64,000 nt of DNA from Tubulanus polymorphus (lineage: Eukaryota; Nemertea; Palaeonemertea; Tubulaniformes; Tubulanidae). Under the pieces are notes generated by a model. It was not told where the DNA came from and searched no databases. It saw only the letters and a program-made list of their open reading frames with translations. The position numbers and the translations under genes were made by a program. Positions 1 to 64,000 of this stretch are shown here, piece by piece; the stretch's first letter is position 1; every line of letters begins with the position of its first letter. Where the stretch lies: the NCBI RefSeq assembly GCF_964204645.1, contig NC_134025.1, positions 22,226,001-22,290,000 of the forward strand, read 5' to 3'.

Positions 1-452
1 GCTGTCCCAATCATTTATCTAGAACAGCTGATTTCTGAAAGGGGCACTTCATCGGTCTGACCCTGATATCTTCGGAATTTATCAAACAAATAAAATGATG
101 TTTAGAACCTATGTGTATTTGCTGATAAATCTTATCTTCACCTTCTCTGTGGTGAATGTACACAACATTTTTAATGAAACACAATATACAGTCTGAAATA
201 TGTATTTCGGGCCAGATAGCATGCACGTGGAGTATGAAAGCAAAATTTCAATGAAAAAAAAATCAATCCGATTTTTACGCGGTCTGGGGGTATTATGGCA
301 AAATGCCGATGGACCAAAGTTCCCAAATGAGCTATCTTCAAAATACTCAGAATACTACCATTTGTCTGCCCGAGTAACTGGGAGATGTAGAAAAGTTCAA
401 CGAAACGTCGAGAGTATTAAATTAAAACATTTGTTCTTTTGATGTTTTGCAG
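1..452 (+). other. Intron of the cyclin D gene (3' part)
   Basis: No coding similarity is visible here. The stretch ends in a pyrimidine-rich acceptor, TTTTGCAG at 445-452, directly before the penultimate cyclin D exon. The earlier cyclin D exons, including the cyclin box, must lie left of the window. Confidence 0.6.
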
Positions 453-1698
453 ATTCAAATTTCATATTGTCACCACCGTCGATGATAGCCGGTGCCAGCA
501 TAGCGGCAAGCATCAGTGGACTGATCGGACCGCAGTGGGTCAAAATATTGAATATCCTCGATCATCTACAACGCGTTACAGGAATAGAATCGGTGAGTTT
601 ATTAAAACACTACACGTGGCGAAGAAGGAATTTTTGTTCCTTTTCCAAAATCAACATAAAACAGTAAAAAATGTCACCTTTACAATACGAAGTTACCGCT
701 GCCTGCAGCTTTAGTTCAGCGGTTGCTTACAATCTTAGTGGGTTGTTTATTTGATAGCCTGGTTATATTATTTAGATGGGTGGCATTTCTCTGATGATTT
801 TACCTTCGGTCGCCTGCCTGCCTCTCTTGCTTATTCAAAGCAGAAAAACTTTTTGAGTGGTTGACCTAGAAAATTACATTCATAAAAGGTGCCTTTGTAG
901 TATAAAGTATCATGGTACATCGGGTGCAGTCGACTCCTAAGCCAGTAGCCTAGTGTTCACATCTGTAACATTGTCAAAGTTTTGCAGCAGCGCGAGAAAG
1001 GAGAATCTACTGGCCTGTAAATAGAGTTATGTACTCAGGACATGCTATCCATGCTAGCACAGATATATGTGAAACAATTAACATAATTCTTTGATTTACT
1101 GAATTAATGAACGATCAAACCATTAACCCTAAGTGACTGCACACCAAATTGTAGGCGGTATCCATTGAGATCCTGTAACTGATGATAATGATAGCTTTCG
1201 ACTTTCCTAGCCACCGCGTAAATAAATAACCGATGGTCAGTCACTGGGGGCCACTTTCCACCGGGTTGTGGTAAACACATGTAATGCTAGCTAAACAAAC
1301 TGGTCTTATCGACAGATCAACAGATAGATGGATTGTTACTAGTTAAAGATACTATTTTTACTGCAAATGTAGAATTTGTGAGAAAAAGTGTAATGTTTAA
1401 GTGCAATAGTTTTACACAAACTGGGTACATTTACATTGCATGGTAAGGCATTGATAATGAAGATAACTTCGTGGCTGACATTTATTGTTCATTAACTTCT
1501 TTGATAGTGATTTCATGCGAAACTAATCAGTTGCTGTTTCATTTTTGCGTTTTGCAGGATTGTCTAGCGTCGTGTCAAGAACTAATCGAACAAACGCTAT
1601 CAAGCAATGTGCCCCATCTAAATCCGCCGCCGCAAACGAAGATCGAACATCACGAGCACCCCCTCACCCCGACGGACATTCAGGACGTGCACTTCTAA
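453..1698 (+). CDS. ccnd: G1/S cyclin D, last two coding exons (partial)
   Basis: These are the C-terminal two exons of a D-type cyclin, the regulatory partner of CDK4/6 that drives Rb phosphorylation in G1. Exon 453-592 enters in phase 1 and encodes the second cyclin-fold helix motif PPSMIAGASIAASISGL, matching the PPSMIATGSVGAAICGL region of vertebrate D cyclins. The donor GTGAGT at 593 ends the exon in phase 0. Exon 1558-1698 opens with DCLASCQELIEQTL, corresponding to DCLKACQEQIEAVL, and the intron sits at the same place as in vertebrate CCND genes. The tail ends TPTDIQDVHF then TAA (1696-1698), corresponding to TPTDVRDIDL. That motif carries the threonine whose phosphorylation marks D cyclins for degradation; here it lies in LTPTD. 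The N-terminal exons are off the window. D-type assignment is secure; one-to-one orthology to CCND1, 2 or 3 is not decided. Confidence 0.9.
593..1557 (+). other. Cyclin D last intron
   Basis: Donor GTGAGT at 593 and acceptor TTTTGCAG ending at 1557 join a phase-0 intron. I see no exon, RNA gene or repeat inside it. Confidence 0.75.
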
Positions 1699-2905
1699 AC
1701 CGGGCCGTCTGTCCCGCGAAAGTTATATCCGGATCGGCGTTAGCCGGCGAATTATCCAGGCAGGATTCGGAAGCGAATAATATGAACTATCAATGGCTTT
1801 TTTCGGCGGTGCTATTTTTCTCCTCCAAGTTGAGAGACTATTCGCAAGATCAGTGCCTTACGCTATATAAGAGACGGCCTGTAAAGAAAGTGTGATATCG
1901 TGACCTTAATTCATTGGTGCTGTGTATGTATAGAAAAAAAAATAATGATGTGGTCACTATTGAATCAATGCATGATGAGAAAATGAATCCAATAAGAAAA
2001 AGAATTAACTCGGGGAATAATAATCTAGTACTGTGTATTATTAGTCTATGTACTTCCAACATTAGATACCTTTTCCTTATTATTTATTTCCGATTGTTTG
2101 ATGGATTGATTGATTGGTTGATAGACCCATGTGTAATTTAAAGAATGCGTATTTAAGTCTATTTAAAAAAGAAGAATGAACATCGAAGCTACAATGCCAA
2201 AAATGCTTGGCTCACCTCATTCGAATTTCTGTGATATATGTACGATACTTAAGATGTTGCCTAAGTATTTGTGTTTTTGAGACGTGACGAAAATCTGAGA
2301 ATTTTCATGTGATGTATTGCATTTTCAAAACAGCATTTTCCAGTTGATATGTGTTGCATTTAAATTCTGTTCAGTGTGTAAATCAATGCATTTATTTTAA
2401 GTTGTATTCCTTACTGAATGAAACTGCCAGTCGATGATGGTCAGTTGGATGATGCATTTGAAATATGTATTTTATGTATATAATTTTTTATACTCACGAC
2501 GGAACGAAAAATGTGTTTGATTCAGTAGTTGTATGAGCGAGCCTCGGGAACAAGACGATTTGTCTATTGATTTTATTAGCGGGTGATTGTGATTTTTTCG
2601 TGAACAAATAATCGAACAAATGAACAAATAATGTTCGCTAACGATAGTTTTTGAGAACGGTAGATGGTGCTAGCAAAAAATGAAATTAATAGGGGGAGAG
2701 ACCACTCCTCGCTGATCCTCCGAAAGTAAAATGTGAGTGCGGAGCTGATGTTATTTTCTTTGTAAATTTTTGTGCAGTAAACCTTTTTTTTTCGTGTTTG
2801 CGCGTAGGTCATGTGTAAATTAAGAATATTATATAATAATTAGCTATATAGCTGGCCAAACATTCAGGATTCTTTCAGGAGAAAATAAATATTATCATTA
2901 TCATA
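1699..2905 (+). other. Cyclin D 3' UTR with poly(A) signal
   Basis: This AT-rich stretch follows the stop codon without splice-quality exons. A canonical AATAAA lies at 2884-2889, about 1.2 kb after the stop. A second AATAAA at 4767-4772 could give a longer form, as long 3' UTRs are common in D cyclins. The choice between them is inference. Confidence 0.45.
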
Positions 2906-3590
2906 TTCGATAAGCTGGGTTGAATTTCGATTTATGCATTTATATATGCATTAGCCGCTTTGGTCAGTGTTTAGTTTTAGATTTCGACATTTTGGACCCA
3001 TCTTCAAGAGACGGTCTATAAAGGCGCGAAGACGGTCGAATCACGGCGGGGTTTGAAATGTCAGAATAATTGTTGTGATAATTTTTTTAACCGGGTTCTT
3101 ATTTAATTAACGATATTTTCTTTTAATTTATCTTAATCATATCTGCCTCCGAGACCCTTTTAACCCATTATCTTCGTAATGTATCAGAATGACGCTGCTA
3201 TATTTTATGCGAAACGTGCTGTGAAATGTGGAAAACCATTTCTTTTTATATTTCTCTTAAAAATTCCTTTTAATCTTTTTTTCGTATTTCTTCACCTCTG
3301 AAATATCATTCGTGGTAACCCAATTTCGAAATCTAACAAAAAAATTAATTCAAAAAAAAAATGTTCAAATCCTTTATTACTAAAAGGTCTTCACTTTGTA
3401 TGTAAAATGGTTGAAAAATTGATTCGGAACTGATTCCAAAAAAAAAAAAATTTGTATAAATTCTTCTGCGGTTATTATTGAAAACGTTTCACTTTTCTTA
3501 GTTTGTGTAAATAGCACTACTACGGTATATCGTTTTGTACATTATGCGGGTTTTAGTAGGAATTGTGGTTTCCTGTGCTTCATTTGAAAA

Positions 3591-3614
3591 TATATATATA
3601 TATATATATATATA
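3591..3614. repeat. (TA)n microsatellite
   Basis: About twelve uninterrupted TA dinucleotides. Confidence 0.9.
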
Positions 3615-4828
3615 AAAAACTTTATAATTTAAAAATAAATTATTTCAAAAAAAATGGGAGATAAAAAGGGTTAAGGGAATAGCTCTATTACGGTATATCA
3701 TTATGTATGTAGCAGACCAATACGACGGCGCAGTCCTCCAAATTTTTATTACAATATATTTGCCTAGGCTTCCATGTATGTTAATGGGTACTACTGGTGG
3801 TTCGAAATTCTGATGAAAAAAATATTCGTTAAAAACAACACAAAAAAATTACGATGAAATTTAAGAAACCGCGATAAAATCAATTTAAACCAAAGCTTGA
3901 AGTTGATAATGGTTATGTAAAAAAATGGAATGGTATTTGGATATTGTATATATTTTATTTGACGCGTTTGTTAATGGATGTGTTTTGAGATATAGTTTTT
4001 GTTATGAGTTGTAATTGATTACGAAAAAAGTTTTTTATGACAGTGATGTACTTATGAGGCATTTGAAAACGCGAGGGCTGAAATTCACTTCGGGCGTGTG
4101 TGTGAGTGTGAATCATTGTGAATATTTTCTCGAAAAACCTCGAAAAAAGTTTTACTTCTACCGGGATATGAAATGATGTATCTGTGTATATTTCGTATTT
4201 TAGTGACCAGATTTTGAAACTGGCGCGAATATACAGGAGAAATAAAACGAAATTCAAATCTGTCCCAATTCTAAACACGTGTCTGAAAGTTGATAACTAC
4301 CTCGACTGGTGAACTGAAAAAAAAACCATTCCATGTTTTGTCGTCGATATGACTGTGGATGAGGCTGTGTACGCTACTACTAGATATGGGTTGAGTTTAT
4401 AAATCTTAGAGAGCGCGAAGACGTATATATTACTCGGCGATGTCTTTCAAAGCTCACAAGGGAAACATGTGACCATTTTCCCAATGTCCCCATGTGAAAG
4501 GCTTATAATCTTTGTCACAATTCTTGACCTTTAATTCATCCTGTAGTTGTGATTAAATTTACACTGGCTTGTACCTTTATCAATCCAAATAGTATACTTT
4601 TATGTGAAATCTGTTCAAAGTTCAAGTGTTTGTGATGATGATGATGGCTGGGATTGTGTTCTTGATAGTGACGAAAAATTTTCGGTTTTGTTTAGTACGG
4701 AGATTTTCTTGTTCGCCATTTGGCATATCGTGTTACGTCTGTACGCATTTATATATGAAGAGATGAAATAAAATTTGGAAAAAAATCACTTAAAAAATGT
4801 GTCATCTATTGAAGGATTGGATTGTCTT

Positions 4829-5097
4829 GATCTCAAAATAGGGTTTGTCCCCGTTATGGTAGATTTCGTAGATTTGGTTCGGTGTTCCTTACAAACCCAC
4901 CACACCTGCCAGGAGCGAAACGGCGGATTTGATTTTGAAATCAGAAATCGAAGTACGGATATATATTAGTGTGATCAGCGGTGGAATTTACAGAATCTTA
5001 TGTTTAAGTGGAAGCATATAATTGGGAAATTCGGTTCCGGTTCATTCAAACAGTCTTCCAACCAGCCTGAACCGGCAACTGATTGAGATTGGAATAT
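4829..5097 (+). repeat. Dispersed repeat family A, copy 1
   Basis: One of seven copies in the window sharing an ordered set of blocks: CTCAAAATAGGG, then a TGTTCCTTACAAACCCACC-type block, CACACCTGCCAGGAGCGAAAC, a GATTTTGAAAT block, GAAGTAC and CCAGCCTGAACCGGC. No coding capacity is visible. Other copies: 9781-9915, 21052-21268, 30499-30640, 38254-38375, 46266-46388 and 54862-55101 (reverse). Confidence 0.75.
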
Positions 5098-5593
5098 CTC
5101 ATTGGAGCGCAGTTGCTTATGTCTGAAGTCATTCGGTTGCTGTCTTAATTAAACATTGTTTTGAATAATAATAGCTGATGCGTGTTTAGTTGAAGAGCTT
5201 TCACGTTTTTGGTATACCAAGATCTTCAAAATTGTTCAGATCATTATAAAATGACGCATATTTTAATCTTTGAGACAAGACGAGTGGGATTGCTGCGTCC
5301 TGGACATTGTATATATATATATATCGACAATCTTCAAAAGTGGTGAATGGCCTATGAGATCCTTTGAAAATTAAGTGAGGCCATGAAGCTATGAGCTCAA
5401 TTTCGGATTGTGTGTAGGAGGAAAATCTACGTAAAAATTGACCCAGACTCCGGAAAGCCCCAGTCGTTGAACCGGGACAAGCGATAATAAGTAAGGAATT
5501 TAACATTTCGAATGGTTTATTCTAGCTGTATGCACGGATTTGGACTTTTCCCTGTTCGCAGTAGCGAGTTATTGATCCTTCGGTGAATGTCAG

Positions 5594-5790
5594 AGCCCAA
5601 TGCAGAGGACGCAGGGAAACGGGAGGGAAACGCATAAACATGGAATCTTACATGTTTGATCTCGCAAACATTGTTTTCCGAAGAAACCAGGGTTTCGTTT
5701 CTCGTAATCGCACACGATATAGAGAAACGCTCGGGGAAACATGTTTTTGTCTCCTGTTTTCGAGTTTCCCTACGTCGTGTGCGATGGGCT
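5594..5790. mobile_element. Small foldback (MITE-like) element
   Basis: The left end, AGCCCAATGCAGAGGACGCA followed by GGGAAAC, is an imperfect inverted repeat of the right end, GTTTCCCTACGTCGTGTGCG followed by ATGGGCT. A further GTTTCTC/GAGAAAC pairing lies inside. It is about 200 bp long with no coding capacity. The target duplication is not clear. Confidence 0.4.
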
Positions 5791-6598
5791 TAGGATCTCG
5801 CACTAAAACTTGACTCTGGGTGGCACGGGCCGTTTTGGCGCGAATCTAACAACACTTTATAGATACTCAATAATAGATAATCATCGTTAGAAAATTACGG
5901 TCCGTCGAGCATCACCTGGCTAGATGCTTGTATTACATTTTTACATCTATTCAGAAATCCCAAGTAAAAAAGGGGCAACTTTTTAGTTCTCCTGGACCAG
6001 TGCCTGTCAACAGTTACTACGTCATTAGCGCTTTTTGCCTCGGGGTATCATAAACAATCAAAACCAACTTAACTAAAATATTCCTCCCACTCCAGCAGAT
6101 AATCTTCAGGTGAGAGGCGCTCAGAATGACGGAGTGTCCGCTTTCTAGCTTGTGTAATACAGATGCTCTCCCCGGATACCGTAAAAAAACCCAGCTGTAA
6201 CAACTCGCCGTATCTGATGCATAAATCCTGCGAAGATATCAGCTTGACGGGGTGTTTCAATTCTGCTTGACTGGAAAAAACGTTTACACTACCGGTACTA
6301 ATTCTTTCCTGCTGCAGTTGAAATTGAACGATTTCAAGTCAACGGCCGTCTGATAGAGTTCGCAACCGTCAACCCAGCAGATACCCTCCTAATGATCCCT
6401 ATCAGTCTTATCTTCTGCGTCGAAGTTCGTAATTGAACGAATTAACGCTATACTATAGCTTAAAATAGTCGCAGAGAACCTCGGCCTTCCCACCAGATGG
6501 CATCTGGTCTCAGTGTTTCCCCAGTTCTCATCGCACCTATTCCATCGTTTGAAAACAGCAAATCAACAACAATGTTCTAACTTCGTGTTTTGATAGAT

Positions 6599-6604
6599 TT
6601 TATT
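6599..6604 (-). terminator. Candidate poly(A) signal of the zinc-finger gene
   Basis: TTTATT on the + strand reads AATAAA on the - strand, about 760 nt beyond the stop codon at 7361. It is the first canonical hexamer I noticed downstream. Not tested. Confidence 0.35.
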
Positions 6605-6663
6605 TCGTCTAGATTGACAATCCTTGTGAACTGAAAGAACCGTCAGAATAATATCCATCATTA

Positions 6664-6687
6664 AATCATGGACTCGAGTCCATGATT
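6664..6687. repeat. Perfect 24-bp palindrome
   Basis: AATCATGGACTC at 6664-6675 is followed at once by its exact reverse complement, centred on CTCGAG. It would lie in or near the 3' UTR of the zinc-finger gene. Confidence 0.85.
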
Positions 6688-7360
6688 AAATCAATAACAA
6701 ATATACGCGTATAATTTAAAACAAAAATGTAACAAATGCCTTTTTTATGGGCTCGTCATAACGCCAGATGGGACTACGATGTAGTGAGCCTAAACCAGGT
6801 AACGCTAGGTATTGAAATTATACTCACGGATTGAATTCTTTAGATACTTAAACTCTTCAGTAGAGATCAGATTTACGATGTTAATGCTCAGGTTTGTGCG
6901 AGCAGGCCCGTGCCGAGCTTTTTAGAGGAGCAGTTCTATTTCAAGAAAAGGGGCACTTTTATAATTCCTTGTGAAAAAGGACAGATATTGAATATGTTTT
7001 TTTTCGATGGCCTAAACTTAAACAACGTCTCATTTATAATTTGTTTGAAATTAAATAACATATTTATGATAATTACTTTTCATTTTCCAAAAAAAAATCA
7101 TGAAAAATTGTATCCAAATTTCGAAAAATGTTGACCCAAATATTTTGACTCTCGAGTTTTTGGAAGGCACTTTTTGAATACCCCCTCGACACGGGCCTGT
7201 GAGACAATAGTAGAGATCATGTATTAATCATGGGTGACCATTGGACTAAAAAGTGAATTTGTTCTCTCGAACTGGTTCGAGACTGGTCCGCGGTTCATTT
7301 CATCGACATCGATACCGGTTTCGATTCGTTTCATCCGATTCATATCCTGCGAAGCACCTA

Positions 7361-8853
7361 TTATTCTACGACGGGCTGAGCCTCTTGTTTGATTCTACCT
7401 TGAAGCGAATCGCCGCTTTCAGTCTTGATTCGTTCCGACTGTTCAGATTCGACTCGCGAATCGGTGTTTACGTCTGCAACTGCTGCGATAGTTTCGACGA
7501 TTGTCGCGTTGTCCGTGGCGGAATCGATCAATTCCGTCTGCAACTGATCGGTGTTCGTTTCGTGTAGTTCTTGTGACACGATTTGATTAGCCGCCAACTG
7601 GTATTCAACCCCTTCGAGCAGGTTTCCGCCCTCACTCGCCGCCAACCGCGCCAACTGTTAAAATATGCAAAAAGAAAATACGAATAATGAGAAGAAAGAA
7701 TAGGTACAGGATAACATACTCAGACATGGTCTACTTGGACTTTTGACTAGCACGTACAAAAACGAAATCATTTTTCTGACCCTTTTTCCTCAACTGGGAC
7801 TTAACCAATTTAACCAAACCAAGTTTGTCGATGTAAGGAAAAGTTAACTGTATTTAATTCTTTTTTAAATTTTTACGATATCAGAAGCCGGTTCCACAGA
7901 CTCTAGACCCAGTTCGACACTTCGAAATCAGTGGTATTTTTCAAAAGACTTTCTAAAATAAATTGAGGAAAGATGCAGCTATTCATCTATGTTATGCTAT
8001 ATATTTCACACACACACCTCTGTAGCATCAATAACGCGTCCGTCGTCCAAAGCAATACACGTCTCATCTGTCATCACGACGTTGTCACCTGTAAAATAAT
8101 AAACATGGACGTGAGATTCAGAAATGAAAGTTGCCAATTGCTCAAAGAATGTGTTTAGATATAATAGTAACGACTGAAATCATATCGTCATCAGGGTATT
8201 TAACGTAAGGATCCCAGGCATCAGTTCCATAATTCTATCATAGATTTAACTCGCACGACATTGAAAACAATTTAGTTTTCAGTTATTATCTCTAAAGAGT
8301 GAAATCTAACACTTAACCGTGGAACTGGATGCAGCTCCAAAATTGGGAATTCAAATTTCACACTGCACTTAACCCTATCAGTGCATCTACACCGCAGTGC
8401 GGTGTATAAATCAGTGATAGATTTTGCTAGTTGATGTAATTAGTAATTATCTCTTGAAAAATGGCAGCACCTGTCAAGCATAGTGAAATAGTAATCACTA
8501 ATGATACACCGCATCGCGGTGTAGATGCACTATAGTGGTATTCCCGTTATTCAGCACACTAGGGAAGAATTTTTCAAAATTTTCAAATTATCTCCAGCAC
8601 TATAGGGTATTAATTAGTCAGCACTGAAAGGGTTGTTAAAATCACAAAATTGGAAATTGACTGGTTATATATTCAAATCTAACAGTACACTCAACAGGTT
8701 ACCTAACATTAAACAACTTTTGACTTAACAGGGCTATGATTTGTTTTAATGCCTAACACACCTACCTTGCATAATGATTTGCTGACTAGCGACATTTTGG
8801 AAAGCTGTGTCACTACTGGAAAAATCAACTAAATTCATATCACAGCCATGTTC
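7361..8853 (-). CDS. Zinc-finger gene exons 13-15: acidic C-terminal tail
   Basis: Exons 8853-8766, 8088-8018 and 7654-7361 encode the last 151 residues. They are rich in Asp, Glu, Gln, Thr and Ala, for example VVMTDETCIALDDGRVIDAT, and have no recognised domain. The stop is TAA at 7363-7361. The tail ends SLQGRIKQEAQPVVE; the IKQE context resembles a sumoylation consensus (hydrophobic-K-x-E), as does IKTE nearby, both by pattern only. Confidence 0.8.
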
Positions 8854-11800
8854 CTGCAAAGAATCGAATAATTGGTATGGCATATGGAACATAATGTATT
8901 GAGTGCTACAATGATTTGAGTGCTACGGTCAAACACAATAGTTGTCGTATTACTTCATCTCTATTTTTGAGTCCCAGCATTTCCAATTCAATTTATTAAG
9001 TCCCAACAATTTACCCAGTTTACTGAACGATCCCAACTATGAAGACTAGTCAAGTGAGCGAATTGGTGCGCACATCAAATCTGCCATACCAGAAGTCATA
9101 TACAACCACCTATGTACGCCTAATTGAACCAGCACGTGTTCGTGATTCATTTTCATGCTGAGAGTAACTCTACACATTTCTAAAATCATTCTTATACCAT
9201 AGGGATCGATTTAGGGAAAAGCCTATATCAATGAAACATACGTGTTCGACACTTTGGATGTACTAGAAATTTCTGCTAATGGCCGCTGTCTCCACAAACA
9301 GCCGACATATGACGTTTATCGCATTGCAAGTGCTTTGATATTGCTAGCAAAATGCGGTAAATTTCCGTCACCTTCGTATATGTGTCTGGCAGCTAACGTG
9401 TTAAATGATTTTCCTGAATCATTTCTAAGATCGTTTGTTCGCCGCTTACCTTCATGCCCTCCTCCGACTTGAATATATTTCCGCACCTATCACAGACTAA
9501 GTCCAATACGCGACTTTCGGAATGTATTCGTTCGATGTGTTTCCTAATATCGGTGAATGTATAGCCGTAGAATTCGCAGAGACCGCATTTGAAATCTCGT
9601 TGGCCTTTATGTCTGCAAATATTCATACGTCATGCATTTTACAAGAAGTAAAAGTTTACTTTACATAGTGAAACCTAGTTTACTTCCGGATTGTAACAAA
9701 TTTCTTTGTTATAAATAATAGTTTGTTTATCCACATTTTGTTTATAGACGGTGATGCAGTGTTCTCCACAACAGATTTTTTAATCTCAAAATAGGGATGG
9801 ACACTGTTATTTATTTGATTGGTCGATTTCGTTTGATTTGCTTTGATTTAGTGTTCCTTACAAACCCACCACACCTGCCAGCAGTGAAACAGGCCGGCAG
9901 TGAAACAGGGGGTTTAGAGTGGCGGCCAACCCCTTTCATCTTTACATCCCCCCTCTGAAAATCCACCAACCCTTACGAAATATCAGCTACCCCTACCAGA
10001 AATAGAAGATTACACCAAAATGAAGCTAAAGTTTCTGTATTTTTGGGGGGATTGAAAGCCTTGCTACTTCAGCAGTCACGATGTCATACACTTAACAATA
10101 AGTGCAGCCCCTTTAAAAATGGATACGGACAACACTATGATGAGTTGATACGATTTGACATATCAAGGCCTACTGCTTAGCAGTGATATGTCAACTTCTA
10201 TCATTTACCTTTTGACATGTAGTTCTTTGTTCTTTATATGCCTGAACGGTTTTCCGCATACTTCACAAACGTGCTGGGGTGCTTCGTGGACTAGCATATG
10301 TTTGGTCAGGTCAGACTTCTCGCAACCCCTACAAAGAAGAATAGATTTCGCTGCGCTTTAAATACTAAGTGAAAGTCCTGGAATTGGTACAATTCAGAGA
10401 CCCTTTGTGTGTACGTATTACTAGGAGTGGCTTGATTCTAGTTCTGTAAGGACTCTGCGGAAAGTTTTCAACAAGGGTGAGGTGTGAAAGGTGCGCTTTC
10501 TATTTGGTTTGTCAGTCAGAGTGTCAGTCAATGCCCGAGGACCAATCTTTAGATTTGCTATCTTTTCAAAACTTACGCAATGAAGCATAATCAACACTCA
10601 CCGGTAATCGCATATGTTACATTTGAATGGCTTCAACGGAGCGTGTATTCGTAAATGGCGCTTCAAATGAGCTTTGCGCGTGAACTTTTTACCACAGACG
10701 TTGCATTCGAACAGCACTTCAGCCGGTAGATGAACCATCTTATAGTGCATCTTTAATATGTACGTATCCTAGAGAAAATGAACAACGAACGATATTTATC
10801 GTATTCATAATGCTACAGTCAAACAGGCATATGTCGTCATAGTTGGGATGATTATTATGTTGACACGAGTTATCCAAGTAACTGGAAATATATGAATGGG
10901 TACTCTAATAGTCAGTGAAGTGCCAAATTACCCGAGATCGACTGTATGAAATGAAATCTGGAGTTTTTGGTTGATAGAAATCAGGATTGTGGTGCTCTAC
11001 CAGACTCGGGAGAGTGTACCGTATTATGGTAGCATTCAACTTCATTTTTTTTCAACTGACAGAATATTAGTTGTTCATCGATCCGAATTTTGCCATTCGA
11101 ACCAAATATCTACAGTCAACCGCCCACCCATATACCGCCACCCCTGCCTATTGCCAGGTTTCTCAATCTGCATCTCGATACAAATACAAAGTAAAAAGCA
11201 AAGTGTCGTGTGGGGCGGTGTGGCCGAGCGGTTAGAGCATTCAGCTCTGGGAAGCCAGGTCGTGGGTTCGAACCCCGTACATTGCCGTAGTGTCCTCGGG
11301 CAAGACACTTATCCCAAGACACATTGCCTCTCTCCACCCAGGAGTAAATGGGTACCTGGCCTGATAGATGACTCCTGAGCGTTTGTTAGCAGCTCAGTGT
11401 TACTTCTCCCCAAGGAGAGATGACTGATACATGATAGAGTATAAAATTGGCCGGGGTAATAATATCGAAAAAATGTAAAGTGCTCTGAGCAGCCTGGCTG
11501 GATTTAGCGCTATATAAGACACATATTATATATTATATTATTATAAAACACCCCCGATATACCGCCATACTCTCTATACCGCCAAAATTGTTCTGCACCG
11601 ATGTAGGCCGTATTTTCGGGGGTTTGCTGTACACGTATCTATACGGTTTTATAAACAACACACACACACACACACACCTTGTAACGTTTCCCGCATACAG
11701 AGCAGACGCAGCCTTTCTCATCGTGTCGCATCATGTGCCTTTTAATAACATACGCGTAGTCGGCCGTGAAATGACAAATATGACATATATTCCGCGGATG

Positions 11801-14800
11801 AGCTTCCTGCAAATAAACAATAGTTTGCGCGCTGGTTTCAGAGATTCGTCACCGATCGCTATGAAATATGCAAGAGAAATGGGTCGATATCTATCAACTT
11901 ACTAAGAAATGAGAGGTAAGAGATTCTTTATCGAACGTCAAGAACGAACAACACCGACACTTTATCAAATGCGAAGAGTGGTTTTTAAACAAGTGATCTT
12001 GATACTGATGATTGAAAAATGCCTGGAAATCGCAGAGTCGACACCGCAGCTTGTTCAGATAATCTTCATTCGCTTTTAAACCTAGAAATTTTTTTCGAAA
12101 ATTAAAATAGACATATTCATGCCTGTTTAATCTATTGTATAGCTTCAATGTAAGTAATGGGTGAAAATACAATGAATTGGCAATAACTATACCTAATCTG
12201 ACTGGTGTATTTTGTGGCATCAATACAGACATCATTGTCTTTGGTAGTTGAATCATGGTCGGCTGGACTTTGTCCCCCTGAGCGTTAGTTAATACTGGCA
12301 ATATATTTTGCTGAAGCTGCATCGAATTCACCGTAATGATCTCGATCTCGAACTGTTTTTCCTCCTGTCCTTCGACTGAATATAAATAAACGTGAAAAAA
12401 AACGATACATAATTAGGGTTGAGTAACGCGTATGTAAATTTTGTGGACCTACAGAAGCTTGTGTTGTGATAGATTTCACTTTATTCTATCATTCAAGAAA
12501 TACGAACAAGAACAGTATTAAAGTTATACAATTGCCCGCACCGCTGGCTCATTTACTGAACAATGTTGGAGTAAGAGGTGTTCATATATTTTCAGTGCCA
12601 CTGGAATCTATCTATACATATATATCTAATTAATATAATGGTCGACGCATAAGCCCATTGAGGGCTGGGAAGTGTTTGAGTATAAAATGATTGTTTGTAA
12701 AGAAGATATTTTTAACTACATGTCACAATAATAAAATACAATCAGCAATCAGCTTGTATATATTAAGAACTGCAGGTAGCATCTATTATGGATGATAAAT
12801 ACCTTCAAACTTTGCTGATTCTTCAGACAGTTTAGCCATTTCGTCGATTGTCTCATCAGCGATTTTCGAACCAGGTATCGGCGGTTTTACCTCCTTAACC
12901 AGCCCCGCAACGTTTATGCTGATTTCGCGGTGCGTCCCTTCAGGCGTGACGACTACGAATGTAGTTTGTCCAGGTTCCGTCGGTGTTAGTGTTGGAAGTA
13001 CGGTAGTTTTGAGACCCTAGAATTAACACGAAAACCATTATAATCAGTAGATAGCAATTAAGGATTAACTAATCTATGATGACTCCTCTTTTTTCAAAGG
13101 TTCCCACATTTGAAACAAATCATAAATATCTGTTTGAAAGCATTTCATTAGAGCACCGATAACCTACTCTATGTATTGTGACAATTTCTATGTACAAACT
13201 AGGGGGTCCAGCAACACCAAGCCCAATTAATGAAATGATGACAATCTGACAATTTCCATATTCAACGCCCCTGCTGGATAAATACAGCAATTAAACACCT
13301 TGAAATTCAACACAATCATAGACTAGGGGTCCAGGGAACCATGCCCACTTGGAAAGTGGTATCAAATGCTCAACAATCTAACGATTTCAATATTCAATGC
13401 CCCCTGGTGGCCATATACAAAAAGCAATGACCTTGAAACTCACCAAAATCATAGAAAACGTTATGAGCTACAACTTTCCAATACATTGTGGTAACACAAT
13501 ATGCTTAGGTATCAATATAATGTGGAAAAACTTTTTCCCACCTACAAATGAGCATTGATGACGCCAAGATGGCTGCCAATTGCGCCATAATTGGCTGATC
13601 AAAAATACATGTCTCAGGTATAAAACATCCCTTTTCAAAGAATACCCATCACAAATTGCAATGAGAAATGGCAAACCTGTAGGAAGCTACAGGACTCAGA
13701 ACTTGGGCCAAAATTTACATTTTTGGCCACTAAAATGGTCATAGGACGGCCATCAATAGCCCGCTGGGACTAAAGTCCCAAGTGGGCTAAAAATGTCATG
13801 AGCTACAATTTTGCAATTCATTATGGTTACAAAATATGCAAAGGTACCAATATAAAGGAAATACCATGCTATTCTGCAATTCAACACCCCCTCATGAACA
13901 TACACAGATACTGCAATTGACTGGTAAGTGAAGAATGTATCATATTTATGCTATATACTAATCGACATATACTAAAATTATTGTTCAATGATGAAATACC
14001 TGAGGAGCGAGAATAACAGTTTTTCCACCTCCAGTAGACGGAATGACGTATGCCGGCATTGGATTGCACAATTCTTCATCTGCAGGTGTCTGTCTGGGAC
14101 GACCGCGCCCACGCTTCACTAAAACCATACAAAACATCACAAGTTTACTGTCAACCCCATATAATCTACATGGTAGATCCGAGTTTACTGGCCCAGATGA
14201 ATCCTGGATCCAGGCGAGGATTCCAGAGGATCTGCCAGGTTCACTAGTGGTTACTCAGTTACAGCGCTTCAATTTCGTCAACGTTTCAATCAAACTTTTC
14301 ACATTTTCACATTCATTGCGAAGTACTGGTATAAATTGGTACCGTACACTGTGTGGCAAAAGTCAATCCTATATCTATTGGATGACATCTTTGATAGAAT
14401 TTGGATTTGGGAGCCTAAAATCTCGCTTCCTATTTCAACTACTTATAACTGAGTGTTTTGCACCATCAGAGGTCAGTTACTCAAAAGTAGGTCTGACCCC
14501 TGATGCGTGCCGGTACCTCATTGAAAGCTGAAACTCGTTGCTCACCTGCGGGAAGTGGCGGCCGAACGGGGTGAATGCGAGGACGCCCTGGACCACGTTT
14601 TACAGCCGCTACATCCACGTATTCCCCCGTTTCGAGCATTCTGTCCTCTCTATCGTCGAGAGCTTGTTCGTGATTCGGGTCGAGATCTTCTACTTCAGCG
14701 CTCCACTCACGGTCGTTGTGTTCGAGTGCATCTTCGGCAACATTATCATCACCACCAATTTCTCCATTGTCGGATTCGTCGCTGGCAACTTTCCCTAATT

Positions 14801-17423
14801 CATATTCTGTAAAAAAGAAAAACCACCACAACTACAGTCTTTTGATGACACCATATCGGTGGTCAAATACATGATGACAGACGACGGAGTTTACAAAATG
14901 ATCGCCATATTATCTTTTGCTGTTATGTTTGTGGCAAGTCCCCGACAGCAACATTCAAACAAATTATGCTATTAAGTCCATGATGTTTACAGCCGATCTT
15001 CAAAGGAAATGAGAAAGTGTCAAGAAACAATAGGCCACTTGAGGAAAGAAGAAAATCTATTGGAATTTTGAGTTGTCAAGCATGATGAAAGTGCGGTGAA
15101 TTTGTATGTACCGGTGATTGTAAAACCCTGAGCCTGTACAACTGGGAGAATCTAAGGTGGAGTCGCATAAAAAATTTCAGATTTATCTTGAAGATTAGTT
15201 CTTCTCCATCATTTGAAAAAGAATTTGCTTTGAATTTCAAGTTCGTGCATGGTATGTCATTCGGCTTACCATCAAATATCTTCGCCTTTTTCCTTGGTCT
15301 ACCGCTTCTTCTTAACCCGTCTGGACCTACAAATATTTGGAGAATACAAAGCAGTAAGTTTTAGAGAATCGTTTAGGAACTGAAGGAGTGTTCAATATAC
15401 ACACTCATCGAATACAATTAGCGCAAATAGTAGGAGATCAATTCATTAGTTCACTATGCAGGATGTCTAATGCAGGTGTTGGAGTTTGAAAACTGCAGTT
15501 AGTCGGGAGATATAACGTCAGCATTCACTCCAAAAGTGCTGTGACGATTAAACAGTACACCTTGAGAGTCCCTTAATTTCTATTTAGTAAACTAAAAACA
15601 ATTCCGGTGATTTCATCGTGATAAACATTGTACTGATTGAGTAACATTGGCCTACCTATATTTGATAATTCGAGTAAGCCTTCAGCGGCGCTATTTTCAT
15701 CTTTCACTGGCTCTGCTTGTTTCATCGCTAGCGTAGAGTAAACATTCGGTGGGCGATACGATTTTCGAGGCCGTCCGCGTTTCTTCTGACCTTGAAAAAA
15801 GTATAAAACACTACATTTCCAACGATACCAAGCAATAAACAAAACCCACAGTTTGAACATTTAACAAAACGATCTGACTGTCCTAACGACAGTCCTTCTC
15901 GTCCCTAACCTTCTTTAGTAACAACTACATTTCTAAACCGTATATCTTAATTATGTTATATTCATTTCTCTGATGATGGAGTTTAGTCGAAACTTCGACA
16001 CTGTAGGAATAAATAGTTAAATCATCAACTGTTGGTTTTGCTCATTAACTCTGAATACTGAGATAAATATCAGTCCACCAGTCAATATCAAGCGAGCCGT
16101 CGAAAAATCTAACGTTTGCAACGTACCTGGTAGTACCTCTTGCTTCGCCGGATATGCGACCATATCGCCGGACACCGGGTCGCGGCGTAAGAAACACTTC
16201 TTCCCCTTGACGATGACGAGTGTATCGTCCGACAACGAGATCGGGTTCGTGAGATCCGGCTTAACGATCGGTTTCCGTTTCGCGCGCTTCGACGCGATCG
16301 CCTCGGCGCCGTCGCGGAACGGATTCGTGACGATCTTCGGCTGCGGTATGTCCCCGGCGTCGGTCGTCGTATCGAAACATTCGTCCATCACTTGTTGCAG
16401 ATCGCCGAATACGCCCGGCGGATTACGCTCGCTGTAACAATCGACGTGGATGACCTTCTCGTCCGCTGATTCGTGCGACGACGTCGTCGGTGTCGGCAAC
16501 TCTTGATCGTCGACGATCATCGGCGCAAAGTTTTCGCAGTTCGATTCTTCGCTATGACCGGTCGGCAAGTGTTGGTCGCGCGACAGCTGTATCGTGATCG
16601 TTTCGCCGCTTTCCGTGCGTAGATTTATAATTCCGGCCGCCGTGTCCGATGCCGTCTGTAATAACTGCGATACGGATATCAACTGATTCACATCGATACT
16701 GGCATCGTTCGCCTCCCGACCGGCTTCCCTGCTATTCACAGCATCGCCACTTGGTACTACATAATCATCATCATTAACATTAGTATCATCATTATCATTC
16801 CGGCCCGGATCGACCTTCACCACTATCGCATGCACTTGTTGCAAGACATCTGTACTAACTATAGTCGGACCGCTATCACTGCTATTCGCAGTATCGCCAC
16901 TGGGTATTACCGGTACATTATCATCATCATTAACATAAGTATCGACATTGTCATTATTATCATTGTCATCCCAGCCCGGTTCGACCTTGGCTACTATCGC
17001 ATGCACTTGTTGCAAGTCATCTGCAATAACTATAGTCTCACCGCTATGGTTTTCGTTGGATATTTCCCTAATTTCGGTTCGATCATTATTCGACTGCCTA
17101 TCATCAACGACGCCAGTCATATCTTCAATACGTTCAGGTTTTTCAGTGTTCGTCTGGTTCTTGACGATAACATTGTCCAAATCCGCTTTTTCAGTTCGGT
17201 GATTGTTACAGTCTTTATCTGCTGAAGTGGAAGCCATTTCGCATTTGGCAACGACCATATTCGACTGGTTCTCGAGCCCATCAGCTGAAGTGTCCTCGTT
17301 TTCAGCTTGTTCATTTGTCGGGAAATCCGTCGCATCATCCAATGTTGATATTTCACTATTAGCGCTTTCCTCCGCCACTTGCATCGGCTCAACTTTGGTT
17401 GATATTTCGACCTCCCCTTCCAT
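7361..17423 (-). CDS. AT-hook and C2H2 zinc-finger protein, complete, 15 coding exons
   Basis: Predicted nuclear DNA-binding regulator of 1158 residues. Exons in transcript order: 17423-16127, 15790-15656, 15326-15270, 14806-14546, 14118-14000, 13016-12803, 12375-12193, 12081-11903, 11806-11678, 10768-10602, 10328-10209, 9612-9450, 8853-8766, 8088-8018, 7654-7361. They total 3477 nt and every junction keeps frame with GT/AG sites. The start at 17423 is fixed by an in-frame TAA two codons upstream. Order: acidic Asn/Asp-rich N-terminus (about 1-430), four AT-hook cores (about 433-595), a linker, eight complete C2H2 fingers plus one degenerate (about 769-1011), and an acidic Gln/Glu-rich tail. 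An acceptor-like TTCTAG at 17433 suggests a 5' non-coding exon further right. I do not recognise a specific orthologue. AT-hooks bind the minor groove of AT-rich DNA and C2H2 fingers the major groove, so a transcription or chromatin role is inferred. Confidence 0.85.
8369..8639. mobile_element. piggyBac-like MITE in a zinc-finger gene intron
   Basis: A TTAA at 8369-8372 is followed by CCCTATCAGTGC. GCACTGAAAGGG at 8621-8632 is its inverted counterpart, with TTAA at 8636-8639. Inside, CAGTGCATCTACACCGC with a hairpin GCGGTGTA near 8380-8405 recurs inverted at 8507-8533. TTAA targets and CCC-starting ends are typical of piggyBac elements. The right TTAA is three bases off the ideal position, so assignment is tentative. 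Confidence 0.45.
9450..12081 (-). CDS. Zinc-finger gene exons 8-12: C2H2 finger array
   Basis: Five exons (12081-11903, 11806-11678, 10768-10602, 10328-10209, 9612-9450) encode consecutive C-x2-C...H-x3-5-H units. These begin CRLCDF, CRCCSF, CHICHF, CSVCGKRY, CNVCGKKF, CNICDYRG, CEVCGKPF and CGLCEFYG. A ninth, CDRCGNIFKSEEGMKEH, lacks the final histidine. Several fingers are split by introns within the domain, unlike the single-exon arrays of KRAB-type genes. Linkers are mostly non-canonical; APLKPF and RHKGQRDF approach the TGEKP type. A sequence-specific DNA-binding role is expected from the family. Confidence 0.85.
9781..9915 (+). repeat. Dispersed repeat family A, copy 2
   Basis: Shares the CTCAAAATAGGG, TTCCTTACAAACCCACCACA and CCTGCCAGCAGTGAAACAGG blocks with the other copies. 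It is truncated on the right and has a short internal duplication of CAGTGAAACAGG. Confidence 0.65.
11212..11286 (+). other. tRNA-like head of the SINE
   Basis: A 75-nt stretch with internal RNA polymerase III A and B boxes. The outer ends GGGGCGG and CATTGCC pair only in part, so the acceptor stem is degenerate and no reliable anticodon can be assigned. Confidence 0.6.
11212..11544 (+). mobile_element. tRNA-derived SINE
   Basis: The 5' part is tRNA-like, with an A box (TGGCCGAGCGG) and a B box (GGTTCGAACCC). A non-tRNA body follows that contains GGGCAAGACACTTATCCCAA, a segment of a type common in tRNA-SINEs of marine invertebrates. The body ends in GATTTAGCGCTATATAAG and an AT-rich ATT-repeat tail. 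It lies in intron 9 of the zinc-finger gene, antisense to it. It is a retrotransposed element, not a functional tRNA gene. Confidence 0.8.
11656..11678. repeat. (CA)n microsatellite at a splice donor
   Basis: About eleven CA repeats on the + strand read as (GT)n on the - strand, starting exactly at the donor of exon 11806-11678 (AAG followed by GTGTGTG). Confidence 0.85.
13190..13880. repeat. Degenerate direct repeats in intron 5 of the zinc-finger gene
   Basis: ACTAGGGGGTCCAG near 13199 recurs as ACTAGGGGTCCAG near 13322, with similar following sequence (CAACGCCCCTGCTGG and CAATGCCCCCTGGTGG). ATGAGCTACAACTTTCCAAT near 13463 recurs as ATGAGCTACAATTTTGCAAT near 13798, again with matching flanks. 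A short hairpin, TAGCCCGCTGGGAC with GTCCCAAGTGGGCTA, lies near 13760. This is probably an old composite repeat; no coding capacity. Confidence 0.5.
14000..15790 (-). CDS. Zinc-finger gene exons 2-5: four AT-hook cores, one per exon
   Basis: Exon 15790-15656 carries KKRGRPRKSYRPP, exon 15326-15270 (57 nt) carries RRSGRPRKKAK, exon 14806-14546 carries KRGPGRPRIHPVRPP after an acidic stretch, and exon 14118-14000 carries KRGRGRPRQTP. Each has the G-R-P core flanked by basic residues that defines an AT-hook. Exons 2-4 all enter and leave in phase 1, so they can be skipped without changing frame. Splicing could therefore vary the number of hooks; that is inference. Confidence 0.8.
16127..17423 (-). 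CDS. Zinc-finger gene exon 1: acidic N-terminal region
   Basis: This 1297-nt exon encodes residues 1-432, starting MEGEVEISTKVEPMQ. It is rich in Asp, Glu, Asn, Ser and Thr and has no folded domain I recognise. Two adjacent copies of a 57-residue unit begin LQQVHAIVAKVEPG and LQQVHAIVVKVDPG. A hydrophobic/Gln stretch, ISVSQLLQTASDTAAGIINL, follows. Near the end, DTLVIVKGKKCFLRRDP introduces a basic patch just before the AT-hooks. The exon ends in phase 1 at donor GTACGT. It is likely a flexible activation or protein-interaction region, by composition only. Confidence 0.8.
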
Positions 17424-18328
17424 GTCTTAAGTCTAGAATTGAAATAATATATCAACGTGATGCCTATGTCTTTAGCGTGGAAAAATGTGGACCATCCAAC
17501 AAATAGTTCTGGGTGCAACAGTTTTTATAGGTGTCCATAAAAAGTGGCGTCCTTCAAACCTAAGAACAACTCCAGGGTACTACCCCATGATTTTCGAAGC
17601 TTTTGAGAAGTAATGAGTTAATGTGAAAGATAGGCCTAACCGTTTATTGCACTAAAATCAAGCTATGACATGTTTTTTTGGGGTCAGTGGAAAGACTAAT
17701 GCTACATTGTGAATAATTACCTAATGCTACATTAGTAAAATATCACATCCCAATGGCAATGTGTTGTTATCAGAGCTACCTAGGCTAGAAAACTAATAAG
17801 GAACCAAAGATATGACCGTAGTCTGAATACCAGTCGTTGTTACGGTTCCGTACAACTTCGTTCTTTCAGGAACAACGGCTAGGTACTAGAGATTAAATTA
17901 ATATGACCGATGATATCCAGTTCACAGGCAACCCCGGAAGTAAAGTTTTCCAGGGAGTTTTTACATCCAAAACCTAGCAAAATAAATACGAAACACTACG
18001 TAGGCCAATGTACATTTTGATCCCAAAAAAAAAAATGACAACTACAATGAATTACCTTTATGTGAGGCGTAGAGTCGAAAAGTAGCAAAATAAAAATACG
18101 CCAAAATGGACAAAAAATCACACTAAATAGAGGTGAAGGCTTGCTGCAATGGGGCTTACTCTTGTTATAGCTATGCCAGTTAGGTTCGAATCCCAATAAA
18201 GTCTTAGGTATTTATTAAAGGTTTCGAGACCAATTTTGTTGTTTTACCAGTGCGTTATTCAATCTTTTCTTGCCACTGTATCCTCCAATCCTCACTTACC
18301 AATGTATTCCTTCAATTCTTACTTGCAG

Positions 18329-18382
18329 CCTATTTCACATTGCTAGTGATATTGTCATATTGCTTTCTAGGCCGAATCAATG
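18329..18382 (+). CDS. Candidate signal-peptide exon of Ig gene 1 (version a)
   Basis: A good acceptor, TTCTTACTTGCAG, precedes a 54-nt open segment and donor GGTAATG follows. It would enter and leave in phase 1, as exon 2 of the gene requires. It would encode a hydrophobic YFTLLVILSYCFLGRIN. An exon with the start codon would have to lie further left and was not found. Confidence 0.3.
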
Positions 18383-19142
18383 GTAATGACCAGAGTGACT
18401 CGGTAGTTCAAGTCCTCTGCAATAAACGAGTGGGAAAAAATCGCCGCCGAACGAAAAAAAGATAGTTTTATCTTTTTTTCATTTCATTTTAATGAAATGA
18501 AAAATGATTGATTCCGTGAAAAAAGTCGCCACCGGTCGAAAAAAAGCTGAAAGATGAAATAAGAAATAATTACGTCCCCAGAACCCTTTCGTAATATCTT
18601 GCTATATTGGTATAAATCGAATGAAAATCAACGACGACGCTCTAGAACTGAGTCACTTTTTTGAGTTGTATAATTAAAGTAAAGTAAATAAATAAAGTTA
18701 TTACATGTTATGTTAGGTTATATGAATAGAAATTCCAACATTTCGGCAAACGTATTTTTGTTGACAGTATCCGAAAAAGTATTTCAAAAATGTATTGTCT
18801 GAAACACGAGACCGACGTGCGAGCACATTTAAGACCTACATATATATTCAAGTGAAAATATGTTTTGAATCGAACACCTCATATTAACACAATGCAATCT
18901 GTGATTTACGGCGGGCTCAGTTGAAATCTTAGATCGGGTTTGTCACCCTATGCCAATATATACTGTATAAAAAAAACATGAAGTTGGTAAGTTAGCGGTG
19001 CCAGTTTCACAAGTTCTCTTCGTATAGGCCTAGCTTACTCGAGATATCGATTTTCAATGCTGCCAAGTATGGTCTATTATTTGCTAGAATCAAATGTAAA
19101 TAGCTTACATCAAAGTTAATTTTCGCCAGAAATCTATTGTAG

Positions 19143-19188
19143 GCGCTGTTTTTGGTTGGCATGTGTGGCTTTTCTAGCCGAATCAAAG
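19143..19188 (+). CDS. Candidate signal-peptide exon of Ig gene 1 (version b)
   Basis: This segment would encode ALFLVGMCGFSSRIK and ends at donor GGTAAGT in phase 1, matching exon 2 at 19272. Its 3' part and the following intron (CCGAATCAAAGGTAAGTAAC) resemble the 18.37-kb segment, so one may be a copy of the other. An internal ATG at 19161 could be a start but leaves little hydrophobic sequence. Confidence 0.3.
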
Positions 19189-19271
19189 GTAAGTAACCAG
19201 ATGAGTATCGGTAGAAGTCCGATGTTATAGAAAAATGGTGACGCTGAAAATGTGTTGAATAGATATTTCAG

Positions 19272-22200
19272 GTCATGGGTATCCGCCATTATTCACGCAA
19301 CTTCCGAATTTTGAAAAATTAGACGTCGCGTTGAACTCGCGATTGGTGTTGCCTTGCGTTGCGGACGGTGATCCGATTCCTACGTAAGTTTGGGGGATTC
19401 ACTGGCGCCTAGGCGTTGAAAATAAGATCATCCCACACCCTACCACCTTCCCCAATATAGAATGTAAAAATAAGACTCAGAAATGTGAAACTCGAATTTG
19501 ACTGTATCCGCAACTGAAAGGAGGAGGGTAGAGAAGTTGTTCCCTTGGCCCTTTATTTTAATTACTTGGGTACGGATTTTTTCAAGAAAAAAGTCGGAGG
19601 GTGAAAGGAAAATATAAAGATAAAAACAATCTTTTATATAATAGGTGTTTTGAAATGGAAGGGAACAGGAAAAAAATAAAAATAAATACGTTTTTATCAT
19701 TGAGTATTTTCCACATAAAAAAACCTCGGAAGGACTGCAGAAAAAAATAAAAAATGAGTGAAGATTTTGATGAATATGATTCAAATGATTAAAAAAACCT
19801 CGGAAGGACTGCAGAAACAAAATGAGTGAAGATTTTGATGAATATGATTCAAATGATGGGATAAATGAAAAAGAAAACTAACTTTTTTGCAAATCATTAG
19901 ATTGAAATTAAGATGAATATAACTTTTACAAGACGCTAGATTGAAAATCAAGTCGGACAACAACAACTTTCTTTTATTGAACATTTGTTATGAAAATACG
20001 AAGGAAAATTTGAAATTTGTTTGAGTTGATGATTTTTGCAGAATTCGTGGAGGCGGATCCGTACTCCAAGTTATTAGAAAAGTCTTCGTGAAATCGTTTT
20101 TTAAATCTATTTTCTGGGAATGATATTTCTTTGTGGAGGAGGAAGGAGTCTATAAATCAATTTGCACCCGAATTATTGTCCCCCAATTTTCCTATAGGTA
20201 TCGTTGGGATATCAAGTACATTATCAACGAAATCTCGAACATTCCCGCAGATGATGTCACAAAATATATTTCGCCTGGTACTGGTTCTTTGAATATAACA
20301 TCATTCAACGGCCGGGCTTCCGGACGCTATAAATGCATAGCGAATAACGAATACGGCACGGCCGTTTCGCCCGAGTATTACGTACGTGCACCACGTGAGT
20401 ACATTTCAGATTCTTTAGATAAGTTGCTAAATTTCGACACACATACGCAATAATCATATCAAACGATGAAACGCTAATGATTTATAATCAAATATCGCAG
20501 TTTGAAAAGAACATCGTTTACAGTGCGGTATCACCTGCTTCCTGGCCGCCATCACCAGGACGAATGACAAAATGAGGGAAGAAAATGAATCCAAGGAAAA
20601 ATTGAAAGCTTTATAAACATTCCATACAATTAACAGTTTCTATCGATTTGTTATTCCGTCCAAAAAATGAAGTTGCACTAGGAATCTTGTGGAAAAAGAT
20701 AGAGAAAAATCTACGCAATAGCGGAAGTAAACACTTTGCCGTATCACTTCGAAAAATCTATCATATACAACTTGTTCGAGCGTAATTAATTTGTTTCAGA
20801 CCCCGCTGTTGAGAGGCTCAAAAAGATAACGATAAACGCACACGAAGATCTGCCTATGCAGGTACCGTGCCGAGGCGTTTTCATCGGGAAAGATTTGATG
20901 GAGTTCGCCTGGAAACGTGATCCATCATCGGCTCTAGACGACAAGGTTGAAGAACGTGTTTTGAACGATACCCTCAACAACACAGTGGATGTTAACCCGC
21001 CTAGAACCTATATAGACCAGGCGACAGGTCATTACCGACTATGAACTATTTTCATATCAAAATAGGGATTGGTCCCGTTATTTGTTTCAATTGGTAGATT
21101 TTGTTTGATACGTTATGATTTGATTGGTGTCCCTTGCAGACCAACCACACCTATACTGGGAGTGAAAAGAGGTTTTGAATTTGAAATTGGAAATCGAAGT
21201 ACATAATTGGAAAGTTAGGTTCCAATCTTCCATCCAGCCTGAACCGACAAGCGACTGATTGGAGTTCTTATCACGAGGAATAAAAATGAATCACAATTAA
21301 AGTGGAACTTTTCAAGAAAGCCATGCCCCATTACGCTTTGATGCCCGTGCCTAATACCTGAGAACACTGAGGCGATGAAGTAGAACATATCATATTTTTC
21401 AAAAAGAAATACCTTGGATGCTGCAATCGATTATCACACTATAGAAAAATTTTCAAAACACAATTTTTCGTTCGGATTTTTCAGGGACACTCTATTTTGC
21501 CAATGTCAAGCAGTCGGATATGGAAACTTCACCCAATCTATACTGCATAGCCACTTTGAGAACAGAAGTCGTAGGGAAAAATAAGTATGTCGGTTCGACG
21601 TCTGTAGTCACTGTCAATTCGAATGGTTAGTGAAGCCGCTTATAGTTCAAAACACAGTTACAACACTCGAATGTCAAAATCGATATTTATTTTATCATAA
21701 ATTGACACAATGATATATTATCTCTTTTCAACAGGAACTCAAGACGTGCCACCAACGTTGATGACCAGAGAAAATGTAACGGTCAACTCGAAACTTTACC
21801 AGCGTTCACACGAGGATTTCAGCACAGTTCTATAAGCGCCAACGCGGTTGAATTATTCGTGGCTTATTCAGTACCGTACCGAAATATGCATACAATCAAA
21901 TGTATTTTTCAATATAATTCATTACGACAAATTTCCAAATTGGTTTTCAGGCCATCTCCAGCGGTGAAGTGGTATTTCGAAAATCGGACGGTTGGAGTAG
22001 GTGTCGAATTGCTTATTCGCAATGTAACCAAAAACGACGCCGGGACTTATGCGTGTCAAGGAACGAGCACATTCGGGTCTTCGAGATCGTCTGTGCACGT
22101 GAACATTTTCGGTAATCGATTGTCTCTCGGATGCATTAAACTCGTCAAAAAGGAATCTTTTCGATTCTGCCACCCGACTAAAATAATTCTTGTATCATCG

Positions 22201-24517
22201 CCAAATATATGCATTTCGTATCGGTGATCACAGAGCAAAAATGTGCTCCTTGATTTCCTATTCGAAATATTCTTCGCCAACGACACGCAGAGCAACCGTA
22301 TTAGAAACCGTATGAAAACTCGCGACCCATCATCCCTTTGATTTCTGTGACCAAAATACTCAGTTAACAAACTTTCCACATATTTACAATGTAAATAATT
22401 CAATTGCGATTGGATCTTGATAAATGAATTTCAGATGATCTACGATGGAAGATAAGACCGAATGAAACGATATTCGTACCGGAACTGACCGCGATGACGC
22501 TCCAAAGCGAAGCCACTTCGGCCTCGAATTTACCAACGTCTTGGTATGTGAATGGTATTAGGCTGAATAATACCTCAGGTAAGGATACCGTAAGAATACG
22601 TTACCCTTCATTTGTAAGTGCCCGATAATTCCAAGAATTACCCGAATTAGTCACTTAAATACCATATGGCTGCCGTAATAAATAACGCATAAAAAAGCAT
22701 AAAGGCTTCATAACAAGCCATCTTCATAAAACCACTTTTGTTCTCCTTTTAAATGACTGGTTATAGTGGATCAAACCACTACTTAAAGTATCATTAAGGA
22801 AATAATGGAGTGATCATTCCTTTCCTAAAGGGTCTATTTTCAGTTCAGAAGCCTCCATTACTCGATCACAGATGAAGTTAAGATACTTGTTGTTTTTTCA
22901 ATATACGTAATCACCTTACGGTTTAAGAAACAGTCCATTGATTATTAAACCAGACTGCCCTTACCCATTAGTGATAACCGTGTAAAGCGTCAGATTTGAT
23001 ATGATCGAGATCATGCTCCTATTATCAAGTGTCTGGAGAGTGTTCCGCGTGCTTCTATGGACTGATGTTGCAGAATTTATACGTATGCATGTGCATTCCA
23101 GAAACGGGTTAAATGTATTTAGGAAGAACAGAAAGTTGCAGATAAATCTGCGAATGAAATAAAGTCACAGCAAAAATCGTTTTCAAAAACAAAATTGCCA
23201 AAAATATCGATTCTTCGATTTTCGATTTTTTTCCATGATGTCCACAAGATGCTTCCGCACATTTTCATGTTCGACAGCAAACAATATTTGAACTGTTTCT
23301 ACTCGAAGACATTTTCTTCTGTAGACGCGCCGGACGGAACTTCATTCACAGAAAACACTTTTACCATACTTAATGCGCGGCTGGCCACAAATACGTCAGT
23401 AGGGGACAATATGGTCGTGCAAGCCGAGATAACCGATGGCATCTCTTACCTTTGGTCGAACGCGCGTATAATAGGTAGGCCTACAAAAAAGCCCATGATC
23501 TCGAATATATTTTTCCTGTCGAATCAACCAGCATTTGAACTCGACGAAAAAATTTCGCTTTTTGCCTTTTCATTTTTTCTATAGAGATAATAACGAATGC
23601 AGTGGAGAAGAAGTGAAAAGAGATTAAAAGAATTAGAATATTAGAAGATTGTTTTTACTTTCAGTGCAACCGACTGCCGGTAGTTGTCCGAGTTGTGGTG
23701 GAAATGAGGTCTGTACGAGGACCATGACAGGATTCGAGTGCAAATGCATTCGTGGTGATTATCAATTCGTTAGATTTATCAAAGCGCAACGCAACTAATG
23801 AATAGATCTAATGTATGGTGGCTGATTCGGGCCATACTAAAAAATTTTTCTGTACGGCTAAAGCAACGATAAAAAAATTTCTCGCGCGAGAATTCAAAAA
23901 GTTTTGAATTATCACGCGGGAAAACAAAAGTTTTGAATTCTCGCGCGAGAAAACCAAAAAATGGGCCAATGTGAAAATTTTTTTATCATTGCTTTAGCCG
24001 TACAGAAATTCTTTTTAGTATGGCCCGAATGAGCCACCATAGAACCGAGCAACGAACGAACACGAGCTATTCAATCGTTACAGTAGCTACCTAATGGTGG
24101 CTGATTCGAAAAAAGTTTTGAATTTTCTCGCACAAAAAATCCCTATCGTGCCTCTAGCCGTGCAAAAACATTTTTTCTGTATGGCTCGAGTCAGCCACCA
24201 TAGAGGTCAATCTTGTATCTCTTTGTGGCTTAAAAATAGTAATGAATTCAGAAAATTCAGTCAAAAAGTTGATTGTTACGACCACCTAAAAGTAATAGTG
24301 ATTCGCGGTGTTATTCTGGTGACTTTAAGCTCATAGTTTTTCAATGTCCTTTTTTTCTAACATTACAGGTTACGCCGGTCAAAATTGTGAAGACGAGTCA
24401 ATTCCTATGATGAGTCCGCTGGTTATTACAGTAGCCTGTTTAGCAGTACCGTTATCGGTCCTGATCATCGTTGGAGTTATCGCGTTGCTAATCAAGGCTT
24501 ATAAACATTCTACGTAG
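19272..24517 (+). CDS. Ig gene 1: divergent four-Ig, EGF, transmembrane protein, with an in-frame stop (possible pseudogene)
   Basis: Exons: 19272-19383, 20198-20394, 20800-21027, 21485-21625, 21735-21846, 21951-22111, 22435-22578, 23325-23474, 23665-23754, 24369-24517 (stop TAG). Phases match those of genes 2-4. Ig1 has LVLPC and GRYKCIANNEYG; Ig2 has MQVPC and NLYCIATLR; Ig3 has KWYFEN and GTYACQGTSTFG; Ig4 has SWYVNG. The EGF-like domain runs CPSCGGNEVC to GYAGQNC with six cysteines, then a hydrophobic span (LVITVACLAVPLSVLIIVGV) and a seven-residue tail. Exon 21735-21846 contains TAA at 21833-21835, exactly where the Ig3 B-strand cysteine should be. Its donor (GTTGAA) is weak but keeps phase. 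Ig4 lacks both cysteines. A signal exon is not certain. The remaining exons are open, so this is either recently broken or carries a sequence error. Confidence 0.6.
19550..20095 (+). repeat. Dispersed repeat family B, copy 1
   Basis: This intronic stretch of Ig gene 1 matches 59945-60350 block by block: TACGGATTTTTTCAAG, GGAAGGGAACAGGAAAAAAA, AAGGACTGCAGAAA, GAAAATCAAG and GAGGCGGATCCGTACTCC. Inside it, a segment of about 70 bp (near 19717-19789) is directly duplicated (19790-19858), with AACCTCGGAAGGACTGCAG at the start of each. Confidence 0.65.
21052..21268 (+). repeat. Dispersed repeat family A, copy 3
   Basis: The most complete copy beside 4829-5097, from ATCAAAATAGGGATTGGTCC to CAGCCTGAACCGACAAGCG. 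It lies in an intron of Ig gene 1, directly after exon 20800-21027. Confidence 0.7.
23816..24039. mobile_element. Foldback MITE, full copy
   Basis: A 224-bp element with inverted repeats of about 60 bp. The left end TGGTGGCTGATTCGGGCCAT is mirrored by ATGGCCCGAATGAGCCACCA on the right, and it is flanked by TA dinucleotides (23814-23815, 24040-24041). The core has several CTCGCGCGAGAA palindromes. TA targets suggest a Tc1/mariner-type origin. It lies in the last intron of Ig gene 1. Confidence 0.75.
24095..24200. mobile_element. Foldback MITE, internally deleted copy
   Basis: A 106-bp relative of the neighbouring element, 55 bp away. It has the same TGGTGGCTGATTCG left end and CGAGTCAGCCACCA right end, but most of the left inverted repeat and the core are gone. 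Confidence 0.7.
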
Positions 24518-25933
24518 TTTTCAAAGGTGCATGAAAAGAAAGCTTTCATTCATGAGAATTTGATTTCGTTTTTTACCACGGCCTGTAACGACTAATTACG
24601 TATTTGAAATTTAAGGCACTGTTCGTCTTTTATTTGCATTATCTCATTAAATACATAAGATCGTGTATATGTTCACTTTTCATTATATCAAATACATATT
24701 AAGTCCATTATATATTTGGCACGCTAGATGAATATATTTTGTACCGATAATCACTAGTAAACAGGACTATACAGTAAACCTCGCGTATTACGCCCTCTGG
24801 TAAATCGGAATCTTGCTTTTAGATCGTCAAAATCCAATATCTCATTGACGCGTCAAAATCGCTATCGTTCTGTCAGCTTAGTGTTGTCAGTATATTTTGT
24901 ATAAATTCATATACATGTACATTAAAGTTATTTTTTCTTTTCCGCGATTTACGTTGTTGCCACTAGTTTTCCATTCGGTAATTAGCTTTTCATGTTCATT
25001 TCTACAATATTCACGCACGTGACCCAATTCAAGTTTAAATGAAAAGAAACATGATCATGCATTTAACGGGTTGATAATATTTTTGCTGAAATGACCAAAG
25101 TGTCGGCACTTACTGAGGTTCTTATGTATATTATCAAAAATACATAAAGAGGATGTATTTTTGATATTATGGGTAGTCGTTGTTGATTTTCTTAAATTCA
25201 AACCCTTAGGCTAAACAAAAACGATACCCTGTTTCTCCTTATCGGCCGGGTCATTTTGCAAAAATTTAATCAGTTCATTTCTATAGCTGCTGGTATCGTT
25301 ATGGTAAAATTGCTCACGTTTCAAAAAATAAAGTAACGTAGGTAGCCGGCCGGGTCAACTTTTAAGTTAAGCAAAAATGAGAAACAAGGCATCTTTTTTC
25401 AGCCTTATCATAAGAAATGAATTTGCCCTGAACGTGTTTTTATGTTGAATGTTGTATAATTTTTCCCGTGGACTACCAAAAAAATGAAATCGAGTGGTAA
25501 GTTGAGAAATTAAACAAGTCCTTTCTACCTTCATACTCAAGACTTTGTTTTACAGAACCCCGGTATTATAATAGTCTGGCCTCTGAAACGGGCGACTTAA
25601 TCACCGAACCCAAAAATGAAAGTGCGTATATAATAAAGAAAAAAAATGATTTATGGGAAAAGAAACTTGCGCCAGTCATTCATATCGCGCACGCGTGACT
25701 TGTGTAGCTATGACGAAAGCTTTGAAGGGTATAGATTTTATTTCTCAATAGGTTTTATGGATCCAAACATGTATAACACGACTTGACGGCTGAAAATTGT
25801 AACTTGAAAAATTTATAGGTAAGTTAACCTAATCATGTAACAACAATTATGTATCATTGTATATATTATATTACATATTTTTAAAAGAAAAGTAAGTAAG
25901 ATGGGTCTGCGGAAGAATGCTAGATGAATGATA

Positions 25934-25964
<31 letters not shown>

Positions 25965-27859
25965 TAATAATGATAATAAAGATAATGATAAGAATAATAA
26001 TAATAATAATACTAATAATGATAATAATAACTTTATTTTCCCTCGAATTACAACACGATGATACAATATTTTTATGAAACCATATGTTCAACGAATGCGC
26101 GTAATTCCTAGTATTGATACACTTTTTCTTATATGAAAAATAAGATAGATTTTTCGCGTTATTCAGCATCCTATTTCATCGTACTGTATTTGCATTTGCT
26201 TGTATTTTAGCCTAAGTTCACTTATCAGCTTCCTATGTATAATTTGTTCTTTCCTCAGATTAGTTACATTTCCATATTTGTTACTACCATCTGTCTTATC
26301 TGTTTTGTATCGGTTTTATCCTTGAGCTCAGTCAATCGTTATATCTATGACATTTTACTGAATGAAATTAAATTCGAATATGTAGTTGAATAGATGGAAT
26401 TTTATACTGTTTAAGAAAGAATGCATAGTTTCCAAATTTGTGCTTGTTTTTTTAAATATCGCATCAATGAAATTGAAATCCAAAACGAAATTGAATAAAA
26501 GGGAATTTTGCACTCTTAAGGAAATACCCGATGGTGAAGATATCTGATTCTATATTCTTGCTTGTTTGTTATACATAATATCATGTTACTTGGATTTCGA
26601 TTCAACCCGGAAAGTCTATTTTACAAAAGCTACTGTCAAAAGTGTTATACGTTAAAGAATATACCGCATACATTGAACCAATGAAATCCATAAAACTTTT
26701 GACCCAAAATAGTAGTTGCAGTTTGTGTGAATTTGCTTCGGGATTTCCAATCACGATTCAAATAGCTATATTTCAAAAGGCAATCATTGTGTCGCAGTCA
26801 ACACCGTGAAAGAAATCGTTTTTCAAGGAAGTTAAAGAAGATAATAGGCACCCTTGCGACGCGACCTTTGTTACTGGTCGATTGCTAAACGAACGTCGCG
26901 CTGGCAGTTCCATAGTGCCGACTTATGCCCGCCTTAAGGGCTTAAATGAACGTCGAAAAAACCCCGATGATCTCATATGCTTTACAGCCGATTGGCAATC
27001 TAATACAAAAAATGAAAGAACATTATAACTTCTCATCGCCATGTTATAAAATGATTCCTCAAATTTTAGATAAAGAAAAGAGATTTGAACTGGTTCATGC
27101 CGCCACGAATTGAATGGTTGTCGCTTTTCGAAATTCTTTTACCGCTGATTGATTACTCTTTGAATAACGCACGTACGCAAAATATTCTTGTAGCGTACAA
27201 ATATAAGGCTACCAAATACAAAAGGCTATAACGACTTCGAAATTATCTCTAATTGGTTAATTATCATAGACGTGCGTGAGTGCTCCCTTGATAATCAGGT
27301 TGCTAAAAGAAGATTTCCACGTTTAGGCCTACAAGTCGAGTAACGATAATAATAATTCGAAACCATATCAAAGCAAGTCTATAAAACCATATAAAAACTT
27401 ATTTATTGTACTTTACATTAGACTAAACATTCAACATTATAGAACATCAAAACAATTAAGTGTACAATCTTTAAATACAAGGTTTTTAAACGTGATTCAA
27501 AAGATGAAACGGTAGTAACGTCACAAATATTTCGAGGAAATCATATCATAATGTAGGTGCAATGAAAGTAAAAGCACCACAACCGAGGGATCATTACTGG
27601 ATCTAAGTGGTCGACTAGGAATATATTGGTGTAAACGACTACATAAACTGACTGGTGCAAGACCATAGATACTTAAGAACAAGTAGTAGCAGAGTCTTTC
27701 TGAAGCAAATAAATTTCAAGTGCCAATAAGTAAATTGATAAATAAATGATCTATATTGAATTTCCAACAGTGGCGGTGCCCAACAGTGTGGGAAAGGAAG
27801 GTGTCTGTGTGTATGTAAGGGGTATTTTTACACATCAGAAGTCAACTGCATACGAAAAT
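24518..27859. other. Intergenic region between Ig genes 1 and 2
   Basis: From about 25180 it is recognisably homologous to the regions upstream of Ig genes 3 and 4, for example ATGATTTATGGGAAAA near 25650, 34135 and 41862. It is about 1 kb longer than they are. It includes an ATA/ATG-rich simple repeat at 25921-26034. I see no coding exon in it. Confidence 0.55.
25921..26034. repeat. AT-rich simple repeat (ATA/ATG)n
   Basis: A run of imperfect ATA and ATG trinucleotides. It gives long Ile-rich open frames that are not genes. Confidence 0.9.
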
Positions 27860-30800
27860 ATGTTCGCCATGGCTTTCTTTCAAATCGTGTTCATCTTTAC
27901 ACTCATTTCAGCAGGTAAACGATGCGTTTTTTTCACTCGATTTGCGTTTAATAGTCGAAGCCTTCAAAATCGAAAATTGTGTTATTTGATTTTTTAAAAT
28001 TCTTTTTATCATAATGAAATCGTATTATTGTTGTCAATATTCAAATCGCAGGAATTACAGAAATCTATTATCCACCGGTATTGACATGTACTCACTCGCC
28101 GATGAAGTCTGGCTCTTCCATCAGTGTCTTATACGGCAGCCCGGTTTCAATTAATTGTGCTGTGGACGCGAGCCCAGCAGCATCGTAAGTTATATATCAC
28201 ATAGTCTTCAATGAAATCTCAAAATGTTAAAGTGGAACCTCGTTACAATGAACTCGAATATAACGATTCATCGGATATAACGAGTATAGAATTTTGTCCC
28301 AAGTAAGACAATTTCATTAATTTTTAGAGTGGATATATAGCGCACGATCGGTTATAACAAAAATTCATAATAGTCTTTATGAATCTTTGGTTATAACGAA
28401 CATATTTTCTGGCCCCGTTCGCTGTAACGAAGTTCCACTGTATTGTATATTGATGTTACAGTTCATTCATTGTTTTGTCATTTTTTTCTAACTTCTGCTT
28501 GCCTTCTTAAATTTTCTTAATTGAATTACAGTTATCGTCTGAACTTTGAAAAAACCGTTCCTGATCCGATACCCGGCGAAAATGCGACCCAATACGCGGA
28601 GTCACCCGGACAACTGCAAATTCCGAGTTTCAATGGACGATTAGCTGGATTCTATACGTATCAGGCGTCTAATGATTTTGGAACAGCTGTTGCGAAAAAA
28701 TTACATTTCAAAACGCAATGTACGTCAGCGAAACAGTCGTTCATTGTATCAAAACCCAGTTTTAAAGTTCGAGCCATCAACGACTTAACCTGTTCACACT
28801 ATCACTAATTAGTCCATTCTTAACTGGTCCGATTGAGAACGGACCAAATCAGAGGCGTACGTTCTCACACTCGTTGTTGAATCCGCTATACATAGTCATC
28901 ATTAGACCGGCAAGCTTTTAATTAATGATAAGATATACATTTCTGCCGTCATATCATATATCTGGACACAGCAATATTTGGTATTGAGTCAAGAGTCAAT
29001 ATCAAATTCGTAACTGTTGAACTGGCTCCAGTTATTTTCTAGATGTTATTTCAATCGTTACCAACGACTGTTCATTTTAATAAGATACAATTTAGCTTAA
29101 ATCTAATAATCAATTTAGCTTATATTGCATTTCAGTTATATCCGTCGATAATTCAGGACCAGTAAAATCACTCTTACTGGCACAAACGCGTAGTGGAATG
29201 ATTCCATGTGACGGTACATTCCTCGATTACAATGGAATAAACTTCGAGTGGAAATATTACGCCGCGTCCTCACTGACCGATGCCGCTAAAACCGCGCTTA
29301 CAGCAGTTCCCGGGCCACTGGTTAATCTAGATAACGGTCGTTTAGTCGTTGACAGAACTTCAGGTTTGTATTTTGGAGATTCAGCTCTATATTTAACTAA
29401 TGATAATATATTTCGAATCTTAATATTTTTTATCAAATACTTAATAATTACATTTATTTATTACGAATTGGTTGAGTTAGGTGGTTTTGGAATTGAATAA
29501 AAATGAAATGAAACATGAAATCAAAAATGTTTCTAGACATCTTACTCCTGTTCCAGGAAGCCTGTATTTCACTGCAGGTCTACTAACCGATTCTCATGCT
29601 AGTGCTGACCATTATTTCTGCGTGGCATCGTTAAAATCTAACGCAAGCGTAGTTGGAGTTGGTTCGATTAGTAAAGTAACGACTCAGCTAAAAAGTGGGG
29701 ACAGTAAGTATCCGCTATTTAGGAAGAACACACCCCATTGTCGTACTTTTAACTTGTCATTTTATTATTCCTAGACCCAACACTTGAACATCCACCCGCG
29801 TTCATGAAAACATCGGCGGCCTCGGTAGATGTGAACCAAGACGAAGACGTCACCCTTGTTTGCATCGCGAGTGGAAAGTATGTAAGAAACGTGTTTATGA
29901 CCACAAAATATATAATTTGCATTGAATTGAAGATACTCTGATCACACAGAATCATTCACAAGTTGATAATGTACGTAAGCTACGTATTCAATACCGCATT
30001 CAAATTTAGAAGAATATGAAATCTTCTGGTCGACCAGGGGCTGTGTTCTAGGAGGGTATTTTATCGTCTTTCCTAGAATTTGTAAATACGAATGAATACG
30101 TGCATTCTTATGTGTAGGCTATGTATATTACCTAAAATACATAAATCATGTATTTTTGATATTACCAGTATCAATTTGAAGTGTCTTCAGGATTTGCGCT
30201 ATCATTGAGATATGTTACAAGATTCTAAATATTCTAGACCGACACCGACAATAACATGGACTAAAGATGGAACGACATTAGACAGTAATCTTCAATCTGA
30301 ATATAACACCCATGTCATAATAAGAAAAGCTCAAACCAGTGATAGCGGGGTCTACAAATGCACTGCGCATAATACACAAAATACTGCAAGTCAGGACATT
30401 ACTCTGAAAGTTTATGGTGGGTAGATTTTGGGTGCGCACATATATCTTTAAAATGGTAGATATTCAACCGACGTTAGATTCATTCGACTGAATTACGTTT
30501 GATCCCGAAATAGGGTATTGTCCTTCTTATGTATTTGTATCGATGAAATGCTTATTTTTGGTGTGTCTCTTACAAAACTCGCCACATCTGCCGGCAACGA
30601 AACAGGGGTTTGATTTTGAAATTGAAGTACATATATAGTCGGTCGAATAATTGAATAGTGTAAAACAATATTTCAGGGAAACTTACGATCACGAAGGAGC
30701 CACCTGTTGAGATTGTAGTAATCGAGGGTAAAAAGGCTTCATTTCAATGCGCGGGTAGTGGTTCACCACAGCCTCAAACCAAGTGGTACATCAATGCTCA

Positions 30801-32379
30801 ACCATACGTGATAAGTAAGTTACCAGTGTTTCATGTTTTTGATATACACATTAGTGGCTCGATGTTCTTAGTGATCTCTTTTGATCAATATATTGTTAGA
30901 CCAAAATCCACGAATTACTATTTCCGGGGACACTTTCACCATAAAAAACGCCAAGATACCGATTACGGCCAGCAATGGTACGATAGATCCCGGTGATAAC
31001 ATGGTCGTACAATGTGAATTGACAAATAACCATCAAACCGTGTTATTCAATACGGGGATTAATGCCGTGGGTACGTATGATCACTAATTATGTAAAATGC
31101 AACATTAAGAGCTTGGGTATAACCATTTAGTTAACAATATCGCAGTTATTCCAGAAATCAGTTTGACAAATGTCATGATCGTAAATCGTATAACTTCGTT
31201 GCACAATTATAGAACTTTTACAAATTTGAATTTCTTCCTTACAGATAATTCGACATGCCCGGATTGTAAGAATGAAGGCAAATGTATTCGAAACGCAACG
31301 AGATACATTTGCAATTGCACTGCCGGTAAGACAGTGTAGTTTACTGTCGTATAATGCGTATTTTTGACACCACCTTATAAAGCGTCACCATCTAAAATCT
31401 AAGCGATGAGTATAATGACGCATCATATGAAGCTACGTGTTGAAGACATGATGCGTAAAACACTATACGTGTACGCAATGTCGATTATACTATGGGCAAT
31501 ATTTCCACGTCCTAGTACAGTAAACTTTATCCAAATAAGACGTTTTATAGCAATGAATGTGGGATTGTATGCAGTAGCGGCAGGCGAAAAGAAAGATGAT
31601 GTGCTATTCGGAATGTGCGGTCGGAGGGGTCTATACTCAACTCACCAATAACGTTTTAACCATTTCCTTATTAAGTACACGTTTTATCCAACGATAATCT
31701 GTAACTGGCCCATGGACATCTAGTTTTCTGTGCAGTGATGATAGTTTTTACAAGACTTTCTCTCATTTTGAGCACTACCCGATACACAACCCCTACGCAA
31801 TTCAGCTATTGGAACTATGTCGAATTTCTTCGAAATACGCTTTGTTCAATATGTGGGCCGACGGACCGCACTAAGATTGCAACGTCAGCCTACCCTTAAA
31901 ACTTTCTACATTCCTTTCCAAGGCGTCAAATCATTGATTTCTAATCAATTTTCTTGTTCATATCTGTTAGCGCTTGTTTAACCGGATTTACTATGTCTTT
32001 GATAGAGTTTTCGGGCGCAACGTGCGAGAAATGTGAAACGTCATGTCCCGATCCTCCGGGTAAGTATAAGGACACTGGTCTCAATGTTTGCCATCTTCTG
32101 ATGATATTAGTGATTTTAACGAATCCGGTGATTATTGCATGTTAAAATGATAATTCCTTTTTTTCTATAGCGTCAGTCGATAATTTACCGCTGATCATCG
32201 GAGGATCAGTCGCCGCTGGTGTGGTTGTCACAGCGGTTGGCGTTACTCTAACTGTGCTTGGAGTAAAGAAGATGTTGATTTGCCAAAAACCAAATTCTAT
32301 AAACCATAACGACAACGCAGAACTCGGGGATGCGAGTCCAGATAAAAACGACAGTAGCACCCCTGAGGCGGGCGCATAG
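27860..32379 (+). CDS. Ig gene 2: four-Ig, EGF, transmembrane receptor
   Basis: Predicted 561-residue type I membrane protein. Exons: 27860-27914, 28052-28184, 28532-28719, 29136-29363, 29557-29703, 29775-29877, 30238-30416, 30677-30814, 30900-31070, 31245-31325, 32006-32059, 32171-32379; total 1686 nt, all junctions in frame. Signal peptide MFAMAFFQIVFIFTLISA. Ig1 (about 20-125) has INC, but TYQASNDFG replaces the usual Y-x-C. Ig2 (126-250): IPC, FEWKYY, YFCVASL. Ig3 (251-344): LVCIASGKPTPTITW, GVYKCTAHN. Ig4 (345-447): FQCAGSG, KWYIN, VVQCELTN. EGF-like (448-485): CPDCKNEGKC to FSGATC, followed by a CEKCETSC extension. A hydrophobic span at about 498-522 and a 39-residue tail without tyrosine or a YxxI/L motif follow. 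The Ig arrangement, with two exons per domain, fits the L1-CAM/neuroglian family, which lacks the EGF and has fibronectin domains instead. A cell-surface recognition or adhesion role is inferred. Confidence 0.85.
28230..28440. mobile_element. pogo/Tigger-like MITE in intron 2 of Ig gene 2
   Basis: AGTGGAACCTCGTTACAATG at the left and GCTGTAACGAAGTTCCACTG at the right form terminal inverted repeats flanked by TA. Several internal TATAACGA motifs are present. The GTGGAACCTCGTTATAACGA-type end is characteristic of pogo/Tigger-family elements. It has no coding capacity. Copies sit at the same place in genes 3 and 4. Confidence 0.65.
30499..30640 (+). repeat. Dispersed repeat family A, copy 4 (intron 7 of Ig gene 2)
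   Basis: Carries the CGAAATAGGG, TCTCTTACAAAACTCGCCAC, ATCTGCCGGCAACGAAACAG and GATTTTGAAATTGAAGTAC blocks. It occupies the same intron position in genes 3 and 4, so it predates their duplication. Confidence 0.65.
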
Positions 32380-35300
32380 AAAACGTTGTTAGCCAAATGA
32401 GTTGACCGAAGATGTTCATGATGAGAATTATTTTGGTAGTCTTTTTGACACCGTAAAATCCGTTACAATAATGTTTAACATGTATTTTTTATAATTGATC
32501 TTTGAGAAGATGTACATTAAGTCAGGGTTAGACTGGTTGCCGGTCAATTCAATTCAATTATCCATATATTCAGATTCAATGACTTTATTGATTCGTAATA
32601 TTTGATTGTTTATATCATATCATTTCTGCATATGCAATATGTTTTTCACAAGGCACCAATAAACATTCAAATTAGTTTTCTTGTTTTATTTCAAAAGAGC
32701 ACTGCACAGATTCTATTGTGTAGCATGAAATAACACAAAGTGCTGAGCTACAGTTGGTTTCGATGACTACACGTTATTCATTAGTTACTTCCGAAAAAAA
32801 ACTTCTTTCAAATGTTTAATTCTTTTCGAATTATATTCCAAAAATGCGTTTCCGAAAAAAGATGATGAATTTAGTACAAATTCAATAAAATGAAATTTCT
32901 CACAAAGTCTTTGTAATGGACGCCAAGCTGTGGCTGAACTATTTTCACGACCACCACATTCTTGAGCTTGAGAAATATGATTTTGCTTTTTGTATGTGAG
33001 GCGTGTGTAGGTCTACATTCAGAATATCACAAATGATTGGGCTAGTAAGTAGAATTGATAAAGATGGTTCAGTCAACTCAGTCGATACTCGAAATTCCGA
33101 TCAAAGACGGGATCGATGTACTGCGACATCAGTCGGGCCTGAACAGCTAAGCCTACCAGTCATAAGATTTATGCACATTTTTGACTGTAGGCCTAGATTC
33201 TGCGGAATCACGATGTTGAATAGGAATTATCTTTGGCTGAATCTTCTCGTAATAAATGTTATATCTATTCTTAACAAAAAAGAAAAAAAAACAATTCCTG
33301 GAAAAAGATGTAGCTGCTGTATTTTAAAACATAAAACGATTTACTAACATTAAATACTGTATACGTATGGCTGTGTGTAAATCAATGTACTAAGCAAGTT
33401 GTATGTATTACAACATTAAGAATGGGATTAATCGCTGGTTTTCTGCGTAACAATCAACTGTTTCGTACTGGTGCTTAATCATTGTTGTACATAAAGAAAT
33501 ATTGTGTGTAGAAAATTTCGTTGTCAGTGTTAGCTATTTCTGCCGGGATTGCTTTCTGTGTGTTCGGTTTACTGGAATCAAAATCCTATATATTTGCATA
33601 TGATGTAGATATACTATATACCAACGACAAAAAATAGCACCAGCTTTTACCAGATTCCTCCAATCGCGATGGTGTCGTGATAAGGAAGATTGTATCACAC
33701 ATGTCTGATGGTTTGCGTGCAAATCTCAATTGGTAAATTTATTCATTCAAACTCAGAGTGTATAAACTCTAAGTCTTTGCATCGAAATGCCTGTTTATGA
33801 TGTTCCAATTCCAGAAGTGGATTATACATTCAATCGTGATATCGGTTTTGCTCAAATTATACCAAACCTTCCGATATAAGTGGCTATAAATATTTCCTAA
33901 TATCATAGATAGTTCTTTGTGGATTTTCTTAAATTCAAGCCCTTTTTACAATAGATATTCACCTTGCCTTTACGAAATAATCATACAAAAGCATTCTTAT
34001 ATATTATCTCTTCCCGATTTCGAAAAGAAAATAAATGGATAGGTTAGTTGAAATGATTTCAACCCAAGTCTAAACGAGTGGGGCAGTTGCTGAAAAGTTG
34101 GATGGAGTATCAAATCAAAAATGAAAATGAAAAAATGATTTATGGGAAAACCCTATGCTCGTAATAAGCATCGCGCACGCGCGTGATTTAACGAGTAGAT
34201 TTTATTTCACAACAGTTTTAATAAATCAAAACGTGCATAAGACTCGAGAACTGAAAATTCGAAATAGGTGAGTTAATCGTGCGGCTTCGTATCGTCATAT
34301 ATACGATAACATCATAGCAATCACGAAACGTCTCTGAAATAACGCTATATGAAATAATCTATTTACGGAATGCTCATAATTGGTTGATCACCATTTAGTG
34401 TCTGAAATGAAAAATCAGACTTTTCGGCATCATAATTTCACGTCTTTGAATAGGAGTGCACCTGTTACAGTAGCTTGCATCTATATACTTTTGTCATACT
34501 TTTCTTCGTTCAGTGGAGTTATATTTCCATATATATCTGAAATGTTGTGACTACTGCATCTGTTTTTTATATCCTTCAGTCACAATCGTTGTATGATATT
34601 TCGCTGTATGAAATAGAAGTTGAATATGAAGTCTAGTGAAAAGGCATATTTTGCACTGTTTAAGAAATACCCGGAAGTGAAGATGTCCGGTTATGTTCTC
34701 GCTTGTTTATAACATGATCATAATACTAGGGTCTCGATTCAAAACGGCAAGTGTAAACTTTTCAAAAGCAACCGTCAATAGCATTATGCACGAATGAAAA
34801 CGAATGAAACCAGATCATATTCAATCTAACCTTTGCTCGAAAATAATCGATGTTCATGTTCTGATTGAACTTGTTTTGCGAATGGAATAGATTTCAGAAG
34901 ATAAGCATTGTGTCACAGTGGGCACCGCGGAAAACATCGATAAGGAAGTAAAGGGAAAAAACGCTGTTCTTATTACGCGCTAAAGCCTTATACATTACAT
35001 GAATATATATTGGAATTATTGTAAATTGTCATCGAACGTTCGTCGCGTCATTAAATTTTTCCTCAAACTAAAAAAACCAGCAATTTGAACTGATTTATAC
35101 CTCCACGAATTGAATGGTTGTCCCTTTTCGAAATTCTTTAACCAATGATTTATTACCCATTAAAACGCGCATATACAGCATACTACAGTTTTGGGGCTAT
35201 CAAATAAGAAAAGCTATCACGACTTCAGAATTGTAATTCGCTTAGTTAGATATGATATAAGTGGGTGCGCCCTCGCAAATCAGGCTACTAAATGAAGAGT

Positions 35301-35607
35301 TCCACGTAAACATATCGATTAGACCGATCATGCAAATCGCTGTCGAATGACAATGTGTAATCGATAAACGAATGATTTTTGTACAAGCTTACTGTTGCTT
35401 CAAAGCAGTCCTTCATTTGATATTAGTACTACATTTTAGTGCATATTATTTATCCATCAATTCGGTAAAAAATTTACATAAAAGAAATAAATCATTTCAT
35501 ATCTTCTATATTGTGACATATTCTAGGTTTTTCAGTAGTGGTGGTATCCAATAGCGCGCGTAAGGCGTGTACGTTTGCGCAAGTGGTATTTTCTACTGGA
35601 AATTAAA
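32380..35607. other. Intergenic spacer between Ig genes 2 and 3
   Basis: It contains the 3' UTR of gene 2 and the 5' flank of gene 3. Nearly all of it aligns with 40104-43321, so it is part of the tandem unit. I see no additional gene; the small open frames are not conserved as protein between copies. Confidence 0.65.
32658..32663 (+). terminator. Candidate poly(A) signal of Ig gene 2
   Basis: AATAAA about 280 nt after the stop. The same CCAATAAAC context recurs after gene 3 at 40398-40403. Confidence 0.5.
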
Positions 35608-38600
35608 ATGTTCGCCGCAGCCTTTTTTCAAGTCGTGCTCATCTTTGCTTTCGTTTCAACAGGTAAACGCGACATTTTCATTCGATTTGCGTTTATTAGT
35701 AGAAGCCTTCAGCTCAAACTACTCCAAAATCGATATTGTCCACGTATATACTATAATACTAGATATTGAATCAATCTCAAAGGCTTTTTGATTATGTAAT
35801 CGTTTTGAAATTGTATGCATTCTATGCCGTTATCATCAGTAGTATAACTTTTCACATAGCAGGAATAACAGAAATCTATTATCCACCGGTATTAACATGT
35901 ACTCACTCACCAATGAAGTCCGGCTCTTCCATCAGTGTCGTATACGGCAGCCCGGTTTCAATAAATTGTACCGCTGACGCAAGCCCCGCAGCATCGTAAG
36001 TTATATATCACATAGTCTTCAATGAAATCTCATAATGTTGCAATGGAACTTCGCTACAACGAACTCGATTAAGCCTTATAACGATTCATCGTATATAACA
36101 AGTATAGAATTGTCCTGAGTAAGAAAATTTCATTAATTTCATACTGGGTACATAGCGAACTATCTGTTATAACGAACATATTTTCTGCTGGTCCCGTGAA
36201 ATTCGCTGTAACAAAGTTCCACCGAATTGTATACTGATGTTACAGTTCATTCATTGTTTTGTCATTTTTTTTCTAACTTCTATTTGCCTTCTTAAATTTT
36301 CTTAATTGAATTACAGTTATCGTCTGAACTTTGAAAAAACCGTTCCAGATCCGATACCTGGCGAAAATGCGATCCAATACGAGGAGTCATCCGGACAACT
36401 GCAAATTCCGAGTTTCAATGGACGATTAGCTGGATTCTATACCTATATGGCGTCTAATGATTATGGAACAGCTGTTGCGAACAAATTGCATTTCAAAACG
36501 CAATGTACGTCAGCGAAACAGTCGTTCATTGTATCAAAACCCAGTTTTAAAGTTCGAGCCATCAACGACTTAACCTGTTCACACTATCACTAATTAGTCT
36601 ATTCTTAACTGGTCCGATTGAGAACGGACCAAATCAAAGGCGTACGTTCACACACTCGTTGTTGAATCCGCTATACATAGTTATCATTAGTCCCGCAGGC
36701 TTTTAATTAATGATAAGATATACATTTCTGCTGTCATATCATATATCTGGACACAGCAATATTTGGTATTGAGTCAAGAGTCAAGATCAAATTCGTAAAT
36801 ATTGAACTGCAGTTATTTTCTAGATGTTATTTCAATCGTTACCAACGACTGTTCATTTTAATAAAATACAATTTAGCTTAATCTAATAATCAATTTAGCT
36901 TATATTGTATTTCAGTTATATCCGTCGATAGTACAGGACCAGTTAAAAATATTGCACTGTTTCAAACGCGTAGTGAAGAGATTCCATGTGACGGTACATT
37001 CCTCGATTACGGTGGAATAAACTTCGAGTGGAAATATTACGCCGCATCCTCCCTGACCGATGCCGCTAAAACCGCGCTCACAGCAGTTCCCGGGCCACTG
37101 GTTAATCTAGATAACGGTCGTATAATCGTTGACAGAACTTCAGGTTTGTATTTTGGAGATTCAGCTCTATATTTAACTAATGATAATATTATATTTCGAA
37201 TCTTAATATTTTTTATCAAATATTTAATAATTACATTTATTTATTACGAATTGGTTGAGTTAGGTGGTCTTGCAATTGAATAAAAATGAAATGAAATATT
37301 AAATCAAAAATGTTTCTAGACATCTTACTCCTGTTCCAGGAAGCCTGTATTTCACTGCAGGTCTACTAACCGATTCTCAAGCTAAACCTGACCATTATTT
37401 CTGCGTGGCATCGTTGAAATCTAACGCAAGCGTAGTTGGAGTTGGTTCGATTAGTAATGTAACGACTGTGCTAAAAAGTGGGGACAGTAAGTATCATCTA
37501 TTTAGGAAGAACACACCCCACTGTCGTACTTTTAACGTGTCATTCTATTATTCCTAGACCCAACACTTGAACATCCACCCGCGTTCATGAAAACATCGGC
37601 GTCCTCGGTAGATGTGAACCAAGACGAAGACGTCACCCTTGTTTGCATCGCGAGTGGAAAGTATGTATGAAACGGTGATGATCACAGAATGTATAATTTG
37701 CATTGAATTGAAGATACTCTGATCATACAGAATCTCTATCATTCATAAGTTAATAATGTTATCTTGTTATCTAATCAATACTGCCTTCAAATTTAGAAGA
37801 ATATGGAATCTTGTGGTCGACCAGGGGCTATATTCTGAGAGGGTATTTTATTGTCTTTCCCTAGAATTTGTAAATACGAATGAATACGTGCATTCTTATG
37901 TGTATGCTATGTATATTAGCAGTATCAATTTGAAGTCTCTTCAGGATTTGCGCCATTATTGAGATAATGTTACAAGATTCTAAATATTCTAGACCGACAC
38001 CGACAATATCATGGACTAAAGATGGAACGACATTAGACAGTAATCTTCAATCTGAATATAACACCCATGTCATAATAAGAAAAGCTCAAACCAGTGATAG
38101 CGGGGTATACAAATGCACTGCGCATAATACACAAAATACTGCAAGTCATGACACTACTCTGAAAGTTTATGGTGGGTAGTTTTTTGGTGCTCACATATAT
38201 CTTTAGAATGGTAGATTGTCGACCGACGTTAGATTCATTCGACTGACGTATGTTTGATCTCGAAATAGGGAATTGTCCTTCTTATGCTTATTTTTGGTGT
38301 GTCATTTACACAACCCACCACTTCTGCCACAAACGCAACAGGTGTTTAATTTTGAAATCGAAGTACATATATAGTTTGATGGTCGGTCAAATTACTTAAA
38401 TTACCGAATTACTTGAAATAATTGAATAGTGCAAAACAATATTTCAGGAAAACTTACGATCACGAAGGAGCCACCTGTTGAGATTGTAGTAATCGAGGGA
38501 AAAAAGGCTTCATTTCAATGTGCGGGTAGTGGTTCACCACAGCCTCAAACCAAGTGGTACATCAATGCTCAACCATACGTAGCAAGTAAGTTACCACTGT

Positions 38601-40013
38601 TTTATGTTTTTGATAAATACATTCATGACTCGATGCTCTATCACTTTTGATCTATATATTGTTAGACCAAAATCCACGAATTACTATTTCCGGAGACACT
38701 TTCACCATAGAAAACGCCAAGATACCGGCCTCCAATGGTACGACAGATCCCGGTGATAACATGGTCGTACAATGTGAATTGACAAATAGCCACCAAACCG
38801 TGTTGTTCAATACGGGGATTAATGCCGTGGGTACGTATAAATCTAAATTACGTAAAATACAACATTTAGAGAACTTGGATGTAACCATTTAGTTAACAAT
38901 ATCGCAGTTATTCCAGAAATCAGTTTAACAATGTTTTAATTCCCCATCTGAACTTCGTCTTAAATGTCACGATCGTATATCTTGTAACTTCGTTGCAAAA
39001 TGGTTGAACTTTAACAAATTTGATTTTTTTTCTTACAGATAAATCGACATGCCCGGATTGTAAGAATGAAGGCAAATGTATTCGAAATGGAACGAAATAC
39101 GTTTGCAATTGCACTGCCGGTAAGATAATGAAATTTGCTGTCGTATTATGCGTAGTGTTTTGACATATCGTTGCCGAAGAATATAGTGTCGATTATACTA
39201 TGGATAATATTTGCACGACCTGCTGCTATAGTATAATATAGTACTTTATCCAAAGAAGACGTTTGATAGCAATGAATGTGGGATTGTATTTACAGGAGCG
39301 GCAGGCGAATAGAAAGATGATGTGATATTCGGAATATGCTGTCGGAGGGGTCTATACTAATCGCACCAATAATGTTTTATCTTTCCCTTAGGTACACGTT
39401 TTATCCAACGATAACCTAAGTCTGTAACTGGCCCATGGACATCTAGTTTTCTGTGCAGTGATGATAGTTTTTACAAGACTTTCTATCATTTTGAGAACTA
39501 CCACTTACACAACCCCTACGCAATTCAGCTATTGAAACTATGTCGAATTTCTTTGAACGACGCTTTGTTCAATATGTGGGGCCCATGGACCACACTAAAA
39601 TTGCAACGTCAGCCTATCCTAAAAACACATTCTACACTTTTTTCCAAGGCGTGAAATAATTGATTTTTGATTAACTTTCTGGTTCATATCCGTTGGCGCT
39701 CGTTTAACCGGATTTACTATGTCTTTGATAGATTTTTCGGGCGCAACGTGCGAGAAATGTGAAATGTCATGTCCCGATCCTCCGGGTAAGTATAAGGACA
39801 CCGGTCTCCAATGTTCGTCGACTTATGATGATATAAGTGATTTTAACGAATCTGGCGATAACTGCATGTTGAAATAATAAACCTTTTTCTATAGCGTTAG
39901 TCGATAATTTACCGCTGATCATCGGAGGATCAGTCGCCGCTGGTGTGGTTATCACAGCGGTTGGCGTTACTCTAACTGTGCTTGGAGTAAAGAAGATGTT
40001 GATTTGCCAATAA
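35608..40013 (+). CDS. Ig gene 3: four-Ig, EGF, transmembrane receptor with clipped tail
   Basis: Predicted 529-residue paralogue. Exons: 35608-35662, 35863-35995, 36317-36504, 36916-37143, 37340-37486, 37558-37660, 37993-38171, 38448-38585, 38666-38830, 39039-39119, 39732-39785, 39895-40013; total 1590 nt. Signal peptide MFAAAFFQVVLIFAFVST. Ig1 again lacks the F-strand cysteine (TYMASNDYG). Ig2 is the most divergent of the three recent copies (NIALFQTRSEEIPCDGTF). Ig4 is two residues shorter. The EGF domain and transmembrane span are intact. The reading frame stops at TAA (40011-40013) directly after KKMLICQ, where gene 2 reads AAA, leaving about nine cytoplasmic residues. The old tail sequence to 40103 is still nearly identical to gene 2, so the clip is recent. 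Confidence 0.85.
36041..36224. mobile_element. pogo/Tigger-like MITE in intron 2 of Ig gene 3
   Basis: The same element and position as 28230-28440, decayed (CAATGGAACTTCGCTACAAC at the left, GCTGTAACAAAGTTCCACCG at the right). Confidence 0.6.
38254..38375 (+). repeat. Dispersed repeat family A, copy 5 (intron 7 of Ig gene 3)
   Basis: A shortened form with TGATCTCGAAATAGGG, ACAACCCACCACTTCTGCC and a GAAATCGAAGTAC block. It sits at the same position as in gene 2. Confidence 0.6.
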
Positions 40014-40103
40014 CCAAATTCTATAAACCACAACGACAACGCAGAACTCGGGGATGCGAGTCCAGATAAAAACGACAGTAGCACCCCTGAGGCGGGCGCA
40101 TAG
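40014..40103 (+). pseudogene. Remnant of the lost cytoplasmic tail of Ig gene 3
   Basis: This stretch after the TAA is in frame, open, and nearly identical to the tail codons of gene 2, including the terminal TAG at 40101-40103. A single A-to-T change in a lysine codon explains the loss. Confidence 0.75.
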
Positions 40104-43100
40104 AAAACGTTGTTAGCCAAATGAGTTGACCGAAGATGTTCATGATGAGAATCTATTATTTTGGTAGTCGTTTTTGACGCCGTAAAATCCGTTAAAATAA
40201 TGTTTAACATGTATCTTTTTTAATTGATCTTTGAGAAGATGTACATTAAGTCATCAATATATCAGGGCTAGACTGGTTGCCGGTCAATTCAATTCAATTA
40301 TCCATATATTCAGATTCAATGACTTTATTGATTCTTTATATTTGATTGTTTATATCATATCATTTCTGCTTATGCAATATGTTTTTCACAAGGCGCCAAT
40401 AAACTTAGTTAAAAAAAGTTAGTTTTCTTGTTTTATTTCAAAAGAGCACTGCACAGATTCTATTGTGTAGCATGAAATAAGTGCTGAGCTACAGTTGGTT
40501 TCGATGACTACACGTTATTCATCCGTTTCTTCCGAAAAAAGCTTCTTTCAAATGTTTAATTCTGTTCGAATTATATTCCAAAAATGCGTTTCCGAAAAAA
40601 ATGATGAATTTAGCACAAATTCAATAAAATGAAATTTCTCATGTCTTTGTAATGGACGCCAAGCTGTGGTGGAACTATTTTCACGACCACCACATTTTTG
40701 AGCTTGAGAAATATGATTTTGCTTTCTGTATGTGATGCGTGTGTAGGTCTACATTCAGAATATCACAAATGATTGGGCTAGTAAGTAGAATTGATAAAGA
40801 TGGTTCAGTCAACTCAGTCGATACTCAAAATTCTGATCAAAGACGGGCTTCGATGTACTGCGACATCAGTCGGGGCTGAACAGCTAAGCGTACCAGTCAT
40901 AAGATTTATGCACATTTTTGAATGTAGGCCTAGATTCTGCGGAATCACGATGTTGAATAGGAAAATCATCTTTGGCTGAATCTTCTCGTAATGAATCATA
41001 AATGTTGTATATAAATTCTAAACAAAAAAGAAAAAAACAATATCTGGAAAAAGATGTAGCTTCTGTATTTTACAATATAAAACGATTTACGGCTATGTAT
41101 GAAGCAATGCACTAAACAAGCTGTATGTATTAAAACATTAAGAATGGGATTAATCGCTTGTTTTCTGCGTAACAATCAACTGTTTCGTATTGTTGCACAT
41201 CGATAAAGAAACATTTTGTGTAGATAATTTCGTTGTCAGTGTCAGTTATTTCTGTCGGGATTGCTTTCTGTGTGTTCTTTTTACTTGAATCGAGATTCTC
41301 TTCCTATATATTTGCATATGATGTAGTTATACTTTAAACCAACGACAAAAATAGCACCAAATATTACCAGATTCTTCCAATCGCGATGATATCGTCATAA
41401 GGAGGATTTTTATCACATATGTCTGGTGGTTTGCGCGCGAATCTCAACGGGTAAATTTATTCATTCAAACTCAGAGTGTATAAACTCTAAGTTTTTGCAT
41501 CGAAATACCTGATTATGATGCTCCGATTCCATAAGTGGATGGTACATTCAATCGTGATATCAGTTTTGCTCAAAATACACTGTTTCAATATAAATGGCTA
41601 TCTGCAAATATTTTCTATATCATAGATAGTTTGTTTTGGATTTTCTTAGATTCATGCCTTTTAATTAAAAAAATTCACCCTGCCTATAATATGCATTCTT
41701 TTAAACATACAACAGCATTCTTATACAATTTTTCTTCTCGATTTTGGAAGAAAAGACAAAAGTGTATAGGTTAGTTGATAGAAATTGCAAGCAAAGTCGA
41801 AAAGAGCGGGGCAGTTGCTGAAAAGTTGGATAGAGTACCAAATCAAAAATGAAAATGAAAAAATGATTTATGGGAAAACCCTATGCTCGTAATAAGCATC
41901 GCGCACACGCGTGATTTAACGAGTAGATTTTATTTCACAACAGTTTTAATGAATCAAAACGGGCATAAGACTCGAGAACTGAAAAACTTGAAATAGGTGA
42001 GTTAATCGTGCGGTCTCGTATCGTGAAACGTCTCTAAAATAACGCTATATGAAATAATCTATTTACTGAATGCTCATTATTAGTTGATCACCATTTAGTG
42101 TCTGAAATGAAATATCAGACTTTTCGGCATCATAATTTCACATATCTTTGAATAGGAGTGCACCTGTTACAGTAGCTTGCATGTATATACCTTTATCATA
42201 CTTTTCTTGCTTCGTTCAGTGGAGTTATATATCCATATATATCTGAAATGTTGTGACTACTGCATCTGTTTTTTATATCCTTCAGTCACAATCGTTGTAT
42301 GATATTTCGCTGAATGAAATAGAAGTTGAATATAAAGTCTAGTGAAAAGGCATATTTTGCACTGTTTAAGAAATACACGGAAGTTAAGATGTCCGGTTAT
42401 GTTCTCGCTTGTTTATAACAAGATCATAATACTAGGTAGGGTCTTGATTCAAAACGGCAAGTGTAAACTTTTCAAAAGCAACCTTCAATTGCATTATACA
42501 CGAATGAATATACACGATGAAACCAGATCATATTCAATCTAACCTTTGCTCGAAAATAATCGATGTTCATGTTCTGATTGAACTTGTTTTGCGAATGGAA
42601 TAGTTTTTCAGAAGATAAGCATTGTGTCACAGTGGGCACCACGGAAAACATCGATAAGGAAGTAAAGGGAAAAAATGCTGTTCTTATTACGCGCTAAAGC
42701 CTTATACATTAGATGAATATATATGGAATTATTGTAAACTTTCATCTAGCGTTCGTCGCGTCATTAAATTTTTCCTCAAATTAAAAAAAAACAGCAATTT
42801 AAACCGGTTTATACCTCCACGAATTGAATGGTTGTCCCTTTTCGAAATTGTTTAACCACTGATTTATTACCCATTAAAAACGCGCATATACAGCATACAG
42901 CTTTGGGGCTATCAAATACGAAAAGCATCACGACTTCAGAATTGTAATTCGCTTTCTAATTAGTTAGATATAATATGAGTGGGTGCTCCCTCGATAATCG
43001 GGCTGCTTAAAGAGTTCCACATAAATATATCGATTAGACCGATCATGCAAATCGCTGTCGAATGACAATGTGTAATCGATAAACGAATGATTTTTTGTAC

Positions 43101-43321
43101 AAGCTTACAGTTGCTTCAAAGCAGTCCTTCATTTGATATTAGTACTACATTTTTAGTGCATATTGTTTATCCATCAATTGGGTAAAAAATTCACATAAAA
43201 GAAAAAAATCATTTCATATCTATATTGTGACATATTCTAGGTTTTTCAGTAGTGGTGGTATCCAATAGCGCGCGTAAGGCGGATACGTTTGCGCAAGTGG
43301 TATTTTCTACTGGAAATTAAT
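40104..43321. other. Intergenic spacer between Ig genes 3 and 4
   Basis: Homologous along its length to 32380-35607, with small indels. It holds the 3' UTR of gene 3 and the 5' flank of gene 4. No further gene seen. Confidence 0.65.
40398..40403 (+). terminator. Candidate poly(A) signal of Ig gene 3
   Basis: AATAAA in the same context as at 32658 after gene 2. Confidence 0.5.
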
Positions 43322-46300
43322 ATGTTCGCCGCAGCCTTTTTTCAAGTCGTGCTCATCTTTGCTTTCGTTTCAACAGGTAAACTCGACATTTTCATTCGAT
43401 TTGCGTTTATTAGTAGAAGCCTTCAGCTCAAACTATGCCAAAATTGATATTGTCCACGTATATACTATAATACTAGATATTGAATCAATCTCAAAGGCTT
43501 TTTGATTATGTAATCGTTTTGAAATTCTATGCATTCTATGCCGTTATCATCAATAGTATAACTTTTCACATCGCAGGAATAACAGAAATCTATTATCCAC
43601 CGGTATTAACATGTACTCACTCACCGATGAAGTCCGGCTCTTCCATCAGTGTCGTATACGGCAGCCCGGTTTCGATTAATTGTGCTGCTGACGCAAGCCC
43701 CGCAGCATCGTAAGTTATAAATCACATAGTCTTCAATGAAATGTCATAATGTTACAATGGAATCTCGCTACAACGAACTCGAATAAAACGATTCATATGT
43801 CCTGAGTAAGACAATTTCATTAATTTCATAGTGGATATATAGCGAACTATCGGTTATAACGAACATACTTATTTTTGCTGGTCGTGTGAAATTCGCTGTA
43901 ACAAAGTTCCACCGAATTGTATATTGATGTTACAGTTCATTCATTGTTTTTTAGTGTTTTTTTCTAACTTCTGCTTGCCTTCTTAAATCTTCTCAATTGA
44001 ATTACAGTTATCGTCTGAACTTTGAAAAAACCGTTACTGACCCGATACCCGGCGAAAATGCAACCCAATACGCGGAGTCACCCGGACAACTGCAAATTCC
44101 GAGTTTCAATGGACGATTAGCTGGATTCTATACGTATCAGGCCTCTAATGATTTTGGAACAGCTGTTGCGAAAAAATTGCATTTCAAAACGCAATGTACG
44201 TCAGCGAAACAGTCGTTCATTGTATCAAAACCCAGTTTTAAAGTTCGAACCATCAACGACTTAACCTGTTCACACTATCACTAACTAGTCCATTCTTAAC
44301 TGGTCCGATTGAGAACGGACCAAATCAGAGGCGTACGTTCTCACACTCGTTGTTGAATCCGCTTTACATAGTCATCATTAGTCCCGCAAGCTTTTAATTA
44401 ATGATAAGATATACATTTCTGCCGTCATATCATATATCTGGACACAGCAATATTTGGTATTGAGTCAAGAGTCAAGATCAAATTCGTAACTGTTGAACTG
44501 GCTCCAGTTATTTTCTAGATGTTATTTCAATCGTTACCAACGACTGTTCATTTTAATAAGATACAATTTAGCTTAAATCTAATAATCAATTTAGCTTGTA
44601 TTGTATTTCAGTTATATCCGTCGATAATTCAGGACCAGTAAAATCACTCTTACTGGCACAAACGCGTAGTGGAATGATTCCATGTGACGGTACATTCCTC
44701 GATTACAATGGAATAAACTTCGAGTGGAAATATTACGCCGCGTCCTCACTGACCGATGCCGCTAAAACCGCGCTTACAGCAGTTCCCGGGCCACTGGTTA
44801 ATCTAGATAACGGTCGTTTAATCGTTGACAGAACTTCAGGTTTGTATTTTGGAGATTCAGCTCTATATTTAACTAATGATAATATATTTCGAATCTTAAT
44901 ATTTTTTATCAAATACTTAATAATTACATTTATTTATTACGAATTGGTTGAGTTAGGTGGTTTTGGAATTGAATAAAAATGAAATGAAACATGAAATCAA
45001 AAATGTTTCTAGACATCTTACTCCTGTTCCAGGAAGCCTGTATTTCACTGCAGGTCTACTAACCGATTCTCATGCTAGTGCTGACCATTATTTCTGCGTG
45101 GCATCGTTAAAATCTAACGCAAGCGTAGTTGGAGTTGGTTCGATTAGTAAAGTAACGACTCAGCTAAAAAGTGGGGACAGTAAGTATCCGCTATTTAGGA
45201 AGAACACACCCCATTGTCGTACTTTTAACTTGTCATTTTATTATTCCTAGACCCATCACTTGAACATCCACCCGCGTTCATGAAAACATCGGCGGCCTCG
45301 GTAGATGTGAACCAAGACGAAGACGTCACCCTTGTTTGCATCGCGAGTGGAAAGTATGTATGAAACGGTGATAATCACAGAATATATATTCGTGGAGAAT
45401 ATTCAGAAGCTCTATGATTCGTAAATCCAACGGAGTCATATTATCAATACTGCATTCAAATTGTATAATAGAAAACATTTAGTTTTTTTTTGCGTCAATC
45501 AGAAAGTTCTGGGAGGGTATAATGTATAGTTGTGCATGCGTATAAATGTACTTGAATGTATATGCAGTGAATAATAGGGAAGTTTCCAGTTTCCAGGCGC
45601 CATTTTGAGGCGGTCCCAGAGGTCCCGCATTGTTGGACAGATTTTAAAATTTAAATTGTATCTCAAAAAAATGAAAAAGTTACAGCCAATGACACAAAAT
45701 AACAATTTTTTTTGAGGCGCCTTCCTAAAAGTGACGTTCTTTTTTAAACTGTTACTGTGTAAATGAAAAATGAAAAATGAAATAAACACCATCAGAAAAT
45801 AGAAATTGTCACCTTTCTAACGCATCATAAGTTTAAATTTTGTGCCAAAAGAGGGATGGATGACTATATCGCACTAGAGGTTTTAGATTTAAAAAATGTT
45901 AAAATCTTTCCAACAATGCGGGACCGCCTCAAAATGGCGCCCGGAAACTTGAAACTTCCCTTTTATAATACTTTGCGTTTTACCATTTATTGATTTGAAT
46001 ATTTAAGTCTCTTCAGGATTTGTGCTATCATTGAGAAAATGTTTCAAAGTTTTATGACTAATCTATATATTTTAGACCGACACCGAAAATATCATGGACC
46101 AAAGATGGAACGGCATTAGCCAGTAATCTTCAATCTGAATATAACACCCACGTCTTAATTAAAAAAGCTCAAACCAGTGACAGCGGGGTCTACAAATGCA
46201 CTGCGCATAATTCACAAAATACCATAAGTCAGAACATTGTTCTAACCGTTTATGGTGGGTAGTGTTCAGGGAATTGTCCTTATGTATTTGTATCGATGTT

Positions 46301-48400
46301 ATGCTTATTTTGTGTGTCCCTTTAAATAGCCACCACATCTGCCAGGAACGAAACAGGGTTTGAATTTGAAATGAAGTACAGATATAATGGGATGGTCGGA
46401 CGATTTTCAATTTTCAAATTACTAGAAATAATTGAATAGTGTAAACCAATATTTCAGGGAAACTTGCGATCATGAAGGAGCCACCTGTTGAGATTGTAGT
46501 AATCGAGGGTAAAAAAGCTTCATTTCAATGTACGGGTAGTGGTTCACCACATCCTCGTATCAAGTGGTACATCAATACTCAACCATACGCGGCTGGTAAG
46601 CTACAGTTCACCATTCAACATTTTTGGTATACGAATCGCTCAATGACTCGACGTTTGGGTTTCTTTTTTGATCTACGCGTACTCGATATCATTAGACCAA
46701 AATCTACGAATTACGAGTGCCTTTTTACTTGATGTCCCATCTCTCTTGATTTATCTCCCTATTTTCAGACCAAAATCCACGAATCAAGATTTCTGGTGGC
46801 ACATTCACCATAGAAAATGCCAAGATACCGAGTACGGCCAGCGATGGTACCATAGATCCAGGTGATAACATGGTCGTACAATGTGAATTGACAAATAATC
46901 ACCAAACCGTGTTGTTCAATACGGGGATTCACACAGTGAGTACGTATGATTACAGAATAAAATACATTTCTGATATATTTATTCATTGAGTTTCATGTAA
47001 GTCGCTAGAAAGAGGAATCAGCTACATTCTACTGTTAAGTCCGGGTGCCTCAACATACAAATTTTTTAAAAGTAGATTGGGGCTACGAAAACTACCTTAA
47101 AAGCCTGCCGAAAAAATTTGGAAATTGCCTTGTGCAGATTAAGATGCTCTAATCATAAATTGCCGATACAGTTAGGTACATACCAGGGTAGTGCCAGGGA
47201 AATCGATACTGCGTCAAATGCCAAGCTAATGTTGTTGGTGAGGAGAAACATTTTCTATTAAATTGTACATATTTTTCGGATTAACGTCTAAATCTCATCC
47301 ACCCTCGTTTTTGGAGATTACCAGGCCAATTCGCACGTCTATTAAATTCTAAAGGTAAAGCCTTGAGTAATTTAGCAATATATGTTAAAAGGGTTTATTA
47401 TCATATGTTTAAAGTCATGATATTCAATCTTGTATCTTCTTTTTGTATTAAAAGTGTATTATGTTGTTGTTATTATTTTGTGGACTACTCTGTGCTCTGT
47501 GCATTAAGTATTAATTGTGGAGCAATAAACTGAAACTGAAACTGAAACAGAACGATCAACACGACGTTGTTGTTTATGGGTACTATGAAAAATACAAGAG
47601 CAAACTAACATAACCGGTTAGCTAATTACATCGCAGTTATTCATGAAATAAGTTTTAGAAAGTTCTCTCTCGCTTGTGCATTTCATTTTATTAATAAATC
47701 AGATGGTAACATAAAAAGAATGTTTTCTTTCAGATAAGTCGACATGTCCAGACTGTGAGAATGGAGGCAAATGCATAAGAAAATCAACAGCATACGTTTG
47801 CGATTGCACCGCCGGTAAGATAGTGTAATTTGTGGTCGTATTATATTACTATGCGTTAATGTCAGTGTAAAAATGTTGCTCGAAATATACACTCATTTAA
47901 TAAGGGCTTTCCAGGTTTTGCTTAAATTGTGGGATTTTTTCACCGCATTCATCTTACACGGATACAGTGTATCTTATCGACCTATTAAATCGATTTTGTT
48001 TTTGATAGGGTTTTTCGGCGAAACATGTGAGAAATGTGACCCGTCATGTCCCGGAAGTAAGTATAACGACAATGGCATTTTATAAAATCCCCTTCATTCT
48101 ATAAAATGTGTGATTTTAATGAATTCTGTGATTATTACTTACTATGTACATACAAATAAGAATGCTATATCGTTAGGTAATTTACCGCTGATCATCGGAG
48201 TAACAGTCGCAGCTGGTGTGGTTGTCATCGCGTTTGCCGTTATTCTAATTGTCCTCGGAGTAAAGAAGAAGTTGTGTTGCCAAAAACCGAGTTCTACTGG
48301 CCGCAACTACCAAACTGAGCCCGGGGATCTGTGTCTAGACACGGCAGACAGTAACGCTGGTGAGGTGGGCGCAGAAAATGTCGTAAGCCAAATGAATTGA
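43322..48400 (+). CDS. Ig gene 4: four-Ig, EGF, transmembrane receptor with full tail
   Basis: Predicted 564-residue paralogue. Exons: 43322-43376, 43577-43709, 44008-44195, 44612-44839, 45033-45179, 45251-45353, 46076-46254, 46458-46595, 46769-46939, 47734-47814, 48009-48056, 48177-48400; total 1695 nt. Its leader is identical to gene 3's. Ig1 and Ig2 are almost identical to gene 2. Ig3, Ig4, EGF and tail are the most divergent of the three. Ig1 lacks its F-strand cysteine and C-strand tryptophan. The EGF-like domain reads CPDCENGGKC to FFGETC. The tail starts GVKKKLCCQKPSS; the CC pair just inside the membrane could be palmitoylated (pattern only). It ends AENVVSQMN, seven residues beyond the gene 2 stop. 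Introns 6 and 9 carry insertions absent from the other copies. Confidence 0.85.
43755..43914. mobile_element. pogo/Tigger-like MITE in intron 2 of Ig gene 4
   Basis: The same insertion as in genes 2 and 3, the most deleted of the three. Ends are CAATGGAATCTCGCTACAAC and GCTGTAACAAAGTTCCACCG. Confidence 0.55.
45576..45961. mobile_element. Foldback element with long inverted repeats in intron 6 of Ig gene 4
   Basis: A 386-bp element. Its left end runs AGGGAAGTTTCCAG, GCGCCATTTTGAGGCGGTCC, CGCATTGTTGGA and GATTTTAA. The right end contains the reverse complement of each in order (TTAAAATC, TCCAACAATGCG, GGACCGCCTCAAAATGGCGC, GAAACTTCCCT). The inverted repeats span about 65-80 bp. It is absent from the equivalent introns of genes 2 and 3. 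No coding capacity. Confidence 0.75.
46266..46388 (+). repeat. Dispersed repeat family A, copy 6 (intron 7 of Ig gene 4)
   Basis: A decayed copy: GGGAATTGTCCTTATG, CCACCACATCTGCCAGGAAC, GAAACAGGG and GAAATGAAGTAC. It sits at the same position as in genes 2 and 3. Confidence 0.6.
47040..47548 (+). mobile_element. 3' end of a 5'-truncated non-LTR retrotransposon in intron 9 of Ig gene 4
   Basis: Broken frames encode the usual C-terminal end of a LINE reverse-transcriptase polyprotein: RLRCSNHKLPIQLG, then after a frameshift RYCVKCQANVVGEEKHFLLN followed by C. The C-x2-C...H-x4-C pattern is typical there. A short 3' region ends in AATAAAC and three TGAAAC repeats (47531-47548), a microsatellite tail like those of several LINE clades. 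Intron 9 is 794 nt here against about 175 and 208 nt in genes 2 and 3. Inactive. Confidence 0.7.
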
Positions 48401-50457
48401 TCAAAGATGCTCGTGATAAGAATCAATTAAGTACTCGTTTTTTTTTATTGAAAAAAGCGTTGCACAGATGCTATTGTATAGCACAAAAAATAACTAGGTA
48501 TAAAAGTCGACGATAAGCTGAGCTACAGTTGGTTTCGAAGAAGACAAGTTGTTCATTTGTTACTTCCGAAAACCTCGTACAAATGTGTATCATGAATCAA
48601 TCATATTCCAATAAAATGCCGCGACACATTACCAGATACAACGAAAAAAGATAATAGGCATAAATTCAATAAATGCAATTTCTCACAAAGTCTTTGTAAT
48701 AGACGGTTAACTGGTGTGGTGAAATATTTACGCTGCACCACATTTTTGAACTTGAGAAATATTTTCATTAATGACTTTGCTATTTTATATAAAGCGTCTG
48801 TTTCTTTTCTGATCTTCATCGCGCGGTTGCACAGTCGTGACTTCACAAACATTTGCGTAATCACGACCCTTTTTACTTTTAGTTCATTAGATTAATTTGA
48901 TTTTTTGTTCGAAATGAGCTTAAGAGGATGCGGTAGAAAAGAGATTCTGAAATTTCACGAATGATTCGGCTCATCAGTAGATTCGATGATTACAAATGCT
49001 TTAATCAACTATAACTGGACTCACGGTGATGAGATCTTCTCTGGTTACTTTTGGTGGTAGTTTTACATTTTTCAGTAAAAAGTTGATTAAACCATTTGTA
49101 ATTGAGTCTACAGTCATGCCTGAGCAAATGTATCCATAGTCGAGTTTAGTCTAATGATTAATGCACATTTTAAAATCTAAGTCCGGACTGTGATACTGAG
49201 CCACGTTGCTCGAGACGCTGCGGATATTACAGGATGTTGAATAGGAAAATCGTCTTTGGCAACATTTTCTCGTAATGAATCATAGATACCATATATATAC
49301 CGTATAAACAAACAAAAAAAAACTGCTGGAAAAAGATATAGCTAAGTTTTCTAAAATTCGTAGAACGATTTACTAACATCAAATATTATTATATACTTAT
49401 GCCTATATTATATGCATGTGTAGGGCCTACCAAGCAATGTACCAAGCGAGCTACGTGTGTATTTACAACGAAAATTCGTTCGCATTAAGAATGGAATTAA
49501 CCGCTAGTTCATGGCGTAACTGATCAACTATTTCATACCGGTACTTAATCATTGTAATACAGTTTTTAAAGAAATAAATATACATTGCGTGCAAATTATT
49601 TCGTCGTCAATGTCAATTATTTTCTTCCAGGATTGCTTTCAGCACGTTTCTGTATGTTCCTTTTTTCTATATTTTCGAGATGCTCTTCCTATACATTAAC
49701 ATACACCCTAACGATTCAATGATAGCGATGATGTATGTACACGGGACGAATTGTATTAGAATACAATAAATTATCGCATATATTTCTCTGTCAACCGATC
49801 TAACGATCTCTTTTCGCAAAATATCTTCGAAGATTAACATTACTTTCCGATCATTCCACAACATAATAATCCGGAATTCATTTTTACCCGAAGACGAACG
49901 AACTCGCCCATATCAATATCAAACTGGCAACTGTTTGCCTAAAAAGCTAGCTCAAAGCTTCGCCGATATAAATATATTATGTACGAATAATACCGTTGAA
50001 AATATCATTCTCACAAAATAGCACCAGATATTACCAGATTCATGCAATCGCGATGGTATCGTCACAAGGAGGATTTGTATCACACATGTCTGATAGTTTG
50101 CGCGCGAATCTCAACGGGTAAATGTATTCAATTATATACTCTTAATCGTAGAAACCAGACGCCTGTTCATGATTTTTCTAGTTTCATAAGTTGCTTGCAA
50201 TATTTGTATCGGTACCGGTGACTTAGGTAAAAACCTTTAAATGCAGCAAGCGCGTAATATGTATATAAAAGTTATACTTTGACTTAGTTGCGCAGTAAAT
50301 CCTCTACTTTCGTCGCGTATGATACACCTCTTTTAAATCCAACTTAATTCAATCGATGTATATTAATTGAATGTTCGTTTAGGCTCTCCGTTGTCGTTAT
50401 CGTATGACTATTCAGTGTTCTAAACGAGAAAAAACTTTTCCTAACAGATATTCATAG
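48401..50457. other. Intergenic region between Ig gene 4 and the neurexin-like gene (tail to tail)
   Basis: It holds the gene 4 3' UTR (candidate AATAAA at 48610-48615 and 48668-48673). It then continues as a diverged copy of the tandem-unit 3' flank to about 50130. The last 330 bp should be the 3' UTR of the convergent - strand gene. No additional gene seen. Confidence 0.6.
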
Positions 50458-52133
50458 TTATATTTTGTCCATCTGACCGGTACTGAGCGAGCGACGGTGA
50501 TGATGGTGCCTTCCTTTACTGTGCATAATTTGGAGCATAAGTAGTTTACGAGAGGCGAACTTGTCGCCGAGTGCGACGATAGATCGTTTGTCTTTGCTCA
50601 TTTTGATTGAGAATATATCCATGGTCGCGTTGAAACAGCAGATCTGCGAACCAGTGCGCGTGCGCCACAGCCGAATCGTTCCGTCACGTGACCCGGACGC
50701 GATCAAGTCGTGATCGTCCGTAATGGCAACGCACCAAACCTGGAAAATGAAGAAAAAAGATAAATTCATAGTTCAAATCAATGATCGTTGAGCGATATGT
50801 AATAGGGGTTGGAATCGAGTTTCAGAATTTCAATAATGGTAAAATACCTCATCGGTATGACCTCTCAAGGTCACAGTATGTCGTTCCTTATCTAAGCCCC
50901 AGACTTTCAGAGTTCCATCTGCTGATGCAGACACCAAGTGAGTGCGATCCTTAGATACGGCGATAGCTTTCACTTCGCGATCGTGGGGAGTCGGGGATGT
51001 CATTCCACCTCTCGTGAGCTGTGGACTAGAAGTTGCGATCAGTTGACGAAGGGCTTTGCCGGTCTTCAAACTCCAGATGACCACTTCGCCTTTTCTTGTA
51101 CCGGTCGCGGCTTCATCGTAATCCAGAATTGCCGTACACTCGGGTAAGGCGTCCAGTGCGAATAGTTTTCCTTCGCCGGGAGAATGCGGACTGGCGTTAC
51201 GATCAAACACGATGAAGTTCGCCATGCCGTCGTACTGATTCATGAATCCGGCCACCACGTAACGGTCATCGGTAGAAACACCCAAGTAACTGACGGTATC
51301 GCTAAAGCCGACCGAACTCGGGTAATTCATTTCTCGTACAGGTTGGTTTCCTAGTATATCCCAGACAACAACGCTCGTTCCGGTACCGTACTTGTCCGTT
51401 CTGCCCAGAACGATCTTTTCGCCATCGTTGAACATGCAAGCAGCCGTGCACAAAGATGACTTGGGCATCTCAAATGGTTGGCCGGAATCATAATCCCATA
51501 ACTAAAATGAAATAATTAATTTTTCATCATTTCCTCCTGTGCATTTGTATATATGAATTCTGAGAATTAAAATAACTAGCATTACCTGTAATTTCATGTC
51601 GAATTTCTGTTTGTTTTCGTCGGCGTCGTGGTGGCTCTCGGCGGTGACTAGACCGGCTAGGACAGACTCCTGGCAGGCTAGATGGATGTCAGTCGACCCC
51701 AATTGTTCACCGCCACAAGTACTGATCAAATCACCTGTCTGCAATACACCAAACAGCAATAAAAGATTTGTAGGGTATTTCAAGTTGAGTTGCTATTTTC
51801 GTAGTGTATCATAATTGCTTCGGCGAAATAGATGCGGTGAAATGATCGTGAACTTTATTTTTCTAAACAAGACTCAAAGTGACGTTCAAAGTTAATACAT
51901 TTTATACGTTTAGATATTTCATTTTTTATTTACCCTGATATCCCATATTTGTGGTGGTCCATGCCCCGCACCGGTTATGACGTAGTGGCTGCTGCCGGTG
52001 AGAATGAAACAATCTACGCGAATTTCAGGAGCAATGCTAATTGCCGGAAATGGTGCCGCTTGTACTTGTTGCATCTGATAACCGTGTAACGTCCCCGCGT
52101 ACGATCCATGCCCTAATGTCGATGTACCCCATC
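50458..52133 (-). CDS. Neurexin-like gene, C-terminal WD40 propeller exons
   Basis: Four exons encode WD-type repeats ending GPPQIWDIR, MKLQLWDYDSG, TSVVVWDILG, ANFIVFDRNA, GEVVIWSLKTGKAL, GTLKVWGLDKE and GTIRLWRTRTG, then a last blade (SIKMSKDKRSIVALGD, RKLLMLQIM). A GH-type dipeptide precedes the strongest repeat (LRGHTDEVWCVAI). Seven to eight blades suit one closed propeller, a protein-protein interaction platform, expected in the cytoplasm if it follows the membrane span. A His-rich KGRHHHHRRS sequence lies near the C-terminus. The style resembles the WD region of NACHT-WD proteins, but no NACHT is present. An independent gene is possible if an unseen start exists, but exon 52133-51934 enters in phase 1 with no good start. 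Confidence 0.75.
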
Positions 52134-55100
52134 CTAAAACAAAAATTAACTGTCTATGAAATGAGAGATCTATGAAATATATCGATGGAATATATGATTA
52201 TATAATCTATAGACATTTTTTCGGGAGCTAATAATGCACCATACGTAGTTGAAAGTATAAGTTTATAAACTTGTATAGCCTTTGCTTACCTCCGGGTCCA
52301 ATAGTAGCGAATCCATCATTCATTCCACCCCCGCCCATAAGTGTATTGGATTGTTGGAACCGTGAAGTACTCTCGCTATAATGGGTTGTCATTCCTCCGG
52401 CTCCAATGGTACCGCCATAGCCGCCGGCACCTCCATAGCCACCAGCCCCTCCATCTACCGCCGCAGACCCCTGATATGACTCGCTTCTGTTCACCGCCAT
52501 CGTGCTTCCCTGGTATCCGGCGCCTGTACCGTATCCACCACCTGCAGCGCTTCCACCACCTGCAGCCAAAGCCGATTGAGATGATTTGAACGCATGGCTC
52601 TCGAAATGAGAACCACCACCAGCACCCGCTCCAGCTCCACCACCAGCGCCTGCTCCGGCTCCGGCACCAGCTCCTGCACCAGCTCCAGCATAAGCAGCTC
52701 CATTAACTACGGCGACCGACGTCTTTAGAGCGGCACCTGGAATTAATTGATAAAATCCAATTGTTGGAGGACTCATTCCATGAAGAAACACAAATCTTCA
52801 ATGGCAATAAAAAGACATTACCTGCCCCGGCACCTGCAGCTCCGCCAGCGCCAGCAGCTGCACCTGCTTTCTGGTAGCCTAACACACCATCATGTCCCTT
52901 AACGAAGATGTAGCCGCCCCCGGCAGCAGGAGAAGAGATAGCCATGCCGCCACCACCGGCACCACCAGCACCTGCAGCACCGGGACATAAACACCATCCT
53001 GGTTTGCACTTGTAAAACGCCCACATCAGCGCGGTGCCGAGCAACAACAGGCCGAGAAGAACCCCAGCAACAACTCCGGCACCACCGCCTATTGGCAATA
53101 TTCCAGCCCCAGCACCGGCTGCTGCGGTGTGTCCAGCTGCAACCGGAACACCAACAATGGGCATCAATTTTCCAAATCCACCTTTTCCAGCTACAGCACC
53201 GCCATCGCTGAGAGAAAAAAGTATTCATATTCATTTAAAAATCCACTGTCTACACGCGTGGTATCATGACTTTCATGTGCGTGTGTCACTCACCCTTTTG
53301 GCAAATAGAACAAATGTGGTGCAACGATTGCATCACCAACAATACCGGCGCCATTTGCCTGCGCCCAATCAATTACTCGTATGCCATTGTAATAAACACC
53401 TATGGAAAAAGTAATTCGCGTTTACGATGAAAAAAACTAAGACGAAAGATAGATAAATGATTTTTGTGTGGACTTTTCGATTGAATACTCTATAGTGAAT
53501 ATGTATAACCGGTGTTGTTTTACCAGCAACGATTCCGTTAAAACTGCCGTAGGTCTTTCCGTCCGCCCCTACGTATCCACCGACGTATATGTTTGACTGT
53601 CTTGCGAAGGCGGCCGCGCCGAGGTTAGTAGTAGAAGCTGCCGCGAAATTGTCGACGAGCATGCGCGCGTTCGTTCCGTCCCGATAGAATCGCACCACGT
53701 GGTACTTTCCGTCGTTGTATTTTATCGAAGATTCCATCAGTCGAGTTGTTATACCGTTCAACGAATATAAAAGAACTACATGTCCATCCTCCTGCAACAG
53801 CAAAACAGTTATATTCATTAACGATTATTGTATTAATCAATTTAGTTTATGTGTCATATATTTTGTTTATCATATGCTTTCATTCCCCGCTATTGTAACA
53901 GCCAAACAGTTTTGAAAGGATTTCTTTTCGATTAATGATAACATCTAAAGCAGTTTTACCATTTTGATTTCTAAAAAGTCATCATTCCCTGCGCCATCGA
54001 TTTTCAGTAATGTGCCATCAGTCTGCCACGTCATGAATCCGAACGCAAGTCGATCCGACGTCGGTGAAGGTCGCCATTGGGCTGGATATGTATACGTCAC
54101 TAGACCTGGACCGTTGTATTTTCCATATCTGTAACCTTCCGCCTCTGATGGTTAAGAAACAGATCAAAAAAGATAAATAACCAGTAACCGAAATCAATAG
54201 AAATATTGTGCTCGTGAAAAATATTTCAACTACGAGTAATGTTACCTTGTGTGCAAATCGCGCCAACAAATGACGTCATATTACAGTCACAATACGGGCC
54301 GCCCAGCGCATCGGTTACGCATGTTCCGTATCTTTGACAGAAAGGCGAACATGATCCTTTAACGAGAAAGAAAATATTCAGATATTCAATGGTTCTATCA
54401 GAATGTATGATTTTTCATATTTGCCTTAAAACAGAAAATAATATCTTACCCGTTATAGCTCCATCGCTGAAAATATACAAAAGGAGTGCACGGTACGATC
54501 ATATACAAATAAATAATATCATTGTATCGATTATTATAACGTATCACTTGCAGGATGATAATTCTGTTTCGAGAAAAACTTACCCGAATAAATGGAACTT
54601 GTGCGGAGCGATGATCCAATCTCCCTGCGCCAGGTTGTTTCTTATTGCAATATCGTTCATACGGAGGCCATTGTAATATATTCCTAATTCGCAAGAATAT
54701 ATTTTAATATAATAATATATCTTAATTTCGTGTTGTAGGCAAAATATATCATCATACAAATGGTATAAAGATAGAATGAGTATTACTTAAAGACTTTCAA
54801 AGCATCCACCCTCTATATGTATTGAACTAAGGGCGTTTTGCCTTGCTTAATGGAAGATTGTTTGGATGAACCGGCACCGAATTTCCAATTATGTACTCCG
54901 ATTTAAAAAAAAAACATTCTGTTAACTCGACCGCCCATCACACAACTATATCTGTACTTCGATTTCCGATTTCAGAATCAAACCCCCTGTTTCGCTCCCG
55001 GTAGGTGTGGTGGGTCTGTAAGGGACACTCAATCGAAAAATCAAACGAAATTTACCAACCAAATTAATAAATAACGGGGACAATCCCTATTTTAAGATCA

Positions 55101-58100
55101 AATAACATATTCTTTATACTGCATATACATATATGGTGAATAAATATTACCATTATTGTTATTATTATAAAAAGATATACGTATTTATATGTACCTGCTA
55201 TGATGCCGTAAAAAGGGTTCATAATATCGCCGTTAGTATCCCTATAGCCACCGCTGTAGAAAACAGACTGCGACGGGAACGGCGTATTACCGATCCCGAA
55301 AATGGTTGATGGCTGACTGCTGTCAACGTAGAGTCTCGCATTTTCGTTGTCTCGGACGAATCTGACCACGTGATATAGGCCGTCGTTATATTTCTTGGAG
55401 GATTGTTCAAAGCGATGAACTCGGCCATTCAACTTGTACACGAGAACGACGTGGCCATTTTCCTAAAAAAAAAGAAAATAGCGGCAAACTTCAAAACAAG
55501 ACTAAACAATTAATTTCATCGAATGTGTGTACAGCCCGGGCAAACTTCGAATAACGGAGTTAGTCCACTATTTGTGGACTAAGTAAAACTATGGACGTCT
55601 AGTTTATACGTCTATGGTTAGTTAGTTGAAACTATAGTCCAGAAATAGTCTACCACGAGATTGAGCTTGCTCGCTTTATCTCGGACCTACGTAAATCCAT
55701 GATGCCCGACACTGTGAAATACGTTACGACTGAACTACAGTATAGAGCGTTGGTCTCCGACCACTAGACGACTAACTACGAAAACCGAAGTTCGCCCTGA
55801 TTGTCTATTACTTTACCAGTTTTATTTCGATAGAGTCGCGCCCGTTCGCGCTCATCACTTTCGCGAGGGTACCATTCGGATGTCGGGTCATGAATCCGAA
55901 AGCTAAACGATCGCTTGTAGGCGATGGACGATATTGACTTGGATACGTGTACGTCATGATTCCTTTCGAGTTCTTCGATCCAAAATAGTAGCCTTCAGAT
56001 TCTGTAAATATATCCATATAGACATTGCTTTAAAGCGTAAGTAGAACTGTACGGCAAGCGAGTCGAGACGTATCATTAAGACCAGCTTAGGTTATTCTGA
56101 AAAAAGTCGAAACCGGTGCCCACAGACTTCTTAAGCCCGGATTCTGGAAAGGGACTTCAATTCTACCTTCAGTACAATAGCCACCAATGTAGGACGTCAT
56201 ATTGCAGTCACAGTAGGAAATGCCGGCAGCAGTGACACAGGTACCAAACTGGGAGCAACTTGGAGAACATGTACCTAAATACATAAATGTAAATATTGTC
56301 ATTGAACATCTAAATTGATGCGATAATAATCTAATATATAAGCATGCATATTGCGGTGATGTTATTGACTACACTAATGAAAGTATTCCAAGTAATCATA
56401 CCATACATGTAATGTAAAATTCGTAATGGTAAAACTTGGCCCATAAATTAAGGTTTTGAATAAATTTCAGTAAAATATTGTATATCTTAATCTCTACATG
56501 TTCTTCGAATCGTAAGTTTTCTGTTTCAACCAATGACAAAAAAATATTGGTTCGCTTACCACCAGGCAGAGGCTGCGTGCTGAAATAAGAATATCAATTG
56601 GTTGTGAAAATTACCCTTAAATTCAGTAAAAACGGACGATTATGGACGTTGTATTTTCAATTGCTGGCAGTACTTACGGGGGAGGTAGTTTGAACAAATG
56701 AGGTGCTATACTCCACTGACCAGTGGGTAGTCGATTTGTAATACCGTAATCAATCATTCTCAATCCATTATAATATACACCTAGAAGAAAACGTTGAATA
56801 AACTCTTCAATGCATCTCTTTTGAACAGTAATATCTTCTGAAACACAAGTCGGTAAATTGGTAGATGATAAAAGGTTTACCCGCGACGATTCCGTCGAAA
56901 TGGTCGACGATTTGTCCGTTTTTCATTTGACCGCCGATGTAGAATATATCCTGGTTCCTGAATTTTCCCAGTCCTGGGATTCCGTCGCCGGTTGGGATGG
57001 TCGCGGCCGGGTAGTTATCGACGTACAGACTGGCATCGGCTCCCTCCCTGACGAATCTGACCACGTGGTAGTTACCGTCGTTGTACAATTTACTCGATTC
57101 GGCCAGACGGCGTTTGAGCCCGTTAAGATGGTATATCAGAACCACGTGACCATTTTCCTGAATAATAAATCGTGGGAAACTTTATTGCATGCCATCATTG
57201 TTATATAAAGTATGTAATGGTGGCTATTTCAAGGAATCTGACGACAGCGCCATTGTTTCCTAAGATCGCCATTCTAACGATATCGTGTATACGATGGCAA
57301 TGGAAACAGAAATTACCAGTTTGACCTCCATGAAGTTCGCTTTATTTTTGCCAACGAGTTTAACTAGCGTTCCGTCAGGTTGCCACGTCATGAAACCGAA
57401 AGCTAATCTATCCGACGAGTTTGTCGGCAAATTGCCGATTTGGTATCTGTATTCTTGAATTCCCTTGAGATCATTATCGCCCAGTCTATAGCCTTCCGCC
57501 TCTGCAAAACAAATTAAAATAGTAGAACCTAACATACATGGTACTGGGGAATAATCCTGACAGTGGAAGAAAATATTCGTTTAATGAAACTTTTCGCATA
57601 CCTTCCGTGCATATTCTGCCAACGTATGAAGTCATGTTACAATCGCAAATGAAACTGGTATACCCGGCGTAACATCTTCCGAAGTTTTTACACGTTTCGG
57701 GAGTACAATAACCAAAACGTTCTGTGAAAATAATCCATCTATATTTTCCCGATTAGAACTGAATGCACATAAAATGATTATGCAAATGTCTTTGCGATGA
57801 AGTAGATTTTTTTAGTGTAACGTTATTCATTGTATCAACATCCGATTGAGCCGAAGACATGCCAGTGACCAGCTATCAAATTGGTAAATTTTTGCGATGC
57901 TTTTCACTGTACACCTTTGACTGATTTATAACACATGATTAGTGTTCTATTGGCAATATCAATGGGAAAATGATGTTTTGAAATTGATAAGTGCTTGAAC
58001 AGCGTTTGATTCGAATCGGTGCAGAAATCGTGCGAATGAACTTGTGAAAGTGCAGAAATCAACCCCGAAACCAATCAAAAAAAATTGTTTAAACAATCAC

Positions 58101-61100
58101 GTATAAAAACACCAGACCGTAGACATGCTTACGTTTAGAAATTGCAGGCAATGCATCTGTAAACGCGTAAGATAAAACAAAATTGAATAGAACGGTGATA
58201 GTATTATCTATTGGTATCGGCGCTGTAAAATCTCAACACTCCCTCTAAAAAAGCCTGCGGGATGTATATAATATAAGCACGAATAAACGAAATTCCGTAG
58301 AACTCACCTGTGCATCCTTTCACAACATTTTCACCATCATCGATCGCGTCATTAATCAAATCCGGCAGACGGCTGTTTATTTTCCACGTGGCGTAACAGC
58401 CGACCAGGCCTTTTTTAGACACGACCGCCGACGGCAACGACGCGTACCTGTTCGCCGGAACTCCGCCGACGAAGAAAGGTCCGTTCAGATGAAATTGCCC
58501 GTCACTTTGGTCAGGGTTAATCGTGGCCGTCGTCGCGTCCACGTGGATTATATGCCTGTTCAGACTAGGCACCGATAATTTCACTCTGTGCCACTGGTTA
58601 TCGTTCAGTTTCGTGGCGGTGTTTATTTTCGTCGATTTCGGGCCCAAACCGCTGTCGAAAGCGTAGTGCAGATAACCGTTCACTAATTCCAAAGCGACGA
58701 AATGTCCGTGAGGATTACCGCTGGTGAAGGCGATGAGGCCGTTTTCGTGTTTGGTTTTGAAAAGGAATGACAGTTTCATCTTTTCCCTGGAGCCCATTCC
58801 TTCCAGTTCGATGAACGTTTGCGGCGACCGGACGGTGATTGGCAATATCACGAACAGACCTCCCTCGTCGTGGTGCCCGGCAGTTCCGTCGATGTTTACG
58901 CCGCCGTCCGTGCCGATCAGTTCGAAATATTTCGAACCGTCGAATATAACGTTGCTCATTTCGCCGATATAGTTTCGATAACCGAACGGCGGTTTTATAC
59001 CCTGCCCGTACGTTCCGAAGTTCACATTTTGAATTATGAATTCGAAGTCTTGCTTCGGAATATCACCTGAAAAATATTAACATTGGATTATCAGTTGTGT
59101 TGTCAGTTCTGTTTCAGTCAAAATGATGAAAACGCTATCGATGCAGGTTTTTGCGGTGACTGATTCGGGCCATACTAAAAGTTTTTCAGTACGGCTATAC
59201 GGCACGATAAATTTTTTTAAGGAATTCTCGCACGAAAAAAACTGTAAGTTTTGAATTCGCACGAGAAAACAAAAAAAAATTGAATTCTCGAACGAGAAGA
59301 CCAAACTGTTTTATTTCTCGCACACAAAAAAACCAAACTTGTAGAAATCTTAATTTTATCGTGCGTCTGGTCGGGTAGGAAATCTTTTCTGTATGGCCCG
59401 TATCAAACCATAGGGTTTGTGCTTGGATCCAATGATTTGTGACCGTAGCCTATAGCCAGAGGCACGAGGTGTGAAAACGAAAAACAAATTGATGCATTCT
59501 CTTGTTTCTTTGGCTTTCTGTTGGAAACGTGTTTTTCGACTGCAGTGCGTGTCCGCCTTTATCACAATTTATATTTTGTAGAAATCGAGGCTCCTGCATA
59601 GCGTATATTGCAGGGTTTTGAACGAGTTATCTTACTAGTAACGGGTACACCGTCGTCCACCCAAGCTTGCAACTGGTCCGCTCTTCGACGTATGTGCAAC
59701 GTGTGCCATCGGTCATCGTTTATGTTGTTGCCAACACGAATAATCTAGATGGGTGAAAATGAAAATAATGTCCGTGATTTATTTCGTTTTAGTTGGAATG
59801 AGAATATTCATGCAGTGTTCACCAATTAATAACCAATGCTTCTGTAGGATACCATTTCAACGTGAATTCAACATATTCTTTTTCATGTATACATTCAAAG
59901 TGTGTATGTTTGAATACTCGGCTCAACCTAAAGCCAATTTCCAATTGCTTTGAGTACGGATTTTTCAAGATAAACATGGGAGGGCGAAGGGAAAAAATGT
60001 TCAATTCTTATTATAGGAGTTTAAAAAAGGAAGGGAGCAGGAAAAAAATAAAAATGAATTTTTGAATTATTTGGGTATTTTCAACATGAAACCATGAAAG
60101 GACTGCAGAAAAAATAGAAATGCTGTGAAGGTTATGATGAATTTTTTTCAAATGATCTTGAGATTGAAAATTAAGATGAACATGACTTTTACAAGTGATT
60201 GAAAATCAAGACGGGCATAACGAAAAGATTCTTTTCTTTGTATTGGAAAAACTGTGATGAAAACACGAAGGACAAAAAAGATTTTCATAGAGTAATTTTT
60301 GCCGAATATTGGGAGGCGGATCCGTACTCCGAGTAATTAAAAAAGCCGAACTGGTGATATTCGTAAAACATATTACCCTTTGTCCGTCGCGAACTTTTGC
60401 TGTAATCTTCGCCTTGCCCTCTTCTATTTCGCTCTTGAGCATGTGTTGTCCATCGGGAGACTGGGTAAGGAAGAGTACGGTATTGTCCAGTGGGGTTTTA
60501 AACCTGATCGAGAGATCGTTGACGTGTCTGGTGTGGTACGGATGTGGATAGGTAACTCTCACCCACTGTGTACCGTCGAATCGTCGGATTGGTGCAACTG
60601 AGAAATTCGAAAAAAAACGACAAGTCATTTATCATAACGAATAAACGAGCAGATACATATATTGACCGGGACGATCAAAATCCAAAATTTAAGAATTACA
60701 GAACGTTTCTTAAGGAAGTTAAACTTATATGTAGAAATTTGAATATTCTCGGTGTTCGCAACTGACACATATCGCGACTTAATATGCAAATATATGACTG
60801 ATTATGCAAATATATGTATGTAGATGTTCAGTTAGAAATGTTTGCCAGGACAAAATCGTTTATCGGGACTTTTTACCAGATTTTCTTTTTAAGAATAAAT
60901 AGAAAGTATTGAAGTTAACGGAACCTTACCATCTTTACATTTGAATCCGGTGTACGGAGTGTCACGACAATCGCATACGAACGAGTTGTACCGGTCCAAA
61001 CAATTACCATTAAAACAATCATCCGTGTGACCGCAATAGAGACCCGGCATATTACACGTCGAACCGATACTAATTCCCGAGGTAGCGTGAGATTCTTCGA

Positions 61101-63471
61101 AGTTTGCGCTCACGCCGTTGATTTTCGGATCGAGAATGCACCCGATGAATCCTTTTCTGCCCCATAGCTTCCACGGCAAAACGGACGGGTTATCGATACC
61201 GCCGATGTACATGAACGAACCCAGATTAAGATTCGGGTCGTTGCCGGGCACGTCGACCTGGTGAGATTGTTCGTCGACGACTACCAGGAACGATTTGCCG
61301 CTCTTTTCGATGTGAACGTCGTGGAATAGTCCGTCATTAACGCGCCTAGTGCCTAACATCTGACGTACCGTTCCTTGTCCGTGATTGGCCAGCAAATACA
61401 ACTGACCGTCGTACACTTCCAGAGCGATAAAATCTTGGTAGCCGAGCGGCGCTCCGTTGAAAAGCAACAACCCGTTCGGTTCGGGAGTTTTGAATTTGAA
61501 CTCTACCGATCCGGTCGGGTGCGTGTTCCATTTAGGAAGACGGACGTACGATTCGCGTGTACGAAATGTGATCGTTTTTGGTCTGGATGGAAGTGTCGGT
61601 GGCGCGGTCACGGTGACCGGATCTTTCGTGATAATCGATGCGGTCGGGCCTGGTCCGCCGCCGTCTGTTGTAGTCACCGATATTGTGGGTTTGACGACGA
61701 TGTATTTCGGAACGGTTTCGCGCGTGATGTCGACGATTACGTTGATTTGAGGCTTCGTCGATTGACCACTCTGAACTATAGCCTAGAAATACATCGAAAA
61801 CATGAAAAGAACAAAATGTTTTCTTCACCTTAAAGATACAATATTGATAACAATAATAGTAATATCGATAATTATCATCTATTATTACTATTATTGCTAT
61901 CAGTATTATTACTACTATCAATATTATAATTCTTAGTGTATTTAACATTACTAATGAATATTATAGTATCATTGATATTCATTATCACATATATTATAAA
62001 GCAACATATGTATCGATTTGTATTGCACCTTGCACATAATGCAACTCCTACAATGTACAATAATCTAGTGTAAGACATGAAGAAAATGAAATTATATTAT
62101 ATCATATTATATACACATTTATCATTTGTGGAATACAATATTCGTGTCGCACAACTTACGGATTTAATTTCTCCGTAGAAATTATTGTAGACTTCGTAGT
62201 TGGTGTTCTGCGATGGATTTGGAGTACCGCATATGTAAATTTGGCCATCATTTAATATGTAGAAATCATAGTTCAAACGTTCCTCGGATTGATATCCGTC
62301 GTCGACCGTAACTGTCAACTATCAAGAAAAAGAACATTCGTGGATTTTGTATTCCTTTCGATTAAAATGATTCGGGATTAATCGGTTTCAATAGATTACC
62401 AAACGGGCTCTTTTCTGAACGAGAACTTTGTGCCATCGGCCATCGTCGAGTCTAGGGGTTCCGATCTGTTTTGTTATGCTTTGTCTATTCAGACCAACAT
62501 CGTAATCGAGGTTGACAACTATGAGTCCAGCCTGAAATAAGATTTTCAAAAATACAACAAATTAAAACAGACTTTTTCGGAAATTTAGATTCTGGAGATT
62601 TTTTTAATTTTGTTTTGTAAGGTTACCTTTAATCTTATGAACATTTTACCACGGCTGTTTTCAGTAAACCACAGTAAACCGTCCGATTGGGTAGCTTTGA
62701 ATTCTAGGCTTACTTCTTCATTCGCGTTCAAATACCTATCCATTTCGTCGACGTTGTATTTCACCCAACCTTGACCTCCGGGACAATTGAGTATAGGCGG
62801 GGACGTTTGCGGCCTGGGAGTGGTGCTAACTTCCTCGCACACTTTCTCCGGTATCAAATTAAGCGCCATCAACCTTGACCTTCTCGTGTTCCACGTGTTG
62901 AAATCGTCCAATATGAAGTTCGCGTAGCGCGCGCTGTTGCGGAATGAGTTCGGTCGACCGACGTAAAACCTCCACCCGTTTTCGCTGATACCGTAATGAC
63001 TAGTCGGGTATCGAGCCTGTCCCGTCTTTATACAATTCACGAACATCGAAACGCCTTCGTTTTTGTTCCAGGTCAATTCGACGAGATGCCATTTGTTTGT
63101 TTGCAGCGGTTTAGACGAGGCGGTCCATTTCTTATCGGGCGTCTTGATCGTTCCTTCCAATCGGCCATTTTTGTAGACCAGATCTAACGATTTACTCGAT
63201 ACGTAATGCGAATTTTCGCGATTGTCCATCGGATACACCCAGGCCCGCACGGTAAACCCGTCTTTGCAGTTTCTCAACAAGTCTCCTTTACACATGAAAC
63301 GGTCTCCGAAGTCGATGTATTGGTCGATTCCGTTTAGTTTTATGCCTTTACCATTTCGCGATGGAACCAACGGTGGTTGGCCGTAAATGTAGCCGGTAGT
63401 TCCCGAGTTACTATCGATCAACCTATTGCCGCGTTGTATGTTTTCGAATCGGAACAGATTTTCCGAGACAA
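50458..63471 (-). CDS. Neurexin-like LNS/EGF membrane protein with C-terminal WD40 propeller (5' end off the window)
   Basis: Twenty-eight exons encode 2424 residues; the start lies right of the window. Exons: 63471-62627, 62531-62400, 62318-62160, 61782-60930, 60597-60377, 59744-59636, 59066-58308, 58156-58133, 57721-57602, 57501-57317, 57157-56881, 56780-56678, 56579-56560, 56274-56167, 56001-55817, 55462-55195, 54683-54584, 54466-54450, 54356-54246, 54144-53960, 53791-53524, 53399-53294, 53207-52822, 52736-52290, 52133-51934, 51738-51586, 51501-50848, 50739-50458. All phases agree. Order: a concanavalin/laminin-G-like domain, LNS, LNS-EGF, LNS, LNS, three EGF-LNS cassettes, a transmembrane span (about 1761-1783), a Gly/Ala-rich region, and seven to eight WD-type repeats to the TAA. 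The ectodomain is of neurexin type (synaptic or epithelial adhesion). The WD40 end is unexpected. I am confident of the exons and less so that they form one protein. Confidence 0.75.
52290..53207 (-). CDS. Neurexin-like gene, transmembrane and Gly/Ala-rich exons
   Basis: Exon 53207-52822 encodes a small-residue linker, a hydrophobic span (GVVAGVLLGLLLLGTALMWA) and a stop-transfer-like YKCKPGWCLCPG, followed by Gly/Ala repeats. Cysteines just after the span could be palmitoylated (pattern only). Exon 52736-52290 encodes a long GAGAGAG run, then GGGYGTGAGYQGS and GGAGGYGGAGGYGG segments with scattered Ser and Tyr, like silk or low-complexity assembly sequences. Both exons end in phase 1. No folded domain is expected here. 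Confidence 0.8.
53294..57721 (-). CDS. Neurexin-like gene, three EGF-LNS cassettes
   Basis: Each cassette has the same four-exon plan. An EGF exon of 120, 108 or 111 nt ends in CDCNMTS followed by a G-x2-C turn. A 185-nt exon encodes E-x-EGY and RLAFGFMT. A 277-, 268- or 268-nt exon encodes NDGxYHVVRF and YVD. A 103-, 100- or 106-nt exon encodes GVYYNGLR-type sequence and APH. Cassettes 2 and 3 are preceded by 20- and 17-nt microexons (56579-56560, 54466-54450) and cassette 1 by a 24-nt one (58156-58133). The sequence matches the last LNS domain of neurexins (YHVVRFTRNG, GLYYDGLKV). The cassette was evidently duplicated as a unit. Confidence 0.85.
54862..55101 (-). repeat. Dispersed repeat family A, copy 7 (reverse orientation)
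   Basis: On the - strand it reads TTAAAATAGGGATTGTCCCC, then CTTACAGACCCACCACACCT, CGGGAGCGAAACAGGGGG, GAAATCGAAGTACAGATATA and GAAATTCGGTGCCGGTTCAT. It lies in an intron of the neurexin-like gene. Confidence 0.7.
58308..63471 (-). CDS. Neurexin-like gene, N-terminal laminin-G/EGF half
   Basis: Exon 63471-62627 begins with a jellyroll domain (FTVRAWVYPMDN, KWHLVELTWNKNEGVSMFVN, WRFYVGRPN), then after a Pro/Thr linker starts an LNS domain (EVSLEFKATQSDGLLWF). The next two exons finish it (DDGRWHKVLVQKRARL, FYGEIKS). Exon 61782-60930 has a Thr/Pro-rich linker, an LNS domain (SVEFKFKTPEPNGLLLFNG, GRKGFIGCILDPKINGV) and an EGF domain (CGHTDDCFNGNC to TGFKC). Exons 60597-60377, 59744-59636 and the start of 59066-58308 make a third LNS (DDRWHTLHIRR, YIGEMSNVIFDG). 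The remainder of the last exon is a fourth (KLSFLFKTKHENGLIAFTS, KKGLVGCYATWKIN). All face the extracellular side by family precedent. Confidence 0.8.
59154..59410. mobile_element. Foldback MITE, third copy
   Basis: Same family as 23816-24039: GGTGACTGATTCGGGCCATA at the left, TATGGCCCGTATCAAACCAT at the right, and several diverged CTCGCACGAGAA motifs inside. It lies in an intron of the neurexin-like gene. Confidence 0.65.
59945..60350 (+). repeat. Dispersed repeat family B, copy 2
   Basis: Aligns with 19550-20095: GAGTACGGATTTTTCAAGAT, GGAAGGGAGCAGGAAAAAAA, AAAGGACTGCAGAAAAAA, TTGAAAATCAAG and GGAGGCGGATCCGTACTCC in the same order. It lies in an intron of the neurexin-like gene, antisense to it. 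Confidence 0.6.
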
Positions 63472-64000
63472 CTGAAAATAAAAATTTCCTTCAATTAGTT
63501 TCGCTTTAATTTTCAGACATTTTAGAATTTCACAAAACTTCTTACTATTTCTGCATCGAATATTGAAAATAGTAAATGTTGATATTGATATAATAGATTT
63601 TACATTATACTTTAATCTTAATCGTGAACAGGAGAATTTCCTGATCGTTAGGCTAATATAGACATTAAGAGTACCATTGATTAGATAGTAAATAGCTTGA
63701 TTGTAAACAAAAATGTGTTGAAGCATTTTATTTAAAAAAATCATTTAGCCAGACGAACAAGTGCTGGGCTACTGAACTCAGTAGATGTCTATTCGCTGTA
63801 GCGATAAGTGATATATTGTGCAGATTGAATGAAAGCGTTCGGAAGAAAAAATGTTGCATTTTTTGTTGAGCGTATTTTCAAATATTTTGCTTTGAAGGCC
63901 ATCGATAAATCACATCCGCAAATCATACACAGTAAACCTTACTCAAACCAGGATCTATGAGAAAAACGATGTAAGTGGACTACCATGTTTGTAGTCTCAA
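63472..64000 (-). other. Intron of the neurexin-like gene (5' flank of its first visible exon)
   Basis: The acceptor TATTTTCAG abuts exon 63471-62627, which enters in phase 1, so the gene continues to the right. A donor-like GAGTAAGG near 63942 would end an exon in the right phase, but the candidate exon has no recognisable sequence and is not called. Confidence 0.5.

Follow-up and report, generated by a model that had tools for sequence, protein, structure and literature searches.

Here we describe a gene of the nemertean Tubulanus polymorphus in which a neurexin-like ectodomain, one membrane span, a Gly/Ala-rich linker and a candidate WD40 propeller are joined in one reading frame. Judged from the sequence, we estimate at about 0.8 the probability that one gene is involved and that its WD40 tail is really produced. 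That reading is based on an open frame that runs unbroken through 44 exons and encodes just two hydrophobic segments, on a joining intron of 156 bp that has a good donor and no canonical poly(A) signals, on a first WD40 exon that is open and Gly-rich like the linker ahead of its first ATG, and on a WD40 block that is single-copy and lies in a stretch containing no N. The points against it are AATAAA at 51930 and 51859, TATAAA at 52267, degeneracy of the first five WD repeats and the low confidence of the structure model.

Gene model and predicted topology

Positions are those of the window, the 64,000-nucleotide stretch of DNA that was analysed, unless the prefix C1 is given. Exon-by-exon reconstruction of the minus strand between 63471 and 50458 gave 28 exons, including a 24-nt mini-exon (58156-58133), with GT/AG at every border, agreeing phases at each junction and a frame of about 2,424 codons whose only stop is the terminal TAA (50458). 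The claim of the initial annotation that 28 exons keep one frame to a stop is therefore upheld, and the three exons that it had placed at 53207-52822, 52736-52290 and 52133-51934 were recovered at the same positions. Its placement of the gene start at 63471 was wrong, since the frame continues upstream beyond the window to an ATG at C1:22307938 (window-equivalent 81938), 18 kb beyond the window, where the N-terminus reads MADFSISVCCSTLLVILLNIHTIFLPVRS and is likely a signal peptide. The curated model comprises 44 exons and 3,925 aa in a single open frame from ATG to stop; 16 of the modelled exons are located upstream of the 62627-63471 exon, outside the window. Introns of the gene range from 81 bp to 6.1 kb, with a median of about 159, and the assembled stretch is without any N. 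The upstream part of the model includes a weak acceptor (72879), may lack several Thr/Pro exons or contain several too many, and omits a possible exon at 64882; these uncertainties leave the window part unaffected (Table 1).

Mean hydropathy in 19-residue windows over the whole protein exceeds 1.6 in two clusters only, the N-terminus and the span that precedes KCKPGWCLC. For this reason the LamG/EGF part is predicted to lie outside the cell and the linker and WD40 block in the cytosol, such that the encoded protein should be a type I single-pass receptor, as predicted from hydropathy. An extracellular WD40 block was rejected, since it is located after the sole membrane span.

Two neighbouring loci were also observed. 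At 48086-48400 on the plus strand an open frame that encodes an evident membrane span (LIIGVTVAAGVVVIAFAVILIVLGVKKK) probably represents the last part of a neighbour in convergent orientation. Upstream of the gene and on its strand, at window-equivalent about 83700-84600, there are seven-span receptor-like open frames, the adjacent gene on that side resembling a GPCR.

Table 1. Features of the gene within the window, in order of transcription.
Feature	Position	Strand	Basis or remark
Laminin_G_3 (ConA-like) exon	62627..63471	-	first of the gene's exons to fall inside the window
Two LamG-type exons (62531-62400, 62318-62160)	62160..62531	-	rebuilt exons, Pfam
Exon with LamG domain and EGF-like module	60930..61782	-	rebuilt exon, Pfam
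Further LamG domains (exons 60597-60377, 59744-59636, 59066-58308)	58308..60597	-	rebuilt exons, Pfam
24-nt mini-exon (TDALPAISKQ), phase 1-1	58133..58156	-	acceptor 1.9, donor 1.9
EGF-like exon	57602..57721	-	rebuilt exon
Three tandem LamG cassettes, with EGF exons 56274-56167 and 54356-54246 between	53294..57501	-	rebuilt exons, Pfam
Stalk, membrane span and juxtamembrane exon (TALMWAFYKCKPGW), start of Gly/Ala tail	52822..53207	-	genome-unique
Membrane span GVVAGVLLGLLLLGTALMWAFY, then KCKPGWCLCP	53013..53077	-	sole hydrophobic segment besides the likely signal peptide
Gly/Ala-rich cytoplasmic linker exon, phase 1-1	52290..52736	-	skippable in frame
Intron joining linker to WD40 exons, 156 bp	52134..52289	-	splice-site ranking within the gene
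WD40 exon 1, Gly-rich lead-in GWGTSTLGHGSYAGTLHGYQ and repeat 1	51934..52133	-	rebuilt exon, WD match
WD40 exon 2	51586..51738	-	rebuilt exon
WD40 exon 3, main block of repeats	50848..51501	-	Pfam, PDB; model and Foldseek
WD40 exon 4, last repeats, basic C-terminus ...HHHHRRSLSTGQMDKI, stop	50458..50739	-	rebuilt exon

Relationship to neurexins

The order of modules from the ATG to the window is an LNS1-EGF exon, about five Laminin_G_3 (ConA-like) domains and an array of Thr/Pro exons. The first exon, which carries LNS1-EGF, aligns with PDB neurexin-1-alpha at E 2.4e-76, best over residues 32-243. Within the genome it is most similar to the opening exon (C1:25732679-25733386; 43% identity, E 1.9e-53) of a gene at C1:25627199-25733386, 3.4 Mb away on the same chromosome. 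Because this second gene ends with a span, a 4.1-type tail and the C-terminus KEWYV, it was taken as the canonical neurexin of the genome; its two ends were compared, the exons between them being only partly modelled. The two spans read ...GTALMWAFYKCKPGWCLC in the WD40-tailed gene and ...LIIIYVFYKCKGRDEGSY in the canonical neurexin. Alignment of stalk and span between the two proteins scores 61, a value that none of 2000 shuffles attained (their mean was 27), and ends at FYKCK, which is common to both. A second copy of the span exon 53207-52822 was not found elsewhere in the genome. The neurexin-like character first assigned to the ectodomain and span is thus borne out by comparison with both PDB neurexin-1-alpha and the canonical neurexin.

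Pfam places five Laminin_G_3 stretches upstream of the window and one inside it. When one such domain was used as the query of a genome search, all five matches fell in the gene itself (C1:22288846-22299700) and no other genomic match was found at E 0.001. EGF modules were called by their cysteine pattern and the neurexin-1-alpha LNS1-EGF alignment, with no separate Pfam EGF match. The three LamG cassettes between 57501 and 53294 have 43-59% mutual identity and a common exon pattern that includes mini-exons of 17-24 nt, and by sequence comparison they are an internal duplication specific to this gene; the mini-exon at 58156-58133 is the positional counterpart of those at 56579-56560 and 54466-54450. 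The Thr/Pro array, at C1:22292268-22293827 (window-equivalent 66268-67827), consists of ~66-nt phase 1-1 exons encoding near-identical repeats PVGLNRPHAKTTTPGIFIGNP, some copies of which have apparently decayed. It looks like a recent exon duplication that would yield a mucin-like stretch of variable length.

The gene resembles alpha-neurexins in its likely signal peptide followed by LNS1 and EGF, its multiple LamG/EGF modules and its single span ending in FYKCK, all of which are features of the neurexin superfamily. Canonical neurexins contain exactly three LNS-EGF-LNS units (six LNS, three EGF), whereas the present ectodomain departs from that layout and from alpha-neurexin by its extra Laminin_G_3 domains and Thr/Pro exon array. 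The cytoplasmic side differs as well, a Gly/Ala linker and WD40 block standing in place of the 4.1-binding/EWYV tail of the canonical neurexin. Matches to the 4.1-binding model PF01034, at E up to 1, were confined to the canonical neurexin at C1:25627199 and a syndecan, and the same search revealed no hidden alternative 4.1 tail exon at the WD40-tailed locus. Moreover, the WD40-tailed protein ends ...GQMDKI, without a PDZ ligand of the YYV/WYV type, whereas the canonical neurexin ends ...KEWYV; the MDKI end could be a class III PDZ ligand at most. The initial annotation was therefore right that the usual short 4.1/PDZ tail is absent from this gene, and that tail is present in the canonical neurexin of the same animal.

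CASPR and neurexin IV carry a discoidin (F5/8 type C) domain at the N-terminus. No Pfam match to this domain was found in the scanned stretches of the gene, whose N-terminus is LNS1-EGF. The gene shares a LamG/EGF ectodomain and one span with CASPR/neurexin IV and with C. elegans ITX-1, NLR-1 and BAM-2, but differs from them by a tail of about 640 residues that contains the WD40 block and by having no discoidin domain found. The C. elegans members of the neurexin superfamily are all short-tailed in the cytoplasm (PMC12414531).

One gene or two

How well is the WD40 tail tied to the receptor? Gly and Ala take 77 of the 148 codons of the linker exon 52736-52290, with third bases T31 A24 C14 G8. 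The Gly/Ala exons are argued to be coding on the ground that the amino acids are kept while third bases vary, unlike a drifting simple repeat. In total the Gly/Ala-rich linker amounts to about 210 residues. The intron that joins it to the WD40 exons is phase-matched and near the median length of the gene's introns, and among the gene's own sites its donor ranks about 37/43 and its acceptor about 30/43. We grade both sites as good, and no donor equalling this one was found in 15.6 kb of scanned intron sequence.

A separate WD40 gene is the first alternative to be weighed. The receptor would then end after the Gly/Ala exon, and an adjacent gene, perhaps a downstream cistron, would begin at the first ATG of exon 52133 (MQQVQAAPFPAIS...). 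In favour of this, a complete WD40 protein could be translated from the ATG, which sits immediately ahead of WD repeat 1; if the joining intron were retained, a stop would follow after 19 extra residues (...MVHY); and some animals have operons with gaps of about the 156-bp size. However, the surroundings of this ATG (CAGATGC) make a poor context, and the preceding 20 codons form an open stretch in which Gly, Ser, Thr and Tyr abound, as they do in the linker. The two halves lie only 156 bp apart, with a good cis-splice donor and acceptor in matching phase. The initial annotation had named polyadenylation between the Gly/Ala exon and the WD40 part as a sign of two genes; a search of the joining intron (52134-52289) found neither AATAAA nor ATTAAA, and only a weak TATAAA at 52267. 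We regard two genes as unlikely and as a weak competitor of the single gene. Poly(A) signals do not discriminate strongly between one gene and two, because AATAAA is also missing from the 1.4 kb downstream of the stop (50458 to 49000), an absence that a variant poly(A) signal or a long 3' UTR may explain.

It is also rather improbable that the gene is single but the WD40 form a minor isoform, most transcripts ending early to give a short-tailed receptor. Early ends could arise from the two AATAAA in the first WD intron (51930, 51859), from the TATAAA at 52267 or from retention of the intron that follows the Gly/Ala exon, and the 1-1 phase of the Gly/Ala exon means that splicing of the tail could vary. 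Yet AT-rich introns can be expected to contain AATAAA by chance, no resemblance was recognised for the truncated ends (...VNKK, ...MVHY), and the frame through the WD40 exons is open, their WD signatures being intact. A mis-assembly or a chance chain of exons joining unrelated sequence is very improbable; the model was checked against the assembly alone, in which the stretch has no N, the joining intron is short with good splice sites and phases match at all junctions.

The WD40 identity of the tail is well founded. The block matches PF00400 at E 2.7e-17, over its cut-off, and the PDB WD-40 chain 2ymu at E 7.5e-70. The seven to eight WD repeats originally described before the stop hold up as to their WD40 nature, and eight units were counted by eye (ending IWDI, LWDY, VWDI, VFDR, IWSL, VWGL, LWRT and MLQI), the first five of which are degenerate. 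These five still match WD chains, namely the designed eight-bladed Tako8/Ika8, at E 7e-18 to 4e-15. A single-sequence structure model of the 218-residue exon 51501-50848 is all-beta with a pLDDT of 58.8, a low confidence that makes it a consistency check only, and a Foldseek search with this model returned WD40 propellers. The repeats may form an eight-bladed beta-propeller. The nearest solved WD40 structures are WDR5, APAF1, PkwA and Tako8/Ika8, alike in repeat signature and predicted all-beta fold. Family-specific assignment with Pfam and NCBIfam gave nothing specific, the NWD2 C-terminal propeller matching only at E 0.07, and no recognisable enzyme was found in the linker and WD40 block.

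The genome contains one copy each of the WD40 block and of the tail; the next best matches to the block reach about 30% over 90 residues, as would be seen with any WD40. With no recent donor gene visible in the genome, the fusion would be old or its donor lost. An origin of the WD40 part as a retrocopy was rejected because of its introns.

Proposed origin and role

The simplest reading of the first-exon identity, together with a span alignment that stops at FYKCK, is a duplicated neurexin with a replaced cytoplasmic part. One copy would have retained the outer part and span and lost the 4.1/PDZ tail, and its cytoplasmic end would have been replaced by the linker and WD40 block. We think it probable that the gene is a neurexin paralogue whose adaptor-binding tail was swapped for a covalent WD40 scaffold, so that the receptor would bring along a cytoplasmic assembly platform of its own; an entire animal clade may have retained this arrangement.

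On the current view, neurexin-type receptors act inside the cell through short tails that recruit separate PDZ and band-4.1 adaptors. In the model that we propose, the ectodomain would bind partners on other cells or matrix, and a non-enzymatic WD40 propeller, kept close beneath the membrane by the flexible linker, could gather cytoskeletal or signalling proteins there. With no separate PDZ or 4.1 adaptor needed, contact itself would concentrate the WD40 scaffold at the junction. The tail would likely serve as a membrane-tethered scaffold at sites of receptor engagement. In Drosophila, the tail of neuroligin 2 binds the WD40 scaffold RACK1, and actin is affected via Rac1/RhoA and cofilin (PMC10584876). 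There, too, the tail of an adhesion receptor places a WD40 scaffold at the membrane; this is an analogy, not homology, and RACK1 is a separate partner whereas the WD40 block described here is part of the receptor chain.

No paralogue with the same fusion was found elsewhere in the genome, and no relatives of the gene in viral contigs. The open-access literature searched, whose coverage is incomplete, held no precedent for a LamG or neurexin receptor with a cytoplasmic WD40 block, and none emerged from literature of the same coverage on cytoplasmic WD40 receptors and axotactin. It is quite possible that a predicted orthologue stands unremarked in databases, given this incomplete coverage and a comparison with this animal genome alone.

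Since a canonical neurexin with a normal tail is encoded in the same genome, the swap of tails can be studied by direct comparison in a single animal. If the proposal is correct, the adaptor-recruiting wiring of neurexin-type receptors can be replaced outright, and the gene would offer a compact system in which to ask what a contact-site scaffold suffices to do. If transcripts agree, it would represent an unreported route from surface contact to the cell interior.
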